A stretch of 64,000 nt of DNA from Cytophagaceae bacterium ABcell3. Its GTDB lineage: Bacteria > Bacteroidota > Bacteroidia > Cytophagales > Cytophagaceae. Below, in pieces: positions 1 through 64,000 of the stretch. The translations under genes were made by a program, and so were the position numbers. The number at the start of each line of letters is the position of its first letter. Positions within the stretch are counted from its first letter, which is position 1. Location of the stretch: assembly GCA_030913385.1 (NCBI GenBank), contig CP133159.1, forward strand, positions 3,494,584 through 3,558,583. Reading direction: 5' to 3'. The notes beneath the pieces are model-generated. The model was not told the DNA's origin, ran no database searches, and saw only the letters and a list, made by a program, of their open reading frames with translations.

Positions 1-145
1 TTAAAATTAATTTATAACCTATCAAACTTATTCACCTGATCAAAACATATGAACAAAGCTAAAGTTTGCAGCAAAAGAAAATTGATATAAACACTAACTG
101 TCAATAATCATTTTTTTGCAAGTTTAGGAATGCTACCTTTGGACA

Positions 146-715
146 TTAAAGCAACTTCATTGAAAAAGTCAGGACGTATATTAAAGCCAGTAAAACAATA
201 AATACAAGTACCCTCTTTTCATCAAAGTTGTACCTAGACCATAAATTGTCATTATACATAATTGTAAAAATCAAAAAACAAAGGCCAAAATTATAGAACT
301 GTAGCACTTGGTCAGGCACTTCAAAAAATACTAAAGGAGAAAGGGCAATGAATATACCTGTTAAAAAGGTAATCATTTCGAAATTTTTATACTTAACACT
401 TTCTTGAATAGACCTGAATAGAATCAATAAACCAAATAAAGACATAAAACCAGTACCCACGTATATCAATATTTGGCTGATTTCAGGGTCGAGCAGTCCT
501 AGGCTACCAAAAATCCTTGCAGAAAAACCAACAAAAAACACCCGGTACAAATGTTTTTCCGCTACGATAAAATAGGCAAGTAACAAAAACAAAAATAAAG
601 ACTGGAATACATACCAAAAAAATGGCGCATCTGTAAAATAAAGTAGGAAAAAACTTAAAACAATACCCCCTACAGTCAGTTGTTCAATCCGGCTAATATT
701 CTTTTTCACGGTCAT
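146..715 (-). CDS. Hypothetical multi-pass membrane protein
   Basis: I do not recognise the family. The product is about 189 residues and almost entirely hydrophobic, with roughly six to seven predicted membrane spans separated by short charged loops and a basic N-terminus (MTVKKN). An in-frame TTG lies four codons upstream at 727, but the ATG at 713-715 is the more natural start. It is divergent from the PagL-like gene at 799, so the ~80 bp between them probably holds both promoters. It is an integral inner-membrane protein of unknown role. Confidence 0.6.
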   Translation of the reverse strand: MTVKKNISRIEQLTVGGIVLSFFLLYFTDAPFFWYVFQSLFLFLLLAYFIVAEKHLYRVFFVGFSARIFGSLGLLDPEISQILIYVGTGFMSLFGLLILFRSIQESVKYKNFEMITFLTGIFIALSPLVFFEVPDQVLQFYNFGLCFLIFTIMYNDNLWSRYNFDEKRVLVFIVLLALIYVLTFSMKLL

Positions 716-798
716 AGTAGTTAACAAATGGCAATATTAAACATATTCTGTAACACATGTAACGTCAAGTTTCATATTTTATCAAAGCATCTAAGCAT

Positions 799-1893
799 AT
801 GTATAAAATATTTTTATATGTTATAGTCCTAATTGTCTTGATGCCAAACTGTTCTACAGGACAGGTAGAGGATACTCCTAACCCCTCAGGTCTTACCATA
901 AATTTAAACCACCTGTCTGGGTTCATTTATGAACACTCTGAAAAGATGGCCCACCTAACAGACCAGTACCCCACTGCTTTTGAGCTTGACATAAACAAAC
1001 AAACCTATGGCAACCGCCCCTGGCAGCAGCTTTACAATTTCCCTCAATTTGGCGTTTCTGTCCATTACTTTAACATGGACTCAGAGAAACCATTAGGCGA
1101 TATGATTTCTATAACACCCTATTTCAACCCCATACTATACCGATCATCCGGCTTAATTGTGAGCTACCGTATTGGGCTGGGAGGAAGCTATATCAGCAGG
1201 GGTTTTCATCCTGAAAGCAACCCTGACAACGTGCTTATCAGCAGCAGGTTAAATTTTTCTCTTTACGGCAACATCAATATCAGAAAATATCTTTTTAAAA
1301 ACCTTCATGTCAATGCTGGGGTAAGCTTGATTCATTACTCAAATGGTTCTTTTAAGACACCAAATCTTGGCATTAACATACCTGCTATCCATGTTGGGCT
1401 TGGCTATGGCCAGCAGCCGCAAAAAAGCTTTCATGAAGACGATATGTCTGCCCATGAAAGGACATATTATTTTAACCTGATAAGTAATTTTGGGATTAAA
1501 GAATATAGGACACCTGGAGGAGACAAATTCCTCAATATGAGTGGATGTATGTTCGTCAGCAGAACCTTGAACCACAAAAGCAGTATTACGGCAGGACTGG
1601 ACCTCTTTTATAATGGAACCTACATTTTGCTTGCCAATAACCCAGATCCAGATGATTTAGTTTACCAGCTAACATCAGGTATTACTGTGGGGCATGAACT
1701 CACTGTTGCCAGGCTATCTATGCTGACACAAATGGGTATTTACATTTATGATCCGCTGACCCCAACACCGCCAGTTTACCAAAGGTACTACTTGAGGTAC
1801 TTTTTTACCTCCAACCTAAATATTGGCGTGGGACTCAAAACACATTACGGATATGCCGACTTTGTAGAATGGGGACTGGGCATTCGGCTTTAA
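799..1893 (+). CDS. Acyloxyacyl hydrolase / PagL-like lipid A 3-O-deacylase
   Basis: Probable outer-membrane beta-barrel esterase that removes a 3-O-linked acyl chain from lipid A. An N-terminal signal sequence (about residues 1-21, ending ..NCSTGQ) is followed by alternating amphipathic strands. The family signature is visible at residues ~177-190: HYSNG followed by PNLGIN, where His179 and Ser181 match the PagL catalytic His-Ser pair. At 364 residues it is longer than proteobacterial PagL (~170), but this length is typical of Bacteroidota members annotated as acyloxyacyl hydrolase. It stands alone. The assignment rests on the motif and barrel pattern; the substrate is inferred. Confidence 0.75.
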   Translation: MYKIFLYVIVLIVLMPNCSTGQVEDTPNPSGLTINLNHLSGFIYEHSEKMAHLTDQYPTAFELDINKQTYGNRPWQQLYNFPQFGVSVHYFNMDSEKPLGDMISITPYFNPILYRSSGLIVSYRIGLGGSYISRGFHPESNPDNVLISSRLNFSLYGNINIRKYLFKNLHVNAGVSLIHYSNGSFKTPNLGINIPAIHVGLGYGQQPQKSFHEDDMSAHERTYYFNLISNFGIKEYRTPGGDKFLNMSGCMFVSRTLNHKSSITAGLDLFYNGTYILLANNPDPDDLVYQLTSGITVGHELTVARLSMLTQMGIYIYDPLTPTPPVYQRYYLRYFFTSNLNIGVGLKTHYGYADFVEWGLGIRL

Positions 1894-1971
1894 CCTAGGA
1901 CCTGCTGAAAAAGCCACAAGCATGCGTTGTGGCTACATTACGCATGGTCTTACATGAAAGTATATTGGAAT

Positions 1972-1995
1972 ACCTTAAATATGCATTAGAACTTT
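1972..1995. repeat. Half copy of dispersed palindromic repeat
   Basis: The core AAATATGCATTAGAACTT is shared with the complete palindromic copy at 9993-10035 and the half copy at 19872-19897. It lies between the PagL-like gene and the ISL3 element. Confidence 0.6.
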
Positions 1996-2015
1996 CAATT
2001 ACCTAGAAAAAATAA

Positions 2016-3290
2016 GGCTCTATGTGGAATACTGTGGGTAATTGAATTTCAATTTAGAGGAAATAAAGTAAATCATGTTGATAAAATTTGTAATATTCCG
2101 ATATCCACGAGCTCTTCTTTTAGCTAGTTGTATTTTGCTGTTAATCCCTTCCATGACACCATTGGCAATCTGGGACTCGACATAATTGGTAATTCCTTGC
2201 CAGTGGGACTTTATTGTGTTTACAAACTTCTTGAAGGCATACAAGCCTTCCTCTTCAACAAGGTCACACCAGTAAGCCAAGAAAGCAGAGCCCTCTTCTT
2301 TTGTTTTAAACTCCCAAAAGCTCTGAAATAAGGTCTTTAACCGATAAGCCTTCCCAATAGTTGGTAACAGTTCAATAAGTACCTGCCGGTCCTGCTTCTG
2401 TTTAGCGCTAAGTTTGTGTGTGGACTTTAATAGCGTGTATTTGTGTCCTTTAAGTATTGAGTGTTCTCGGACTTCTCGCTTACGTACATCGTCCATAGCT
2501 TCATTAAGCAGTTTGACTACATGAAATTTATCAAATGTTACCGAGGTGTTAGGAAAATGTTCGAGCATGCCTGCGATAAAACCTGTAGACATATCAATGC
2601 ATGCGTCGGTAATTGACAGATGTTCAACACCCTTTGCTTTTAAATGGTCTTTAATTCTTCCGATAGTGTGCCGATCCTTGCCTGGAGTAACATGAATCAC
2701 ACGGCGAGTAGCCAAATCTGCTGCTACGGTCACATAATCATGTCCTTTTCTTACAGAAGTCTCATCAATACCCAATTGGGTCACCGAGCTTTGATCATCT
2801 GCCCGATAGGCAATTTGTATCCAGTAGTTAAATATATTCCATATGCGCTGTGGGTACTCATTCACTAAATCAGCTGCTTTGTTCACGGGCATCTCTCGCT
2901 CAATCAAAGCCATGCTAAAAGCCTCAAACAACAAAGTAAAACCACTTCCTTTTCTAGCCCACGGCACTTCCACGGTTTTTACCTTTCCATCCGTTGTTTT
3001 GATTCGAGGGACTTTGCAATGAAGATAACATTCATGTTCAAAAAAATTGAGGTGACGCCAAGTCCTATATTGAGTATCATGAACTTTACTTTCTGGTTCA
3101 AATACGAAACCACGCTCAAAGCTAATGGTTATATGAAGTTCTTGTTTACCATTGGATGCTTCCTGAAACCTAACATCGGTTACCGACCAAGGCTTTGTTA
3201 ACTGCAAAGCCAATTGAAATATTTCGATACTGTTCATTTTGTAAAAATAACTACATTATATCACCTTTCCACAGTAAATCATATAGACCC
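2016..3290 (-). mobile_element. ISL3-family insertion sequence with intact ends
   Basis: A complete 1275-bp element. The left end begins GGCTCTATGTGG and the right end, read inward on the other strand, begins GGGTCTATATGA; about 17 of the first 22 positions match, including TACTGTGG. Both sides carry the identical 8-bp sequence AAAAATAA (2008-2015 and 3291-3298), the target-duplication length known for ISL3. The single transposase gene is intact and its stop codon lies inside the left inverted repeat. Perfect duplication plus an open gene points to a recent insertion. Confidence 0.93.
2020..3237 (-). CDS. ISL3 family transposase
   Basis: A 405-residue DDE transposase. The first acidic residue lies in LGIDETSVRKG (~residue 156), the second in the segment ITDACIDMSTGF (~210), and the glutamate in the C-terminal GVMEGINSKIQ segment (~365), which is the ISL3 arrangement (DDE_Tnp_ISL3). 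A short N-terminal region precedes it where longer members carry a zinc finger and helix-turn-helix. The frame is uninterrupted and fills the space between the inverted repeats, so the enzyme should be functional. Confidence 0.93.
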   Translation of the reverse strand: MNSIEIFQLALQLTKPWSVTDVRFQEASNGKQELHITISFERGFVFEPESKVHDTQYRTWRHLNFFEHECYLHCKVPRIKTTDGKVKTVEVPWARKGSGFTLLFEAFSMALIEREMPVNKAADLVNEYPQRIWNIFNYWIQIAYRADDQSSVTQLGIDETSVRKGHDYVTVAADLATRRVIHVTPGKDRHTIGRIKDHLKAKGVEHLSITDACIDMSTGFIAGMLEHFPNTSVTFDKFHVVKLLNEAMDDVRKREVREHSILKGHKYTLLKSTHKLSAKQKQDRQVLIELLPTIGKAYRLKTLFQSFWEFKTKEEGSAFLAYWCDLVEEEGLYAFKKFVNTIKSHWQGITNYVESQIANGVMEGINSKIQLAKRRARGYRNITNFINMIYFISSKLKFNYPQYST

Positions 3291-3324
3291 AAAAATAAAC
3301 TTCAATTCAGGATTAATGACAAAA

Positions 3325-3362
3325 AAAAATGGCCACTTCTGCATTCCGAAGTGGCCATTTTT
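3325..3362. terminator. Bidirectional intrinsic terminator
   Basis: A perfect 15-bp stem (left arm 3325-3339, right arm 3348-3362, core ATGGCCACTTC) with an 8-base loop has A-runs on the left and T-runs on the right. It lies 24 bp beyond the stop codon of the minus-strand S46 peptidase gene, so it would terminate that gene and insulate the IS. Confidence 0.85.
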
Positions 3363-3385
3363 ATGGTATTATGTATTATGCTTAT

Positions 3386-5578
3386 TTAGTCAACTTCCTG
3401 AGGAACGGCTTCTTCCATTTCTTCAACCTCAGCCTCTTCATCTGCTTCAATCAAAGTCATTTCCTCTATCAGGTGGGTTGCCCCGGCAAATTTATCTACA
3501 ATAAATAATACATAGCGGATATCAGTAACAATACAGCGCTGCAATTCAGGCTCAAAAACCAAGTCACCGCTCATGGCTTCCCAGTTTCCATCAAAAGCAG
3601 TTCCGATCAAATGACCTTCTGCATTTATTACAGGGCTACCAGAGTTACCACCAGTAATATCATTATTGGTAATAAAACATACCGGCACAGTACCATCGCT
3701 TTCATAACGCCCAAAGTCGTTGTTGTCATGCAACTCCTTTAGTTTGGCAGGAACAATAAACTCTTCACTGTCTGGATCTTCTTTCTCCATAATACCTCTT
3801 AGCGTCGTACCATGTAAGTACTTAACACCGTCTCTTGGATAATAACTTTGTACAGTACCATAAGTCAAACGCATAGAAAAGTTTGCATCTGGATACATGT
3901 TTTTCCCTTCTTTCAACTGTTTCAATGCACTAAGGTATACACGCTCCTGTTGACCCAAAGCCATATACACACCACCCAAAACAGGTCCGGCTTTTTCACG
4001 GAATTCCTGAATAACGGTTTGTGCCAGTTGAAAAGCTACGTCTTTTTCTAAAGCTTCTGCCGTTGGGTTATCTAGAAACGCATTCACCTTTTCTTCAGAA
4101 ACCAACATTGATTTCTTAAAAATACGGTCGGCCAAACGTTCAAAGCTCTTAGTGGTGTTTTTCTTTATTTTGTCAAATGCAGACGGATGGAATTCTTTAT
4201 CTACATCATTGTAATACATTTCAAACAAAGCCACCATCAAATTACGATCAGTTGGCGCATTGTAATTTTTGAAATGGTCTCTCATCTCATCCCTTAGTTC
4301 AGCAGTTACCGAATCTATAATTTCTTGATCCAGGTCAGCAGAAAGCACCTCATAAAACTCGTTCATCTGATAAGCCAATAGCATCACCTCTGGAGCCAAT
4401 AAAGCTTCTTCCAAATACACATAAGGAACAGTAACCTCACGGCTGGCATCATAGATCTTTTCGTAGTTATCCATTAAGTTGCCATATTTCCCCTTTCTGC
4501 TTTCATCAGCCTGCACCCATTCCATGAAAGCCTGTTCTTCTTTCTTTTTCCTGTCTATAACGTTCAGGCGCTTTACACCTTGGTTTTGACCAATAAAGTA
4601 CTTATAGTAATTACTTACCTGATAATATTTTGGAGAATACTTAATACGGATTTCTTCAGAAGCATCCATATCGGCTTTCATTACCTCCAATCTTTTTTCC
4701 CTAATCTTGATTCTAGCTGAATTTTTCAGTTCCACTACTTCTCTTAAACCTTCAGAGGTAAGGTATCTCTGGGTGTTTCCTGGATAACCAAGCACCATGG
4801 TGAAGTCACCTTTTTCTACCCCTTTTAACGATACAGGAAGATGGTGTCTTGGTTGTAAAGGAACATTGTCAGGATCGTATGCAGCAGGCTTTCCGTCAGG
4901 ACCAGCATATACCCTAAAGAAGGCAAAATCGCCGGTATGCCTAGGCCACATCCAGTTGTCAGTATCTCCTCCAAATTTACCAATAGAAGAAGGCGGTGCG
5001 CCTACTAAGCGAACATCTTCAAAAGTTTCATAAACAAACAGGTAGTATTCGTTACCACCATAGAAATCCTTAATTTCAGCATCATAGTGGGTACCCTCTA
5101 CTGCCTTACTTTCAAGTTCTTCTGTAACCGCTTGAATAGCCTGCTCATCTCCTGAGCTTGCAGCAGCCAATACTTCAGAAGTAACATCCTCCATCCGCAC
5201 TAAAAAAGTCACAGAAAGACCCTCGGTAAATTTTTCTTCCTCATGCGAAGAAGCCCAAAAACCGTCAGACAGGTAATCGTTTTCTACCGAACTGTGTGTT
5301 TGGATAGACTCGTATCCACAATGGTGGTTGGTAAGGATCAACCCTTGGTCAGAAACTATTTCACCTGTACAAAATCCTCCAAAGTTTACTATAGCATCTT
5401 TTATACTCGAATTGTTGACACTATAAATATCTTCAGGTGTAAGCTTTATGCCAAGGCGTTCCATTTCTTCAAAATTACGCTCAATTAGCAAGGGCAACCA
5501 CATCCCTTCATCTGCTTTGACCAAGTTCTGAAAACAGGTCAAGAAGATAAATGAAAGACAAATAACTCTTTTAAACAT
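3386..5578 (-). CDS. S46 family dipeptidyl-peptidase (DPP7/DPP11 type)
   Basis: Periplasmic serine exopeptidase that releases dipeptides from peptide N-termini, the typical way proteolytic Bacteroidota process extracellular peptides. A signal peptide covers residues 1-22 (..LVKA). The chymotrypsin-like catalytic residues are visible: His in TNHHCGYES (~residue 85) and Ser in TGGNSGSPV (~residue 645). The length of 730 is normal for the family. The sequence WEAMSGD just after the catalytic serine has Gly at the position that, as I recall, separates broad-specificity DPP7 from acidic-specific DPP11; that subtype is an inference. It is a single gene followed by a strong terminator. An acidic Glu-rich tail ends the protein. 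Confidence 0.92.
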   Translation of the reverse strand: MFKRVICLSFIFLTCFQNLVKADEGMWLPLLIERNFEEMERLGIKLTPEDIYSVNNSSIKDAIVNFGGFCTGEIVSDQGLILTNHHCGYESIQTHSSVENDYLSDGFWASSHEEEKFTEGLSVTFLVRMEDVTSEVLAAASSGDEQAIQAVTEELESKAVEGTHYDAEIKDFYGGNEYYLFVYETFEDVRLVGAPPSSIGKFGGDTDNWMWPRHTGDFAFFRVYAGPDGKPAAYDPDNVPLQPRHHLPVSLKGVEKGDFTMVLGYPGNTQRYLTSEGLREVVELKNSARIKIREKRLEVMKADMDASEEIRIKYSPKYYQVSNYYKYFIGQNQGVKRLNVIDRKKKEEQAFMEWVQADESRKGKYGNLMDNYEKIYDASREVTVPYVYLEEALLAPEVMLLAYQMNEFYEVLSADLDQEIIDSVTAELRDEMRDHFKNYNAPTDRNLMVALFEMYYNDVDKEFHPSAFDKIKKNTTKSFERLADRIFKKSMLVSEEKVNAFLDNPTAEALEKDVAFQLAQTVIQEFREKAGPVLGGVYMALGQQERVYLSALKQLKEGKNMYPDANFSMRLTYGTVQSYYPRDGVKYLHGTTLRGIMEKEDPDSEEFIVPAKLKELHDNNDFGRYESDGTVPVCFITNNDITGGNSGSPVINAEGHLIGTAFDGNWEAMSGDLVFEPELQRCIVTDIRYVLFIVDKFAGATHLIEEMTLIEADEEAEVEEMEEAVPQEVD

Positions 5579-5657
5579 ATTGGAATATTAAAATTAAAAA
5601 AGGAAAATATTTACCATAAAGCCGTTTTCTTGCAAAAATGTTCAAAAAAACAGGAAA

Positions 5658-6749
5658 TTATTCAACAGGCACAAAGCTCCTGCAATGCTTCTTATAAGCC
5701 TCACCAGCATATTCATAGCCATTTTCATCAGCCACCTTCCAATCTCTACATGCAGTCACTGTATCTCCTTTTGCAAAATAAGCAAGACCCATGTGATACA
5801 CTATTTCCATCCGATCAGGTTCGAGCTCTAGTGCTCTCTTTAAATCAATAACGGAAGAATCGTACTGGCCCACATATAAACGGCCGACACCCCGCCCATA
5901 CCACGCATCTACCAACTGATCATCAATATCTAACAATTTGTTATAATCTTTAATAGCATTTGCAGGATCTGACAATGCATAGTTCTTTATTTCAGCCCTT
6001 ACAAACAAAGCGCTGTCGTTTTCTGGGTATTGACTCAAAAAAACATTTAAGTCTTCAACAGCTGGTTTATACTTTTTAAGGTTTACATAAGCCATGGCTC
6101 GGTCAAAGTAAACTTCAGCGGCAGGTTCTTCGGAAAAAGCGATGTGAGAGTTATAGTCAGAAATACTTCCACGATAATCGTCAAAGAGGTGAATTCTCAA
6201 GGCTGCCCGTTCAGCATACGGGTCGGGGTTTTCAGGATTTAACTCCACCGACTCTGAAAACTTTTGGTACGCTTGGACATAAAACCCTTTTGCTTTCAAA
6301 TCTATTCCTTCTGCAAAGTATTTGTCAGAAGCAAATCTGTTCATAAAGTTATAAAAAAACACCGCAGCGACAATCAATACAGCAAATATCCCTAAGCTCA
6401 TAAAAACATGAGCCAGCTTTACACCAGGCTTTTTCTTTGCACTTGGTCTTCTGGCTTTGTATGATGCTTTTGGTTTGGGCTTTGGTTTTTCTGCATAAGA
6501 AGCCGTGGATGTACTTGAGTAGCTCCGTTGCCGTTGATACATTTGCCGCAAGTCATACTGCTTACGCTTTCTAGGGTCAGAAAGCACTTGGTAGGCTTCG
6601 TTTACCTTCTTAAAATGCTCCTCAGCAAAAGAGCTCCCAGGATTTTTGTCAGGGTGATATTTGACAGCAAGTTTTTTAAAAGCAGCTTTTATCTCCTCTT
6701 GATTGGCAGTAGGAGAAATCCCTAAAATTTGATAATATGTAAATTGCAT
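5658..6749 (-). CDS. J-domain protein with TPR repeats, membrane anchored
   Basis: The N-terminal 65 residues form a DnaJ domain with the HPD motif (KYHPDKNPG), the site that stimulates DnaK ATPase. A basic, serine-rich linker follows, then one membrane span (~residues 111-130, [15 protein letters not shown]) and about five tetratricopeptide repeats to the C-terminus. It is not the general chaperone DnaJ, since the Gly/Phe and zinc-finger regions are absent. The ATG start at 6747-6749 overlaps the dprA stop (TGATG), indicating translational coupling; a TTG one codon upstream is less likely. Probable role: local recruitment of DnaK at the membrane. Client unknown. Confidence 0.85.
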
Positions 6750-7855
6750 CAAGAAGTAAATTTATACTTTTTTCCAGGTAGCTGCTTAATAACATTTCTA
6801 CATTCCAGCCCTAACAATACGGACGCCAGCCTGCTAAGTGATATTTGGGACTTCCAGCTAATTTCATCCACATGAAGAAACTCTACACCGGCAAGCAATT
6901 CCAATATACAGTTTTCATCGTCCGTATATAATGCTCTATCCCAAGCACAGTTATTAACTTTAGGAGCACTTTGGTCTAGATCCCAATTTAACAAATATTC
7001 AATATCTTTAACGCCTGTATAAATACTAGCCTTATGTTTTTTAATTAGGTTGTTACAACCAGAAGAATATTCTTCGCCGATTTTTCCTGGAACAGCAAGT
7101 ACCTCCCGGTTGTAGTCATTGGCTATTTCTGCTGTAATTAAAGCTCCGCCAGAAACTGCTGCTTCTACCACTATGACCGCATCGCACATGCCTGCAATAA
7201 TCCTGTTCCTTGAAGGAAACCGGTGTGCGTCAGGCTCTGTGCCAAATACGTACTCACTCAAAACCCCACCTCTATCCTGCATTTTTAACGCTGTAGATTT
7301 ATGCACAGGAGGGTAAATCCTATCTACACCAGTGGCCATCACTCCTATAGTAGGCAAACCACATGCCACAGCGGCTTTGTGGGCACAAATATCTACACCG
7401 TACGCCAAGCCACTAACAATAAGCGGCTGATGAGGCATAAGGTCATTTACTATTTTCTGCGTAAGTTCTTTGCCATAGTCAGTAGCCCGCCGTGTGCCAA
7501 CAATGCCGATAGACTTACTATTATTTAAATCGGCATTACCCTTATAGTAAATCAACACGGGTGCATCATTAATCTGGCGCAGCCTTACCGGATACTCCTT
7601 GTCCGTATAAAAAAGCAGTTTCACATTTTGCTGCTCTGCTTTTTTCAAAATTTTTTCGGCCTCCGGAAAAACTTTTTTCTCGATTATGGCCATAGCATGT
7701 TTCTCCCCTATACCCGGTATCCTTAAAAGCTTACCTTTAGGATATTTGAAAACCTGCTCTACCGAACCACAATAACTAACTAACTGTCTTGTTAAAGAAC
7801 TTCCTATTCCAGGAATAAGCCCAATGGCTACTTCAAAAAATTTACTATTGTTCAT
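6749..7855 (-). CDS. dprA: DNA-processing protein DprA (Smf)
   Basis: Loads RecA onto incoming single-stranded DNA during natural transformation. An N-terminal helix-hairpin-helix/SAM-like region (residues ~1-60, with [10 protein letters not shown]) precedes the Rossmann-like DNA_processg_A domain. Diagnostic stretches are [12 protein letters not shown] (~115), [28 protein letters not shown] and [18 protein letters not shown] short C-terminal winged-helix DprA_WH domain ends the protein. The 368-residue length is typical. It overlaps the upstream T9SS gene by 11 bp and the downstream J-domain gene by one base. Confidence 0.95.
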
Positions 7856-9608
7856 GGTCTCTCAGCAAAGTAAGAACCCCTTTATAATGTTCCCAAAAAT
7901 CGTATTTGTCAAATCCTTTTATTTTCACATGCCAATAGTATACACCGTCGCTACTGTTCATTCCGTCCCATGCATCTTCGGGGTCTTCAGAATAAAAAAC
8001 ACGGCTCCCCCATCGGTTATATATGCTCAGGCTAAACTTACTATAGTCTTTTGCGCCTATTTTAAAGGTGTCGTTTAAACCATTCCCATCAGGTGTAAAT
8101 AAGTTAACTGCCTGTATTTCTGGCTTACAGTGAGAAATATAAACAGAGTCTCTAACAGTACACCCTCCTACTGGTGTCACCTCTACCCAGTAATGACCAG
8201 GCCTGGTAATATTAATTTCATTTTCCCTTTCACCTGTGTTCCAAAGGTAATTATAGTCATTATCATGATGTGTCGCAAGTGCTTCTTTGTTTCCTTCACA
8301 AAGTTCAAAAGGTTCACTGACAGAAACAACTGGCAGTGGAACAGGAATGACATCTACCCACATCGAGTCTTTTCCGATACAACCATTGGCATCAGAAACA
8401 GATAAATAATAAGTAGAGGGCACTTCAGGGGACACGACAGCAGTTTCGCAACCAGAGGCAACCTGTCTATCATTTTGTAGCCACTGATAGTTATATGGAG
8501 GCAATCCTCCAGAGGCCGCAGGAGTTGTCCCAATTTCAACCTCCTGACCTATGCAAATTTCTTTGTCATTGCCTGCGTCTGCATTAGGCAAAGGATTTAC
8601 CGTTACCCTTACCTCATCATAAGAAAAGCAATTATCCTCAGGATCTCCAGCTTTTAATGTATATAGATAATTTGCCGGCTCATGACCATTGGCTTGGGGT
8701 CTAACAGTAGGGTTTTGAAGGCTAGAGGCTTCATCAGGCAAATTCGGCGACCATTCAAAAACATAGTTTTCAGGATAGTTTTGGTCACCCCCTAACCTTA
8801 CCTCTTCGCCATCACAAATAACTTGGTCTTCACCTGCGTCTGCATCAACAGCGGGTGTTTTTCCTTCAATACTTACATTTTTTATAGAATGGTTGTCTGC
8901 CCTACCACCGGTAGAAGCAGAAAATCCGAAGTACCCTTTATAATTTAAATCATAAGCACCTTCCAGCATCAAGGTTCCATTCAAAAACACCTTCAATTGA
9001 CCATTATCATAGTCAACCCTGGCGGTGTTAAAGGAACTGCTCCTAAGGCCGCTTACCCGCTCCACTCGATGTAGCTCACTGCACTCATCATAGTCTACCG
9101 TACCATCTCCGTAAAAAATCTGTATTTCAGGATTTTCACCTTCACAAAAAGCAGGTGAGGATGTAGAGTAATCATTATCTACCCGGTTGTTATAAGTATC
9201 AAAAACTACGGCCAGTCCTCTGGGGAAAGCAGGCAAACCGACTTTGCTTCCATGCCTCAAATCTTGCTCTTGTGGCAATTCCCTTAAAAAAGAAAAAGCC
9301 AAACCATCAGCGCCATTACCATCAAATATCCTGAAGTCAAATGTTACCCTCCACCGCTGACAGGCACCGGCATCGAAAGGTAGACTGAAGAAAGCCCCGC
9401 CAGCCCTATCTAATCGGCTATTGTCCACCAAAATTACTTCAGGACGTATATCGCCACCTTGTGTAGAGCCAGTATAAGCTTCTCCCATCAAATGCCATCC
9501 CTGTACAAAAATATCCGGCCAGCCTTCCAAGGAAGCAAATTCATTAAGCTGTGAATAGCCAAACCTACTGAACAGCAGTAGAAAGAAAAGTATAAATATA
9601 CGTTTCAA
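7845..9608 (-). CDS. T9SS type B secreted protein with L-type lectin-like domain
   Basis: Secreted or surface protein. Signal peptide, residues 1-19 (..FGYS), then a legume/L-type lectin-like jelly roll (~20-250; note GLAVVFDTYNNRVDND), three Ig/PKD-like modules with recurring ADAGEDQVICDGEEVRLGG-type openings, and a gliding-motility-associated C-terminal domain (~495-587; NLFTPDGNGLNDTFKI, YNRWGSRVF, WDG). That domain is the type B sorting signal for T9SS export. No ATG exists near the signal peptide: the start is a TTG at 9606-9608, three bases after the merR stop. Likely adhesin or carbohydrate-binding surface protein; ligand unknown. Confidence 0.88.
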   Translation of the reverse strand: MKRIFILFFLLLFSRFGYSQLNEFASLEGWPDIFVQGWHLMGEAYTGSTQGGDIRPEVILVDNSRLDRAGGAFFSLPFDAGACQRWRVTFDFRIFDGNGADGLAFSFLRELPQEQDLRHGSKVGLPAFPRGLAVVFDTYNNRVDNDYSTSSPAFCEGENPEIQIFYGDGTVDYDECSELHRVERVSGLRSSSFNTARVDYDNGQLKVFLNGTLMLEGAYDLNYKGYFGFSASTGGRADNHSIKNVSIEGKTPAVDADAGEDQVICDGEEVRLGGDQNYPENYVFEWSPNLPDEASSLQNPTVRPQANGHEPANYLYTLKAGDPEDNCFSYDEVRVTVNPLPNADAGNDKEICIGQEVEIGTTPAASGGLPPYNYQWLQNDRQVASGCETAVVSPEVPSTYYLSVSDANGCIGKDSMWVDVIPVPLPVVSVSEPFELCEGNKEALATHHDNDYNYLWNTGERENEINITRPGHYWVEVTPVGGCTVRDSVYISHCKPEIQAVNLFTPDGNGLNDTFKIGAKDYSKFSLSIYNRWGSRVFYSEDPEDAWDGMNSSDGVYYWHVKIKGFDKYDFWEHYKGVLTLLRDHEQ

Positions 9609-9611
9609 GAT

Positions 9612-9950
9612 CTAGGGCAAGTTATTTCTTAATTCAACTAAAAACGATTTAATTTTCTCAAGAGAATAAATCATTTCGGCATTATCTTTCACTTTGTCTT
9701 TTTGCACTTTAATAATTTCATTAGCCCCCTGCAAGGTATAACCTTTCTCTTTGACCAGGTGATAAACCAGTTTGATATTCTTGATATCTTCACTGGTATA
9801 TTGACGGTTTCCCTTACTATTCTTTCTGGGTCTTATTATTTCAAACTCCGACTCCCAAAAGCGAATAAGGGATGTGGCGACCTTAAACATATCTGCCACT
9901 TCACCTATGGTATAATACCTCTTTTCTATATTTTTCTCTTTATAAGGCAC
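9612..9950 (-). CDS. MerR family transcriptional regulator
   Basis: A 112-residue protein consisting of a MerR winged helix-turn-helix (~residues 10-78). Visible are YYTIGEVADMFKVATSLIRFWE for the recognition region and the wing RKNSKGNRQYTSEDIKNIK, followed by a short dimerisation helix. It has no effector domain and no cysteines for metal sensing, as in the small MerR regulators common in Bacteroidota. The start is a GTG at 9948-9950; no in-frame ATG precedes it. The T9SS gene begins three bases after its stop, so the two are probably co-transcribed. Confidence 0.85.
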   Translation of the reverse strand: MPYKEKNIEKRYYTIGEVADMFKVATSLIRFWESEFEIIRPRKNSKGNRQYTSEDIKNIKLVYHLVKEKGYTLQGANEIIKVQKDKVKDNAEMIYSLEKIKSFLVELRNNLP

Positions 9951-9992
9951 TACTTTTCCTTGAACTTATAACATTAGCCAATGAATATATTA

Positions 9993-10035
9993 AACCTGAA
10001 ATATGCATTAGAACTTCTATTGCATAATCCAGGTT
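9993..10035. repeat. Complete 43-bp imperfect palindrome, dispersed repeat
   Basis: The arms AACCTGAAATATGCATT and AACCTGGATTATGCAAT (read from the opposite strand) agree at 14 of 17 positions, around the near-palindromic loop AGAACTTCT. Half or variant copies occur at 1972, 18236, 19233-19303, 19872-19897 and 26455. It sits in the intergenic space upstream of merR. It is not an intrinsic terminator because it lacks a T-tract. Confidence 0.75.
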
Positions 10036-10147
10036 AAAGCTGCCTAAAGTTAAGTGTAAAAAACAACATCAGCAACACCAAATCTTTGATATCACAGCGT
10101 CAAGAACTCAATGACATAACCAATGTCCTACTTAATGTTATAAAATC

Positions 10148-10188
10148 AAAGTGCCAACCTAAACATGCTTTTATGTGGTTGGCACTTT
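10148..10188. terminator. Intrinsic terminator downstream of M23 peptidase gene
   Basis: A perfect 12-bp stem (AAAGTGCCAACC at 10148-10159, GGTTGGCACTTT at 10177-10188) with T-rich DNA on both sides. On the minus strand it follows the M23 gene by 30 bp. Between them the 15-bp sequence ATAATAGACTTATGA is tandemly duplicated (about 10192-10222), the second copy carrying the gene's stop codon. Confidence 0.85.
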
Positions 10189-10217
10189 ATTATAATAGAC
10201 TTATGAATATAATAGAC

Positions 10218-11192
10218 TTATGACAGTGATTGGTTTTCTTTAGAGGCAATTTCCAGAATCTTCTCATATTCTTCTGGATTCAGATCGTTATAGAAGTAAT
10301 GAACAGGGTTTACTTTTTTCCCGTTGTGGATCACTTCATAATGCAGATGGGGAGCTGTTGAAGATCCAGTATTTCCGACATAACCTATACACTCGCCCCT
10401 CTTCACCTTTTGTCCTTGCTTCACATTAAATGCACTCATGTGGGCATATTTAGTCACATAACCATAACCATGGTCGACTTCGACCTGCTTACCGTAGCCT
10501 CCTAAACTTGTTTGCACCAAGCGCACCTTACCATCGCCCGTAGCATAAATTGGGGTACCTTTAGGCGCCATAAAATCTACCCCTGTATGCATTTTCTTAA
10601 CTTTATAGATTGGGTGAAAACGCATACCAAAGCCAGATACCAGTTTATTAAGCTCCTTATTGATCACAGGTTGAATAGCCGGTATGCTGGCCAACATATC
10701 CTGCTTGTTTTTGACCATTTCAGCCAACTCATCATGAGATTTGGTCTGAATGTACATCTGGCGCTTCAGGTTTTCCATTTTCTGAATCGTGTTAACAATC
10801 AGTTTTTCGGTACCAGAGCTTTTGGCAAGAATATTTTTATAGTTAGAGTTAAACATGTTTTTGCTGCGGATATTGGCAGGAATAGGTTCTGCCTCGAAAA
10901 TCACCCTATATATGTTATCATCTCTTTCCTGAAGGGAAGTAAGCATGTCCCTGGCCATATCCAGCTCCTTGTTCAAAAGCTCATAATAAAGGATCAGTTC
11001 TTCATTTTCACGAGCAAGAGCGGTTTCCTTAGGAGACTCAAAATATCTTGTATAGGCAAACACAAGCCCAACGGCAAATACAAAACTCAAAAGAACAAAA
11101 CCAGCAGCATTGAGAATAATGTCTGAAGTTGATGTCTTTACCCTTTCGTATTTACAAGTTTCGGTGTCGTAGTAATAATTTATTCTGGCCAT
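10218..11192 (-). CDS. M23 family peptidoglycan endopeptidase, membrane anchored
   Basis: Zinc metallopeptidase that cuts peptidoglycan cross-links in the periplasm. Domain order: short basic cytoplasmic tail, one membrane span (~27-47, ILNAAGFVLLSFVFAVGL), a coiled coil (~55-165) and a LytM/M23 domain (~200-300). The zinc ligands are visible in HTGVDFMAPKG and in HLHYEVIHNGKKVNP, with H in YAHMSAF. All catalytic residues are present, unlike degenerate EnvC-type activators. The architecture matches the Bacteroidota M23 protein usually encoded next to alaS, which is indeed the divergent neighbour here. Confidence 0.93.
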   Translation of the reverse strand: MARINYYYDTETCKYERVKTSTSDIILNAAGFVLLSFVFAVGLVFAYTRYFESPKETALARENEELILYYELLNKELDMARDMLTSLQERDDNIYRVIFEAEPIPANIRSKNMFNSNYKNILAKSSGTEKLIVNTIQKMENLKRQMYIQTKSHDELAEMVKNKQDMLASIPAIQPVINKELNKLVSGFGMRFHPIYKVKKMHTGVDFMAPKGTPIYATGDGKVRLVQTSLGGYGKQVEVDHGYGYVTKYAHMSAFNVKQGQKVKRGECIGYVGNTGSSTAPHLHYEVIHNGKKVNPVHYFYNDLNPEEYEKILEIASKENQSLS

Positions 11193-11337
11193 TATAAACT
11201 TCCTGTTTTTATTCTAACTTTGCAATTAGTAAAATTATTTGAATAAACGCTTATTCATGTAATTTTTCTGCAAACAAACATGTAATATATAAAAAAGTTT
11301 TGTAAAAATATAACTTTAAAAGGAACATTTAGGCCTG

Positions 11338-13974
11338 ATGGAATCTAAAATAATCAGAAAAAAATTTTTGGAGTTTTTTAAGTCAAAAGAGCATCAAATC
11401 GTTAGCTCTGCTCCCATTGTAAATAAAAATGACCCCACCCTGATGTTCACCAATGCAGGTATGAACCAGTTCAAGGACTATTTCCTTGGCAACAAAGTTC
11501 CTACCAGCAGAAGGGTGGCCGATACCCAAAAATGCCTTCGTGTATCTGGTAAGCACAACGATTTGGAAGAAGTTGGCATAGATACCTACCACCATACAAT
11601 GTTCGAAATGCTGGGCAACTGGTCTTTTGGGGATTATTTCAAAGAAGAGTCTATTCAATGGTCTTGGGACTTGCTCACTGAAGAGTTTAAACTGCCGAAA
11701 GACCGCATATATGTTACTGTATTTGGTGGCGATCCTGCTGAAAACCTACAACCAGACAATGAAGCTTACCAATTATGGAAAAAAATAGTACCAGAAGACA
11801 GGATCCTTTATGGCTCTAAAAAAGACAACTTCTGGGAAATGGGCGACCAAGGGCCATGTGGGCCTGCGTCTGAAATCCATATAGATTTGCGCCCAGAGGA
11901 AGAGATTGCCAAAATTCCTGGCAAAAACCTGGTAAATGAAGACCACCCATTGGTCGTAGAAATTTGGAACATCGTTTTTATACAATACAACAGAAAAGCC
12001 GATAGCAGCCTTGAACCATTACCTGAAAAACATATTGATACAGGCATGGGCTTTGAACGTCTGGTAATGGCCATACAAAACAAAACATCTAATTATGACA
12101 CAGATGTTTTCCAGCCACTTATAAAGTTCATTGCCGATCACGCAGGTAAAAAATATGGCCAGAACCCTCAAGACGATATTGCCATGCGGGTACTTTCTGA
12201 CCACATAAGGGCCATTTCGTTTACTATTGCCGATGGACAATTACCATCAAACAATAAGGCAGGCTATGTTATTAGAAGAATTTTAAGAAGAGCGGTAAGA
12301 TATGCCTATACTTTCCTCAACTTCCGGGAGCCTTTCCTTTATAAAATGGTGCCACTGTTGGCCAAACAATTCGAAGAGGTGTTTCCTGAACTTAAAGAAC
12401 AACAGGACTTTGTTCAAAAAGTAATTCAGGAAGAAGAAAGCTCTTTCTTGCGGACCTTAGAAAACGGTCTTAAAAGACTTGAGCAAATAAAAGCGGAAAT
12501 AAACGGAAAGACAGATACCATAGATGGGAAAACAGTATTTGAACTCTATGACACTTTTGGCTTCCCACTTGACCTCACAGCACTTATAGCCAGGGAAAAC
12601 GGACTCAAAATAGATGAGGAAGGTTTCCAAGAAGAAATGGCACAGCAAAAAGACCGGTCAAGAAAAGCGGCTACTACAGAAACCGGCGATTGGCAATTGG
12701 TTCATGCAGAAGAACACGAACCAGAGTTTATCGGTTACGACCACCTGCAAAGTGCCTCTTCTATCGTAAAATACAGAAAAGTAAAAGCCAAGAAGAAAGA
12801 GCAATACCAAGTAGTATTGGACACCACACCTTTTTATGCTGAAAGCGGTGGTCAAGTTGGAGATACCGGCTATTTGGAAGTTGGCAGCGAAAAAATACCT
12901 GTTACTGACACAAAAAGGGAAAATGACCTTATTATTCACCTGACAGATAAGCTTCCGGCAGACCCTAAAGCTGAAGTAAATGCAGTGGTAGACGTAAAAA
13001 AACGTCAACTGACCAAAAACAACCATACAGCCACACACCTTTTACACGCAGCCTTGAGGCAAGTACTCGGAGACCATGTCACACAAAAAGGGTCTTTTGT
13101 TAACGACAAAGTACTAAGGTTCGATTTTTCCCATTTCTCCAAACTTTCTGATGAAGAGCTCACAGAGATAGAAAAGATCGTTAATAAAAAAATAAGGGAA
13201 AACATACCCTTGGACGAAAAGCGCAATGTACCTATAGAGGAAGCGCAAAAGCTAGGTGCTATGGCCTTGTTTGGTGAAAAATATGGAGACTTTGTTAGGG
13301 TCATTACTTTTGATCCCAAATACTCTGTTGAACTTTGTGGCGGAACACATGTTCAAGCTACAGGCGAAATAGGGTTTTTCAAAATAGTTTCAGAGTCTTC
13401 TGTAGCAGCAGGAGTAAGGAGAATAGAAGCCGTAACAGCAGATGAAGCTGAAAAATACGTCAATCAGAACCTTGACGTTCTAAACCTTATAAGAGCAACT
13501 TTAAAAACTACGGGAGACCCTGTAAAAGCAGTAGGGGACCTTCTTGAAGAGAAAAACACCCTTGCCAAGCAGGTAGAAGCTTATCAAGGACAAGAAGGAC
13601 AGACGGTAAAAGAGGCTTTACTGGAAAAATCTACTAACTTTGGGGGAATCAACTGCATTATAGAATCGTTAAAGATTTCATCAGCAGATACCTTGAAAAA
13701 TATCGCTTTCGAGCTAAGAAACCAGGTAGAGAACCTTTATTTGGTGTTGGCTGCTGAAATAGAAGGCCGACCTCATATAACCGTGATGTTGTCTGACAAT
13801 ATCGTCAAGGAGCGCAGCTTGAATGCAGGCAAAATCGTCAAAGACCTAGCCAAAGAGATTCAAGGTGGCGGTGGCGGACAGCCATTCTATGCAACTGCAG
13901 GAGGCAAAAACAGTGCAGGTTTGCCTAAAGTAACAGAAAAAGCCACCGAATTTATTAAAAGCACAGTGGCATAA
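11338..13974 (+). CDS. alaS: Alanine--tRNA ligase
   Basis: Charges tRNA-Ala. The 878-residue protein has the full class II layout: aminoacylation core (~1-245, motifs RVADTQKCLRVSGKHND and GMGFERLVM), tRNA-recognition region, editing domain with zinc ligands HTATHLLHAAL and CGGTHV (~670), and the C-terminal DHHA1 domain with GGGGGQPFYATAGG (~845). Its ATG starts about 145 bp from the divergent M23 gene. gatB follows 53 bp downstream on the same strand, making a translation-related transcription unit. Confidence 0.98.
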   Translation: MESKIIRKKFLEFFKSKEHQIVSSAPIVNKNDPTLMFTNAGMNQFKDYFLGNKVPTSRRVADTQKCLRVSGKHNDLEEVGIDTYHHTMFEMLGNWSFGDYFKEESIQWSWDLLTEEFKLPKDRIYVTVFGGDPAENLQPDNEAYQLWKKIVPEDRILYGSKKDNFWEMGDQGPCGPASEIHIDLRPEEEIAKIPGKNLVNEDHPLVVEIWNIVFIQYNRKADSSLEPLPEKHIDTGMGFERLVMAIQNKTSNYDTDVFQPLIKFIADHAGKKYGQNPQDDIAMRVLSDHIRAISFTIADGQLPSNNKAGYVIRRILRRAVRYAYTFLNFREPFLYKMVPLLAKQFEEVFPELKEQQDFVQKVIQEEESSFLRTLENGLKRLEQIKAEINGKTDTIDGKTVFELYDTFGFPLDLTALIARENGLKIDEEGFQEEMAQQKDRSRKAATTETGDWQLVHAEEHEPEFIGYDHLQSASSIVKYRKVKAKKKEQYQVVLDTTPFYAESGGQVGDTGYLEVGSEKIPVTDTKRENDLIIHLTDKLPADPKAEVNAVVDVKKRQLTKNNHTATHLLHAALRQVLGDHVTQKGSFVNDKVLRFDFSHFSKLSDEELTEIEKIVNKKIRENIPLDEKRNVPIEEAQKLGAMALFGEKYGDFVRVITFDPKYSVELCGGTHVQATGEIGFFKIVSESSVAAGVRRIEAVTADEAEKYVNQNLDVLNLIRATLKTTGDPVKAVGDLLEEKNTLAKQVEAYQGQEGQTVKEALLEKSTNFGGINCIIESLKISSADTLKNIAFELRNQVENLYLVLAAEIEGRPHITVMLSDNIVKERSLNAGKIVKDLAKEIQGGGGGQPFYATAGGKNSAGLPKVTEKATEFIKSTVA

Positions 13975-14027
13975 ACAGATTGAAATTTTAGATTTAAACA
14001 AACAGGCTTAGGCCAATAAATAAAATT

Positions 14028-15482
14028 ATGAGTACTTCGGTTAATGAAAAATATCAGCCGGTAATCGGGCTTGAGGTGCACGCCCAGTTACAGACCAAAA
14101 GCAAAATGTTTGCGTCAGACTCCAATGAATTTGGCAATCTACCTAATACCAACATTAGTGCCATTACACTGGCCCATCCTGGCACACTGCCTCGAATCAA
14201 TAAAAGAGCAGTAGAGTTTGCCGTAAAAATGGGACTGGCTTGTAATTGTGAAATTAACCGTATCAATTCTTTTGACCGCAAAAACTATTTTTACCCTGAC
14301 TTGCCTAAGGGCTATCAGGTTACCCAAGACAGGGCACCTATCTGCCTGGGCGGTTATATCAACATAAAAACCAAAGCTGGCGAGAAGAAAGTGCGCCTAA
14401 ACCGTATCCATATGGAAGAGGATGCGGGAAAAAACATGCACCTGGCAGGTGAAACAGATACGTTGGTAGATTACAACCGTGCCGGTGTACCACTGATAGA
14501 AATTGTTACAGAACCTGATATTTCCACACCAGAAGAAGCCTTTGCCGTAGTTGCTGAAATCAGGAAGCTGGTCAGATACCTAGAAATCTGTGACGGTAAT
14601 ATGGAAGAAGGCTCCCTACGTTGTGATGCCAATATTTCTATCATGCCCAAAGGCAGCACTACATTTGGAAAAAAAGTGGAGGTCAAAAACATGAACTCTA
14701 CCAGAAACGTCCAGAGAGCTGTGGAGCATGAAATAATGAGGCAGATTGAAGAGACAGAAAAAGGAAATGCCATTGTTTCTGAAACCCGCCAGTTCGATGC
14801 CCCTACCGGTACAACTACCAGTATGCGTACCAAAGAAGAGCTTAACGACTACAGATATTTTCCTGAGCCAGACTTGCAGCCTTTGAAAATTTCTGAAGAT
14901 TGGCTTGACGGCATCAGGCAAAACATGCCAAGCCTTCCGCACGAACTGTACAAAAAGTTTACACAGGAGTATAAACTACCTGAGTATGACGCCCAAGTTC
15001 TTACTGACTCTAAAGAAGTTGCACTATACTTTGAAGAACTTTGCACACATACAAAAAAGTACAAAGCTGCTTCGAACTGGGTCATGGGGCCAGTAAAATC
15101 ATATTTAAATGAACTAACTTTGCATATAAAGGATTTTCCAATTAGTACTGAAAAATTGGCAGACCTTATAGACTTTGTAGATTCAGGAAAAGTGAATTAT
15201 ACCATTGCCTGTCAGAAAATATTCCCTGTTTTACTAAAAGCAGACGGAAGGACAGCTAAAGAAATCGCTGAACACTTCAACCTGATACAGGAAAGTGACA
15301 CTTCGGCCATTCAACCAATTATAGATGAGGTATTGGCTAAGTTTCCAGAAAAAGTCGCAGAGTATAAAGGAGGCAAAAAGGGTATTTTGGGCATGTTTAT
15401 GGGTGAGATAATGAAACGCACCAAAGGTAAAGCCGACCCTAAAGTTACCAGTGAACTAGTACGACAATCGCTTGAAAATTAA
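14028..15482 (+). CDS. gatB: Asp-tRNA(Asn)/Glu-tRNA(Gln) amidotransferase subunit B
   Basis: The tRNA-binding and kinase subunit of the GatCAB transamidosome, which converts misacylated Glu-tRNA-Gln or Asp-tRNA-Asn. GatB signature segments are present: IGLEVHAQLQTKSKMFA at the N-terminus, YFYPDLPKGYQVTQ, HMEEDAGKN, DYNRAGVPLIEIVTEPD and the C-terminal YqeY-like helical tail ending MKRTKGKADPKVTSELVRQ. Its 484 residues are standard. gatA and gatC are not in the window, as is usual in Bacteroidota where the subunits are dispersed. Confidence 0.98.
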   Translation: MSTSVNEKYQPVIGLEVHAQLQTKSKMFASDSNEFGNLPNTNISAITLAHPGTLPRINKRAVEFAVKMGLACNCEINRINSFDRKNYFYPDLPKGYQVTQDRAPICLGGYINIKTKAGEKKVRLNRIHMEEDAGKNMHLAGETDTLVDYNRAGVPLIEIVTEPDISTPEEAFAVVAEIRKLVRYLEICDGNMEEGSLRCDANISIMPKGSTTFGKKVEVKNMNSTRNVQRAVEHEIMRQIEETEKGNAIVSETRQFDAPTGTTTSMRTKEELNDYRYFPEPDLQPLKISEDWLDGIRQNMPSLPHELYKKFTQEYKLPEYDAQVLTDSKEVALYFEELCTHTKKYKAASNWVMGPVKSYLNELTLHIKDFPISTEKLADLIDFVDSGKVNYTIACQKIFPVLLKADGRTAKEIAEHFNLIQESDTSAIQPIIDEVLAKFPEKVAEYKGGKKGILGMFMGEIMKRTKGKADPKVTSELVRQSLEN

Positions 15483-15497
15483 TAAACACTATTGCTA

Positions 15498-16658
15498 ATG
15501 AGATTTTCTTATTTCCTGTTTTTAATAGCCTCTGCAGGGATTATTTCCTGTACAGGAAGCCAGGATAAAAAAAATTTGGCTGACAATGGATACCAGATTA
15601 CTGGAAAAATAGACAACCTGTCAGACAATGAAATAATTTTGTACAAACTTGAAAACAATTCATGGAAAGGGGTAGATACGACCCAAGCCAATGACAAAAA
15701 CGAGTTTGTATTTCAAGGAAAAGTTAAAGAGAGCGACTTTTACCTGATTGGGTATGACAAAGAAAAATCGCTTGCACTGGTTCTGGACAATATATCGTTA
15801 AAAGTATCAGCAGACGCCAATGACCCGCAAGGAAGCCCTGCTGTTAAAGGTTCCTCTGATAACGATGACCTGTATGTATTGCTACCCCGTGTTATTGCAT
15901 ACAATGATTCAATTCAGTTTCTTAAAGCTGAGCTGGAGCGTCTAGAAACCGAAGAGAAAAGTGACTCTCTTAAAGCCGTCTTAGCAGAAATAGACGCTTA
16001 TAAACAGTCTAACGAAAAGTGGCTAAAGAACTTTGCTGATAGCATAATGCCTTCTATGGCCGTTTTCAAAGCTATTCAGTTTCTTGATCCTTATCAAAAT
16101 ACAGAGTATTTGAATAAACTGGCTATTCGCATGAAAAAAGAAATGCCAGATGCTAAATATACTCAGCAGTATGCCACAGAGATTACCCGTATGGCCGAGG
16201 AGAAAAGGAAAAGAGAAGAAAAAATGGCCAACAGCAAGGTAAGCGAAGGTAAAAAAGCGCCTGACTTTGCCTTAACAGACCCTGAAGGAAATGAAATATC
16301 TCTGAGTGATTTGCAAGGTAAATATGTACTGCTTGACTTTTGGGCTTCTTGGTGTAACCCTTGTAGGCAGGAAAATCCAAACCTAGTAAAAGCCTATCAG
16401 AAGTTTAACAAAAAAAACTTTGAGATTTTCAGTGTCTCACTTGACCAAAAAGAAGATGCATGGTTGAGGGCTATCAAAAAAGATAACATGACTTGGAAAC
16501 ATGCTTCGGACTTAGGCGGATGGCAATCGTCAGTGGTTCCTAAATATGAACTAGAAGGTATTCCTGCAACATTCCTGCTAGATCCTGAAGGAAACATTAT
16601 AGCCAGAGACTTGAGAGGCGATGCACTCGAAAAGAAACTGGAAGAAGTACTTAAATAA
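15498..16658 (+). CDS. TlpA-like thioredoxin lipoprotein with DUF4369 domain
   Basis: Extracytoplasmic thiol-disulfide oxidoreductase. A lipoprotein signal ends in a lipobox at about residue 18 (..AGIISC). An N-terminal DUF4369 beta domain (~25-115), a charged helical linker and a C-terminal AhpC/TSA-thioredoxin domain (~250-386) follow. The redox site is WASWCNPC and the cis-proline is in GIPATFLL. An in-frame TTG lies two codons upstream, but ATG at 15498 directly precedes the hydrophobic leader. It begins 15 bp after gatB and ends in a strong terminator, so it is the last gene of the alaS-gatB unit. Confidence 0.92.
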   Translation: MRFSYFLFLIASAGIISCTGSQDKKNLADNGYQITGKIDNLSDNEIILYKLENNSWKGVDTTQANDKNEFVFQGKVKESDFYLIGYDKEKSLALVLDNISLKVSADANDPQGSPAVKGSSDNDDLYVLLPRVIAYNDSIQFLKAELERLETEEKSDSLKAVLAEIDAYKQSNEKWLKNFADSIMPSMAVFKAIQFLDPYQNTEYLNKLAIRMKKEMPDAKYTQQYATEITRMAEEKRKREEKMANSKVSEGKKAPDFALTDPEGNEISLSDLQGKYVLLDFWASWCNPCRQENPNLVKAYQKFNKKNFEIFSVSLDQKEDAWLRAIKKDNMTWKHASDLGGWQSSVVPKYELEGIPATFLLDPEGNIIARDLRGDALEKKLEEVLK

Positions 16659-16660
16659 TA

Positions 16661-16696
16661 AAAAAAGTGATGGTTCTAAACAGCCATCACTTTTTT
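16661..16696. terminator. Intrinsic terminator after tlpA-like gene
   Basis: A 13-bp perfect stem (AAAAAAGTGATGG / CCATCACTTTTTT) with a 10-base loop starts two bases after the stop codon and ends in a T-tract. Confidence 0.92.
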
Positions 16697-16874
16697 ATTT
16701 CCCCTCCCGCTTATCCTTTGTATAGCTTGATGACCTTTCTCCCCCCTACACACCCAATATTTATCTTAATTCAATAAACTAACATTCAATGACTTACCTC
16801 AAACATTGTTTTTTTTTGAACATTTATACCCACATATACAGTTCTTTCTATACAGGTATTTAATGTTTTTAACT

Positions 16875-17045
16875 ATGAAGAATCAAAAAAAGCATAATGA
16901 GAAAGGCAAAGCGGAAAAAGTAAAAAAGACTGCTTTAAGTGATGGTGGTGAGTTTATATCAGTGAGGCCTCACAAAGATGATTTTTCGGATCAGGATCAC
17001 AAAGAAAACTTTGATTTTGACAAAGCAAAAGGATATACAAAATAA
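16875..17045 (+). CDS. Small highly charged hypothetical protein
   Basis: A 56-residue reading frame from ATG at 16875, rich in Lys, Glu and Asp, with no hydrophobic segment (MKNQKKHNEKGK.. to ..DKAKGYTK). I do not recognise a family. The frame could be extended upstream to 16806, but that adds a Phe-rich segment unlike the rest. It ends at a strong terminator, which supports it being a transcribed unit. The coding status is uncertain. Confidence 0.45.
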   Translation: MKNQKKHNEKGKAEKVKKTALSDGGEFISVRPHKDDFSDQDHKENFDFDKAKGYTK

Positions 17046-17078
17046 AAAACAGAGGTCCCAACAGCCTCTGTTTTTTTT
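17045..17078. terminator. Bidirectional terminator between small ORF and PRC-barrel gene
   Basis: The stem ACAGAGG / CCTCTGT with a loop of about 8 bases has an A-run on the left and eight T on the right. It serves the plus-strand small ORF and, read the other way, the minus-strand PRC-barrel gene that ends at 17077. Confidence 0.85.
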
Positions 17079-17553
17079 ATTTTGCTCTGTTTCTTCTCCT
17101 ATAAAGCCCTCCATCATCAAAAAACGGGTCATGATAAAACTCCTTATGTTCAAGTGTTCTGTTGTACCCATTGCCGTGCAATACCTCGCGAACTTCATGC
17201 TCATAATCTCGAGTAACCGGCCCGCCATGAAAAACAGGGGTATTCATTAATTTCTCCTGATCTAGTAGTTCTAAGTAGACCGTATCATCCCCCTCCTCTC
17301 CGACTTCTACCAAACCAATTGGAACAATTAGGTGCCGCTCTCCCCCGGCATGGGCAAATTCACTAGCCGCTTTAATATCTACATACCTAACTTTTTCTGC
17401 TTCTTTATCTACGATAAACTCATTCACCACCCCAAGCTTTTTATCGTCAGCGCCTATAACAGGCCAAGACCGTATATCGGGGTCATTGTTGGCTACTTCA
17501 TAATCATCAAGTTCGCTCAACCTAAATAAATGATGGTTGTCTTTTTTGTCCAT
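17077..17553 (-). CDS. PRC-barrel domain protein
   Basis: A 158-residue cytoplasmic protein whose first ~110 residues form a PRC-barrel (LFRLSELDDYEV, WPVIGADDKKLGVVNEFIVD, RYVDIKAASEF, LIVPIGLVEV). This domain occurs in RimM and in photosynthetic reaction-centre H subunits. Here it resembles the stand-alone stress-associated PRC-barrel proteins, with a polar C-terminal tail rich in His, Asp and Arg. It overlaps the 3' end of the upstream membrane protein by 37 bp, so the two are co-transcribed. The function is not known. Confidence 0.82.
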   Translation of the reverse strand: MDKKDNHHLFRLSELDDYEVANNDPDIRSWPVIGADDKKLGVVNEFIVDKEAEKVRYVDIKAASEFAHAGGERHLIVPIGLVEVGEEGDDTVYLELLDQEKLMNTPVFHGGPVTRDYEHEVREVLHGNGYNRTLEHKEFYHDPFFDDGGLYRRRNRAK

Positions 17554-18212
17554 AGATACATATTTTCAAAATGACAAAATTTATGCTGCCGATATACCAA
17601 AACGTCTTCTTCCTGAAATACAATATCCCGAATAAACCCTCCTGAGAGGTTAAAAAAACGTTGAACTTCACTCCCCTGTTCATCTATTTGCACATCAATA
17701 TCTATGCTTTTAGCTGCCGCCCGTACCTGTCCTATTTGGGTATCTAGCCTGGGAAACCGTTGAATCTGCAACTGTTCCATCCAATTGACTGCACTAATAA
17801 GGCCTGACCTGAGCGAATCCGCACGTAAACCTGTATTCGGAGACTGTTGAATGTATCGGGCTACTCCATCCAGCCTAGCTCTATTTTCCTTAATATCTAT
17901 ACCAGAAATCCTATATTCTTTTGAAAGAACCTCCAATGCGCCCGCAAGCAAGCGAACCCCTCTTGACACATGCGCATGGTCAATTTGTTCTTCTGATAGC
18001 GTATCGGTCACCGCTACATAAGTAAGGAACTCATTAATCTCTTGGGGAATTCCAGCCGTACCTTCGTTTTGCACCTCTGGATCTTCGATGTCCGCTACCT
18101 GTCGCTCCCTGTCAAATACCCTTACCACCAACCATATGACCAAAAGCCCTAGCAAGACACCCAATACCCAAGGCCAAATAGGCTTCTTCTTCTGTATCCG
18201 TATATCAGCCAT
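17517..18212 (-). CDS. Hypothetical single-pass membrane protein upstream of PRC-barrel gene
   Basis: I do not recognise the family. After a short basic cytoplasmic N-terminus (IQKKKPIWPW) there is one membrane span (~14-31, VLGVLLGLLVIWLVV). A soluble, mostly helical region follows (~40-230) without recognisable catalytic motifs. Its last ~12 codons are read in another frame from the start of the PRC-barrel gene, a 37-bp overlap that implies coupled expression. The unusual C-terminal tail (aromatic and Cys-rich, ending IIYLG) may reflect drift of an ancestral stop codon into the downstream gene. Confidence 0.65.
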   Translation of the reverse strand: MADIRIQKKKPIWPWVLGVLLGLLVIWLVVRVFDRERQVADIEDPEVQNEGTAGIPQEINEFLTYVAVTDTLSEEQIDHAHVSRGVRLLAGALEVLSKEYRISGIDIKENRARLDGVARYIQQSPNTGLRADSLRSGLISAVNWMEQLQIQRFPRLDTQIGQVRAAAKSIDIDVQIDEQGSEVQRFFNLSGGFIRDIVFQEEDVLVYRQHKFCHFENMYLWTKKTTIIYLG

Positions 18213-18235
18213 AATTTTTAATTCTTACCTGTTAA

Positions 18236-18258
18236 CTCAAAATATGCAATAGAGTTTA
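18236..18258. repeat. Degenerate copy of the palindromic repeat family
   Basis: ACTCAAAATATGCAATAGAG resembles the AACCTGAAATATGCATTAGAAC arm of the element at 9993, with about five mismatches. It lies just upstream of the minus-strand gene starting at 18212. Weak match. Confidence 0.35.
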
Positions 18259-18417
18259 TTATGATTGACAAAACAACAAAAAATCATCGAAATTTGACAA
18301 AAAGCACCCCAAGTTCAAAAAAATAACAAATCACAATCAGGTAAAAACAACAAAGGAGAAACAGATAGGTTCTGCTCCTCCTTCGTTGATAATGCAAATT
18401 TTACCTTCCTAATTCTT

Positions 18418-19158
18418 TTACCTTTTACTCATTATTTTGCTTAAAAGTCGCAAAATTTCAAGGTAAAGCCAGATTAAAGTGACAGTCAAACCAAAAGCTG
18501 CATACCATTCCATGTATTTTGGCGCTCCTGCTGCACTACCCTGCTCAATAAAGTCAAAATCCAGAACTAGGTTAAGAGCTGCTATTACTACCACAAATAA
18601 GCTAAACCCGATACCCATCCAGCCACTATCATGAATATAAGGCATAGAAGAACCAAAAAGATTCAATACGAAGGAAAGAAGGTAAACAACCGCTATAGCG
18701 CCTGTTGCAGCCACAACACCTAACTTAAAGTTTTCGGTAGCTTTGATATAACCCGACTTATAAGCCAGCAACAAACATAAAAAAGTACCCATAGTCAATG
18801 TCAAGGCCATAACCACAATACCTGGAAACATGGCCTCAAAAATAGCACTCACTGACCCTAAAAAAAGACCTTGAAACAATGCATAAACAGGGGCTGTAAC
18901 AGCAGACCACTGTTTTTTAACAACTGTAACAATGGCCATAAGCAAACCACCTCCTATACCTACATACATAAGCGGCTGAACCCAAGGGCTGCCATTTATG
19001 AACATAGACCAAGAACACGCACTTGTCAAAAATACCAGCAACAACATTAGGGCAGACTTGTTAACGGTACCGCCAATGGTCATAGTTTCTGTTTGACCTG
19101 GAACGGCTGTACAAGTTGTAAAAATTTCAGATTTTAATGTTGGGTTAGATGATCTCAT
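18418..19158 (-). CDS. Bax inhibitor-1 / YccA family membrane protein
   Basis: A 246-residue integral inner-membrane protein with seven predicted spans and the BI-1 end pattern: a charged, helical C-terminus (YLEILRLLSKIMSKR) after an amphipathic last span. A polar N-terminal ~30 residues precede the first span. Conserved BI-1 features visible are the LVLDFDFIEQG stretch between spans 6 and 7 and MEWYAAFGLTVTLIWLYLEILRL. Members are linked to FtsH-dependent membrane quality control and calcium leak; the role here is inferred from the family. It is a single gene. Confidence 0.9.
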   Translation of the reverse strand: MRSSNPTLKSEIFTTCTAVPGQTETMTIGGTVNKSALMLLLVFLTSACSWSMFINGSPWVQPLMYVGIGGGLLMAIVTVVKKQWSAVTAPVYALFQGLFLGSVSAIFEAMFPGIVVMALTLTMGTFLCLLLAYKSGYIKATENFKLGVVAATGAIAVVYLLSFVLNLFGSSMPYIHDSGWMGIGFSLFVVVIAALNLVLDFDFIEQGSAAGAPKYMEWYAAFGLTVTLIWLYLEILRLLSKIMSKR

Positions 19159-19232
19159 ATAAAAGTGTCTAGTTTAACATGCCAATTAAGCTATTAATCA
19201 TAAAATTAAAAAAGAATAACGACTTTTTTTTC

Positions 19233-19303
19233 AACCTAGATTATGCATATGATTTGAAGTTATTTTGCCACGCAATATAAAGTTCTAGTGCATAATCCAA
19301 GTT
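19233..19303. repeat. Variant palindromic repeat with expanded centre
   Basis: The left arm AACCTAGATTATGCATA (19233) and right arm GTGCATAATCCAAGTT (ending 19303, complementary orientation) match the arms of the 43-bp element at 9993, but about 38 bp of unrelated sequence separates them. The right half also carries AAGTTCTAGTGCATAAT, the conserved loop-arm junction. Confidence 0.6.
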
Positions 19304-19414
19304 CAACCATTACGCCATCAGCAGGTTAACATAAACACCTATAAGTTTAGAACATTTCTTATACAAAAAGGTACAACTACTACAATGTATTATGACAAGC
19401 TACTAATATAACAC

Positions 19415-19783
19415 CTAGTTTTTTACCTCTAAGCCAAAATAAACCTTGACAAAATCCTTCATTTCCTGCAGCCCTAAAGCCACTACAGCGCCATCATTTT
19501 CTATCAAAGGACGTTTTATCATACTGGTGTTATCTTGGATAAGTGCTGCAGCTTTGGAAGGGTCACTTGCAGCCTCCTTTTCTTCATCCGTCAACTTACG
19601 CCATGTTGTTCCCCTTTTGTTTACTAGGTCCTCTGCCGAAAATTGAGCGAACCATTCTTGCAGTTTTTGTTCATCAACACCTTCCTTTTTATAGTCATGA
19701 AACTCAAACTCCACCTCATGATCATTTAGCCACTTTAGAGCTTTTTTAACTGTATCACAGTTTTTAATTCCGTATACCTTCAT
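19415..19783 (-). CDS. ArsC/Spx/YffB-family protein
   Basis: A 122-residue thioredoxin-fold protein. YGIKNCDTVKKALKWL carries the single N-terminal cysteine of the ArsC fold, and a basic residue lies in MIKRPLIEND. There is no second cysteine two residues on (CDTV, not CxxC), so it is not Spx. The GIKNCDTV motif and length match YffB-type reductases, whose substrate is not established. I see no partner arsenic genes beside it. It is monocistronic between repeat-bearing spacers. Confidence 0.85.
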   Translation of the reverse strand: MKVYGIKNCDTVKKALKWLNDHEVEFEFHDYKKEGVDEQKLQEWFAQFSAEDLVNKRGTTWRKLTDEEKEAASDPSKAAALIQDNTSMIKRPLIENDGAVVALGLQEMKDFVKVYFGLEVKN

Positions 19784-19871
19784 AATTTCACCTTTTTATT
19801 CTAAAGAACAATTCTACAGTTCTCTTATAAACAAAAATAAAAAATTAGAAATAAATCCCACTATTTCATAA

Positions 19872-19897
19872 AAGTTCTAATGCATATTTCAGGTTTA
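19872..19897. repeat. Half copy of dispersed palindromic repeat (inverted)
   Basis: Read on the minus strand, it matches the left arm and loop of the 9993 element exactly (TTAAACCTGAAATATGC then ATTAGAACTT), without the second arm. It lies 90 bp upstream of the ArsC-like gene. Confidence 0.65.
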
Positions 19898-19925
19898 ATT
19901 CTACAAGCTGCTCCCTTAACCAAAA

Positions 19926-19952
19926 ACCCGGAAGCCAGTGAAGACTTCCGGG
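19926..19952 (-). terminator. Terminator-like hairpin (minus strand)
   Basis: The stem CCCGGAAG / CTTCCGGG with a 10-base loop has a five-T tract on its minus-strand 3' side. The nearest minus-strand gene ending upstream of it is the DODA dioxygenase (20371), with the 350-bp repeat in between. Confidence 0.6.
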
Positions 19953-20012
19953 CAAAGGAAACAGAAACAAACAAAAAGTATTATAGGGTTACCAACTTAG
20001 AAATCTTATGTG

Positions 20013-20359
20013 TTATTAGCTTATTTGGGCTCGTTTAGTTACTTTTTGCCTCGCCGGCAGGGCCTTACTTTTTTTCTTAGACAAAAAAAGTAAGCAAAAA
20101 AGTCAAGGCCTGTGATGAAATTTGCTAAACTTTATAACCATTACGCTATCCCGATAGCTATCGGGATGAAACTCACCCTCCTTGCGTCGGGCTCAAACAG
20201 CAAATTTTTTGGCCGCTTCATGCTTATAAAGTTCTTAACGCAATTTCATCAATGGCCACCTTATTTTCTTAAATGGCACATATCGCCATTTAAGAAAGGC
20301 AGTTTAAAGGATTTTATCATACAAAAAAACTTATTACTTCCTAGAGACTTAAATGGGTA
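20013..20359. repeat. Dispersed ~350-bp non-coding repeat, copy 1
   Basis: Near-identical to 42898-43248 over most of its length. Internal structure: a hairpin from CCTTACTTTTTTTC and its complement (~20062-20108); then a long imperfect inverted repeat whose arms run GGCCTGTGATGAAATTTG (20107 onward) and CAATTTCATCAATGGCC (to ~20257), centred on the perfect palindrome CCCGATAGCTATCGGG (20149-20164). A short open frame inside it (20112-20360) is an artefact of the repeat. It has the look of a non-autonomous palindromic element. Confidence 0.85.
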
Positions 20360-20370
20360 ATCTTAAAACA

Positions 20371-21261
20371 TTATACCTTTCCTACCACAAATGAAGTCAT
20401 AGAAATAGACCCCATTACCGTTTTATCATTAAAAAAAGATAGCTCTTCCCCCTTTCCCTGAAGTGCCAAGGCATATAAAGCTGGCAAGAAATGATCGGGA
20501 GTAGGAACAGACATTTTTACTGCTTTACCTAAGGTGGAGTAATCTGAAAGTTTTTTATAGTCTTTAGACTCAATTAACGACTTAAATAATTCATTAGCTT
20601 CCAAAGCCCAGTCATACCCATACTCCGGTTCTTGAATCTTGTCCCATGCAATCACCTTTAGGTTATGTACCAGATTTCCGCTACCTACAATCAATACCCC
20701 TTTGCGCCTCAAAAAAGCCAACTCCCGAGCAAGTTCGTAGTGATACAAAGGAGGCTTTCTGTAATCAATACTCATTTGCAACACAGGAATATCCGCTTCA
20801 GGAAACATCGGATTCAGTATACTCCAGCAGCCATGGTCAAGCCCCCAACTTTCGTCCAGACCAACTTGGGTGCCTTTCACCAAACGCTGGGTTTCTTGAG
20901 CCAATTCCGGTAAGCCTTGCGCAGGGTAATGAATTTCAAACAAAGCATTCGGGAAGCCGCCAAAATCATGAATCGTCTTTGGTTTAGGCATGGCCGTAAC
21001 ATAAGTACCTTTTGTTTCCCAGTGTGCTGATATGCATAAAATTGCCTTAGGCCTAGGAAGCTTCTGACCAAGCTTTTTCCAATTGAGTGAAAATTCATTT
21101 TTCTCAATCGCATTCATTGGACTACCATGACCAACGAAGAGAACAGGCATTAAAGAGGGCTCGTCAGATAGCCCACCTAAAGAACGTAAAGATTTAAAAC
21201 TCATAGAAAAACCAGCCAGTGGCGCCAAAGCCAGTGCTTTAATAAATGTTTTTCTTTTCAT
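20371..21261 (-). CDS. Extradiol ring-cleavage dioxygenase, 4,5-DOPA dioxygenase (YgiD) family
   Basis: Non-haem iron (LigB-type) dioxygenase; the family opens catechol rings such as L-DOPA. A leader (~1-25) with RKTFIKALALAPLAG suggests export, possibly by Tat though only one Arg is present. Family motifs are PVLFVGHGSPMNA (~residue 40), ILCISAHWETKGTYV (His ligand), HDFGGFPNALFEI, GLDHGCWSIL and VLIVGSGNLVHNL. The ATG overlaps the upstream nitroreductase stop (TAATG), so they are translationally coupled. Substrate not determined. Confidence 0.92.
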   Translation of the reverse strand: MKRKTFIKALALAPLAGFSMSFKSLRSLGGLSDEPSLMPVLFVGHGSPMNAIEKNEFSLNWKKLGQKLPRPKAILCISAHWETKGTYVTAMPKPKTIHDFGGFPNALFEIHYPAQGLPELAQETQRLVKGTQVGLDESWGLDHGCWSILNPMFPEADIPVLQMSIDYRKPPLYHYELARELAFLRRKGVLIVGSGNLVHNLKVIAWDKIQEPEYGYDWALEANELFKSLIESKDYKKLSDYSTLGKAVKMSVPTPDHFLPALYALALQGKGEELSFFNDKTVMGSISMTSFVVGKV

Positions 21262-21890
21262 TAATCTATTAAGTTAAACAATTTATCCTTTGCCCTCCGT
21301 ACTTTAGGCAAGTTAGCCAACCAATCATTTTCAGCATCACGGTAGCCCAAAGGTAGTAACGTGACACTTCTAAGCCCTTTACCCTTCAAGCCTAGTATGC
21401 TATCTAACTTTCCACCGTCAAAACCTTCCATAGGTGTAGCATCAACCTGCGCTTCTGCCGCCGCGGCAATGGCCGTACCAAAAGCTATATAGGTTTGCCT
21501 TGCTGCCCAATTGAAGTTCTCTTCTTTAGGCCGGTCAATCAAAGAAAGAATCATCCCTTTATACTGGTTCAATGACTCCAAAGAAACGCCCCTGGCAGTA
21601 GCCATAAAACCGATGTACTCTTCTACCTGACTTGGAACCACATTATCCCAAGCGGCAAATACCAGCAAATGTGAACAGTCCACCACCTGAGACTGTTTTG
21701 CCGCCTCTTCAAAAATCTTCTGCTTCACGCCAGGGTTAGTAACAACAAGTACCGTATAAGGCTGCAAACCCATAGAAGAAGGTGCCAAACTTATTGCTTC
21801 CAACACCCTATCAACTTGAGCTTGGGGCACGGGTGTACCATTCATCTTCTTAGTTGCGTAACGCCATTTTAATGCTTTTATCAAATCCAT
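21261..21890 (-). CDS. Nitroreductase family NAD(P)H-dependent oxidoreductase
   Basis: FMN-dependent reductase of about 209 residues, NfsB-like, expected to reduce nitroaromatics or quinones. Visible are the N-terminal KWRYATKKMNG FMN-phosphate region, ISLAPSSMGLQPYTVLVV and the C-terminal LLPLGYRDAEND. The frame is open for 23 further codons upstream, but MDLIKALKWRY at 21890 is the start that matches the family. It is coupled by a TAATG overlap to the dioxygenase gene, suggesting joint handling of an aromatic compound (inference). Confidence 0.93.
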   Translation of the reverse strand: MDLIKALKWRYATKKMNGTPVPQAQVDRVLEAISLAPSSMGLQPYTVLVVTNPGVKQKIFEEAAKQSQVVDCSHLLVFAAWDNVVPSQVEEYIGFMATARGVSLESLNQYKGMILSLIDRPKEENFNWAARQTYIAFGTAIAAAAEAQVDATPMEGFDGGKLDSILGLKGKGLRSVTLLPLGYRDAENDWLANLPKVRRAKDKLFNLID

Positions 21891-21994
21891 ATTTTTAAGT
21901 AAATTTAGCCAATCTAAATTAAATGTAAATACAATATATGTCATAACATTTAATTTCACAAATTGGTTTTGTAAAATAAAGTAAAAAACTGTTT

Positions 21995-22447
21995 CTATAC
22001 ATATATCTTATGCATGCAAATTGCCGTAGCAGGACATGACCGACTAAATTGCTCACTACGCCTGATTGCAGAAGGCACCAAAGACCTATCTACAACCACA
22101 AATCCAAGTTTTTTAAAATAGGAAGAAGCATCTGTTGTGAGCAAAAAAAACTCTACCACTCCCTTATCACCAGCAGTCTGAAAGACTGTTTCACACAAAA
22201 GCCGGCCAATTTTCCCGAACCTGTACTGCTCAGAAACCACCACAGACCGAAGCAGACCATATTTACCATATACTTCCATACCAGCAGCACCAATCAGATT
22301 CTTGTTTTCTTTGGCTATAGCAAAGGTAGACCTAGAAAAATCGACGTCCTCCGGAAGGTTACACTCCTGAAGCAACAGCTTTAAATCATGCCACTCTTCA
22401 AAAAAATTCTGGTGGCAAACCCTAAAAACAATACTATTTCTTTTCAT
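21995..22447 (-). CDS. GNAT N-acetyltransferase, ArsN2-like
   Basis: Acetyl-CoA-dependent acetyltransferase of about 150 residues. GNAT motif A (LRSVVVSEQYRFGKIGRLLCE) provides the acetyl-CoA pyrophosphate loop; EVYGKYGLLRS and SYFKKLGFVVVDRS are also family-typical. The C-terminal SEQFSRSCPATAICM resembles ArsN2, which is associated with organoarsenical resistance. No arsenic operon surrounds it, so the substrate stays open. The start is placed at MKRNS (22447); eight further codons upstream are open. About 105 bp separate it from the nitroreductase gene. Confidence 0.8.
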   Translation of the reverse strand: MKRNSIVFRVCHQNFFEEWHDLKLLLQECNLPEDVDFSRSTFAIAKENKNLIGAAGMEVYGKYGLLRSVVVSEQYRFGKIGRLLCETVFQTAGDKGVVEFFLLTTDASSYFKKLGFVVVDRSLVPSAIRRSEQFSRSCPATAICMHKIYV

Positions 22448-22936
22448 ACGAATTTGAAAACACCCAGACAATATCTATCAGGCTTCTTCAGCAAAAATTG
22501 TCTTTATTTTGCCAGAAAAGTAGTAAGCAAAACATGTAATTTAAACCATTTCTTACCAAGAAAAAACTTTAGCATTATCTTTTGGCCTTTCCCAACTATC
22601 CCCAAACATTCCTTCTTCACCCTTTCTCATTAACTTTAAAAACAAAAAATTGTATTATTACAACTTTTTATAAAACAATAAAACCACAACTAACTATTTT
22701 ACAGAAAACAAACAACTTTAACAAAACAACAATCTAATATACACGTAAAAAAATATCATATTTAATACATATATTTGTCCAAAAATTAAAATGGTATATC
22801 CAAACCAAGACAATTTCTATTAACAGGCATTTTTCTCCCTAAAAGAAACCGAATACTTAAGGCATAGAAATAAACAAGTATAACAATGTGTAAACTATTG
22901 ATTGTAAAAAAACTTAAATCTTAACTAATCATATAC
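22448..22936. other. Long AT-rich upstream region of the M43 protease gene
   Basis: 489 bp without a supportable gene. It contains a Bacteroidota-type promoter candidate at 22770 and otherwise A/T-rich sequence. A short open frame on the plus strand (to 22633) has no ribosome-binding site or family resemblance. Confidence 0.6.
22770..22777 (+). promoter_or_regulatory. Candidate -7 element (TAnnTTTG)
   Basis: TATATTTG fits the Bacteroidota sigma-ABfr -7 consensus TAnnTTTG, about 160 bp upstream of the M43 protease start. I see no good TTTG at the -33 distance, so support is partial. Confidence 0.35.
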
Positions 22937-25123
22937 ATGCACAAGAAACTCATTTTTTTACTGGCAGCTCTGTTCATCCCGCTAGTGCCACAAGCACAAG
23001 ATATGGATTGCCCCATCACATCTGACATGATAGATGATACGGTGGAAGAAAAAGTACAGCAGTACCTCAGAGAGAACATAAACAGAAAGTCATCAGAGGT
23101 ATATAAAATACCGGTAGTTATACATGTATTGTACCGTAATGGAAGAGAAGAAGTAGGTGTAGAAGAAAATATTACAGATTATGAAATATATAAGTACCTG
23201 GAAGAGCTTAACAACCAGCTTCGCAAAGTGCCTGGCTCCAGCGGTGATGGAAATGGTGTTGACACACGTATAGAAGTTGTACTTGCCACTAAAGACCCTG
23301 AAGGGATCCCTACCTCAGGCATTAACAGGGTAAATGCTTCCTCTGTACCACACTTTAATACCTTAGGATACAGTTTTAACAACTCAAATCCTTCTTTGGA
23401 CAACACAGCTGCCATAAGAGATATTACAACATGGGACAGGACCAAGTACCTAAACATTTATCTCGCATGGGGCATAAATTACAATGGAGGGTTTTATGCT
23501 GGGTTAGGTGGCACATTTGGCGCAGCTATGCAGTATAACACAGACCCTAAAACCTGGACCCACGAAATTGGACATTGCTTCGGTTTATTACACACGTTTG
23601 AAGATGGGTGCAATGAAGCAGATTGCGAAACTGAAGGAGACAGAGTCTGTGACACACCTCCTACCACCCAAAATGCTTTTTCAGGGAACATGGGGGATTG
23701 CATCGGAGCCTCTCCTTGTGGAACAACCGCACAGATTAGAAACTACATGGATTACTCACTCAGAACCTGTAGAAATAAATTTACGGCAGGACAAATGGAT
23801 CGTATGCATGCTTTTTTAGAAAACCCCTGGTATGTCTGGCGAACTATTTGGCAGCCTGAAAACCTAGTTGCAACAGGAACTGATGGAAGGGTAGCTCCCA
23901 AAATCACCTTTTTTGATGCCAGCACCAACAACCTCTGTATAAGAGACTCTGTCAGCTTTTCATTCCATGCGACCAGAAATCCTACTACCTGGCAATGGGA
24001 ATTTGAGGACGGAAACCCTGCATCTTCCAATTCTAGAGAACCCGCTGTAGCTTTCCTGACTCCCGGAAAAAAGAAGGTAACGCTTACCTTAACAAATGAT
24101 TATGGAGAAGACATTTTGTCTAAGGAAGAATACATTGAAGTTTATGCCAACGAAGATATTACAGTTGTTAGTGACACTGGGGACGTTGGTGACACCCTAA
24201 GGTTAGTAGCTTCCGGTGCAGGAAACATAAGATGGTTTGACTCACAGACTTCAGTAGATCCCGTTTTTACAGGAGATACCTTTACCACGCCTGCCTTAGA
24301 CGAAACCCTTACGTATTATGCCCAAGCTTATTTCGATGTACAGCCTTATTCTACAGGAAAAGAAAGGTCTACAAAATTTAGCTCAGGAACAGGAGGGTAT
24401 ATCTTATTTGACGTCCACCACCCCTTAACCATTGATTCAGTAAAAATATTTGCCCGCATCTCCCCAGTAAATATATCGATTAGAGACAAAGATAATAGAG
24501 TCATCAACGAATGGGTAGTTGACACAACTATAAGAGAAGGACAATTTCTGGCACTTGATCAGTTTTTGCCTGTAGGGGAAGATTATAGACTTTCATTGGA
24601 CAATAATGGAACAGGATGGTTGTATTTTGATCGAGAAGACACAGGCTTCCCATATACTGTACCAGATATCCTTACCCTGAAAGCTAGTATTTTTGGCCAA
24701 ACCAACAGAGGTGACTATTTGTACTTTTACGACTGGCATATTACAGCCTTAGAAGAATGTCCAAGTGCCAGGATACCAGTTCTGGCAAAAATAAACCAGC
24801 CAGAGCCGGAGGAGCCTGAAGATCAAGATCAACCTGACGTTCCGGTAGCTGTCAAACATGCCACAGAAGGGGTTGAACTCTCGGTTATACCTAACCCGTT
24901 TTCTACCAGAACCTGTATAAAAGTAGAGTCTGAAGTACAAGGAAATCTTAAAATAAAACTTCTGGACAATACAGGCAAAGTCGTAAGCCTGGTACATGAC
25001 GGAAAACTAAATACCGGAACAAATGAGTACTACCTGGAAAGAAAAAGTCTCACCCCCGGAATGTATTATATGATTGCAGAGATAAATGACCTGCCGGCAA
25101 TTCAAAAAGTGGTAGTTTACTAG
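22937..25123 (+). CDS. M43 family secreted zinc metalloprotease, T9SS type A
   Basis: Extracellular pappalysin/cytophagalysin-type protease. Signal peptide 1-20 (..VPQAQ). In the catalytic domain (~60-295) the zinc motif HEIGHCFGLLH lies near residue 208 and the Met-turn in RNYMDYS, with cysteine-rich loops typical of M43. A PKD/Ig-like domain (~325-405, TWQWEFEDG) and two further beta modules follow. After an acidic Pro/Glu linker comes a T9SS type A sorting domain (~655-728; SVIPNPFSTRTCIKV, GMYYMIAEIN). It stands alone, with a long upstream region and its own terminator. Confidence 0.93.
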   Translation: MHKKLIFLLAALFIPLVPQAQDMDCPITSDMIDDTVEEKVQQYLRENINRKSSEVYKIPVVIHVLYRNGREEVGVEENITDYEIYKYLEELNNQLRKVPGSSGDGNGVDTRIEVVLATKDPEGIPTSGINRVNASSVPHFNTLGYSFNNSNPSLDNTAAIRDITTWDRTKYLNIYLAWGINYNGGFYAGLGGTFGAAMQYNTDPKTWTHEIGHCFGLLHTFEDGCNEADCETEGDRVCDTPPTTQNAFSGNMGDCIGASPCGTTAQIRNYMDYSLRTCRNKFTAGQMDRMHAFLENPWYVWRTIWQPENLVATGTDGRVAPKITFFDASTNNLCIRDSVSFSFHATRNPTTWQWEFEDGNPASSNSREPAVAFLTPGKKKVTLTLTNDYGEDILSKEEYIEVYANEDITVVSDTGDVGDTLRLVASGAGNIRWFDSQTSVDPVFTGDTFTTPALDETLTYYAQAYFDVQPYSTGKERSTKFSSGTGGYILFDVHHPLTIDSVKIFARISPVNISIRDKDNRVINEWVVDTTIREGQFLALDQFLPVGEDYRLSLDNNGTGWLYFDREDTGFPYTVPDILTLKASIFGQTNRGDYLYFYDWHITALEECPSARIPVLAKINQPEPEEPEDQDQPDVPVAVKHATEGVELSVIPNPFSTRTCIKVESEVQGNLKIKLLDNTGKVVSLVHDGKLNTGTNEYYLERKSLTPGMYYMIAEINDLPAIQKVVVY

Positions 25124-25151
25124 CAACATAAATTTGCACTAACTTAAAGCC

Positions 25152-25179
25152 CCTGCCCATTAACCGGCAGGTTTTTTTT
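25152..25179 (+). terminator. Intrinsic terminator after M43 protease gene
   Basis: The stem CCTGCC / GGCAGG is followed by eight T, 28 bp after the stop codon. Confidence 0.88.
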
Positions 25180-25430
25180 GTCCTCCAGATAACAAGTTCA
25201 ACCGGATAGTTTTACATAATTCGAGTTAAAATAACAACAGAAGAACTGAAAACTTGATAGAGCAAACCTAGCAGTGTCCTAAACAGGAGCATATAAAAAA
25301 CTGGAGACTTTTTGGTTTTGTATCTAGATATTCCGAGCTTCATTGATGCAGATATTAAAAATAAAATAAAGCACCCGAAAAATAATATTTTTAAAGAAAA
25401 GTGGTTATTAAAAAAACATTACTTGAGCAT
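25180..25430. other. Intergenic spacer
   Basis: AT-rich sequence between the M43 terminator and the DUF4197 gene. I see no gene or clear regulatory element. Confidence 0.5.
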
Positions 25431-26145
25431 ATGAAAAGGTTTATCGTTTTATGTACAGCTATAATCATAAGTGGCATCTCCCTCGAAACCAATGCCCAGC
25501 TACTACAAAATGCTAAAAATGCCGTAAAATCAGGAAATGTTGGTTTATCCCAACAAGAAGCTGGCGAGGCTATTAAGGAAGCACTAAACAATGGTGTACA
25601 GAAAGGCGTAGAAGTACTCAATAAAGTCCGGAGGCTATCTAAATAACCCCCAGGTAAAAATACCTTTTCCGCCAGATGCGCAAAGAGTTGAAAGCACCCT
25701 AAGAAAAGCAGGACTTGACAAGCAAGTAGATGATGTAGTATTATCACTAAACCAGGCAGCAGAGGATGCTGCTGCTGAAGCAAAACCAATTTTTATGGAA
25801 GCGATCAAAGGCTTGTCTATTCAAGATGCTGTAAAACTTATCAAAGGAGAAGATGATGCTGCAACGCAGTATCTGGAAAGAAACACCACTAACTCTTTGA
25901 GCGAAAAATTTAAACCGGTTATTTCAGCATCCCTTGAAAAAGTAAATGCAACCAAGCATTGGGAAACAGCCATTACCCGCTACAACAAAATCCCTATGAC
26001 CAAGAAGGTGGACGCAGACCTGGAAAATTATGTAACAGAAAAAGCCATAGCGGGATTGTTTACAATGGTAGCCAAAGAAGAGTTGGCCATTAGAAAAGAT
26101 CCGGCAGCAAGAACTTCGGACCTGCTAAAGAAAGCCTTTAAATAA
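25431..26145 (+). pseudogene. DUF4197 secreted protein gene, frameshifted
   Basis: The two halves of a DUF4197 protein lie in adjacent frames. The first (25431-25646) has a signal peptide (..SLETNAQ) and the N-terminus LSQQEAGEAIKEALNNGVQKG. It goes out of frame after VLNK and ends at a TAA. In the next frame the typical continuation GGYLNNPQVKIPFPPDAQ begins at 25630 and runs to 26145 (..TSDLLKKAFK). One extra base at about 25626-25629 explains it: removing one gives K-S-G-G-Y-L. It could be a real mutation or a sequencing error; no slippery heptamer is evident. The intact protein would be about 237 residues. Confidence 0.85.
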
Positions 26146-26163
26146 AAATATAACCCTTCAATG

Positions 26164-26212
26164 AAAATCCGTAAAACCCTTTTTATACAAAAGGTTTTTA
26201 CGGATTTTTTTA
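26164..26212 (+). terminator. Intrinsic terminator after DUF4197 gene
   Basis: A long stem (AAATCCGTAAAACC... pairing with ...GGTTTTTACGGATTT) is followed by seven T. It starts 18 bp after the stop. Confidence 0.88.
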
Positions 26213-26549
26213 TGCGTGATTTTAAGACTCCCTCCCCAAATTAACCGCACATCAGTATCTCTGTCAGAACCTATTCATATTAATTTTCAAATTCAGGAAT
26301 TAGTAACCCCAGGCTACCTCTAGCAGGTGGGTGGGTGGTCAGAAGACACAACCACGGAAACAGAACTGCTAAACCGCCACCAGCCAAAGGGAAAGGTCTA
26401 AGACACAACCACGGTTTAGCAGATACTCCCCCCTTGCCCAAACACCACTGGTAGACCTGAATTATGCGATAGGTTTCTTCATAAACAGCAAAATAGCAAT
26501 ACTACTGAACGTAAAAAATAAGTGCTATTAATAAAATTATAAAACTGTC
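26213..26549. other. Gene-free region with short GC-rich direct and inverted repeats
   Basis: No gene seen. AGACACAACCACGG occurs twice (about 26343 and 26401), and CTGCTAAACCG pairs with CGGTTTAGCAG around the second copy. Near 26455 ACCTGAATTATGCGATAGG is a variant arm of the palindromic repeat family. The stretch is less AT-rich than its surroundings and looks like debris of inserted repeats at the island edge. Confidence 0.5.
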
Positions 26550-26936
26550 TTAATATTCAACTTCTTCTAACGCTCTTCCATCTGGATACCAACTTCTATA
26601 GGCGCCAGACCTTTTCCCCATTTGATAATTAACTTCAATAGCCTTAGCACCATTCTTATACCAAGACTTCCAAAGCCCATCTTTTATACCCAGTTCAAAC
26701 CTCCCTCTTTCAGACATTTGATCGTTATCATAGTATTTTTCAAGCAAGTAAGTACTTGTATCATTCTTTTCTTCAAAAAATTTTACCTTAGTAATCGTTC
26801 CATCAAGAGGCGACTCTATTTTTGAGACCATAACTTTATAAGAACCATCTTCCCAGAACTCATCTTTCCAGTTTTTTCTCTCTCGACAGAACGCTAAAAC
26901 AAAAAGCATAATCAAGTAAAAAGGCACGTGCTTCAT
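26550..26936 (-). CDS. MORN/YwqK-like repeat lipoprotein
   Basis: A short exported protein of 128 residues from the ATG at 26934-26936. The hydrophobic leader ends in a lipobox-like VLAFC. The mature part carries MORN-2/YwqK-type repeats: YYDNDQMSERGRFELGIKDG, WKSWYKNGAKAIEVNYQMGK and YRSWYPDGRALEEVEY. Such proteins are labelled 'YwqK family antitoxin' in databases with thin support. Here the gene starts 33 bp after a reading-frame remnant that resembles a toxin tail, so an immunity role is possible but unproven. Confidence 0.7.
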   Translation of the reverse strand: MKHVPFYLIMLFVLAFCRERKNWKDEFWEDGSYKVMVSKIESPLDGTITKVKFFEEKNDTSTYLLEKYYDNDQMSERGRFELGIKDGLWKSWYKNGAKAIEVNYQMGKRSGAYRSWYPDGRALEEVEY

Positions 26937-26968
26937 TCTGTCACCTCTTTTGTTCTTCCATAAATTAT

Positions 26969-27100
26969 TCACACCTCTTTAGACGCACCACCTGTTACAA
27001 CTAAACCAAGTTCATGCTCTTCAGCGAGAGCTGGCCAAGGTGCTTTTTGACTTCTTTGGTGGTGGTGCTCATTGGGCTTTAAGTTTTGGTTGAAAAATAT
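26969..27100 (-). pseudogene. Possible C-terminal remnant of a toxin gene
   Basis: A 43-codon open stretch without a start codon, bounded upstream by an in-frame TAA. It includes KPNEHHHQRSQKAPWPALA and ends TGGASKEV, then TGA. The His cluster and protein-like composition, the position immediately upstream of a small lipoprotein gene, and the neighbouring Rhs modules suggest the tail of a deleted polymorphic toxin. I cannot name the family. Confidence 0.35.
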
Positions 27101-27230
27101 TTAAAAAAATTTCACTTATACCTTTTTGCTCCAAAGGCAGCATTTAGGTATTAAAACACAATACATATAAGTATTTTTTTATCCACCAAAAGGAGTATTT
27201 TTGTATATAAATCGCTTCTAAAACGTTCTA

Positions 27231-28260
27231 ACCTGAGTTCGACTTTAAAAAATGGCCATTTGGTTAGTTTCAACCGCTTCATATTTAATAGCTGGCTTCT
27301 TAGGAAAGAAAGAATAAGCGATTAAACCCGATATCAGGTTGGTTATAAAGTTGTTAAATGATCTATGCCTTGAATGCTCTACCTGGCACATGTTTTTTAA
27401 TTCATCATTAACAGTCTCTATAACAGAACGTTTTCTTAGCATAATCTTGTCCTTCAATTCCATTAAAGTGTTCTTCATGTTATTGCGGATGCTGGTTATC
27501 AAGTGTAGCCCATCAATGAAAAGCAGGCTTGTCAGTTCTTTAGAAATGTACCCTTTGTCTGCATAAAGCTTTCCTTTTAAGGTTTTTATGAAACTTTTAT
27601 TTTTTAGAGGCTCCCTATCGTCTACATTGCCTTGGGTAATGACAAAGTTCAGTAGCTCTCCCTTGTCATTTATAACTATATGTAGTTTAAAACCAAAGAA
27701 ATAGCCCATTGTAGACTTGCCAACCGTGGCCATATCCTTAAACACCCTGTTTCTTTTTATCCTCTTGTTATTACATACTCTGATAGGGGTGGAATCTATA
27801 AAGGAAATACCTGTCCCTTTGCCCATACAGCATGTCTTCAAAAAAATAGTCATTGGAAGTGTTGCTGCCTGCATCAGTTCCACAAATCAATTGTAAGAGA
27901 CGGTTTCAGGGAACAAGTGCGAAAGATGAACCTTTACAAAGTTTACATAAAAGTGCTTCATGTTTCGATACCCGCCCGAGTGGAACATAACCATTATGGT
28001 AATGACCTCGCTACAGCTCATCCTAGGCTTTCTCTTAGGTTTATTCCCCAAAAGGTTCTTTTCCATTGATTTGTCAAATTCTAAGCAAAAATCGTCAATT
28101 AAATAGAAAATTTCAGTAATTTTATTGTCGTCAAGAGTCATGTTTTAGTAGTTAAATTGTTGATTTTCAGAATATTAATTTAACAAAAGAACATGGCTTT
28201 TACTATTTTTCAGGGCAAAAAATTAGATATTTTTTGACATTTTTATAATCGAACTCAGGT
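27231..28260 (-). mobile_element. IS982-family insertion sequence
   Basis: A 1030-bp element bounded by inverted repeats: both ends begin ACCTGAGTTCGA followed by a T/A-rich run. It is flanked by the direct repeat TTCTA (27226-27230 and 28261-28265). The transposase frame carries a nonsense codon, so this copy is probably dead unless complemented. The right end lies 26 bp upstream of the XRE regulator's start codon, displacing that gene's original promoter. Confidence 0.9.
27245..28141 (-). pseudogene. IS982 family transposase with in-frame stop codon
   Basis: The gene begins at ATG 28141 and reads 84 codons to ..ETVSYN, then TGA (27887-27889). The same frame continues FVELMQAATLPMTIFLK to 27245. 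Family members have Arg at this place, so CGA to TGA is the simplest change. The rest is normal: DDE residues in SFIDSTPIRVC, YADKGYIS and SVIETVNDELK. The reconstructed length of 298 residues fits IS982. A GTG two codons after the stop could restart a 212-residue fragment lacking the N-terminus. Confidence 0.9.
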
Positions 28261-28286
28261 TTCTAAAGCTTAAATAATCGCTTATT

Positions 28287-28625
28287 ATGACCCTCGGAGA
28301 GAAAATAAAACTGACCAGACTTAAGAAAAAGCTCTCTCAGCAAGAGCTCAGTGAGAAAGCCGGTATTCATCAGAAAAATATATCCAAGTATGAAAAGGAT
28401 CTGGTTATCCCTTCTGCTGTGGTTTTAAAAAATATTGCAGATGCGCTGGAAGTGACTGCTGATTATCTGCTAGGAAATGAAGATTCTGACACCATCAGGG
28501 ACACTGCTTTGTTCAGACAGTTTAAAGAGGTGGACACTATGCCAGAAGATGATAAAGTTACCCTGATGAAAGTGATCAGTGCTTATATCAGGGATTTTAA
28601 AACCAAAAATGCTTATTCTGCTTAA
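28287..28625 (+). CDS. XRE family transcriptional regulator
   Basis: A 112-residue protein with an N-terminal HTH_3 domain (~5-62): LGEKIKLTRLKKKLSQQELSEKAGIHQKNISKYE, then VLKNIADALEVTADYLLG. A short helical C-terminus (~70-112) probably dimerises. It is the only plus-strand gene of the island and sits 26 bp from the IS982 end, so its transcription may now depend on the IS or be lost. It is followed by a terminator and by a sequence block repeated at 34742. Confidence 0.88.
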   Translation: MTLGEKIKLTRLKKKLSQQELSEKAGIHQKNISKYEKDLVIPSAVVLKNIADALEVTADYLLGNEDSDTIRDTALFRQFKEVDTMPEDDKVTLMKVISAYIRDFKTKNAYSA

Positions 28626-28628
28626 AAA

Positions 28629-28670
28629 AATCCTGAAAATTCTGATTCAGACAAAAAAAAATCCGGAAAG
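28629..28670. repeat. Repeat block, copy 1 of 2
   Basis: Begins AATCCTGAAAATTCTGATTC, continues through an A-run to CCGGAAAG, and matches 34742-34780 except for two to three bases in the A-run. It overlaps the left arm of a terminator in both places. The two copies bracket the orphan toxin module and the IS21 element. Confidence 0.8.
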
Positions 28671-28696
28671 CTCTACGCCTCCCGGATTTCTGTTTT
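28659..28696. terminator. Bidirectional terminator between XRE gene and lipoprotein gene
   Basis: The stem AAATCCGG / CCGGATTT with an A-run before it and TTTCTGTTTTT after it. It serves the plus-strand XRE gene and the minus-strand lipoprotein gene that ends at 28761. Confidence 0.8.
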
Positions 28697-28760
28697 TATT
28701 AACCGGATTACAAATCCTATGATAAGGGTTCGGGATTACAAATACCAAACAGCAGGTGAA

Positions 28761-29309
28761 TTATTTACAAAAACATTCTGAAGAATAAGAATCAAGAGTA
28801 TCTATACCACGATAACTGAAATCCACAGTATATGATTCAATCTTGAAATCAAGACTATCTTCATTTCTATAGTAAAAAAAACGATCACCAAAATTTACTG
28901 TACTTACATTAAGCTTGTTAGGCGAATCTAGATAATAGAATTGTTCAACTTTATTGCTTAAACTTTCAAAAAAATAAGCGGTATCTTTTCTTGAAGGTAT
29001 AACAGCCCAAGCATAAAAATTACTACCTAAACCTGATCCCCCAAAAAATCTTGAAGAAACCACATAACAACTACTTTTACCTTTTGAAACCGTATAAAAA
29101 ACAAGGCTGTCATGACTTACTTTATCCAACCAATCATCTATGATTTTAAAATCAGCTAAAAAATAAGACTGAACTTTATATTTATTTTCAGGCTGATTGG
29201 AGACACAACAATTGGCAGATTTTTGATTTAAAACTTTAAGGCTATTGTTTTTCATAAGAAAACAACAACTTACAGTTATCAGTAGCAACATAATAAAAAC
29301 TCTTACCAT
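28761..29309 (-). CDS. Hypothetical lipoprotein, candidate immunity protein
   Basis: I do not recognise the family. The 182-residue product starts with a short lipoprotein-type leader (MLLLITVSC, lipobox cysteine near residue 15) and continues as a soluble beta-rich domain with several cysteines, ending ..SSECFCK. Its ATG (29307-29309) lies immediately upstream of and out of frame with the reconstructed stop of the toxin module, a four-to-seven-base coupling typical of toxin-immunity pairs. An exported immunity protein would suit a toxin acting on peptidoglycan in the periplasm. Function is inferred from position only. Confidence 0.6.
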   Translation of the reverse strand: MVRVFIMLLLITVSCCFLMKNNSLKVLNQKSANCCVSNQPENKYKVQSYFLADFKIIDDWLDKVSHDSLVFYTVSKGKSSCYVVSSRFFGGSGLGSNFYAWAVIPSRKDTAYFFESLSNKVEQFYYLDSPNKLNVSTVNFGDRFFYYRNEDSLDFKIESYTVDFSYRGIDTLDSYSSECFCK

Positions 29310-30062
29310 GGCTTACTATGTCTATTAGCCGTTTTCCATCCATCCGTTAGTCTCATAAAAGTTGTTTGTCCTGCAGCACCTGTAGACTCAAATTTATAAA
29401 TCCTAATTACTCTTTCCTGATTTAACGTCTCCTAAGTTCCAAATATCATGGGAAGGATTCGTAAACCTAAATCCAACTTTATAATAATCTTGGTGAGCGC
29501 GCGAGTATGACCGTGGCCCTCCAAAATCTTCCCCATGCCAAAAAAAGCCTCCTCCGGAATAATCTTTATCACTTGTCATGCCCATTATCAAACCCTTATA
29601 AGCATTTTGCTTAGAACCTCTATGAGCTAAAGGATCATCAATTTTTTTCCTATGGGCATAACCATAAACTCCTCCGCCTTTCGCTATAGCTAATGGTGTA
29701 CTTTTTCCTGCTTCTGCTCTATTCTCCAATACAGAATAAATTCCTGCTGCTTCTTCAGCCGATAATTTACCAGCGGTACCTTCTGCATATAGAGTCCCTG
29801 CAAGGTCTTTGAAATCTGCATGTTTTATCTTTAAATCAATAACAACAGGATCTGTACTTCCAACATGATTATCTGCAAACCAATCCATGCCTTTAAGGTG
29901 TTCTTTGGTTATTTTTTCTCCTTCTTTTAAGCCTGAACCTTCCATAAACATCTTCATACTTCCCTGATAAACATAAACATTATCTTTATCAGTGCCATCA
30001 TTCCCTAAATATTCTCCTTCACTAGAATAAAAATCAGAATCTCCATTAGGATCAAGTTCTTC
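29303..30062 (-). pseudogene. Orphan Rhs-type C-terminal toxin module, frameshifted
   Basis: The frame opens directly after the TGA of the upstream gene with EELDPNGDSDFYSSEGEYLG and NDGTDKDN, the kind of junction found after Rhs cores in Bacteroidota. The first ATG is at 29957. The toxin-like domain contains LAGTLYAEGTAGKLSAEEAAG and IYSVLENRA, reminiscent of SleB-type cell-wall hydrolases, then NPSHDIWNLGDVKSG. The frame stops at 29403. One base over, RVIRIYKFESTGAAGQTTF then MRLTDGWK runs to a TAA at 29303-29305 that meets the next gene's start. A single extra A near 29412-29415 explains this. Confidence 0.65.
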
Positions 30063-30482
30063 TCATCTAGGATTAAAAATACCCCTAAAAGGCTTTAATA
30101 ACACAAAAACAATAGATATAACACTACTGGTGATAATGACATTTACCAATACACTTGCACGCATGTCTAAAGAAACTAGTTTCAAAAATATGTAAGCGAT
30201 TAAAACACTAAGAGTAAAGTGCAAAATGCCAATCTTTAAATATGTATATGAACTAAAAATAAACTTTTTTACTACAACAAAAAACAATGTGTATGGCAAA
30301 ACAGATACGAAAAACCTTATAAATATATAATACAACGTCAATCCATGAGTAGCACGAGACAAATCAGGCCTTTTGTTATAAAATTTAAACTCTCTAATCA
30401 CTTCAAAAGTTATCCATGAAAAAGGCTCAACTATTGATTGGAACAGACATAAGGAGATAATAAGAAAAACATACTTTTTCAT
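30063..30482 (-). CDS. Hypothetical four-span membrane protein
   Basis: A 139-residue protein with about four membrane spans: a leader-like first segment (KKYVFLIISLCLFQSI), YYIFIRFFVSVLPYTLFFVVV, LKIGILHFTLSVLIAYIFLKL and VLVNVIITSSVISIVFVLL. No family recognised. It begins two bases after the 80-residue gene's stop, so these two are co-transcribed. Its own stop is followed in the same frame by the orphan toxin module. It may be a leftover immunity protein for a membrane-active toxin, but nothing in the sequence proves it. Confidence 0.55.
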   Translation of the reverse strand: MKKYVFLIISLCLFQSIVEPFSWITFEVIREFKFYNKRPDLSRATHGLTLYYIFIRFFVSVLPYTLFFVVVKKFIFSSYTYLKIGILHFTLSVLIAYIFLKLVSLDMRASVLVNVIITSSVISIVFVLLKPFRGIFNPR

Positions 30483-30484
30483 GT

Positions 30485-30727
30485 CTACTCCTCACTCTCC
30501 CTTATCCGTTTCACTAAGCTTTTTCCCAAAGCCTCCCTATGTTTCTGGTTAGCAAAATCAATCTTCCGATCTCCTCCAATTTCATCTTTTGCATCTTGAA
30601 CATAGCCAAACATAGCAAAAGTATATCCATTTAAACCTTCATTTATGTTTTCTACAACTCTATTAAACTTATCTTCATCAGAAGCTTTCAATTCATCAAG
30701 AAACTCTTGGACTTTCCCTTGTTCCAT
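30485..30727 (-). CDS. Hypothetical small acidic protein at IS21 boundary
   Basis: An 80-residue soluble helical protein (MEQGKVQEFLDELKAS.. to ..VKRIRESEE), family unknown. The ATG lies five bases inside the IS21 end, so the insertion has separated the gene from its upstream sequence, now at 34650. Joining the two flanks puts a T-rich leader before the ATG, so the coding frame itself looks intact. Position and size would suit an immunity or antitoxin protein. Confidence 0.5.
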   Translation of the reverse strand: MEQGKVQEFLDELKASDEDKFNRVVENINEGLNGYTFAMFGYVQDAKDEIGGDRKIDFANQKHREALGKSLVKRIRESEE

Positions 30728-30814
30728 TTCGACTGGTTATTTCGGTGATATGGTGCCAGTTATTTCGGAGGATATAGTGCCACTTTCCAGTACAAGATTA
30801 CGAATATAATTTCT

Positions 30815-31549
30815 CTAGTTCAAGTTTTGTTTTTTACGCAATGATTCACCTTGCAAGTCTAACCTGTGAGAGGAGTAGACAACACGGTCTAAAATAGCAT
30901 CAGCAATGGTTCCTTCACCTATTAGTTCATGCCATTTACTTACTGGTATTTGAGAACAAAATATGGTAGAAGCTCTCTGATGCCTTTCTTCTATAAGATC
31001 TAAAAGTATTTGTCTATCAAACTGATCCATTGCATGTAGCCCAAAGTCATCAAGGATTAAAAGAGGCGTTTTATGCAACTGATTCAAAAGCTTAATGTAT
31101 GTACCGTTTAATTTGGCTAGTTTAGCTTGATCAAAGAACCTTGCGGCTATATAATAGCGGGTTTTATATAACATTTGACAAGCATGATTTCCAATAGCTT
31201 GGGCGATGTAACTCTTTCCTACACCTGTAGGGCCTGTAGCAATGATGTTCTCTTTGTTCTTTATAAAGTTTAAGGTAAAGAGCCGCTGTAAAAAAGTTTT
31301 ATCAAGGCTTCTATTGCTTTGGTAATCAATATTGTTTGCAGAAGCATCCGTTCTAAAACCGGCCAGTTTGATTAGCCTGGCGATCTTTTTTCTTTGGCGT
31401 TCTTCCCATTCATTATCAACAAGCAAGGTCATGAATTCATCCGTGCTCATGTCTTTATACAGGTTCTCGGTTATGGCTTGATGATATAGGGTTGCCATAG
31501 ACGAAAGTTGCATCTGCCGAAGTTTTTCTACTGTGTTGTGTTGGTTCAT
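30815..31549 (-). CDS. istB: IS21-like element helper ATPase IstB
   Basis: A 244-residue AAA+ ATPase that assists the IstA transposase in target selection. Walker A is ATGPTGVGKSYIAQAIG (~residue 105), Walker B LLILDDFG (~165), with the ERHQRASTIFCSQIP sensor region. The frame is intact and begins 28 bp after the istA stop. It cannot support transposition alone because istA is disrupted. Confidence 0.95.
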   Translation of the reverse strand: MNQHNTVEKLRQMQLSSMATLYHQAITENLYKDMSTDEFMTLLVDNEWEERQRKKIARLIKLAGFRTDASANNIDYQSNRSLDKTFLQRLFTLNFIKNKENIIATGPTGVGKSYIAQAIGNHACQMLYKTRYYIAARFFDQAKLAKLNGTYIKLLNQLHKTPLLILDDFGLHAMDQFDRQILLDLIEERHQRASTIFCSQIPVSKWHELIGEGTIADAILDRVVYSSHRLDLQGESLRKKQNLN

Positions 31550-31576
31550 TTATGTATTGTTTTGATGTTAAATAGT

Positions 31577-32923
31577 TTATATGTAGTTAGAAGCTCCCCT
31601 GATATTATCATGGTCAGGCGTGTTACTTTGGAGGTTGCAGGTAAAATTTGCCTCTTGGTCCAAGTTGTTTTTCAGTATTCGATCAATAGTCTTGTAGCTG
31701 GCCTTATGGTACTGCAAGGCTCGTTTACAAGCACTTTCTAGTCTTTCTGCAGAGTAAGCCTTCAAGAATGACAAAATGCCTTGTGCTTGTTTATAGGCTA
31801 GCTCAGGATAATTGTATTGGCTGATTAACCTGGTAATATAATCACAGGTATACCTGCCGACTTTTTCAGCTTTTTGGATAAAGTACTCCGGATTCCAATC
31901 GTTATAAGCCTGATGGCTAGAAGGTAGATGCTCTTTTACAGTGCTATACCCGCCTGCCTTATAACTTCTTCTATGGGAGGCAACGCGTTCTTTATTGAAG
32001 AATACCTCAACATTACAAGCGTCATATTGAACTTCGACATGTTGACCTATATACCGGTGAGGAACACTGTAATAGTTTCTGTCTTCACTTAAAAAGACAT
32101 GGCCAATCTTCTGAACCTTAGCTCTTTTATAGTTTTTTATCAGGTATGGGGACGAAGGCAAAGGAGCCAAGAACTCCTTTTCGATTTCCTGAAAACGCTG
32201 CTTTCGGGTCACCCTACTGGTTTGAAAACAGTATTTGTCATTGTAGCTAATTAATTGTTCAGCAATGGCATCATTGAGCTCTTTGAGGCTAAAAAAGGTG
32301 TGTTTTGATAAAGGGTAATAAATCCTTTGATAAACGAGCTTTACAGCTCCTTCTACCAGGGCTTTATCTTGTGGATGATATGGCCTTGTGGGGTCTATTA
32401 CGCATTTATAGTGCAAGGCGAGTGATTTGAGTGTTTTATTAATCACCGGAGCATATTTATGCCCTTTGCTAACTGCCGCTTTCAAGTTGTCTGACACAAT
32501 AGCTTTAGGTACTCCTCCAAGCCATTGCAAGCATCCATTGAGACAGGAGATGAAATCTTCCCTTTTTTGACTTTCAACCGCCTGAACATAGGTATATTGA
32601 CTGCAGGGAAGGATTGCTACGAATACTTCAGCTCCTTTTACTTCACCGGTGCTTCGGTCAACATAGCTGAGTTTTTTACCTGCAAAATCCACATAAAGCT
32701 TCTCTGCTGCCTTATGTATTAATATTCCACTACCATTCTTTGCATTGCTCCACTGGTTGTAATAAGTGACAAATTGTGTATAGCGGTAACCATCAGCATG
32801 TTTACTGAGATATTCATGCCAAAGTACCTGCAAGGTACAGCCGGGCTTATTAAGCTCTTTTTGGAAATAAGGAAAGCATTTAATTAGCTGCTCGTAGTGG
32901 AATTGCAACAAAAAACCGTACAA
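31577..32923 (-). pseudogene. istA: IS21 transposase IstA, C-terminal part
   Basis: Carries the DDE catalytic core: VDFAGKKLSYVDRSTGEV, VSDNLKAAVSKGHKY, and PHQDKALVEGAVKLVYQ for the glutamate, followed by the C-terminal Mu-B-like tail. It lacks the N-terminal helix-turn-helix, which lies beyond the nested IS at 34227-34493. The only available start is a TTG at the junction, so the fragment is probably not expressed as an active enzyme. Confidence 0.92.
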
Positions 32924-32968
32924 ATAATTAAGCCCTTTTTTTGATTAATTAATGCCTGCCGCAGGGCT

Positions 32969-33018
32969 CCTCAAATCCTCCTATGATTTAGAAGAAAAAT
33001 CATAGGAGGATTTCGAGG
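32969..33018. terminator. Strong hairpin downstream of IS3 orfB
   Basis: The arms CCTCAAATCCTCCTATGATT and AATCATAGGAGGATTTCGAGG pair over ~20 bp with one bulge and a 9-base loop. It lies 12 bp beyond the orfB stop, inside the element. There is no long T-tract, so it may serve as a terminator or block read-in. Confidence 0.6.
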
Positions 33019-33030
33019 TTTATGCTTCTT

Positions 33031-33885
33031 TTACGCAGCACTTTTTCTATGAATATTATAAAATTCTTCAGGAGAAAGATATCCAAGAGAGGAATGTCTT
33101 CTGGTCCTGTTGTACCATATCTCAATGTATTCAAACAATCCCTTTTTTGCCTGCTTTATTGATTCATATTTCCGGTAACCAGTTTCAGATTTCAGGGTTT
33201 TGAAGAAGCTTTCAGCCACTGCATTGTCCCAGCAATTCCCTTTTCTGCTCATGCTCTGAGTAACATTTAGCTTACCAAGCTCATCCCTGAACTCTTTGCA
33301 TGCATACTGCACGCCTCTGTCTGAATGAAAAACCAGCTCTTGAAAAACAGGTCTGTTTATCAGTGCCATCCTCCATGCAGGCACTACTGTTTCATATGCA
33401 TGCATCGAAGTGGACATAGACCATCCTATTATTTTCCTATCATATAAGTCCATAATCATGGTCAGGTATAACCATGCCTCATTTGTCCGGATATAAGTTA
33501 TGTCTGATACCCATGATTTTGAAGGGCTTTCAGGTTTAAAAGATCTATCAAGAACGTTAGGACTGATGCTAAATCCATGGTTTGAATCAGTTGTGCAGAC
33601 TTTAAATTTTTTACTTACAACACTCCTGATTCCGTGGTCTTTCATGATCCTGGCAACCCTTGGCCTGGATACTGCAAAACCCTTTTTTCTAAGATCTAAT
33701 GTAATTCTAGGACTTCCATAGGTACCATTGCTTAACTCATGCACTGTTTTGATTTCCTTTAGCAATATCGCTCTTTGTTGAGCCAGTTTGAGTTGTTTCT
33801 CCTTCTTCCACTCATAAAAGCTGTTCCTGGCAACATTAAATGTCCTACACATCTTTTCAACAGCATACTCTTTTCTATGATCCAT
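33031..33885 (-). CDS. IS3 family transposase OrfB (DDE domain)
   Basis: A 284-residue rve integrase-core transposase. HTH_21 region (HELSNGTYGSPRITLDLRKKG), then catalytic D in WVSDITYI (~145), D in FHSDRGVQYA (~207) and E in NAVAESFFKTLKSE (~243). The start ATG overlaps the orfA stop (TAATG). In the family OrfA and OrfB are usually fused by -1 frameshifting; here reinitiation is also possible. The frame is open throughout. Confidence 0.95.
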   Translation of the reverse strand: MDHRKEYAVEKMCRTFNVARNSFYEWKKEKQLKLAQQRAILLKEIKTVHELSNGTYGSPRITLDLRKKGFAVSRPRVARIMKDHGIRSVVSKKFKVCTTDSNHGFSISPNVLDRSFKPESPSKSWVSDITYIRTNEAWLYLTMIMDLYDRKIIGWSMSTSMHAYETVVPAWRMALINRPVFQELVFHSDRGVQYACKEFRDELGKLNVTQSMSRKGNCWDNAVAESFFKTLKSETGYRKYESIKQAKKGLFEYIEIWYNRTRRHSSLGYLSPEEFYNIHRKSAA

Positions 33886-34202
33886 TATGAATTGGTATAT
33901 TTGCTGTCTCCCCTGGAAAAGATGCTTACCGCCTTTTTTAGGATTTCCCTTTCAAGCTCAGATTCCTTTAAGGCTTTCCTCAAGGCATGAATTTCTTTTT
34001 GTTCTTCTGAAAGGTTCTGTTTCCCATTTCCTGGAAAACTGGCAGCGCCATTCGTCTTCATTTCACGTGACCATCTCCTTACTAAATCAGGACCAATGCC
34101 TAATTCTTTCCCAACAGCGGTACTGGTCTTCCCGCTTAAATGCAGCTCTACAGCCATTGTTTTAAATTCGTGGTCATATGACCTTCTTTCTCTTTTACTC
34201 AT
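33885..34202 (-). CDS. IS3 family transposase OrfA (HTH)
   Basis: A 105-residue DNA-binding subunit: an HTH_Tnp_1 helix-turn-helix (YDHEFKTMAVELHLSGKTS, KELGIGPDLVRRWSREM) followed by a leucine-zipper helix (~65-95). Intact. Confidence 0.93.
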   Translation of the reverse strand: MSKRERRSYDHEFKTMAVELHLSGKTSTAVGKELGIGPDLVRRWSREMKTNGAASFPGNGKQNLSEEQKEIHALRKALKESELEREILKKAVSIFSRGDSKYTNS

Positions 34203-34226
34203 CGTTCCAAATTTAAGAAAAAGAGC

Positions 34227-34493
34227 TTAACTTACTGTCCTATCAAATATATACATTCCATAGCGAGTGCTATCTTTATAGTCCGCTTTAGGGAAGAGGT
34301 CGGCCAAATCAGTCTCAGTAAGCCCTTCAAGGTCTTCAATGCTGAGCTGGTGCTCTTTGAAGGTTTTAAAATAGGAATTGACCGTATTGCGGCTAATTCC
34401 AAGGGCAGAGGCAATCTGACGATTGCTCATTCCTTTTTTCTTTAATTGAATTATTTGAAGTATTTCCATAATGTCCAATCGTTGACCTGCCAT
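34227..34493 (-). pseudogene. istA: IS21 transposase IstA, N-terminal part
   Basis: An 88-codon fragment with the IstA helix-turn-helix (MEILQIIQLKKKGMSNRQIA then SALGISRNTVNSYFKTF). It runs to STRYG, where it enters the IS3-family element and stops within about 10 codons. It is the missing front half of the gene at 31577-32923. Confidence 0.9.
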
Positions 34494-34741
34494 TGCTTTT
34501 TATGGCAAGACTAATAAGTATTATGGAAAGTGGCACAATGATCTCCGAAACAATGCTCAAGGGCTAGTTATAAACTGGCACAATGACGTCCGAAATGGGT
34601 GGCACAACATGGCCCGAAATGGGTGGCACAATGATCTCCGAATTATCCACTAAAGGAGAATTTCTATACAAAATAACTTCTATTCAGTAGTTCAGAAACT
34701 CCGCCGGATACCGCTCTCCGCCCACATCCTGTTAATTCTCT

Positions 34742-34780
34742 AATCCTGAAAATTCTGATTCAGACAAAAAAACCGGAAAG
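34742..34780. repeat. Repeat block, copy 2 of 2
   Basis: Same sequence as 28629-28670 apart from the length of the A-run; see that entry. Confidence 0.8.
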
Positions 34781-34805
34781 CCTCTCAAAAAAGACCTTCC
34801 GGTTT
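34770..34805 (-). terminator. Terminator-like hairpin downstream of the Rhs CT/immunity pair
   Basis: The stem AAACCGGAA / TTCCGGTTT with a loop of ~18 bases. The minus strand gives a T-tract (complement of the A-run at 34764-34772). It would end transcripts from the immunity gene at 34980. Confidence 0.65.
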
Positions 34806-34843
34806 CTCATTTTCTTTTTTTCTCAACTTATGTTACGCAGCTA

Positions 34844-34931
34844 TCGCTAATCTTAGACCAGAGGGGGTAACGCAAGCTACAAGCTTACGATGTTTTAGGT
34901 CTAAGATACGCTTTCGCTAATCTTAGACCAG
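34844..34931. repeat. Direct 18-bp repeat plus inverted copy
   Basis: TCGCTAATCTTAGACCAG occurs at 34844-34861 and 34914-34931. Between them GGTCTAAGAT (34898-34907) pairs perfectly with ATCTTAGACC (34920-34929) to form a 10-bp stem. G-runs follow both direct copies. Confidence 0.75.
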
Positions 34932-34979
34932 TGGGGGGGGGTATTTTGAATTCGTGACACACCGCGCCAGCTGAGGAAA

Positions 34980-35534
34980 TCAGTCAGGGCATAAATCAAA
35001 GTAATCATTAAACAGCAATAACCCTAGAGTAGGCTGGTGCCCAAAAAAACCTAAGCCAGCTTTTCCAACTTGCATATTACATAAAACATAATAAACTTCA
35101 TTATAACTTAAGATTTGTATGTTTAAGTTTTTAAAAACATCTTTTAAATTTTCATAAAAATCATATTGCTTAACAGTCAAAGGCTCATACACATCATCTG
35201 TTAATATCCCCGAAAGACGGTCGACATCTGGATTGTTTATTATATATCTAAAATAGACATGAACCACATCCCTAAATAGTTTTGAAAACTCTAAAAAGCA
35301 GTAATAATCAATTTTAGTACCTCCTTGGGAATAATCTCCCAAAAAAACTTTCACACTTACTTTTGGAAAACTCCTGTCGTCATTTATTGTGTAATTAAAT
35401 TTACATTCTTGTAATAAATCTATAATAGAACTATCAAGAATAAATGGCTCATTAATGGCTCCTAGATAAGCAGATTCATTCTTAGACAAGTTAAAAATAG
35501 AGTCCACAATGTTTTTTATCAGAGATTCATTCAT
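34980..35534 (-). CDS. Candidate immunity protein for adjacent Rhs toxin
   Basis: A 184-residue soluble acidic protein (MNESLIKNIVDSIFNL.. to ..LFNDYFDLCPD); family not recognised. It begins two bases after the stop of the Rhs C-terminal toxin gene. This spacing, its size and the lack of a signal peptide fit a cytoplasmic immunity protein. The toxin would then act inside the cell, in contrast to the lipoprotein candidate at 28761. Confidence 0.6.
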   Translation of the reverse strand: MNESLIKNIVDSIFNLSKNESAYLGAINEPFILDSSIIDLLQECKFNYTINDDRSFPKVSVKVFLGDYSQGGTKIDYYCFLEFSKLFRDVVHVYFRYIINNPDVDRLSGILTDDVYEPLTVKQYDFYENLKDVFKNLNIQILSYNEVYYVLCNMQVGKAGLGFFGHQPTLGLLLFNDYFDLCPD

Positions 35535-35536
35535 AG

Positions 35537-36391
35537 TTATGGAATTATTAAATCATGTCCTCCTGAAGCATCAGCCCCATCTAATTTAACTCCATCAAAA
35601 GTAATTTCACCTTGATGTTTACCTTTTTTATTCAAAATTTCAAAAGTACCTTTTTCCGTATCCAATGCGGCATAACCAAACTCTGTATCATAAACATTCC
35701 TATCATTCACTTTACTTAACTTACTGTTTTTCTGCCAATTATTTCTTAAAGCAACCTCTTCGCCTGCCTCCATGTATTTAGCCACTCTTTGACTAGTAGG
35801 GAGATTTTTATATTGTTTACGATACTCGTCAAAATTTTTAACTCCATGTTTTAAGAAAAAATTATCAGCATTAGATCCATCTAATATCCTATAAAACCCT
35901 TTTAAAGTCTGTTTAACTGTCCCTCCACTGGCAAACGGAATAAAAAAACCAACAGAAGCGAAAGAGTAATCCCAATAGGAGGCTTGTTCGTCCTTAGTTG
36001 TTTTACCCTTTGTTAAAACATTTACATCTTCTGCACTTGTATATTCTCCAAAAACATAGGTATAAGCTTCAACTCGATGCAATACTTTATCGACTACTGA
36101 GGGTTCTTGCTGATGAATAATTTTTTGAACTCTATCAAGAGACTCAGCCCTTTTTTCTGCATCAGTAAACTTCTTAATAATGGCAGAGCCAAGTTTATCA
36201 GTCCACAAGTAATACCCAGGAAACATTTCTAAACCATCTATATCTATTGCAAAAATAGGAGTATTACTTGCATATTGATAAGGGGTTAATTCTGGGTAGC
36301 TAGGTGCCAACGGGTCTACACTCAAAAACTTACCTATTTGTGGATTGTATATCCTAAACCCGTAATCGTAAGTAGATCCTCCTCCACCCAT
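35537..36391 (-). CDS. Truncated Rhs core with variable C-terminal toxin region
   Basis: The end of an Rhs/YD-repeat protein. The core motif YGFRIYNPQIGKFLSVDPLA then PSYPELTPYQYASNTP and ID is followed by a variable C-terminus (~80-284). The last third (VYDTEFGYAALDTEKGTFEI, then a Lys/His-rich strand and GGHDLIIP) should be the toxin; I cannot name its class. The frame is open back to 36451 (GYNGKELDPEG included), where two TGA codons block it. Only the last ~300 residues of a normally >1000-residue protein survive, so this is an orphan module, expressed if at all from ATG 36391. Confidence 0.72.
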   Translation of the reverse strand: MGGGGSTYDYGFRIYNPQIGKFLSVDPLAPSYPELTPYQYASNTPIFAIDIDGLEMFPGYYLWTDKLGSAIIKKFTDAEKRAESLDRVQKIIHQQEPSVVDKVLHRVEAYTYVFGEYTSAEDVNVLTKGKTTKDEQASYWDYSFASVGFFIPFASGGTVKQTLKGFYRILDGSNADNFFLKHGVKNFDEYRKQYKNLPTSQRVAKYMEAGEEVALRNNWQKNSKLSKVNDRNVYDTEFGYAALDTEKGTFEILNKKGKHQGEITFDGVKLDGADASGGHDLIIP

Positions 36392-36471
36392 GCCTTCCGG
36401 GTCGAGCTCCTTTCCGTTATACCCATACCTATAACTCCCTGCACCACTACCTCATCATACTCATAAACAAA

Positions 36472-36496
36472 AAAACCCAGAATCAACTGGGTCTTT
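36472..36496. terminator. Terminator after T9SS protein gene
   Basis: The stem ACCCAG / CTGGGT has an A7 run before it (T-tract on the minus strand) and TCTTTT after it. It lies 24 bp beyond the stop of the gene at 36520 and separates it from the Rhs fragment. Confidence 0.75.
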
Positions 36497-36519
36497 TGTT
36501 TTTGCTATTAAAATATATT

Positions 36520-37305
36520 CTATTTCTTAAAGAACTTGATCGTTTGGTTGTCTACATTGAGGTAGTAGACTCCTTGGGCGGCTTTGGAGAGATCTATTTC
36601 TTTGCCAAATCCTTTACTGATCACGTCTCCATATTGATTTAAGACTTCATATTCTGCGGCTCGTGGTTTTAGGTACACCTTGTCTGTGACTCGTTTTGGG
36701 TACATGGATATGGCCTCCAAGCCTGACTCAAACTCCATTACCTGTGAGTAAAACACCTGACCATCTGCCTCAAGATATTTTATTCTATACTTATTTAACC
36801 CTGAGTGGTGTGAACTTGACCCTATTTGGTAGTTGTTGATCACTTTACTAGACTTACCGGTCAATTCCTTCACTGTTCCCCAGCTATTGTTTTTAAACTG
36901 TTCTACAAAAAAGCGTCCTTTAGGAGTTTCTCCCTTCGTTGCCCAAACAATATTCTCTTTTTCAACATTGAAGGAGTGAAACTGAAACGAACTGGTCGAC
37001 TTAACTACCTGAGGGTTCAGTATTTTTGGCTTACAGTCATCCTTGTGTGTAATTTTTACCGTCACAGGATCATCTATACCAAGTATAGAAAGATCTATTT
37101 CATAAGCACTTGACTGTACATTAGATAAGACTTTTACATCATTTATATAAACATCGTTCGTGCAAAAGTCTTTCATGTTTCCGGTAAAAGGATTTTGCAC
37201 ATAAAGATTTTTCCCTTGATAAACACCTGTCAGTGTAAGTATGCCAGCATTTACGGACGCAATAGGCAGAACAAGAGATAAAAATAGCAAAAATCTGATT
37301 TTCAT
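36520..37305 (-). CDS. Secreted protein with T9SS-like C-terminal domain
   Basis: A 261-residue protein from ATG 37305 (16 more codons are open upstream). Signal peptide MKIRFLLFLSLVLPIASVNA, a beta-sandwich region (~20-180) with a CTNDVYINDVKV segment, and a C-terminal sorting-type domain (~195-261; EAISMYPKRVTDKVYLKP, KAAQGVYYLNVDNQTIKFFKK). The role is unknown. It directly precedes the Rhs remnant on the same strand, as small T9SS proteins do at some Rhs loci of Cytophagales (recollection, not checked). Confidence 0.75.
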   Translation of the reverse strand: MKIRFLLFLSLVLPIASVNAGILTLTGVYQGKNLYVQNPFTGNMKDFCTNDVYINDVKVLSNVQSSAYEIDLSILGIDDPVTVKITHKDDCKPKILNPQVVKSTSSFQFHSFNVEKENIVWATKGETPKGRFFVEQFKNNSWGTVKELTGKSSKVINNYQIGSSSHHSGLNKYRIKYLEADGQVFYSQVMEFESGLEAISMYPKRVTDKVYLKPRAAEYEVLNQYGDVISKGFGKEIDLSKAAQGVYYLNVDNQTIKFFKK

Positions 37306-37607
37306 GGTATTGTTCATATAAATGGTTATTCCAGTTCTGTAATTTAAAAACAATTAGGGCTAAACAAAAGAAAATAATTTTTTCAAATAATCCAAATTCT
37401 AAATTACGTAAAGATTTTCTTTATTTCACATAAACGCAAACACATCTTTAAGTATTTTGCATTTTACCTAACAAATTTACAGTTTTGATCGGATTTTCAC
37501 CACATGTTAAACTACTTTTTTTTAAAACTGTTTATATTATAATTTTCAAAAATATATAAACACAGTTTACGTTAATTTCTAATAGAGGAACATTCAGGCT
37601 TTAGCAT

Positions 37608-38873
37608 ATGAAAAAAGAACTTTTTATCACACTTTTACTATTTATCCTTTCACCAGCTGTCTTTGCCTCCAAGATTCTTATCCCCATGGACGATGGACAA
37701 AAAAACCATCTAAAGTCTTATGGTATATCTTACTGGGCGCTAACGCAGGGAGTGGATGTAAACTGGCTGCTTAACTATCGCGGGGGCAGCTTTATGTTCC
37801 ATCACAACGAAAAGCTCGAAAAGGAATGCTTGATCAGAGGGGTAAGTTATGAGGTAATCTCAGAGGCAAAAGCAACGAGTATTCTCGAAAAAATTTCCAT
37901 GCCCGATGTTAATATGGAAGTTGTAAAACTTGAAAAAGCCCCTAAAATTGCGGTTTACTCCCCAAAAACCAAACTCCCGTGGGACGATGCTGTAACATTG
38001 GTACTCACATATGCCGAAATTCCTTATGATATTGTATTTGACGACGAAGTGATGTATGGAGAGCTCCCTAAATATGACTGGCTACACTTGCACCATGAAG
38101 ATTTCACAGGCCAGTATGGCAAGTTTTACGCAATGTATAAAAACCAGCCTTGGTATATTAAACAACAAGAAGAATATGAAGCTGTAGCCCGCAAGCATGG
38201 CTTTGACAAAGTATCGCAACTAAAGCTTGGTGTCGTTAAGAAAATCAGGGATTTTTGTGCAGGCGGAGGTTTCCTTTTTGCGATGTGTTCTGCAACAGAT
38301 ACCTATGACATTGCCTTGGCTGCTCAAGACACTGATATTTGTGAAAGCATGTACGATGGGGACCCAGCAGATCCTGATGCACAAAGTAAACTGAACTTTG
38401 ATTATACATTTGCCTTTCAGGATTTCAAGCTGGTCACCAATCCTTACGAATACGAGTATTCCAATATAGACAACAACCCACATGAAAGAGGGGGAATTAA
38501 CGAAAAAAATGATTTTTTCAACTTGTTTGAGTTCTCCGCCAAATGGGATTTGATACCTTCTATGCTCACCCAAAACCATGAATCAACGATCAAAGGGTTT
38601 ATGGGACAAACCACAGCTTTTAAAAAGCACCTGATCAAACCAGAGGTATTGATATTGGGAGAAAATAAAGCTGCTGGGGAAGCAAAGTATATACATGGGA
38701 CCTACGGTAAAGGCACCTGGACGTTTTACGGAGGCCACGACCCAGAAGATTATCAACATTTTGTGGGAGAAGAACCTACAGACTTGAACCTTCACCCTAA
38801 TTCGCCCGGTTATCGCCTAATCTTAAATAATATTCTTTTCCCTGCTGCAAAAAAGAAAAAAAGGAAAACCTAG
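37608..38873 (+). CDS. Secreted protein annotated as 'asparagine synthetase B' in Bacteroidota; amidotransferase-like
   Basis: A 421-residue exported protein, signal peptide 1-20 (..SPAVFA). I recognise the Bacteroidota family by KILIPMDDGQKNHLKSYG and the central DWLHLHHEDFTGQYGKFY. The stretch FCAGGGFLFAMCSATDT resembles the nucleophile elbow of class I glutamine amidotransferase-like (ThuA/BPL_N) folds, and KGTWTFYGGHDPEDYQH the histidine region. It has none of the domains of true asparagine synthetase, so that label should not be taken literally. Enzymatic activity unknown. It ends in a Lys-rich tail. Confidence 0.7.
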   Translation: MKKELFITLLLFILSPAVFASKILIPMDDGQKNHLKSYGISYWALTQGVDVNWLLNYRGGSFMFHHNEKLEKECLIRGVSYEVISEAKATSILEKISMPDVNMEVVKLEKAPKIAVYSPKTKLPWDDAVTLVLTYAEIPYDIVFDDEVMYGELPKYDWLHLHHEDFTGQYGKFYAMYKNQPWYIKQQEEYEAVARKHGFDKVSQLKLGVVKKIRDFCAGGGFLFAMCSATDTYDIALAAQDTDICESMYDGDPADPDAQSKLNFDYTFAFQDFKLVTNPYEYEYSNIDNNPHERGGINEKNDFFNLFEFSAKWDLIPSMLTQNHESTIKGFMGQTTAFKKHLIKPEVLILGENKAAGEAKYIHGTYGKGTWTFYGGHDPEDYQHFVGEEPTDLNLHPNSPGYRLILNNILFPAAKKKKRKT

Positions 38874-38887
38874 TTGTTTTTGGGTAT

Positions 38888-40034
38888 TAAATACCAAACC
38901 TGACGATGAGATTGCTTCGTCGTCCCTCCTCGCAAAGACGTAGTGAGGTGATGCGAAAAAGAATGGCTACGGGAATTTTGAATTACAACAAAGACCATAA
39001 CTTGCAAAAAGTCAAAATAAAACCGTCATTGCGAGGCACAAGACAGTGCTTGGTAAAGTTCTTGGTTTGAAATTTAAAGCCTTTGGTGAAAAAAATGCCG
39101 CAGCAATCTGTCGGAGGTGATCTCCTAAGGTTGCTATCCCAAAATCCATTAATCTGCATGCCCCATGGGAAACCTTTGGCAGGTTATTTTAACTAGAAAA
39201 ACCAACAACATAGCTGTATCCCCGCACCTGTTGCGGGGTCTGTTGAAGTAAAGCAGGATGTAAATTGCCAAATATTAAACTGTGTCAGAGAATGACAGAT
39301 CCCTCGTTCCTCCATACGCCGTCAGGTCTTGTGGATGCTGACGGGTATTACCTGATGAAACAACGTAACCTGACCCATTCTCCACTTTTACGGACAATGC
39401 TTTACTCTTCACTTAGCCATGCCGATAAAAAACCGGCACTACATTCATGCGTCGCATAATCTTCGTCGTTACCTCCTCGCAAAGACGTGACAGGGCGATA
39501 TAACAGAGAATGACTACGGGGAATTTTGACATTAAACAAAGATTATAATTTGCAGAAAGTCAAAATCAAACCGTCATTGCGAGGCACAAGACAGTGCTTG
39601 GTAAAGTTCTTGGTTTGAAATTTAAAGTCTTTGGTGTCTTATGAAAAAATGCCGCGGCAATCTGTTAGGGGTAAGCTGAGTTGGTTGATTTGTAGAGTGT
39701 TAATATTAGACCTGACGATGAGATTGCTTCGTCGTTACCTCCTCGCAATGACGGGGGATTGAAGCACTAAAATAATACCATAGCTGTATCCCCGCACCTG
39801 TTGCGGGGTCTGTTGGAGTAAAGCAGGTTACAATTTCCAAATATTAAAATGTGTCAGAGAATGACAGATCCCTCGTTCCTCCATACGCCGTCAGGTCTTG
39901 TGGGCGCTGACGGGTATTTCCTGATAAACCAACCGTAACCTATGACTTAGCCATGCCGATAAAAAATCGGCACTACATTCATGCGTCGCATAATCTTCGT
40001 CGTTCCTCCTTGCAAAGACGTGGTGGGGTGAGTG
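38888..40034. repeat. Imperfect tandem duplication of a ~550-bp non-coding unit
   Basis: Two copies with an offset of 548-570 bp. For example AACCGTCATTGCGAGGCACA starts at 39021 and 39569, and CATAGCTGTATCCCCGCACC at 39209 and 39779. Each unit contains hairpins: CCCCGCA/TGCGGGG (39220-39238 and 39790-39808), CCGTCAG/CTGACGG, and GCCGATAAAAAACCGGC-type stems. The phrase GACGATGAGATTGCTTCGTCG recurs (about 38902 and 39714). Stop codons occur in all frames apart from short open stretches. Copies differ by small indels and substitutions. Confidence 0.85.
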
Positions 40035-40262
40035 GTAATAATGAGTGTTAAATATCAAACTTGGTTTTGCCCGTCAGCCCTTTAGAGCTGACGGCGTAAT
40101 TTTTTCAGGATTTTACTCTTAACGTAGATTAAGCCGATAAAAAATCGGCTCTACTTCTAAAAATATCTTTTAGCCTTGAGAGAATCAGCCGGTAGGCAAT
40201 CGGCTCTACATAACTCTTGACGACTTGCGAGACACATCATATTATCGTACCATCACATCATC
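40035..40262. other. Hairpin-rich tail of the repeat region
   Basis: Contains the stem CCGTCAGC / GCTGACGG (40071-40094) followed by T6, plus two GCCGATAAAAAATCGGC-like stems near 40131-40205. No gene. The first stem could terminate plus-strand transcription. Confidence 0.6.
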
Positions 40263-40844
40263 TCAATGCATCCTATCCCCTCTCAGCTCTAGGTTATTTA
40301 TAATATTTGCTTCCTCATCCAGCATTTCTTGTAGGCGGGATTTTACTTCTTCTTCTGGCATATATTCTTTGGCCAAATCTACAAAAGTACGGTAATGACC
40401 TGCTTCTGAGATCATCAGTTCATGATAAAAAGACTTTAGGTCGTCATCGCTAATATGCAGTGAAAGCAATCTAAAACGCTCGCAACTACGGGCTTCTATC
40501 AGTGCGCTGATCAATAATTTGTCCATCAACTGTCGCTCCCGCTTTCCTCCTTTTCGCTCAAGCTTAAATAATTCGGTAACATATTCATCTACACGCTTAC
40601 CGCCCAGCTTGAAACCTCTTTTTCCAAGCTCACGCAGTACCATTCTGAAGTGCCCCCATTCTTCTGTAACAATGGGTGCTAAAGTTTCTACCAACTTCTC
40701 TTTTTCAGGATATTGAATAATTAAAGAAATACAGGTAGAAGCCGCTTTCTGTTCGCAGTAGGCATGATCTGTAAGGATTTCATTAATACTTTTTTCGGCA
40801 ATGTTTACCCACCGTGGATCTGTTGGAAGTTTTAGTCCAAGCAT
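40263..40844 (-). CDS. miaE: tRNA-(ms2io6A) hydroxylase
   Basis: Di-iron monooxygenase that hydroxylates the isopentenyl group of ms2i6A37 in tRNA. The 193-residue helical bundle has the metal ligands in place: E in DHAYCEQKAAS, EEWGHF (~residue 64), EARSCERF (~118) and ISEAGHYRTF (~147). Length and motifs match MiaE. It is flanked by the non-coding repeats and the putative porin gene; its ATG lies 30 bp after the porin stop on the same strand. Confidence 0.93.
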   Translation of the reverse strand: MLGLKLPTDPRWVNIAEKSINEILTDHAYCEQKAASTCISLIIQYPEKEKLVETLAPIVTEEWGHFRMVLRELGKRGFKLGGKRVDEYVTELFKLERKGGKRERQLMDKLLISALIEARSCERFRLLSLHISDDDLKSFYHELMISEAGHYRTFVDLAKEYMPEEEVKSRLQEMLDEEANIINNLELRGDRMH

Positions 40845-40874
40845 AATATTTGAAATATTTATAGCTAATAAGGA

Positions 40875-42797
40875 TTAATCATAGAATCTCCAGTTCACAC
40901 CAAAAATAAAGTTCATGGGCAAATCTGTATACAGAGGAGTCATAAAGTAACCTTCCCGATCAAATAGCTCATCAAAAATATACTGATTGGCATGGTTTAG
41001 CTGGGCAAACACCCTTACAGTTTTTATCTGAGCATTTAAGAACACATTTAGCAAAGGATACCCTCCGGTAGTCATGCCTGGCCCTATACCATCATTTAAA
41101 TAAAATTGCTGCGTTACAGGCATATAATTATCACCTCTATACCTGTTAAAGTAAAGTACATCAGCCCCTAGCTGCAAAAACAACGCATCTCTAAACAAAG
41201 GCCCTTCTAAATAAAAACGGGAATGGAGATAATTTTGCGGTAGACGAATAACATCGGCTCCAGTAGTATGGGAACGACGTGCAAACAGCTCAAAATTTAA
41301 GAACCTCCACCACATGTGCAGGTTAAGATCTGCAGAATAAACATTTACTTGCTCGGTTGCCTGTTCAGGGACAGCCTGCTGGTTGAAGTAGATATAGTTG
41401 TCCAGCCTGCTTACATTTCCTGTGACACTGGCCCTAAGAAACGAGTTCCTATACCTTAAGCCGGCATAGCCATCTGTAAGAGTGGTCAAGTCAAAGTCAT
41501 TGTTCCATATGAATTGGTTAGAGACATAATGCTGTTGGAGCATTGTAGGGGAGTAAGCCATATGGTTGGCTCCCGCTATAAAGTATTTACTTCGGAAATT
41601 ACTTCTTATATAATAATCTCTACCAGGGTTTATCTCTGCAGAACCATCTACATTTGTATTATCACCTATATCATACCGCACCAGCCCACCAAAAAAGTTC
41701 TCTACAAAGGTTCTCGGCCCCTGCATGAACTCCTCCAAACCTATCTGGTGATAATCCAACACCCGATTTCTATACCATCCTCTATAATAGAGGTTTCCTG
41801 CATTTCCTTTTACCCCAAAAGTATTTTGAGCATCAAAAAAACGTGTTTGGTCATAAGTTCTTGTTGGATTAAAAAAATAATGAAAACCATTGTCTGGAGA
41901 AAAAGGAGGTTGCGTATAAAAAAGAGTATCCGGTGTTCCTTGTAGTTGATGCCTGAACCTGTTCAAGCGGCTCCGTCCGTCAAAAACATGGAAAACCTGC
42001 AAGCGCACAGAATCTATTGCATACTGCTGATATACCCTCAAGGCGGTTTGCTTATGTACACTTATGGCGCCCTGGTTCGTGGGGTTTCGTAATCTGGAAG
42101 GAGACAGCTCAAAAAAGAAAAGGTCGTCGGCAGGAAGTCGCCCTACATCTATACCACCAGTTTCGCCAGATGAATGGTCCATGGTCGTAAAGCTTCCCAT
42201 AATTTGATATTTCCTGTCTGCTGAAAAATACCTACTATGAACATTAAACTGCCAGTGGCTAACCATAATATCGTTACGCCCCCGCAGGTTTATATTCCTA
42301 TGTGCTGTAAACCTGTCGAGGTCAAAGCCAAAATTCCATTGTGGACTTATATTTCTGGTATAAGAAGCCCGTCCCATTTGCTGTCCATGTCCCCCTTGCA
42401 CATAGCTAACATCTGCAAAAGGAGACCTTGTATCGTAAAACTTCATAAACTCGGGATCTGCGGCATAAGGCAAGAAAGCATCAAACCCCATTTGCCGTCC
42501 CAAGTGCCGTGGCCTTTGGTAAAACATATGGTTTAGCGCCGTTCCCCATTGCCCTAAATCCTGAAAAGGTGTATCATAAGCACGGTATGCCGCCCTAAAA
42601 TTGTGCAGTCCGTCCAATGTGGTGTCAACCTGATGAAGCTCTTCCTGGTTGTTGAGCACCTCATTTTCCAGAACATAGAAGGTGGTATGCGGACCATATA
42701 TAAGTTGGGTAGTATCGTCCACAATCTGTGCCCTTGCCGTACAAGCAAAGGCCATTAAACAAAGTATTAAATAAACTCTAGGCCAAAACACACCCAA
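40875..42797 (-). CDS. Putative outer-membrane porin (Bacteroidota 'putative porin' family)
   Basis: A 640-residue beta-barrel. A leader (VYLILCLMAFACTARAQ) is followed by a short periplasmic segment and many amphipathic strands rich in Tyr, Phe and Arg, ending in an aromatic strand (IFGVNWRFYD), as needed for BAM insertion. Repeated motifs such as RGWYRNRVLDYHQ and YYIRSNFRSKYF support the PF14121-type assignment. The start is non-ATG: TTG at 42795-42797 or GTG at 42791-42793. Substrate unknown. Confidence 0.8.
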   Translation of the reverse strand: MGVFWPRVYLILCLMAFACTARAQIVDDTTQLIYGPHTTFYVLENEVLNNQEELHQVDTTLDGLHNFRAAYRAYDTPFQDLGQWGTALNHMFYQRPRHLGRQMGFDAFLPYAADPEFMKFYDTRSPFADVSYVQGGHGQQMGRASYTRNISPQWNFGFDLDRFTAHRNINLRGRNDIMVSHWQFNVHSRYFSADRKYQIMGSFTTMDHSSGETGGIDVGRLPADDLFFFELSPSRLRNPTNQGAISVHKQTALRVYQQYAIDSVRLQVFHVFDGRSRLNRFRHQLQGTPDTLFYTQPPFSPDNGFHYFFNPTRTYDQTRFFDAQNTFGVKGNAGNLYYRGWYRNRVLDYHQIGLEEFMQGPRTFVENFFGGLVRYDIGDNTNVDGSAEINPGRDYYIRSNFRSKYFIAGANHMAYSPTMLQQHYVSNQFIWNNDFDLTTLTDGYAGLRYRNSFLRASVTGNVSRLDNYIYFNQQAVPEQATEQVNVYSADLNLHMWWRFLNFELFARRSHTTGADVIRLPQNYLHSRFYLEGPLFRDALFLQLGADVLYFNRYRGDNYMPVTQQFYLNDGIGPGMTTGGYPLLNVFLNAQIKTVRVFAQLNHANQYIFDELFDREGYFMTPLYTDLPMNFIFGVNWRFYD

Positions 42798-42897
42798 AAA
42801 TATATAAAGTGAATTGAATAAGGCACCAATTTTACAAATAAGTTTTAATTTTCTTATTTATATCTAATTTGGTTTACCCATTTAAACATCTCATGTT

Positions 42898-43248
42898 TTA
42901 TTAGCTTACCAAGACTCGCTTAGCAGATTTTTGCCTCGCCGGCAGGGCCTTACTTTTTTTCTTAGACAAAAAAAGTAAGCAAAAAAGTCAAGGCCTGTGA
43001 TGAAATTTGCTAAACTTTATAACCATTACGCTATCCCGATAGCTATCGGGATGAAACTCACCCTCCTTGCGTCGGGCTTAAACAGCAAAATTTTTGGCCG
43101 CTCCATGCTTATAAAGTTCTTAACGCAATTTCATCAATGGCCACCTCATTTTCTAACATTAGTACATACCCCAAATTAAGAAGAGCTTAAAGTAATATTA
43201 TCATACAGGTAAAATGCTTATTACTTCCTAGATACTTAAATGGGCAAT
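42898..43248. repeat. Dispersed ~350-bp non-coding repeat, copy 2
   Basis: Same element as 20013-20359, in the same orientation, near-identical across the first 250 bp and at the final TTATTACTTCCTAGA..ACTTAAATGGG, with a more diverged 40-bp stretch between. It fills the spacer between lpxK and the porin gene. Confidence 0.85.
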
Positions 43249-43257
43249 TCAGTTTCC

Positions 43258-44295
43258 TTATTTATAAGTAAATTCAAAAATCCTTTCAGCAAATTCCTGA
43301 CGGGCGCCTTCGTCAGTAAACTGTACTTCAATAGGCAGATAAAAAACAGGTATATTGTCTAAAAGGTCCTTTAAATGAATAAGCCTAACCATGTCTTTTT
43401 CTGTAGTAAAAACCACTAGCTCACTAGCCTCACTATAACGGTGGTATTCTTTAACTATTTTTGCTATATCATACTTATTATATCTATGATGGTCGCTATA
43501 TTTTAAATGTTTTACTATATGGTATTTATGTTTTAAAAAAGTGCACAAGTAATCAGTGCCCGCTATCCCTGTAAGAAGCAGTATGTTTTTGCTAGGGACT
43601 TGTTGCTGTCCAGAGAAAGCGATAGGAGTTCCATACTTATAAGAGGTAAAAAAAACAGGCACATTGGGCTTGCTATACTTTTTGATTTTCTTGATATAGT
43701 AATTTTTATCTTTTTCGCTCAAACTGGTTGGGCACTTTGTTATCACAATTACATCTGCTCTTTTAGCACCTTTTTTGCTTTCACGCAAACGGCCTGCTGG
43801 CATGATAAAATCTTTAAAAAAAGGCCTGCCATATTCGGAGAGCAGTATATTGACATGCGGCTTTACATAACGGTGTTGAAAAGCATCATCTAAAACAACC
43901 AAGTCTATATCAGTGTTCTCTTTGAGCATAGCCGGGATAGCAGTAATGCGCTCCTCGCCTACCGCTACAGAAACCTCTGGTTTAAATTTTAAATAATATT
44001 GGTATGGCTCATCCCCAATGGTATCAGCAGAACAGGAATCGTCAGCCAAAATAAACCCTTTGGTTTTTCGTCCATAACCACGGCTTAAAATTCCAATAGA
44101 AAATTTTTCGCCGAGCAATTTCACCAGATATTCTACATGAGGAGTTTTCCCCGTCCCTCCTACCGAGAGGTTACCCACTCCAATTACTTTGGTTTCAAAC
44201 TGAAAGGACTTTAAAATGTTTTTCTTAAAAAGCAGGTTACGAAAATCGGTAACAAGCTTATAAAGGTAAGAAAAAGGCAATAATAGATATTTCAC
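43258..44295 (-). CDS. lpxK: Tetraacyldisaccharide 4'-kinase
   Basis: Phosphorylates the lipid A precursor at the 4' position on the cytoplasmic face of the inner membrane. An N-terminal membrane-associated helix (YLLLPFSYLYKLVTDFRNLL) precedes the Walker A loop GVGNLSVGGTGKTPHVEYL (~residue 40). SRGYGRKTKGF, GDEPYQYYLKF and VLDDAFQHR complete the active site. Its 345 residues are normal. The start is GTG at 44293-44295. It is divergent from the Nif3-family gene, with 62 bp shared upstream. Confidence 0.95.
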   Translation of the reverse strand: MKYLLLPFSYLYKLVTDFRNLLFKKNILKSFQFETKVIGVGNLSVGGTGKTPHVEYLVKLLGEKFSIGILSRGYGRKTKGFILADDSCSADTIGDEPYQYYLKFKPEVSVAVGEERITAIPAMLKENTDIDLVVLDDAFQHRYVKPHVNILLSEYGRPFFKDFIMPAGRLRESKKGAKRADVIVITKCPTSLSEKDKNYYIKKIKKYSKPNVPVFFTSYKYGTPIAFSGQQQVPSKNILLLTGIAGTDYLCTFLKHKYHIVKHLKYSDHHRYNKYDIAKIVKEYHRYSEASELVVFTTEKDMVRLIHLKDLLDNIPVFYLPIEVQFTDEGARQEFAERIFEFTYK

Positions 44296-44357
44296 ACTTT
44301 TTATCTTTTACAAAAGCGGAAAAATACTAAATTGCAGGTTAAAATAAATACTTTTTA

Positions 44358-45455
44358 ATGACAAAGATAAGCGAAGTAGTCAATTATCTTGAATCTATTG
44401 CACCAACTGCACTTCAGGAAAGCTATGACAACAGCGGCTTGCTGACCGGTAATAGCAGTACAGAGGTAAAAAATATATTGATTACACTAGACACTACAGA
44501 AGACGTAATCAAAGAAGCCATTGCGAATAACTGTAACCTCATCATTTCCCATCATCCCATAATTTTCAAGGGTTTAAAAAAACTTACCGGCAGTAATTAT
44601 GTAGAGCGTACCATTATAGAAGCAATCAAAAACGATATTGCTATTTATGCTGTGCATACGAATCTGGACAATGTACATAATGGGGTAAATAGAAAAATTT
44701 GCGAGAAAATTGAACTTAAGAACCTAAAAATCCTTTCTCCTAAAAAGGGTACATTAAAAAAATTAGTAGTTTTTATTCCTGAATCAGATAAAGATATTGT
44801 TTTAAGTGCTGTATATAATGCCGGTGCCGGAAATATTGGCAACTACAGCGAATGCAGCTATCAACTGCAAGGCACAGGAACATTCCGGCCTAACGACCAG
44901 GCAAACCCCACTATTGGAGCGGCTAACACCAAGGAACAGGTAAAAGAAGTAAGGGCGGAAGTCATTTATCCCGCTTGGAAAGAAAACGGTATTTTACAAG
45001 CCCTAAAAGAGGCGCACCCTTATGAAGAGCCCGCTTATGATCTAGTAGCCCTAGAAAACACAGATTTTTACAATGGTTCCGGAATGTATGGAGAGCTAGA
45101 AAACCCGCTCCCTCCACAAGCATTCCTGAAGTACCTTAAAGAGAAAATGCAATTGTCTTGCATCCGACATACACAACTCCCGGAAAAACCCGTTAAAAAA
45201 GTAGCTGTTTGTGGAGGATCAGGAAGTTTCCTATTAAAAAATGCCATTAAACAAAAAGCCGATGTTTACATAACTTCAGATTTCAAATACCATGAATTTT
45301 TCGATGCCGAAAATAAAATTATAATTGCCGATATAGGCCATTATGAAAGTGAAGTTTTTACTAAAGAACTCATTAAGGAGTTTATGTCAAAAAAATTCAC
45401 TAATATTGCACTCATTTTATCTAATACTACAACCAACCCGATAAGTTATTACTGA
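44358..45455 (+). CDS. Nif3-like dinuclear metal-centre protein
   Basis: A NIF3/DUF34 protein of 365 residues, the long form with an inserted PII/CutA-like domain (~130-235, VFIPESDKDIVLSAVYNAG and HPYEEPAYDLV). Metal-ligand regions are LIISHHPIIF (~65), HTNLDNVHNGVN (~99) and ADIGHYESE (~328). The toroidal hexamers bind two metals; the reaction is not settled. It starts a cluster with the zinc-ribbon protein 5 bp downstream, a pairing seen across Bacteroidota. Confidence 0.93.
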   Translation: MTKISEVVNYLESIAPTALQESYDNSGLLTGNSSTEVKNILITLDTTEDVIKEAIANNCNLIISHHPIIFKGLKKLTGSNYVERTIIEAIKNDIAIYAVHTNLDNVHNGVNRKICEKIELKNLKILSPKKGTLKKLVVFIPESDKDIVLSAVYNAGAGNIGNYSECSYQLQGTGTFRPNDQANPTIGAANTKEQVKEVRAEVIYPAWKENGILQALKEAHPYEEPAYDLVALENTDFYNGSGMYGELENPLPPQAFLKYLKEKMQLSCIRHTQLPEKPVKKVAVCGGSGSFLLKNAIKQKADVYITSDFKYHEFFDAENKIIIADIGHYESEVFTKELIKEFMSKKFTNIALILSNTTTNPISYY

Positions 45456-45459
45456 AAAA

Positions 45460-46206
45460 ATGGAAAGTACCGTAGCACAAAAACTAGAAGCCCTCGTAAG
45501 ACTCCAAACAATAGACTCTAAACTTGTTGAGATACAAAAAATAAGAGGTGATCTTCCTGAAGAAGTTAGAGACCTTGAAGACGAGCTTGCTGGTTACGAA
45601 ACAAGAATTGAAAAATATAATAAAGAAATTGAAAACCTACAGCAGGAGGTTTCCAACAACAAACAGGCCATAAAAGACGCGGAAAAGCTCATCAAGAAAT
45701 ACGAAGAGCAACAAATGAATGTTAGAAATAACCGCGAGTATGATGCCATTACCAAGGAAGTTGAGCTTCAAAACCTTGAAATTCAAATTTCTGAAAAAAG
45801 AATCAAAGAGGCGCACCATAAAATTGACCTGAAAAACAAAGAGATCGAGGATACGCAAGGTATACTTGATGAAAGAAAGAAAGACCTGCAAAACAAAAAC
45901 AATGAGCTAAGCCAGATCATTTCTGAAAGCAAAGATGAAGAAGCTCAGTTGATGAAAGAAAGAGAGAAAGCAAGCAAACAAATTGAAGAAAGGTTGCTAC
46001 ACTCTTATAATAGAATCAGAACAAATACAGTAAACGGTCTTGCTGTCGTTTCTGTAAAAAGGGATGCTTGTGGCGGATGTTTTAACACCGTTCCTCCTCA
46101 AAGGCAAGGAGACATCAGAGAAAAGAAAAAGCTGATCGTGTGTGAGCACTGTGGAAGAATTCTTGCTGACGTAGAAGCCCCTGTTCTTGAAACGTCCAAA
46201 AAGTAA
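45460..46206 (+). CDS. Coiled-coil zinc-ribbon protein (CT398/DUF164 family)
   Basis: A 248-residue protein: a long antiparallel coiled coil (~1-185, Glu/Lys-rich with NNREYDAITKEVELQNLEIQ) and a C-terminal C4 zinc ribbon (CGGCFNTVPPQ and CEHCGRIL, ~205-235). The family has been linked to sigma-54 or flagellar export in chlamydia, but in Bacteroidota the role is unknown. The start lies 5 bp after the Nif3-family stop, so they form one operon. Confidence 0.9.
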   Translation: MESTVAQKLEALVRLQTIDSKLVEIQKIRGDLPEEVRDLEDELAGYETRIEKYNKEIENLQQEVSNNKQAIKDAEKLIKKYEEQQMNVRNNREYDAITKEVELQNLEIQISEKRIKEAHHKIDLKNKEIEDTQGILDERKKDLQNKNNELSQIISESKDEEAQLMKEREKASKQIEERLLHSYNRIRTNTVNGLAVVSVKRDACGGCFNTVPPQRQGDIREKKKLIVCEHCGRILADVEAPVLETSKK

Positions 46207-46212
46207 GTATAG

Positions 46213-47712
46213 TTGATAGAAATTAGTTTTACAGAAAGGGTGGTTCATAAGTTCCACCCTTTTTTTATCGTTGCCACCCTACTTCTATTTTCCTCTCCCC
46301 TAAAGGCACAGTTTGCCTTTACACCAGAAACAAAAGAGGCCTACCAAAATCTAATAAAGCTAAAAACGGTACCTGCTTCCCAACAGTTGTCCAAAGCCCT
46401 TCAGAAAAAACCTACTGACGGCATTGCCATTTACCTTGAAAACTATATTGATGTTCTTACAGTTTTCATAAACGAAGACCCTGAACTGTACAAACAGCTT
46501 TTGCCCAACGAAAATAAGCGTCTTGAGCAGCTCAAAAATCTGGACAAGAAGTCTCCTTGGTACCTGTTTACAATGGCTGAGGTAAAACTGCAATGGGCTT
46601 TTGTAAAAGCTAAATCAGGGGATGAAATCAGTGCAGCTTGGAGTATCCGGCAAGCCTACAAAATGCTTGAAGAAAACCAGCGGAAATATCCTGACTTCCT
46701 GCCTAACAAAAAGTCTTTTGGCCTTATGCACATACTTATAGGTTCCATACCTGAAAAATATTTATGGATAGCCAAGCTGGCTGGCATGCACGGTAAAGTC
46801 CCGACAGGTTTATCCATGCTCGACGAAGTAATAGCGCACGACAAAACTTATGCTTTAGAAAGCCAGATCATAAAGCTTTCTACGGCCTATTACATATTAA
46901 ACGAAAAAAATCTAACAGACATAAAGCAGTTGTACCAAAAACACCCTGACAACTTACTCTTAAGCTTTATTTACTCCTCCATATTAATGAAGGAAACCCA
47001 AAGCGAAGCTGCATTGAAAGTACTGTCGACAGCGCCATCAGGTACCGATTATTTGTCGTTACCGTTTTTGCACTATATGCATGGACTCATTTACTTAAAC
47101 AAAGGTGACTACCATGTTTCCCAAACCTACTTTCACCGATACCTCAAAATGCACAAGGGCAGCAACTTTATTAAAGATACTTGGTTTAGGTTATTCCTAA
47201 CCCATTGGCTGCCCGGTAAACATCAAGAAGCCGAAAAGTCTTTATCTAAAGTGCTTACCCAAGGGGCTGCTGTATATGATGCGGATAAATATGCCGAAAG
47301 TTTTGCGAAAAAACGGCACTTTCCAAATAAACAGCTTATGAAAGCAAGGCTATTTACAGACGGTGGTTATAACGATTTGGCCATAAAAAGCCTGGACAGC
47401 ATTTCCCTGAAAGAGCTTCTAACGCCTTCTGACAATATTGAATACCATTATAGATACGCAAGGGTATATCACAAAACCGGTAACCTGCAACAGGCCATAG
47501 AAAAGTACCAGGAAACCATAAATGTTGCAGAACATACCCCATTATACTTTGCCCCTAACGCTGCACTTCAATTAGGCTATATTTTTAAAAGCATTGGGGA
47601 TATACAAAAAGCGGAAGAATATTTTAATTTAGCGCTTTCGTTTAAGAACCATGAATACAAAAACAGCATAGACAACAAAGCCAAAGCGGCCTTAAGTGAA
47701 ATTGGGAAGTAA
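46213..47712 (+). CDS. TPR-repeat protein, probably exported
   Basis: A 499-residue protein: hydrophobic leader (FHPFFIVATLLLFSSPLKAQ), then an alpha-helical solenoid with TPR-like repeats, clearest near the end (YHYRYARVYHKTGNLQQAIE, LGYIFKSIGDIQKAEEYFN). No ATG precedes the leader. Possible starts are TTG 46213 or GTG 46240/46243, and these overlap a terminator-like hairpin at 46235-46266. pabB follows 3 bp downstream. Function unknown. Confidence 0.75.
   Translation: MIEISFTERVVHKFHPFFIVATLLLFSSPLKAQFAFTPETKEAYQNLIKLKTVPASQQLSKALQKKPTDGIAIYLENYIDVLTVFINEDPELYKQLLPNENKRLEQLKNLDKKSPWYLFTMAEVKLQWAFVKAKSGDEISAAWSIRQAYKMLEENQRKYPDFLPNKKSFGLMHILIGSIPEKYLWIAKLAGMHGKVPTGLSMLDEVIAHDKTYALESQIIKLSTAYYILNEKNLTDIKQLYQKHPDNLLLSFIYSSILMKETQSEAALKVLSTAPSGTDYLSLPFLHYMHGLIYLNKGDYHVSQTYFHRYLKMHKGSNFIKDTWFRLFLTHWLPGKHQEAEKSLSKVLTQGAAVYDADKYAESFAKKRHFPNKQLMKARLFTDGGYNDLAIKSLDSISLKELLTPSDNIEYHYRYARVYHKTGNLQQAIEKYQETINVAEHTPLYFAPNAALQLGYIFKSIGDIQKAEEYFNLALSFKNHEYKNSIDNKAKAALSEIGK
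46235..46266 (+). terminator. Terminator-like hairpin overlapping the start region of the TPR gene
   Basis: A perfect 9-bp stem AAAGGGTGG / CCACCCTTT with a 10-base loop and a T-tract, 28 bp after the zinc-ribbon gene's stop. It coincides with the first codons of the next gene, where it could attenuate transcription or shape translation initiation. Confidence 0.7.
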
Positions 47713-47715
47713 AAA

Positions 47716-48993
47716 ATGAAAGAAAAGAGCTTTAAGGTTAATGAACATTTTTTTCAAAAAGCTTTATACCGGGCTAGTAAAGAGTCGTACGCCATTTGCT
47801 TACATGGCAACCAAATTCCATTCCCTTATGGGTCTTTTCCTACCATCATTGCCTTTGGCGCTAAAGATTCACTGATACTACCTGCCGGAAATGCCATTGC
47901 ATCATTAAGAGATTTTCATAAAAAGCATCAGGGTTGGCTCTTTGGTTATTTAGGCTATGATCTTAAAAATGAAATTGAAAATCTAAAAAGCACTAATGCA
48001 GACCAAGCATTACTGCCAGACCTAGCATTTTTCAGTCCTCTGCACATTCTTTTTTTTGATCAAGGCGGTGTAACTATTTTGTCTCCCAACCCCGACAGCA
48101 TATACCTCGAGATCTCTAACTGGAACGACTATACAGATAAAGTCGTCCCACAGGTTCCGTCTGTTAAGTGTAATATGAGCAGAGAAACATATCTGGAGAA
48201 GGTAAAAAAAGTACGACAGCATATTTACGAAGGAGATGTTTACGAGCTCAACCTTTGTATGGAGTTTTTCTCTGAGCCTGCACTGCTAAGCCCAGAGGAT
48301 TCATGGCTTAAACTCTTGGAGTTTTCACCTGCCCCCTTCTCTGCGTATCTAAAATTAAAAGATCAGTATTTGCTTTCTGCTTCACCCGAAAGGTTTTTAA
48401 AGAAAGTAGGGAAAAAGCTAATCACCCAACCAATAAAAGGAACAAGCCGACGAGGTACAGATAAGGCAGAAGATGAGTTGTTAAAGCAAAGACTGAAAAG
48501 CAGCGAAAAAGAACAGGCGGAGAATATGATGATAACGGACCTATGCAGAAATGATTTAGCCCAAAGTTCCACCCCTGGCTCTGTTATAGTAGAAGAGCTG
48601 TTTGGCATATATACCTTTGCCCAAGTACACCAAATGATCTCTACAGTAGTCTCAGAAATGCTACCGGAAAAACATTGGTCAGAAGCCATTAGAAATGCGT
48701 TCCCTATGGGAAGTATGACAGGAGCGCCCAAAATACGGGCCATGGAACTTATAGATGCGCTGGAAGAAAGCAAAAGAGGACTTTTCTCGGGTGCTACAGG
48801 CTATATCGCCCCTAATGGAGATTTTGACTTTAACGTGGTCATCAGAAGCATTATCTATAACAAACCTAAGCAGTACTTATCGTTTCATGCCGGAAGTGCC
48901 ATCACATGGGATTCTGTACCTGAAGACGAGTACCAGGAGTGCCTACTGAAAACCAAAGCCATTCGACAGTTGCTCAATCAACCCCTCACCTAA
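47716..48993 (+). CDS. pabB: Aminodeoxychorismate synthase component I-like chorismate-binding enzyme
   Basis: A 425-residue anthranilate synthase I/PabB-family enzyme acting on chorismate. Core motifs are QPIKGTSRRG (~240), MITDLCRNDLAQ (~272), AFPMGSMTGAPKIRAM (~333), GLFSGATGYIAPNG and FHAGSAITWDS. The TrpE inhibitor-binding LLES motif is not evident at the N-terminus, which favours PabB (folate) over TrpE. It is co-oriented with the TPR gene (3-bp gap) and overlaps the convergent S8 protease gene by 8 bp. Confidence 0.85.
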   Translation: MKEKSFKVNEHFFQKALYRASKESYAICLHGNQIPFPYGSFPTIIAFGAKDSLILPAGNAIASLRDFHKKHQGWLFGYLGYDLKNEIENLKSTNADQALLPDLAFFSPLHILFFDQGGVTILSPNPDSIYLEISNWNDYTDKVVPQVPSVKCNMSRETYLEKVKKVRQHIYEGDVYELNLCMEFFSEPALLSPEDSWLKLLEFSPAPFSAYLKLKDQYLLSASPERFLKKVGKKLITQPIKGTSRRGTDKAEDELLKQRLKSSEKEQAENMMITDLCRNDLAQSSTPGSVIVEELFGIYTFAQVHQMISTVVSEMLPEKHWSEAIRNAFPMGSMTGAPKIRAMELIDALEESKRGLFSGATGYIAPNGDFDFNVVIRSIIYNKPKQYLSFHAGSAITWDSVPEDEYQECLLKTKAIRQLLNQPLT

Positions 48994-50632
48994 CCACCTT
49001 CAAAAGCTTAAACAAGGTGCTTTGGTTTTCAATATGTACCTGTACCAGATACATGCCGGGTAGCAAGTTAGCTGTATCCACACGAAACTTGGATGTTGGA
49101 GGGGATGCTGTACCAGAGAAAGAGTCTACGATTTTTCCAGTATTATCTATCAGCCGTACATCAAAAGGCCTTACTTTCTCTGTAGGAACATGTATAAAAA
49201 AAGGCTCGTCTGCTACTGGATTGGGACCAAAGGCAATACCTTCAACTATCTCTTCTTCCCCTTTCATCATTTCTCTTGCTTTTAAATAGTTGGGAATACC
49301 ATAACCATAGCGGTTGTCGGGGTGCTCATATTGAGAGGCAGAGGCTTTAATAATTTCCCTTATCTCTACTGCCGATTTTTCCCGGCAAGACTGCCATAAG
49401 CCAGCAGCCAGCCCTGCAACCAAAGGTGCTGAATAGGAAGTACCCGACCCTGTGCTCACACTACCATTGACTTGCCCTATATAGACCCTATTGCCTTGGG
49501 CGGTCACATCAGGCTTTATCCTTCCATCAGCCGTAGGCCCTATGGAGCTGAAACTCGCATACCGTCCTTGGTCATTGACCGCGCCAACAGCCAATACCTC
49601 TTTCCCATCGGCAGGTGTGACAATATGGCGCCAAGACCGGCTTCCTTCATTGCCTGCACTTGCTACTAACAACATGCCCTTAGATGCAGCAAAAGTAGAT
49701 GCCCGCACAATCAAACTGGTTTCCCCATCCATATCTTCATAGGAATAATCCATAGATGGATCGTCAAAAGTAGTATACCCTAAGCTGGTCTGCAAGATGT
49801 CAGCACCAGCACTATCAGCATATTCGGCGCCCAAAAGCCAATTTACCTCCTCGATCTGAAGTTCGGAAGAAGCATCTTCTGTCCTTAGAAGCAAAAATTC
49901 CGCTTGGTAGGCCGTACCTATGATTTCTCCCTCTTGGTAAGCGCCCATTAACGAAAGCACATGTGTTCCGTGTGGGTGGTCTTCGTACACTTCCTCCTCG
50001 TTATCAACAAAGTCATAGGTGCCTAGTATTTTACCTTCATTGAACAAATGCCTGAAATAAGGCTGTTCATCTGCCCTGTTAAAACCAGCATCCAGTACAG
50101 CAATCAACATTCCCTCACCTTTATACCCTTCAGAATGCATATGCTGCCCATTCATCATCGCGATCTGATTATAAGAAAGTCCGTACAAAGGGTTTGTTTC
50201 GGCACTGCGATAAGCAGCATTATTCTCATCAACTATGGACTCTTCTTGAGGTTCAGTGGAGATCTTCACCCTGGTTACTCGATCACTGCTCCTAACAAAA
50301 GAGAAATTGTTAATTTGATTTAATTGCTCTTCATCCGCTAAGACCACTGCGGCATTGAACCACTTGGAGGTATATAAAAGAGAAGCACCTGTGCTACGAA
50401 TAGAATCACAATACGCAGGGTTAACGGGTAGGTCATCTTCGGTAATTGGTATATTGTATTTATCGCGCCGGTCAATAGCACGTTCTGACAAGAATTCTTC
50501 TGGTTCAAAGACAGAGTATGGAGTACCTTCTTTATTAGAAAATCTTATGACATGTTTGCGGTACGATTGTGACCATACCGGAAAAGTAACAGTCAATAAT
50601 AAAAAGAATAACAGCAGTCTACTCTTTGCCAT
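48986..50632 (-). CDS. S8 family subtilisin-like protease, T9SS type A
   Basis: Secreted serine protease. Signal peptide from ATG 50632 (KSRLLLFFLLLTVTFPVWSQ), a propeptide-like region (~25-165), then the S8 catalytic domain: Asp in IAVLDAGFNRAD, His in HPHGTHVLSLMG, Asn in VASAGNEG and Ser in GSGTSYSAPLVAGLAAG. The C-terminal sorting domain (~475-548) has FGPNPVADEPFFI and LLPGMYLVQVHIENQ. Eleven further codons are open upstream. The gene overlaps the upstream lipoprotein gene by 14 bp. Confidence 0.93.
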   Translation of the reverse strand: MAKSRLLLFFLLLTVTFPVWSQSYRKHVIRFSNKEGTPYSVFEPEEFLSERAIDRRDKYNIPITEDDLPVNPAYCDSIRSTGASLLYTSKWFNAAVVLADEEQLNQINNFSFVRSSDRVTRVKISTEPQEESIVDENNAAYRSAETNPLYGLSYNQIAMMNGQHMHSEGYKGEGMLIAVLDAGFNRADEQPYFRHLFNEGKILGTYDFVDNEEEVYEDHPHGTHVLSLMGAYQEGEIIGTAYQAEFLLLRTEDASSELQIEEVNWLLGAEYADSAGADILQTSLGYTTFDDPSMDYSYEDMDGETSLIVRASTFAASKGMLLVASAGNEGSRSWRHIVTPADGKEVLAVGAVNDQGRYASFSSIGPTADGRIKPDVTAQGNRVYIGQVNGSVSTGSGTSYSAPLVAGLAAGLWQSCREKSAVEIREIIKASASQYEHPDNRYGYGIPNYLKAREMMKGEEEIVEGIAFGPNPVADEPFFIHVPTEKVRPFDVRLIDNTGKIVDSFSGTASPPTSKFRVDTANLLPGMYLVQVHIENQSTLFKLLKVVR

Positions 50633-51305
50633 ATTCCCTAAGTTTCTGATAATATAATATGCCACCAGTGGTATCTGTACCTACCACCCCTCCTACATTT
50701 CTATATTCGATTTTTTCAGTCACCTTATAAACCAGCCCTACATCTTTGGCAAAAACCTCTTCCCGGTAATCTTTTCCCAATAAACTAGAGTCTCCTGAAT
50801 GTAGTACATGAAGTGTTTGAGGGTAATGTTTTGCTCCCGTAGAAAATGAACGTCCGAGCTTTCTAATTCTATATTCTTCCTTCGAAAAGATATTATGTGC
50901 ATTCCCATCCCAGGTTTTCCCTTCACGGACAGGAAATGCCAACCGCAAAAACCTGATGTTATTTTCAGTTCTTAATACATTATAGGCATTTTTACGAAGT
51001 GTCCATACAGAATCAGGCTGTAGCTTCCACTCCCGCAAGCTATCGTTTCTATAAAACCTTTCCAACCGGTAAATAACCTCTCCCGAAAGATGAAGGGTGT
51101 CCTTGATCAATTCTTTAACCTGATAAAACCTATGCTGGGGACCCGAAGAAAGAAACTCTGTAACATTTACATCATAAACAGAAAAAATCCCCTTTTCTAC
51201 AGGGTAGAAATCTGTTCCCAGATCACTCAAATCTGCGTCTAGCTTTCCTGTCTTACAAGACTGAAAACAAAACAGGAGAATAACGAATGCTAAAAATCGG
51301 TTCAT
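50619..51305 (-). CDS. Hypothetical lipoprotein
   Basis: A 228-residue protein with lipoprotein leader MNRFLAFVILLFCFQSC (lipobox cysteine at ~17) and a beta-rich mature domain (FYPVEKGIFSVYDVNVTEF, a 'YPxxxGxxWxY'-like opening common in Bacteroidota surface lipoproteins). Family otherwise not recognised. It overlaps the S8 protease gene by 14 bp, so they are expressed together and may share a location. Confidence 0.75.
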   Translation of the reverse strand: MNRFLAFVILLFCFQSCKTGKLDADLSDLGTDFYPVEKGIFSVYDVNVTEFLSSGPQHRFYQVKELIKDTLHLSGEVIYRLERFYRNDSLREWKLQPDSVWTLRKNAYNVLRTENNIRFLRLAFPVREGKTWDGNAHNIFSKEEYRIRKLGRSFSTGAKHYPQTLHVLHSGDSSLLGKDYREEVFAKDVGLVYKVTEKIEYRNVGGVVGTDTTGGILYYQKLREYGKE

Positions 51306-51376
51306 ATTTTTGATATAACCGGCAAATGAGAAAATTATTGCAATGAAGGCTTTTTCCCCTGTTTGTCAAAAAGGGG

Positions 51377-52495
51377 TTATGATGCTTCACTTTGCTTAAA
51401 ACTAGACTCAATCCAGCCACCACCAACGACATCGTTTCCTTCGTAGAATACAGCGGCCTGTCCAGGCGCTATAGCGTAAACACCTTTTTGAAACAAGACC
51501 TTCATCTTATCGTCCACCTGCTCTATACATGCAGGCGTACCTTTATCGTTATACCGAACCTTTGTCACCGTTTCTAGTTTTCTGCCTTTAAGATCTACAT
51601 ATTTGCCCATAATCAATTTACTTACCCACATACCATCACGGGCCAGGCCTTCCACAGAAGACAGGACAACCCTGTTTTTATCTTTAATAATTTCAGAAAC
51701 ATATACAGGGTATCCAAGAGCGACCCCTAATCCTTTACGCTGTCCAATAGTATAAAACGGGTACCCTTCATGCGTGCCTACCACCGTACCGTCTTCCAGC
51801 ACAAACTCGCCACCTTTTACATGCTCTTCAAGTCCAGGTATTCTTCTTTTGAGAAAGCCCCTATAATCATTGTCCGGCACAAAGCATATTTCATAAGACT
51901 CAGATTTGTTGACAAGCTCTACAAAGCCTCTATCTTTGGCAAATTCTTTAATAGCCGTTTTTTTAAGTTTGCCAAGAGGAAATATTGTCCTACTAAGGCT
52001 CTCCTGCGAAATGCCCCACAAAGCGTAAGACTGATCTTTGTTTTCATCTATTCCTTTAGATATGACATACCTGCCATTTTCCTCTCTCAACTGCGCATAA
52101 TGCCCTGTAGCTATAAAATCACATTTCAATTGATCAGCTCTGCGCAACAAGGCATCCCACTTGATATGGGTATTGCACATTACGCAAGGGTTAGGAGTAC
52201 GACCAGCCAGATACTCATCAGTAAAGTGATCGATCACATAATCTCCAAATTCTTCCCTGATATCAAGTATATAGTGAGGAAAGCCTAAGCTTACAGCAAC
52301 ATTCCTTGCATCATTGATAGAGTCAAGGCTGCAACAACCAGTTTCTTTCTTATTGTTTCCACCTGAGGATACATAGTCCCAGGTTTTCATAGTCATACCA
52401 ATTACTTCATACCCCTCTTCGTGAAGCATAACGGCTGCCACAGAACTATCTATACCACCGCTCATGGCTACCAAAACCCTACCTTTATTTGTCAT
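51377..52495 (-). CDS. mnmA: tRNA-specific 2-thiouridylase MnmA
   Basis: Installs the 2-thio group at U34 of Glu, Gln and Lys tRNAs. The PP-loop AMSGGIDSSVAAVMLHEEGYE is at residues ~9-29, and the catalytic cysteines are in TPNPCVMCNTHIKW (~103) and ESYEICFVPDN (~200), with FYTIGQRKGLGV (~250) and the C-terminal beta barrel ending APGQAAVFYEGNDVVGGGWI. Its 372 residues are standard. It is followed on the minus strand by the lipoprotein gene after 71 bp. Confidence 0.97.
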   Translation of the reverse strand: MTNKGRVLVAMSGGIDSSVAAVMLHEEGYEVIGMTMKTWDYVSSGGNNKKETGCCSLDSINDARNVAVSLGFPHYILDIREEFGDYVIDHFTDEYLAGRTPNPCVMCNTHIKWDALLRRADQLKCDFIATGHYAQLREENGRYVISKGIDENKDQSYALWGISQESLSRTIFPLGKLKKTAIKEFAKDRGFVELVNKSESYEICFVPDNDYRGFLKRRIPGLEEHVKGGEFVLEDGTVVGTHEGYPFYTIGQRKGLGVALGYPVYVSEIIKDKNRVVLSSVEGLARDGMWVSKLIMGKYVDLKGRKLETVTKVRYNDKGTPACIEQVDDKMKVLFQKGVYAIAPGQAAVFYEGNDVVGGGWIESSFKQSEAS

Positions 52496-52548
52496 AATTT
52501 ATTATCAGAAGAAAATGTGTGGAATAAGCAAAAGCGCTATAATAGCCC

Positions 52549-52576
52549 ATACCGGATCCATCACAAGATCCGGTAT
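52549..52576. terminator. Hairpin between DUF6952 gene and mnmA
   Basis: A perfect 10-bp stem ATACCGGATC / GATCCGGTAT with an 8-base loop. T-tracts are weak on the minus strand and moderate (TTCTTTTTT) on the plus strand. It lies 58 bp downstream of the DUF6952 stop. Confidence 0.55.
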
Positions 52577-52634
52577 AGCCAAATTCTTTTTTACAAAGGT
52601 AATAGATAAAAAATGAAAATCCTGAAGCTATTGG

Positions 52635-52877
52635 TCAGCTAATAGATTCCCTGACCTTTTTGGTGTACTCTCTAAGCGCATCTTTAAACTCAAGGTTGTT
52701 GTTGCGCATTTCTTCCATTATCCAAAGGGCTGCAATAATATGGGTCAACTGTTCACCCTCATCATTACCTTCTACTTCAATGGAAAGCTCTTTACCATCA
52801 ATCAAATCCATTTCAGCATTACTCAGCTCTTCAGGATTGTAAGACTCAACAAGTTTTTTTATAACAGGAATTTTCAT
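52635..52877 (-). CDS. DUF6952 family protein
   Basis: A short acidic helical protein of 80 residues (MKIPVIKKLVESYNPEEL.. to ..EYTKKVRESIS). Its N-terminus matches the DUF6952 family, usually encoded just behind a thioredoxin-like gene in Bacteroidota, as here (3-bp gap). Function unknown; the constant linkage suggests redox or peroxide handling. Confidence 0.8.
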   Translation of the reverse strand: MKIPVIKKLVESYNPEELSNAEMDLIDGKELSIEVEGNDEGEQLTHIIAALWIMEEMRNNNLEFKDALREYTKKVRESIS

Positions 52878-52880
52878 ATA

Positions 52881-53195
52881 TCAAAGTTTTTGAATGAGTT
52901 CGACCACCGCATCTTCTTTACTACTTGCCAAGTTTTCAACCAGCTCCCCTCCTTTAAATATAGCAAAGGTTGGCAGGTTGTTTACACCTCCTTTTTTCCT
53001 TGCCTGAGGGTTTTTCTCAGCATTTACTTCTGCAAAAGCAACTCCGTCAAACCTTTCATCGCCCGAAAGTCTTTTGAACTATGGCTTGAAAAGACGGCAC
53101 GTGCCACACCAGTCAGCATAATACTTAACGACTACTTTATCATTATTATTCAACACCTGATCAAAGTCAGAATCATCACATGTAATAACGCTCAT
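52881..53195 (-). pseudogene. Thioredoxin-family gene with internal amber codon
   Basis: Read from ATG 53195: a 104-codon thioredoxin with the redox motif YADWCGTCRLFKP (~residues 27-38) and cis-proline NNLPTFAIFKGG (~80). Codon 39 (53079-53081) is TAG, directly after the proline of the active-site helix; a Lys, Gln or Glu codon is expected there. Everything after it is open and thioredoxin-like to TGA at 52881. One base change would restore the gene. Natural inactivation or a sequencing error are both possible. DUF6952 starts 3 bp downstream and may lose coupled translation. Confidence 0.88.
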
Positions 53196-53303
53196 AAAAA
53201 ATCCTTTTTATTTAAATACAAATATAGAAAATCAATAAGTAAACTTTAAATTAACAATTAACTTAATTTATTTGTTTTATTCCAATGCCAAAGCTTATTT
53301 TGA

Positions 53304-53933
53304 ATGAACCAACAATTCAAATCAATGGCTTTAAAAACTAGTGTATTGGTAAGAGCAGTCAATAACCTTAGCGATGCCAGGTATTGTGCTGGCATGGGGG
53401 TAGACATGCTCGGATTCTCTATAGACCCTAACCTTCAATCTCATACAGAGTTAAAAAAAGTAAAAGACATAGCTGGCTGGGTGGCTGGCGTAAAGCTTGT
53501 AGCGGAAGTGGGAGATCTTTCAGAAAAGAACCTCCAATTGATAAAGGACACAGACCCTGAGTTGATTTTGACAGAATCTTTAGAATATACACCGAAAACC
53601 GATCTGCCGATACTGTTAAAAGTTGCTTTCGACTCCGGCTCGCCTGAAAGCACGGAAGCAAAACTACAGCAACATAATGACATGGTTTCGGGTTATGTCT
53701 TGGAAAACGATGACATCGAAAACCTCCTTCTGTATAAAGACATGCTGAAAAAATGGTGTTCGGCATACAACATATTTATAGGAACAGGTTTAACTAATGA
53801 AAATATCGTTGAGGTCCTGGAGGAGATTAACCCAACAGGAATTTCGCTCAAAGGAGGAGAAGAAATTCGCCCTGGCTACAAAACTTTTGATGAATTGGCC
53901 GACATTCTTGAAACCATAGAACTGGATGATTAA
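53304..53933 (+). CDS. TrpF-like beta/alpha-barrel protein (phosphoribosylanthranilate isomerase paralogue)
   Basis: A 209-residue TIM-barrel protein. LSDARYCAGMGVDMLGFSID (~18-37) resembles the early strand of TrpF, and TGLTNENIVEVLEEINPTG then ISLKGGEE (~165-192) matches its C-terminal phosphate-binding region. However, the KICG catalytic-cysteine motif is replaced by VRAVNN, so isomerase activity is doubtful. No other trp genes are nearby. The second ATG (53325) is an alternative start. PfkB-type kinase follows 24 bp downstream. Confidence 0.75.
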   Translation: MNQQFKSMALKTSVLVRAVNNLSDARYCAGMGVDMLGFSIDPNLQSHTELKKVKDIAGWVAGVKLVAEVGDLSEKNLQLIKDTDPELILTESLEYTPKTDLPILLKVAFDSGSPESTEAKLQQHNDMVSGYVLENDDIENLLLYKDMLKKWCSAYNIFIGTGLTNENIVEVLEEINPTGISLKGGEEIRPGYKTFDELADILETIELDD

Positions 53934-53957
53934 ACTACATTAATTTTTTAAAACATC

Positions 53958-54896
53958 ATGAAAAAGATTTTTACGCTTACAGTAAGTCCTGCCATTGACA
54001 AAAGCACGACCATAGACCATGTATACCCAGAAAGTAAACTAAGATGTAGCGAACCTGTTTTTGAGCCAGGAGGAGGAGGCATTAATGTTTCCAGAGGTAT
54101 AAAAAGACTGGGTGGAAAATCTATTGCCATTTATCCGCAGGGAGGTGCAACCGGCTTGCTAATGGAAGAGCTGCTTAACAGAGAAAGTGTAGAGCAAATG
54201 CCTATAGAAACTAAAAACTGGAACAGGGAAAACTTTATTGTTGTAGAAGAAGCTACCAACCATCAGTTCCGTTTTGGTTTTCCTGGCCCGGAACTCACAG
54301 AGGAGGAACTTCAAAGGTTCATAGATACTGCTACAGATCCAGCTACCGGAACAGAAATATTGGTCGCAAGTGGAAGCTTACCACAAAATGCCCCTGTGGA
54401 CTTTTTCGCAAAACTCGCTGAAAAGGCTGCACAAAACAACATTAAATATGTTGTAGACACATCTGGGGACTCCTTACGTGAAGTACTCAAAAAGCCAGTA
54501 TTTCTGCTCAAGCCTAACCTAAAAGAACTACAGTCCATAGTAGGTGGCGAACTAAGAACAAATGAAGAACAAGAAGAGGGCGCTAAAAAACTTATGGACA
54601 ATTATGATGTAGAACTGCTCGCTGTATCTTTAGGTCCTTCAGGTGCTTTGATGGCCTCCAGAACAGAAGGTATTAAACACATACCCGCACCTTCTGTAAA
54701 AAAGAAAAGTACAGTAGGTGCAGGGGACAGTATGGTGGCAGGAATGGTCCACCAAATTTCTTTGGGCAAATCACATCTGGAAGCCGTCCAGTTTGGGGTA
54801 GCTTGTGGTACAGCTGCCACCATGAATCCTGGAACTGAGCTTTTCAGAAAGCACGATGTCGAAAACTTATTTAGGTGGATTAGTCATCAGAAGTAA
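53958..54896 (+). CDS. PfkB-family hexose kinase (1-phosphofructokinase/Pfk-2 like)
   Basis: A 312-residue ribokinase-fold sugar kinase. Substrate region TLSVSPAIDKSTTIDHVYPE and the glycine-rich GGGGINVSRGIKRLGG (~35); ATP/anion-hole motif STVGAGDSMVAGMV (~250) with the catalytic Asp. The N-terminal pattern is that of E. coli PfkB/FruK/LacC; phosphofructokinase activity is likely but not certain. It overlaps the convergent trmB gene by 17 bp. Confidence 0.9.
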   Translation: MKKIFTLTVSPAIDKSTTIDHVYPESKLRCSEPVFEPGGGGINVSRGIKRLGGKSIAIYPQGGATGLLMEELLNRESVEQMPIETKNWNRENFIVVEEATNHQFRFGFPGPELTEEELQRFIDTATDPATGTEILVASGSLPQNAPVDFFAKLAEKAAQNNIKYVVDTSGDSLREVLKKPVFLLKPNLKELQSIVGGELRTNEEQEEGAKKLMDNYDVELLAVSLGPSGALMASRTEGIKHIPAPSVKKKSTVGAGDSMVAGMVHQISLGKSHLEAVQFGVACGTAATMNPGTELFRKHDVENLFRWISHQK

Positions 54897-55623
54897 GCGC
54901 TGACACTTCTGGTTCTTCTACCTTTTTAACATAATCAGGATTGGAGAATAACTGAAACCTTAAATAGTTAATCTTCAATCCTTCCCCCAAAAATTTCTTT
55001 TCATAGGTGGTCTGTATGCCATGCTGTTCCTTTAGAAGCTCTGAGCTATATAAGTCATGTGTAAACTCAAGACTTTTAATGTAAAAAGGAAACATAGTAT
55101 TGCCCCGGCCGGCAAGCTGTAGCTTTTCCAAAGCAAAATCAAAAAGAGGCACACAGTCTGTTTTCAGATGTACCCGTCCGCCTTCTTTCAATATATCTTT
55201 GTAAATGCCCAAAAATTCTGGTCCAGGCAAACGGTTCTTTTCATCACGGTCACGAGGTTTTGGGTCAGGAAATGTCACCCAGATCTCTTCTACTTCATTT
55301 TTCTCAAAGTAATCCCTGATCAACCTTATCTGCGCCCTCAGAAAAGCAACATTGTGCATATTGTTTTCAATTGCGACCGTACTGCCTTTCCAAATCCTGC
55401 ACCCTTTCACGTCCACGCCTATGAAATTTTTCTCAGGAAAACGGTTGGCCAGCCCAGTAGTATACTCACCCCGGCCACAACCCAATTCGAGGACTATAGG
55501 GTTATCATTTTTAAAGAACTTACTCCAATTTCCTTTAATCGTATTATAAATTTCTTTTCCCGGTTCAATCACATTAGCAGCTTTTGCATTGTGTTCAAAC
55601 CTAGCAAGCTTTCTTCTGGGCAT
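54880..55623 (-). CDS. trmB: tRNA (guanine-N7-)-methyltransferase
   Basis: Makes m7G46 in tRNA. A SAM-binding Rossmann fold with LELGCGRGEYTTGLA (~residue 62), FIGVDVKGCRIWKG, the TrmB signature WVTFPDPKPRDRDEKNRL (~140) and the YEKKFLGEG segment near the C-terminus. Its 247 residues are slightly long because of an N-terminal extension and an acidic tail (SALTSDD). It is last in the minus-strand cluster, 6 bp after folC. Confidence 0.95.
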   Translation of the reverse strand: MPRRKLARFEHNAKAANVIEPGKEIYNTIKGNWSKFFKNDNPIVLELGCGRGEYTTGLANRFPEKNFIGVDVKGCRIWKGSTVAIENNMHNVAFLRAQIRLIRDYFEKNEVEEIWVTFPDPKPRDRDEKNRLPGPEFLGIYKDILKEGGRVHLKTDCVPLFDFALEKLQLAGRGNTMFPFYIKSLEFTHDLYSSELLKEQHGIQTTYEKKFLGEGLKINYLRFQLFSNPDYVKKVEEPEVSALTSDD

Positions 55624-55629
55624 ATCTTA

Positions 55630-56922
55630 TTATAAATTATCTAATTCAGCAACCAAAAAGGTGCTACCTCCAATAAAAATCAAATCGTCTTCCCCTACCC
55701 TTTCTTTTGCGGCAGCCAGGGCTTTGTTTACATCCGATACCACTTCACCTATCAACCCATGTGGAAGCGCTTTTAAAGCCAACGTCTCTGCATCCATTGC
55801 TCTTGGTGTATGGGCATTGCAAAAATAGTAATAAGCATGGTTAGGGAAAAGCGAAAGTATCTTATCTGTATCTTTGTCGGCCATTAAGCCCAATATGCAT
55901 ATCAGTTTATCCTTACAAGATAGCTGCAATTGCGCCACTATATTTTTAATACCATCTTCATTGTGCCCTGTATCACAAATCACCAACGGCTTTTCACTCA
56001 GTACTTGCCAACGACCTTTTAAGCCAGTCAACCGAACTACATCACAAAGGCCTTTAACTATATGTGCTTCATCGATTTTAAACCCACGCTGGTTTAAAAC
56101 CTCCACAGCCATTAAAACACCAGGAATATTCTTGGTTTGATACAATCCATTCAAGCTACAAGTAAGGCCTGTGAGATACTCCTTTCCATCACGTAAAACA
56201 TTGACCTTCAAATTACGGACAGTACGCTCATGACTAGATACATTATAAACGTCATCTGCAAAAAACAACTTTGCTTGCTGCTCCGCTGCTTTTGACTCAA
56301 AAACATGTTTTATATCTTGCTGTGTCTGGCTAACCACTACCGGTGCCCCAGACTTAATAATACCCGCTTTTTCAGTCGCGATCAGATCCAGTGTATCTCC
56401 TAAGATATTTTGATGATCGTAGCCTATGTTGGTAATGAGGGACAATTCTGGTGTGATGACATTGGTGGAGTCAAGCCGACCTCCCAGTCCAGTCTCTATA
56501 ATAGCTATGTCTGTTTGATGTTCTGCAAAATAAGCAAAAGCCATTCCCACATTCATTTCAAAAAAAGAAAGCTCAAGCGCTTCAAAGAAGTCCTTATGCT
56601 TAGCGACAAACTCTACCACATACTCCTCAGGCATTTCTTCGCCATTGATCCTAAAACGCTCGGTAAATGATTTTAAATGAGGAGAGGTAAATAACCCTGT
56701 TTTATAACCAGCACTTTGAAGAATAGCTGCCAGCATGTGACTAGAACTACCTTTGCCATTGGTACCGGCAACATGGATAGTTTTAATCTTTTTTTCAGGA
56801 TTACCTAAATGCTTACAAAGGGCTTCTGTATTGTGCAGTCCAGGTTTAATAGCCCCCGCGCCTGCATTGCGGAACATTGGGAGACTATTATATAGATAGT
56901 CAATCGTTTGTTGATAGTCCAC
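55630..56922 (-). CDS. folC: Bifunctional folylpolyglutamate/dihydrofolate synthase
   Basis: Mur-ligase-type ATP-dependent amide ligase of folate metabolism. P-loop VAGTNGKGSSSHMLAAIL (~50), FTSPHLKSFTERFRING, ETGLGGRLDSTNVI (~142), DHQNILGDTLDLIATEKAGI and the C-terminal domain CDTGHNEDGIKNI. 430 residues. The start is GTG at 56920-56922, 4 bp after the tonB-like gene stop. Confidence 0.95.
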   Translation of the reverse strand: MDYQQTIDYLYNSLPMFRNAGAGAIKPGLHNTEALCKHLGNPEKKIKTIHVAGTNGKGSSSHMLAAILQSAGYKTGLFTSPHLKSFTERFRINGEEMPEEYVVEFVAKHKDFFEALELSFFEMNVGMAFAYFAEHQTDIAIIETGLGGRLDSTNVITPELSLITNIGYDHQNILGDTLDLIATEKAGIIKSGAPVVVSQTQQDIKHVFESKAAEQQAKLFFADDVYNVSSHERTVRNLKVNVLRDGKEYLTGLTCSLNGLYQTKNIPGVLMAVEVLNQRGFKIDEAHIVKGLCDVVRLTGLKGRWQVLSEKPLVICDTGHNEDGIKNIVAQLQLSCKDKLICILGLMADKDTDKILSLFPNHAYYYFCNAHTPRAMDAETLALKALPHGLIGEVVSDVNKALAAAKERVGEDDLIFIGGSTFLVAELDNL

Positions 56923-56926
56923 GGTG

Positions 56927-57814
56927 CTATCTTGATTTAACTACAATAGTGATTCGACCAACTGTGACAGGAGGGGCTTGCGAAGAAGAACTTCTGGTAA
57001 AGGTAAGCCTGTCTACTTGTTGTTTATAAAACTGTACTACCGAAGGGCTAACTGTAGCTTCCAATACTTTGGAGTTTTTAATCCAGCCTTGGTCATCGAC
57101 ACGGATTTCAAAAACAATTTTTCCGCTTTCATTGGAGCTGTCTTTTTTATCAGGCTTATCATCCCACTTCCAACCATCAATATCAAGTTCAGGGCCTTCA
57201 GAGTCGCTGCCGCCACCACCGCCACCGCCTGGACTTCCATAAACGTTTTGGGCATCCACACTACCTTCCTCGCTGCCTTGGTTTCCTTTTTTATCTGTAT
57301 CGCCAGAACTACCACCTGATGGCATCATATTTTCACTAGCCACATTTTCTTTCTTCTCTTTTTTCTCTTCTTTATTCTCAGACTCTGGCTTTTTAGTATC
57401 CTTAGCTTCTTTAGGCTTAGGAGCTGATTTTTCACTATCAGGAACTGTATGTGGGCTTTCAACAGGCGCACTTTGAATATCAGACCCACTTTCTACTACC
57501 GGATCAGGTTCAGACGCATCTTCTAGAGGTTCTGCATCTGGAGTTGGATCAGGTGTAGGATCTGGTGCTTCCGTTTCCTCCACTTCAGTATCTTCTGGCT
57601 CAGCATCGCTTTCTGGGGCCGCATCATTGGCGTCACCACTTCCAACGTCTTCAAAACCTAATGCAAGCTCAACTCCGGGGATACCAGGGTTTGGCGGATA
57701 CGGTTCCTTCCATGCAGTAAAAATGAGGAAAAACAATAGAAATAAAGCATGAGCAGCCACTGACACGATAATGCCAATGCGTTCATTCTTTCTTTCTTCT
57801 TTACTGCTATTCAT
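56927..57814 (-). CDS. TonB-like energy transducer
   Basis: Couples the ExbB/ExbD proton motor to outer-membrane receptors. One N-terminal span (~15-35, IGIIVSVAAHALFLLFFLIF), then a long Pro/Glu/Asp/Ser-rich periplasm-spanning linker (~60-215) and a compact C-terminal TonB domain (~225-295, FEIRVDDQGWIKNSKVLEAT). The linker is strikingly acidic, with EPDPVVESG and TPDPTPD runs and a Gly stretch (GGGGGG). It follows exbD by 8 bp. Confidence 0.88.
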   Translation of the reverse strand: MNSSKEERKNERIGIIVSVAAHALFLLFFLIFTAWKEPYPPNPGIPGVELALGFEDVGSGDANDAAPESDAEPEDTEVEETEAPDPTPDPTPDAEPLEDASEPDPVVESGSDIQSAPVESPHTVPDSEKSAPKPKEAKDTKKPESENKEEKKEKKENVASENMMPSGGSSGDTDKKGNQGSEEGSVDAQNVYGSPGGGGGGGSDSEGPELDIDGWKWDDKPDKKDSSNESGKIVFEIRVDDQGWIKNSKVLEATVSPSVVQFYKQQVDRLTFTRSSSSQAPPVTVGRITIVVKSR

Positions 57815-57822
57815 ATAATCTT

Positions 57823-58236
57823 TTATTCAGATTTTGTAGCTAATGAAATTTTTGCTCCCAAACCATTAACAATACCTGCAACCTTCACCAAATACTCTAC
57901 ATCGACAGTTTTGTCAATATGAAGCACTACAACAGGTACTGTTTTATCACCTGATTGATACTTTTCTCCTTTTAAGGAAGACTTAATTTCTTCCTCTAAT
58001 TTGGAGAAAACAACCTTGCGCTCGTTGACAAAATATTCAAGGTCCTCGGTAACGGTAACATTAACCTTTTGGATTTCAATAATACCTTCTTTGCTTGAAG
58101 GCAAATTTACAGGTAATGCTGTAGGTGTTACCAAGTTGGAAGTAAGCATAAAGAAGATCAATAACAGAAAGATAAGGTCTGTCATTGATGCCATATTAAA
58201 TTCAGGTTTTACCGTATTTTTCGATCTGAATTTCAT
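57823..58236 (-). CDS. exbD: ExbD/TolR family biopolymer transport protein
   Basis: A 137-residue subunit of the TonB motor. One membrane span (~18-38) carries the essential aspartate in MASMTDLIFLLLIFFML, followed by a periplasmic domain (~45-137). It lies 5 bp downstream of exbB and 8 bp upstream of the tonB-like gene, so the three form a complete energising unit. Confidence 0.95.
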   Translation of the reverse strand: MKFRSKNTVKPEFNMASMTDLIFLLLIFFMLTSNLVTPTALPVNLPSSKEGIIEIQKVNVTVTEDLEYFVNERKVVFSKLEEEIKSSLKGEKYQSGDKTVPVVVLHIDKTVDVEYLVKVAGIVNGLGAKISLATKSE

Positions 58237-58241
58237 ATAAA

Positions 58242-58946
58242 TTATTTAGGCTCCTGAAGTAGTTCGATAAATTCAATGGAAGCATATTCCATCTTATGGA
58301 TGATCTTCTGCACTTTGGCCACTAAAAAGTTATATCCAAAATAAGCGATAATACCAACAGCAAGTCCTGCCACGGTAGTAATCATTGCCTGGTAAATACC
58401 TGTAGACAATAGCTTTGGACTAATAGTACCTTCTACTTGAGCAATGGAGATAAAAGCTTGGATCATACCTATTACAGTACCAAGAAAGCCGATCATAGGA
58501 GCTGCTCCTGATATGGTAGCTAGACTGGAAAGGTTCTTTTCCAGACGGTAAACTTCTATTTTACCTACGTTTTCAATAGAGGCCTCTATATTGCTAAGCG
58601 GTTTTCCAATTTTAGTGATTCCTTTCTCTACCATCCGGGAAAAAGGTGTGTTAAAGCTACGACAAAGCTTAAGTGCCGCTTCCGTATCTCCCCTATATAC
58701 CAAATCCCTAATACGGTCCATAAACTTATCAGGGTCTTTATCATGCTTTTTAAGGTTAAGCAAACGCTCAACGATAATATATACTGCAATGATAGAAAGT
58801 ATAAAGAGCGGGATCATAATAATGCCACCCTTCATTATCAAATCAAGCAGGGTAAGAGACTCACTACCTGCTGCAGCTTCGGCAGCTCCCAAAATTTCTT
58901 CAGAACCTGTGGTAGTTATCTGAAGCAGAGAATTCATGTAGGACAT
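58242..58946 (-). CDS. exbB: MotA/TolQ/ExbB proton channel family protein
   Basis: A 234-residue protein with three membrane spans (~35-55, ~140-165, ~185-210). The typical GAAPMIGFLGTVIGMIQAF segment lies in span 2 and TTVAGLAVGIIAYFGYNFLV in span 3. A cytoplasmic loop lies between spans 1 and 2 (KKHDKDPDKFMDRIRDLV). It is separated from the upstream HU/SPOR gene by 59 bp, where a promoter for exbB may sit. Confidence 0.95.
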   Translation of the reverse strand: MSYMNSLLQITTTGSEEILGAAEAAAGSESLTLLDLIMKGGIIMIPLFILSIIAVYIIVERLLNLKKHDKDPDKFMDRIRDLVYRGDTEAALKLCRSFNTPFSRMVEKGITKIGKPLSNIEASIENVGKIEVYRLEKNLSSLATISGAAPMIGFLGTVIGMIQAFISIAQVEGTISPKLLSTGIYQAMITTVAGLAVGIIAYFGYNFLVAKVQKIIHKMEYASIEFIELLQEPK

Positions 58947-59005
58947 ATACCAGGATATAATTACTAAAACTTATTTAGTGTTTTTAATAAAACGAAAGCA
59001 AAAAA

Positions 59006-60067
59006 TTAATATTTCAAAATCCAAAGATCGTTTCCAAATTGTTTTTTATAAGTTTCCATTTCCGCAAAAGCAGCTTTACCACTTTCAAACTCTGCGACTG
59101 TAACTTTATACAATCCGTTGCCCTTTGCCGGCTCAATCAGTTTTGTATCTACACCTTTGGAAGTATATTTTTCAAAAAGTTTCACAGCATTTGCTTGATT
59201 AGAAAACGCTCCGGCAACCAAATAGTACTTTACTGTATGTATTTCAGGGGCTGACACCTCCTCAGCTTCCTCTTCTTCACTTGCCTCAGGCAGTTCCTCA
59301 GAAACAAGCGGTTCTTCCTCTGTTTCTACCTCTTCTAAAAGTGGTTCAACCTCGTGCCCTTTTTCTTCTACCTCTATAGCGGAGTCTAGGCTTTCCTCTA
59401 CACCTTCAGACTCAAATTCCTCAGCACTATTGTTTCCAGCAAAAAGTCCGCTCAGCAATGCGTCATCTTTTTGTGCAAAAAAGGTAATACCAGCACCTAT
59501 TAGCACCAACACAGGTACCATAAGTGCAAGCGCCTTCAATCCTTTCTTTTCTTTCTTTTCTGGCATAGGAGTATTTTCTTTTTTTATAGCCGGCCTGTTA
59601 ATGATTACCGGTTTTGCATGCTCTGGATTTCTATGAATTGGCGTAATATCTTTATTGACAGGTTTTATGTACAACTCAGAAAGCCCGAAACTATCTTCTT
59701 CGTAGTTAATATTACCTTGCGGTTCAAACTCCAGGTTGCCTTCTACATTTTTAAAAACCTTACCAATATCTTTAAAAACATATTGACCAGATGCTTCAAT
59801 TTCTTGAAAAACTTTCTCAACGTGTTTTTGAATTGCATTCAATGCATCTGCCCTAGAAATGCCTTCCCCGGCGGTAATAGCAGATATCAGTACCCCATCA
59901 TCAAGCTTCAGTTGCTCATTGAAGGCAATTTTTTTTGAAGGAGGAAAAAATTTATGCGTAACAGGGTGAATTTCTGCTCCAATGGGACGTGCTAAAAAGC
60001 CACCAAATTCAGGAACAACCACACAGTCATGCTCAAATAAAAGTTCTTGTAGATACTTTTCAACCAT
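59006..60067 (-). CDS. HU-CCDC81 and SPOR domain protein
   Basis: A 353-residue cell-envelope protein. It has two N-terminal HU/CCDC81-like domains (~1-60 and ~65-130; LLFEHDCVVVPEFGGFLARP and FKDIGKVFKNVEGNLEFEP), a single span (~178-196, LKALALMVPVLVLIGAGITFF), an acidic Glu-rich linker and a C-terminal SPOR domain (~275-353, KYYLVAGAFSNQANAVKLFE) that binds denuded peptidoglycan at division sites. The N-terminal half would be cytoplasmic. It starts 1 bp after the stop of the barrel gene. Confidence 0.9.
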   Translation of the reverse strand: MVEKYLQELLFEHDCVVVPEFGGFLARPIGAEIHPVTHKFFPPSKKIAFNEQLKLDDGVLISAITAGEGISRADALNAIQKHVEKVFQEIEASGQYVFKDIGKVFKNVEGNLEFEPQGNINYEEDSFGLSELYIKPVNKDITPIHRNPEHAKPVIINRPAIKKENTPMPEKKEKKGLKALALMVPVLVLIGAGITFFAQKDDALLSGLFAGNNSAEEFESEGVEESLDSAIEVEEKGHEVEPLLEEVETEEEPLVSEELPEASEEEEAEEVSAPEIHTVKYYLVAGAFSNQANAVKLFEKYTSKGVDTKLIEPAKGNGLYKVTVAEFESGKAAFAEMETYKKQFGNDLWILKY

Positions 60068-60068
60068 T

Positions 60069-61760
60069 TTAAAAAGAATATGTTAAACCGCCTAATACAT
60101 TTATACCCCTGACCGGATAGTACAAGTATCGCTGATAGTTCCTTGACAGAATGTTGTTTACTTCTAAGAAAGCTGAAAAAGCTGAAGAAAACCTATATTC
60201 TGTTTTCAAGTTCAAGTCAATGATAGAAGGAAGATTAAAATCTTCTCCGGTCATAAAATTACGTGCTGTAATGCCACTAATATAGTAAATATCAGTATTA
60301 AAAAATATTTTGTCCTGTAAATTATAAGAACCGTTAATGCTTCCTGTAAAAGTTGGTCTATGCCAAGGCTGATCTAAATTCACGCTATAGTTAAAAATAT
60401 TTGCCTTAGCCCCAACCCTTAACCTCTGTGATAAATCATACGAAACATCTCCAGCAATGTTTAGCACAGTAGAATTTCCGTGGTCATAAAGAATCGTAAA
60501 CTGCGAAGAATCTACAGCACTGTTGGCAAAAAACCACAAGTTTTGGTAAGTCGCATAAGAAACCCTTGCATTGTAATTGAGTTTTTCAAAAACATTACCT
60601 TTAGCACCCGCAAAGATTTCCAATGTTTTGTTGGTATGGTTCAAAGGTACATCTGAAATCAACCATGGGTTTTCATGCACAAAGGTTCTTAACACGTTAC
60701 GCTCTAGTTGGCCGGTCAACCCACCAAAAAATGTCAACTGTCCTGGGATAAAATGGTAATTGACTTCAATATCCGGATAAACCTTTACCCCACCGGAAGC
60801 GTCTAAAGTATCATTAGACCAGGCAGTATTGATACCCAAACGGACACTGTAATTCTCATTGGTCAATAAGAAACCAGGCTGAAGAAGTAAATAATTACGA
60901 CTCTGAGCCACACTGTCCGTTCTCCTTGAGTTTGAGTATACACCCTTGAAATCTATAAATTTATTATCATCAATTTTATAGGAAGAGCTAATCCTTCCTA
61001 ACACTTCATTTTCTACTGCATCAAACCGGTCATCCAGACGGAAATAGTCGACACCCGCTTTATAGTCAAGGGCTGCATCTTTGTCTGTATTTTCAAGTAA
61101 AGCACTAGCAGAAAATATATTAAATACTTGCCTTATCGTATCTCTATCCACAATGGTTCCGGGCTGGAAACCATAAAAGTTATACATATTCCTGTTATAC
61201 CCCAAACGCCCAGTTAAAGCTGCTGAGCCCAAAAAGTACTTACCATAAGCACTCAAGACGTTTTCGCTGACGCCAGAATGTTCTACCGGACCTCGTTGTG
61301 AAGAAAGGTGCTTGGCATGAACACCATACATAAATCGATCGTTTCTTTTGTTGTTAAAGTAGCTTTCAAAATAGGGCGTTACATAGTTGCCAAAACCTGC
61401 TTTTACATAATTTCCATAAAGCTTAGGTAGTTCTGCAGGACGAATCACAGGTACCTTCACCTTCATGTCCACATCAGGAAGCAGTAGCTCTACATCAGAG
61501 AACTCATAATCAAGAGGCTCTTTTTCTTCTACATCTTTTTCAAAGCTGATTTTCTCATATTTCCTAACCGCAGTAGGCAACTCGAGAACAGCTTCTTTTT
61601 CAAAGATAAGCAGCTTTTTAAGCCCCTTATCTTCTGCTTCAGCCTCTTCTTTCTCTCTTTCCTTCTCCTTATCCTTATCATCTTGAGCCCATACATTGAC
61701 CGAAAGCGCCAGCAACAGAAAAGAAGTAATTGCCAACTTATATATTTTCATATTATTCAT
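60069..61760 (-). CDS. Outer-membrane beta-barrel protein, TonB-dependent-receptor-like
   Basis: A 563-residue protein: signal peptide (..LLALSVNVWAQ), a very charged Asp/Lys/Glu segment (~26-50), then a barrel of alternating strands ending in an aromatic strand (GINVLGGLTYSF). It lacks an obvious plug domain or TonB box, so it is smaller than a true TonB-dependent receptor and may be a TonB-independent barrel. It overlaps the upstream TPR gene by 8 bp and precedes the HU/SPOR gene by 1 bp. Confidence 0.78.
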   Translation of the reverse strand: MNNMKIYKLAITSFLLLALSVNVWAQDDKDKEKEREKEEAEAEDKGLKKLLIFEKEAVLELPTAVRKYEKISFEKDVEEKEPLDYEFSDVELLLPDVDMKVKVPVIRPAELPKLYGNYVKAGFGNYVTPYFESYFNNKRNDRFMYGVHAKHLSSQRGPVEHSGVSENVLSAYGKYFLGSAALTGRLGYNRNMYNFYGFQPGTIVDRDTIRQVFNIFSASALLENTDKDAALDYKAGVDYFRLDDRFDAVENEVLGRISSSYKIDDNKFIDFKGVYSNSRRTDSVAQSRNYLLLQPGFLLTNENYSVRLGINTAWSNDTLDASGGVKVYPDIEVNYHFIPGQLTFFGGLTGQLERNVLRTFVHENPWLISDVPLNHTNKTLEIFAGAKGNVFEKLNYNARVSYATYQNLWFFANSAVDSSQFTILYDHGNSTVLNIAGDVSYDLSQRLRVGAKANIFNYSVNLDQPWHRPTFTGSINGSYNLQDKIFFNTDIYYISGITARNFMTGEDFNLPSIIDLNLKTEYRFSSAFSAFLEVNNILSRNYQRYLYYPVRGINVLGGLTYSF

Positions 61761-64000
61761 TAGTTGTCTCTATGTTTTTTTCTGACGCTTCCTCTTCTTC
61801 AAGTTCTTTCAATCTTTCTTTAGCTTTGTTCACAGTTTCTTGATGCGGAGAGCGCTCAATAATGGAATTTAAAGTAGCCTTTGCCTGAAAAATTTCATCC
61901 AAAGCAATTAGGTTGTCAGATATAAGCAAAAAGGATTTTCCTAGCCACTCATCATTTGCAGGAAAGCTCTTGTTCAGCTCATAAAGTGTTTCTAGAGATT
62001 GCTTGTACTTTTCAAGCTCATACTGGATTTTGGCGATCAAATACTGTGCTTCTACAGCAGAAGCATCTCTTGCCGTATTTACCGTAGATACAAAATGATC
62101 TTTAGCTTCGGTGTACTCTTTCTTTGCATACGCCACTTTACCTAAATGTAACATGGCTTTAGTTTCTGAGTCAATAGTTCCACCGCCATGCCTAAGGACT
62201 TGATTGGCAAAATGGGCTGAAGAATCCAGTTTATCCAGCTTATAATAAAGCTCCATAAGACCTGTCCAGGCATTGGCACGTTCTTTTTTGTTTTTGGCTA
62301 CAGGAAGCAATAACTGAAGGTAGTTTTTAGCCTCTTTCAATTCTCCTGCAGAAAGAGCAATGGTATAAAGTCGGCTCAACGCACGGTTGTAATACATACC
62401 GCCTCTTTGCTTTGCTACACTTTTATAATAGTCCTTTCCTTCTTCTTTTTCATTGTTATAATAGAAAGACTCCGCCAAGAAGAATTTAGCATCATACACA
62501 TTGCCTCCTTCTGGATATGTTTCCAAGTATTTTCTGAAAGCCTCTATGGCTTTAGGGTACTTGTCATGAGAGTACAAGTTATAGGCAGCATCATACTCAA
62601 TTCCCTCTGTATTTACATCAGGGTTAGATTCTTTGATTTGCTCTATATAGGCACTTACTTCTTCGCCCCTTCCCAAAGCAGCCAGTGGTTGTGGCAACCC
62701 ACGCAAAGCTTCTTGCGCCACCTCATGTTTTGGGAATTTTTCAACGATAACTTCATAATCTTGCAGCGCCTTTTTATGCTCTTGAAGGTTTGAGTAAGCC
62801 AAAGCCCTTCTTAAATAAGCGAACGGTACATATACGCTACCTACATGCTCTTCTACAATAGTAGTAAATCCGCTAATTGCGTCTTCGTAATTGTTCTCAC
62901 GAAAATTCAGCTGCGCTCTTTGAAAAACAGCATCAGCAAGATACAATGAAGTAGGATGGTCGTCTATTACTGTAGAAAAACTCTTTTTAGCTTTTGTGGG
63001 CTTATCGTTCAATGAGTACACGAGCCCTTTTTGGTACCAAGCATAATCTGTGTCAGGGCTTTTTCTATCAATAGCTTCATCGTAGTACTTAAGGGCGTCT
63101 TCATAATTTTTAGACACATAATAAAGGTCCGCAAGACGTACCAAAGCGTCAATGTAGTTCAATTTGTTTTCCGCTTTCCTTAACCTAGACACATACTCAC
63201 GAAAATGAGGCAAGGCTTTTTCATATTGCTGTGTATTATAATATGCGTAGCCAATGCTATACCGGGCTTTAGTTCCAAAACCTGTTTTTTCATAGTCTGG
63301 ACTACGAAACACTGCCGCATAGCTATTAATTGCAGCTTCATATTCTCGCATGACAGAAAGGGCTTCTCCATGCCAGAAATAAGCCGCAATAACCAATTCG
63401 TTGTCTATCTTATGTTGTAAAGATTTCTCAAACGACTTTATAGCCTCACGGAACTTGCTTCTATTAAATTCATCTACCCCTTTATAAAATGCGATTCTTT
63501 GGTAAGCGGCATTCACTTTAGGCGTACGGCTTTTAAGCCCTTCTATATATTTGATAGCCTCGTCATAATTATTAGACTTCAACAAAGATTCACTCATCAG
63601 CTCGCTGGCTTCCCCAGCATGTTCACTGTCTGGATAAGTCTTGGTAAAAGACTTCAATACATGAATAGCATCACTGAATTTGCCTAGCTCGTAGTTGATT
63701 TTAGCATATTGAAAATAGGCTTCTTCTTGAATTTCTTTGTTATAACTTAACTTCCGCGCCTGGTCAAAGGCGGCAAGTGCAAAAGTCTTATTATCAGTTT
63801 TTACATAAGAAACCCCTAGGTAATAGCCAGCATTTTGACCAATGGAGTCCTTTTGTCCAGCAACCAGCTTAAAATTATCAATGGCCTCTTCATAGGACTC
63901 ATTTTTGAACGCAGAAAAAGCCATCCTATAAAGTACCTCTGGGGCAGGTTTTCCACGTACACTGTTGATGTGCTTGTTAAAGAATTCTGCTGCTTTCTGA
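61753..64000 (-). CDS. Large TPR-repeat protein (partial, runs off the window)
   Basis: At least 748 residues of tandem tetratricopeptide repeats, Tyr- and Ala-rich, e.g. YAWYQKGLVYSLNDKPTKAKKSF and YFQYAKINYELGKFSDAIHVL. The frame stays open through 64000 without a stop, so the ATG at 63924 is internal and the N-terminus lies outside. It resembles the long periplasmic TPR proteins found upstream of an exbB-exbD-tonB cluster in Bacteroidota. The stop overlaps the barrel gene start by 8 bp. Confidence 0.85.
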   Translation of the reverse strand, partial: QKAAEFFNKHINSVRGKPAPEVLYRMAFSAFKNESYEEAIDNFKLVAGQKDSIGQNAGYYLGVSYVKTDNKTFALAAFDQARKLSYNKEIQEEAYFQYAKINYELGKFSDAIHVLKSFTKTYPDSEHAGEASELMSESLLKSNNYDEAIKYIEGLKSRTPKVNAAYQRIAFYKGVDEFNRSKFREAIKSFEKSLQHKIDNELVIAAYFWHGEALSVMREYEAAINSYAAVFRSPDYEKTGFGTKARYSIGYAYYNTQQYEKALPHFREYVSRLRKAENKLNYIDALVRLADLYYVSKNYEDALKYYDEAIDRKSPDTDYAWYQKGLVYSLNDKPTKAKKSFSTVIDDHPTSLYLADAVFQRAQLNFRENNYEDAISGFTTIVEEHVGSVYVPFAYLRRALAYSNLQEHKKALQDYEVIVEKFPKHEVAQEALRGLPQPLAALGRGEEVSAYIEQIKESNPDVNTEGIEYDAAYNLYSHDKYPKAIEAFRKYLETYPEGGNVYDAKFFLAESFYYNNEKEEGKDYYKSVAKQRGGMYYNRALSRLYTIALSAGELKEAKNYLQLLLPVAKNKKERANAWTGLMELYYKLDKLDSSAHFANQVLRHGGGTIDSETKAMLHLGKVAYAKKEYTEAKDHFVSTVNTARDASAVEAQYLIAKIQYELEKYKQSLETLYELNKSFPANDEWLGKSFLLISDNLIALDEIFQAKATLNSIIERSPHQETVNKAKERLKELEEEEASEKNIETTNE

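Follow-up and report, generated by a model that had tools for sequence, protein, structure and literature searches.

Two groups of short palindromic repeats are relevant to the locus studied here. GTAG repeats are paired with RAYT transposases, forming units called REPtrons, and CGTC repeats "apparently lack a dedicated transposase" (Di Nocera, De Gregorio, Rocco 2013, PMC3733652). In the accessible passages of that survey, transposase genes beside CGTC repeats were monitored and none was found, Bradyrhizobium is given as CGTC-positive without a partner, dRS3 of Neisseria is filed as CGTC-1, and GIY-YIG is not mentioned. A CGTC repetitive extragenic palindrome (REP) is described there as having a CGTC, TGTC or CCTC tag, a stem of 8-9 bp starting with AT, a loop of 4-5 and a CCA tail, and as occurring mostly in opposite-orientation pairs.

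Within the part of the literature covered by searches on GIY-YIG with RAYT (including PMC9465073), on natural transformation in N. meningitidis, or on repeat sequences, nothing on the repeats described below was found. One paper on repetitive extragenic palindromes names, in its accessible part, both RAYT and GIY-YIG genes without linking them, and in the same partial literature no paper was found that links GIY-YIG genes to REP elements or dRS3.

The closest precedent would be the Ssn family, reportedly described by Chenal, Veyrier and colleagues in about 2025 as site-specific single-strand GIY-YIG nucleases that go with NTS repeats in Neisseria. These NTS repeats are said to resemble dRS3, and an influence on transformation is ascribed to the nuclease with its repeats; if so, the pairing of GIY-YIG proteins with repeats would already be known in that genus. 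This system shares with the present one a small GIY-YIG protein, intact catalytic residues and abundant paired repeats, and seems to differ from it in that here we find arrays in Bacteroidota, mixing with RAYT repeats, an inverted bracket around the gene, and a hairpin class that follows the nuclease clade.

A mosaic array between two convergent genes

The window, which is the whole stretch of 64,000 nucleotides of Cytophagaceae bacterium ABcell3 DNA analysed here, contains a non-coding mosaic array of about 1.3 kb (38888-40209) that fills the 1389-bp junction of two convergent genes ending at 38873 (+ strand) and 40263 (- strand); we take the latter to resemble MiaE. An earlier note, made from the sequence of this DNA, had described a tandem non-coding duplication of units of about 550 bp, and this description holds: the array consists of two units at offsets of 534-570 bp plus a partial third, and an ORF scan of the window revealed no ORF of at least 80 aa inside it. 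The three best repeated pairs are 38971-39088 and 39519-39636 (offset 548, 92% identity), 39263-39364 and 39832-39933 (offset 569, 93%), and 39411-39470 and 39945-40004 (offset 534, 98%). The remaining repeated segments are less similar (62-96%), and partial copies continue to 40209.

The array is a patchwork of at least four palindrome families, A to D. Family A has the layout CGTC-ATTGC-...-GCAAT-CT(G/C) and occurs in opposite-orientation pairs with the tags outward; its tag CGTCATTGCGAGG has 178 copies in the genome, as compared with 0 for the pattern read backwards. Family B is CCCCGCACCTGTTGCGGGG, represented in the window by the hairpin CCCCGCA-CCTGT-TGCGGGG; its stem, CCCCGCAN5TGCGGGG, is found 88 times vs 0 for the reversed pattern, its tag is TGTC in the commonest genome form and GTAT in the window, and the stem lacks an AT start. 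Family C, CCGTCAGN{4,16}CTGACGG, has 16 genome copies vs 2 for the reversed pattern, and family D, GTAGNGCCGAT, with the layout GTAG-NGCCGAT-TTTTT-ATCGGCN, has 63 vs 0. The elements of the array are as follows.

38888..40209, unstranded: whole mosaic array between the convergent genes (by repeat comparison; missing from the same junction in relatives)
38899..38940, - strand: family A right-type element (GATTGCTTCGTCG..CTCGCAAAGACG), degenerate tag
39023..39110, + strand: family A left-type element (CCGTCATTGCGAGGC ... GCCGCAGCAATCTG); A tag 178 times in the genome
39220..39238, + strand: family B hairpin CCCCGCA-CCTGT-TGCGGGG; matches the hairpin of the array that holds the GIY-YIG genes L057/L058
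39316..39345, + strand: family C hairpin CCGTCAG..CTGACGG; 16 genome sites, control 2
39414..39442, - strand: family D hairpin, degenerate; 93% to the D array at the Y1 gene
39460..39487, - strand: family A right-type variant (TCTTCGTCG..CTCGCAAAGACG)
39571..39754, unstranded: 184-bp A pair, left-type plus right-type inverted, tags outward; 14-bp perfect inverted ends CCGTCATTGCGAGG / CCTCGCAATGACGG
39790..39808, + strand: family B hairpin; fold z -4.8
39885..39914, + strand: family C hairpin; fold z -3.5
39950..39976, - strand: family D hairpin GTAG-TGCCGAT-TTTTT-ATCGGCA; fold z -5.4; 26 bases identical to the copies flanking the Y1 gene of L035
39994..40021, - strand: family A right-type variant
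40068..40100, - strand: family C hairpin, opposite sense; fold z -4.7
40126..40154, - strand: family D hairpin GTAG-AGCCGAT-TTTTT-ATCGGCT; fold z -4.5
40181..40209, - strand: family D hairpin, diverged; fold z -2.4

Comparison with the CGTC REPs of the 2013 survey, as defined in its accessible passages, revealed that family A shares the CGTC tag, the ATTGC..GCAAT stem, a C-T tail and the inverted pairing, seen in the pair at 39571-39754 and in many A pairs of other arrays, and that it differs by a stem of 5 bp, a long loop and a CTG or CTC tail. Family B differs by its 7-bp stem without AT, loop of 5 and CTG tail. Since A and B depart from the described stem and tail, we do not file them as members of the CGTC REPs. 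The 184-bp A pair resembles a MITE in its perfect inverted ends and its lack of coding capacity; unlike a MITE, it came with neither a visible target duplication nor a transposase with matching ends, and its link is to a GIY-YIG nuclease.

The hairpin stems proposed in the earlier note are borne out for three of the families. Relative to dinucleotide shuffles, folding is better for six segments of families B, C and D (z of -4.8 for B, -3.5 and -4.7 for C, and -5.4, -4.5 and -2.4 for D), and two family A segments fold no better than their shuffles (z -0.45 and -0.73). The stems also show paired changes: between two D copies of the window the stem-foot pair is T..A at 39950-39976 and A..T at 40126-40154. 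Comparison of the whole array with the 5.1-Mb genome gave 329 partial matches at E <= 0.001, and the matches listed concentrate near 2.05-2.33, 2.80 and 4.04-4.10 Mb. According to the earlier note, its reading would fail if the units were confined to this site, lacked compensatory changes and were not transcribed; the units recur, and paired changes occur both here and at the related loci considered below.

Families A, B and D keep a fixed relative orientation elsewhere in the genome. In 18 own-genome stretches, used out of 20 chosen for containing repeat matches, 63 of 63 B hairpins and 38 of 39 D hairpins lie in line with A, and from this fixed polarity of A, B and D the mosaic seems to multiply partly as a composite. 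The stretch L052 (1160411-1164831) holds a regular series of ten B hairpins, spaced about 490 bp apart, with no GIY-YIG gene among them.

In L249, L251, L252 and L253, which are four genomes of a single genus within the same family, this convergent gene pair is separated by 44-47 bp, as compared with 1389 bp here; the distance is 13 bp in L269 and 129 bp in L256. Four more relative loci have the second gene nearby in another orientation, and in the remaining ones it was not found in flanks of up to 1.5 kb. No match to the array was detected in 28 relative loci with flanks of the same maximum length. Given the short junction in relatives, the array is most simply explained as a gain in this lineage. 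Comparison by eye with the junctions of four relatives, whose sequences have diverged, revealed no target duplication.

Candidate partner genes in the same genome

The earlier note had proposed that mosaic palindromes of this kind are mobilised by a REP-type transposase. This proposal stands for family D, and families A and B are linked to GIY-YIG genes instead. A search for a RAYT-like Y1 gene was successful: the genome has six Y1 genes, one of which, at 1048507, sits between four and eight D hairpins. Its product scored 73.3 bits (1.8e-20) with NF047646, the NCBIfam model of REP-associated tyrosine transposases, whose cut-off is 80. The D hairpins are most likely GTAG repeats of a RAYT-like Y1 transposase; they share with REPtrons the GTAG at the hairpin foot, the high copy number and the flanking position, and differ in that the Y1 protein falls under the model cut-off and in that D copies are mixed with A, B and C. 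The density of GTAG was tried as a positive control at RAYT loci, where the bare tetramer was barely raised (5.86/kb within 250 bp vs 4.38/kb at 500-1500 bp), so that density is no usable test. Other Y1 genes of the set lie in surroundings of their own: that of L031 (3228422-3231766) in an array of units of about 250 bp with the palindrome CGCCCCTAACGGGGC, that of L034 between CTGTAGCTTGAAGCTACAG-type palindromes, and those of L033 and L036 between inverted repeat pairs.

Seven GIY-YIG genes are present in the genome, five of them small, and three of these five lie inside repeat arrays. The gene at 2184661-2184882 sits within an A array, and the genes at 3277401 and 3279912 (the L057/L058 array) within a B array with a period of about 199 bp. 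The other two small genes (L059 and L060) adjoin tRNA genes, and no motif of the search set was found within 1.5 kb of the genes for the two long GIY-YIG proteins (597 and 494 aa). About 250 kb separate the window array from the closest GIY-YIG gene. By sequence, the closest solved structures are UPF0213 / YhbQ-like GIY-YIG proteins (PDB 1zg2, E 1e-8; 1ywl, 2e-4), a match that names neither a repeat partner nor a function. These positions, taken with the comparisons described in the next section, suggest that family A represents the GTC-tagged hairpins of small stand-alone GIY-YIG nucleases, and that family B probably does likewise. The larger part of the array is tied to small GIY-YIG nuclease genes, a partner absent from the earlier note.

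At L058 an ORF (2280-3219, also present at L057), presumably coding for an IS3-type transposase-like protein, is placed at the B array or within it, with one GIY-YIG copy on either side. No partner gene was identified for family C, of which one full and one degenerate copy occur near the tRNA-linked GIY-YIG gene of L059.

Small GIY-YIG genes and tagged hairpins in other bacteria

The generality of the link was examined at 80 loci, the best 80 of 496 confirmed, which were found by protein only, without use of the repeat. They fall in 19 named phyla, lean to close relatives of the query and include many metagenome bins, so that single phylum names may be wrong. GTCATT reached 5.25/kb within 250 bp of the gene (66 of the 80 loci), as compared with 0.57/kb at 5-10 kb; three control hexamers stayed near background, and the enriched 8-mers were mostly repeat sequence. 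Control flanks (28 RAYT loci, out of 30, and 7 tRNA-linked GIY-YIG loci) gave no enrichment. Among further GIY-YIG loci from a sample of phyla, 18 of 29 after tRNA-linked and truncated loci were dropped, 15 of 18 had the motif within 250 bp.

Of the 80 loci, 74 have GTCAT[TC] within 300 bp, and 60 have it on both sides. The bare motif is common, since stemless GTCAT[TC] occurs at 1.19/kb at 1.5-10 kb and lies within 250 bp of 12 of the 28 RAYT loci; the value of 74 by itself thus overstates the link, and the stem is needed in the count. When a GTCAT-tagged hairpin with a stem of at least 5 pairs was required, 69 of the 80 loci had one within 300 bp (4.37/kb vs 0.73/kb in distal ORF-free DNA), and such a stem begins at 72% of 290 near sites vs 15% of 922 distal sites. 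The copies on the two sides are also mostly inverted to each other: the + strand carries the nearest upstream GTCAT[TC] in 55 of 65 cases (p 1e-8), and the - strand the nearest downstream one in 54 of 69 (p 3e-6). Ten loci were inspected by eye, nine of which had first seemed to lack a hairpin class, and most show palindromes with altered tags, which stand outside these counts.

In the related loci, elements were picked by spacing, without selection on pairing. Inner stem pairs were kept at 56-82% near the GIY-YIG gene (39 distinct elements) vs 27-39% at a distance from it, and several pair types occur at each inner stem position. Together with the paired D change, these values bear out in part the earlier claim that stems are kept while spacers drift. 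The GIY-YIG residues themselves are intact, with Y19, G21, R29 and N86 conserved in 82 of 82 proteins and E67 in 81 of 82. Elements with 8-bp stems at many of the 80 loci fit the CGTC REPs of PMC3733652, as described in its accessible passages, in their CGTC or TGTC tag, AT start and CCA tail; they differ in that a GIY-YIG nuclease clade lies beside the repeats, as compared with no transposase in those passages. Bradyrhizobium contributes two loci with GIY-YIG genes (L129 and L148) to these best 80 of 496, and at L129 three GTCATTCCGG hairpins occur within 300 bp.

Two single loci may be mentioned here. At L075 the repeat stands directly before the gene, and the GIY-YIG reading frame runs upstream through it (peptide CHSESLDEESTKT). 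The GIY-YIG element of L085 is absent from sister genomes; a clean insertion was considered and rejected, as its ends fall in another repeat.

Treating PF01541 as one family proved misleading, because half of a census of small GIY-YIG genes forms a mostly tRNA-adjacent clade, and clades were therefore separated before counting. The census comprised 94 genes from 31 of the 61 Bacteroidota genomes searched (34 from loci already defined and 60 from the top rows of a longer list), leaving out UvrC-sized matches, rows further down and additional copies from a single tandem cluster. It splits into two halves, in one of which 40 of 47 genes have a tRNA gene no more than 700 bp away, as compared with 0 of 47 in the other. 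In the non-tRNA half, 23 members of a clade of 28 genes (SH-aLRT 99) have a tagged stem within 500 bp, compared with 10 of 47 tRNA-linked genes (p 3e-7); of the other 19 genes of that half, 7 have one. The L057 and L058 genes belong to the clade of 28 yet score no GTCAT hairpin, because B repeats carry a drifted tag. The tRNA-linked clade includes L059 and L060 of the same genome as well as L073, L076, L078, L079, L086, L087 and L090; some of its members stand beside tandem tRNA copies, such as the three tRNA-Asn genes at L059. In one cluster (G053:C34:6991-9748) a GIY-YIG gene is repeated about eight times.

Hairpins at the 80 loci fall into class I (short stem, 42 loci) and class II (long stem, 28). 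On a nuclease tree of 80 rows, obtained from 82 after dropping L118 and L122, whose ORFs run into the next gene, 12 rows had no hairpin class. Among the 68 labelled rows, hairpin class changes 6 times, as compared with a mean of 21.2 and a minimum of 15 in 300 shuffles, on a tree that is weakly supported, with stars on 4 of 77 inner branches. When classes were shuffled within phyla the figures were 5 changes vs a mean of 13.2 and a minimum of 8; the phylum label itself changes 34 times. L061 groups with proteins having GTCATTGCGAG repeats, which are those of our family A, and L058 falls in a mainly class II part beside L098, whose flank hairpin resembles the second hairpin of the B array. These data indicate that hairpin class follows nuclease clade across phyla, which fits co-inheritance. 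Altogether, the sequence comparisons make this GIY-YIG nuclease clade a strong candidate partner of CGTC-type repeats, and we infer that the nuclease may be what moves them.

Origin and meaning of the composite array

We consider it likely that the locus is a non-autonomous, BIME-like mosaic array in which most palindrome families have their partner enzyme gene elsewhere in the genome, A and B being linked to GIY-YIG genes and D to a RAYT-like gene. A hairpin would form on single-stranded DNA, the nuclease would nick at or near the GTC tag, and repair or recombination could then copy the unit to new places; unequal exchange may have produced the tandem copies of about 550 bp. No host function need be assumed for the array. 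More tentatively, and with rather less confidence, it is possible that a GIY-YIG gene and its inverted GTC-AT hairpins make up an autonomous mobile unit, a "GIY-YIG REPtron", present in about 20 phyla, of which CGTC-type palindromes, including A and B, would be non-autonomous offspring. If this were true, palindromes could spread without a tyrosine HUH or DDE transposase.

An alternative that we regard as unlikely, though still to be weighed seriously, is that the repeats are spread by host replication and recombination, the GIY-YIG gene being a passenger or a homing-type element for which the hairpin is a target and not a product. Fixed polarity and tandem copies of about 550 bp fit ordinary duplication, the L085 gene is missing in sister genomes with its boundary in a repeat, and most of the own-genome arrays examined have no nuclease gene, three of the five small genes being in arrays as compared with 329 partial matches. 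Against this, hairpin class follows nuclease clade both across and within phyla, and inverted hairpins flank the gene on both sides at a fixed closeness; a passenger would explain the co-inheritance only if each clade were strictly specific.

That selection maintains the repeats as sites for DNA uptake, gyrase or nucleoid proteins is very improbable. Their high copy number and clustering would be in agreement with such a role, as would the effect that Ssn is said to have on Neisseria transformation, but the presence of dense arrays in few regions and their absence at the junction of relatives favour expansion. Least credible of all is a structured RNA, which the earlier note had also suggested, or a bidirectional terminator of the two convergent genes: the position between 3' ends and the good folding of B, C and D hairpins (folded as DNA) would suit it, but no Rfam family reached the gathering score in the window, relatives do without the array at the same junction, and the mosaic recurs at many sites.

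The reading as a non-autonomous array with GIY-YIG and RAYT partners bears on more than this genome. CGTC-type palindromes are widespread, and the 2013 survey names no enzyme for them in its accessible passages (PMC3733652). A clade-matched nuclease makes this enzyme question testable with one small protein and short oligonucleotides, and in the window itself the RAYT and GIY-YIG repeat systems, which are unrelated, are seen to build composite arrays jointly.
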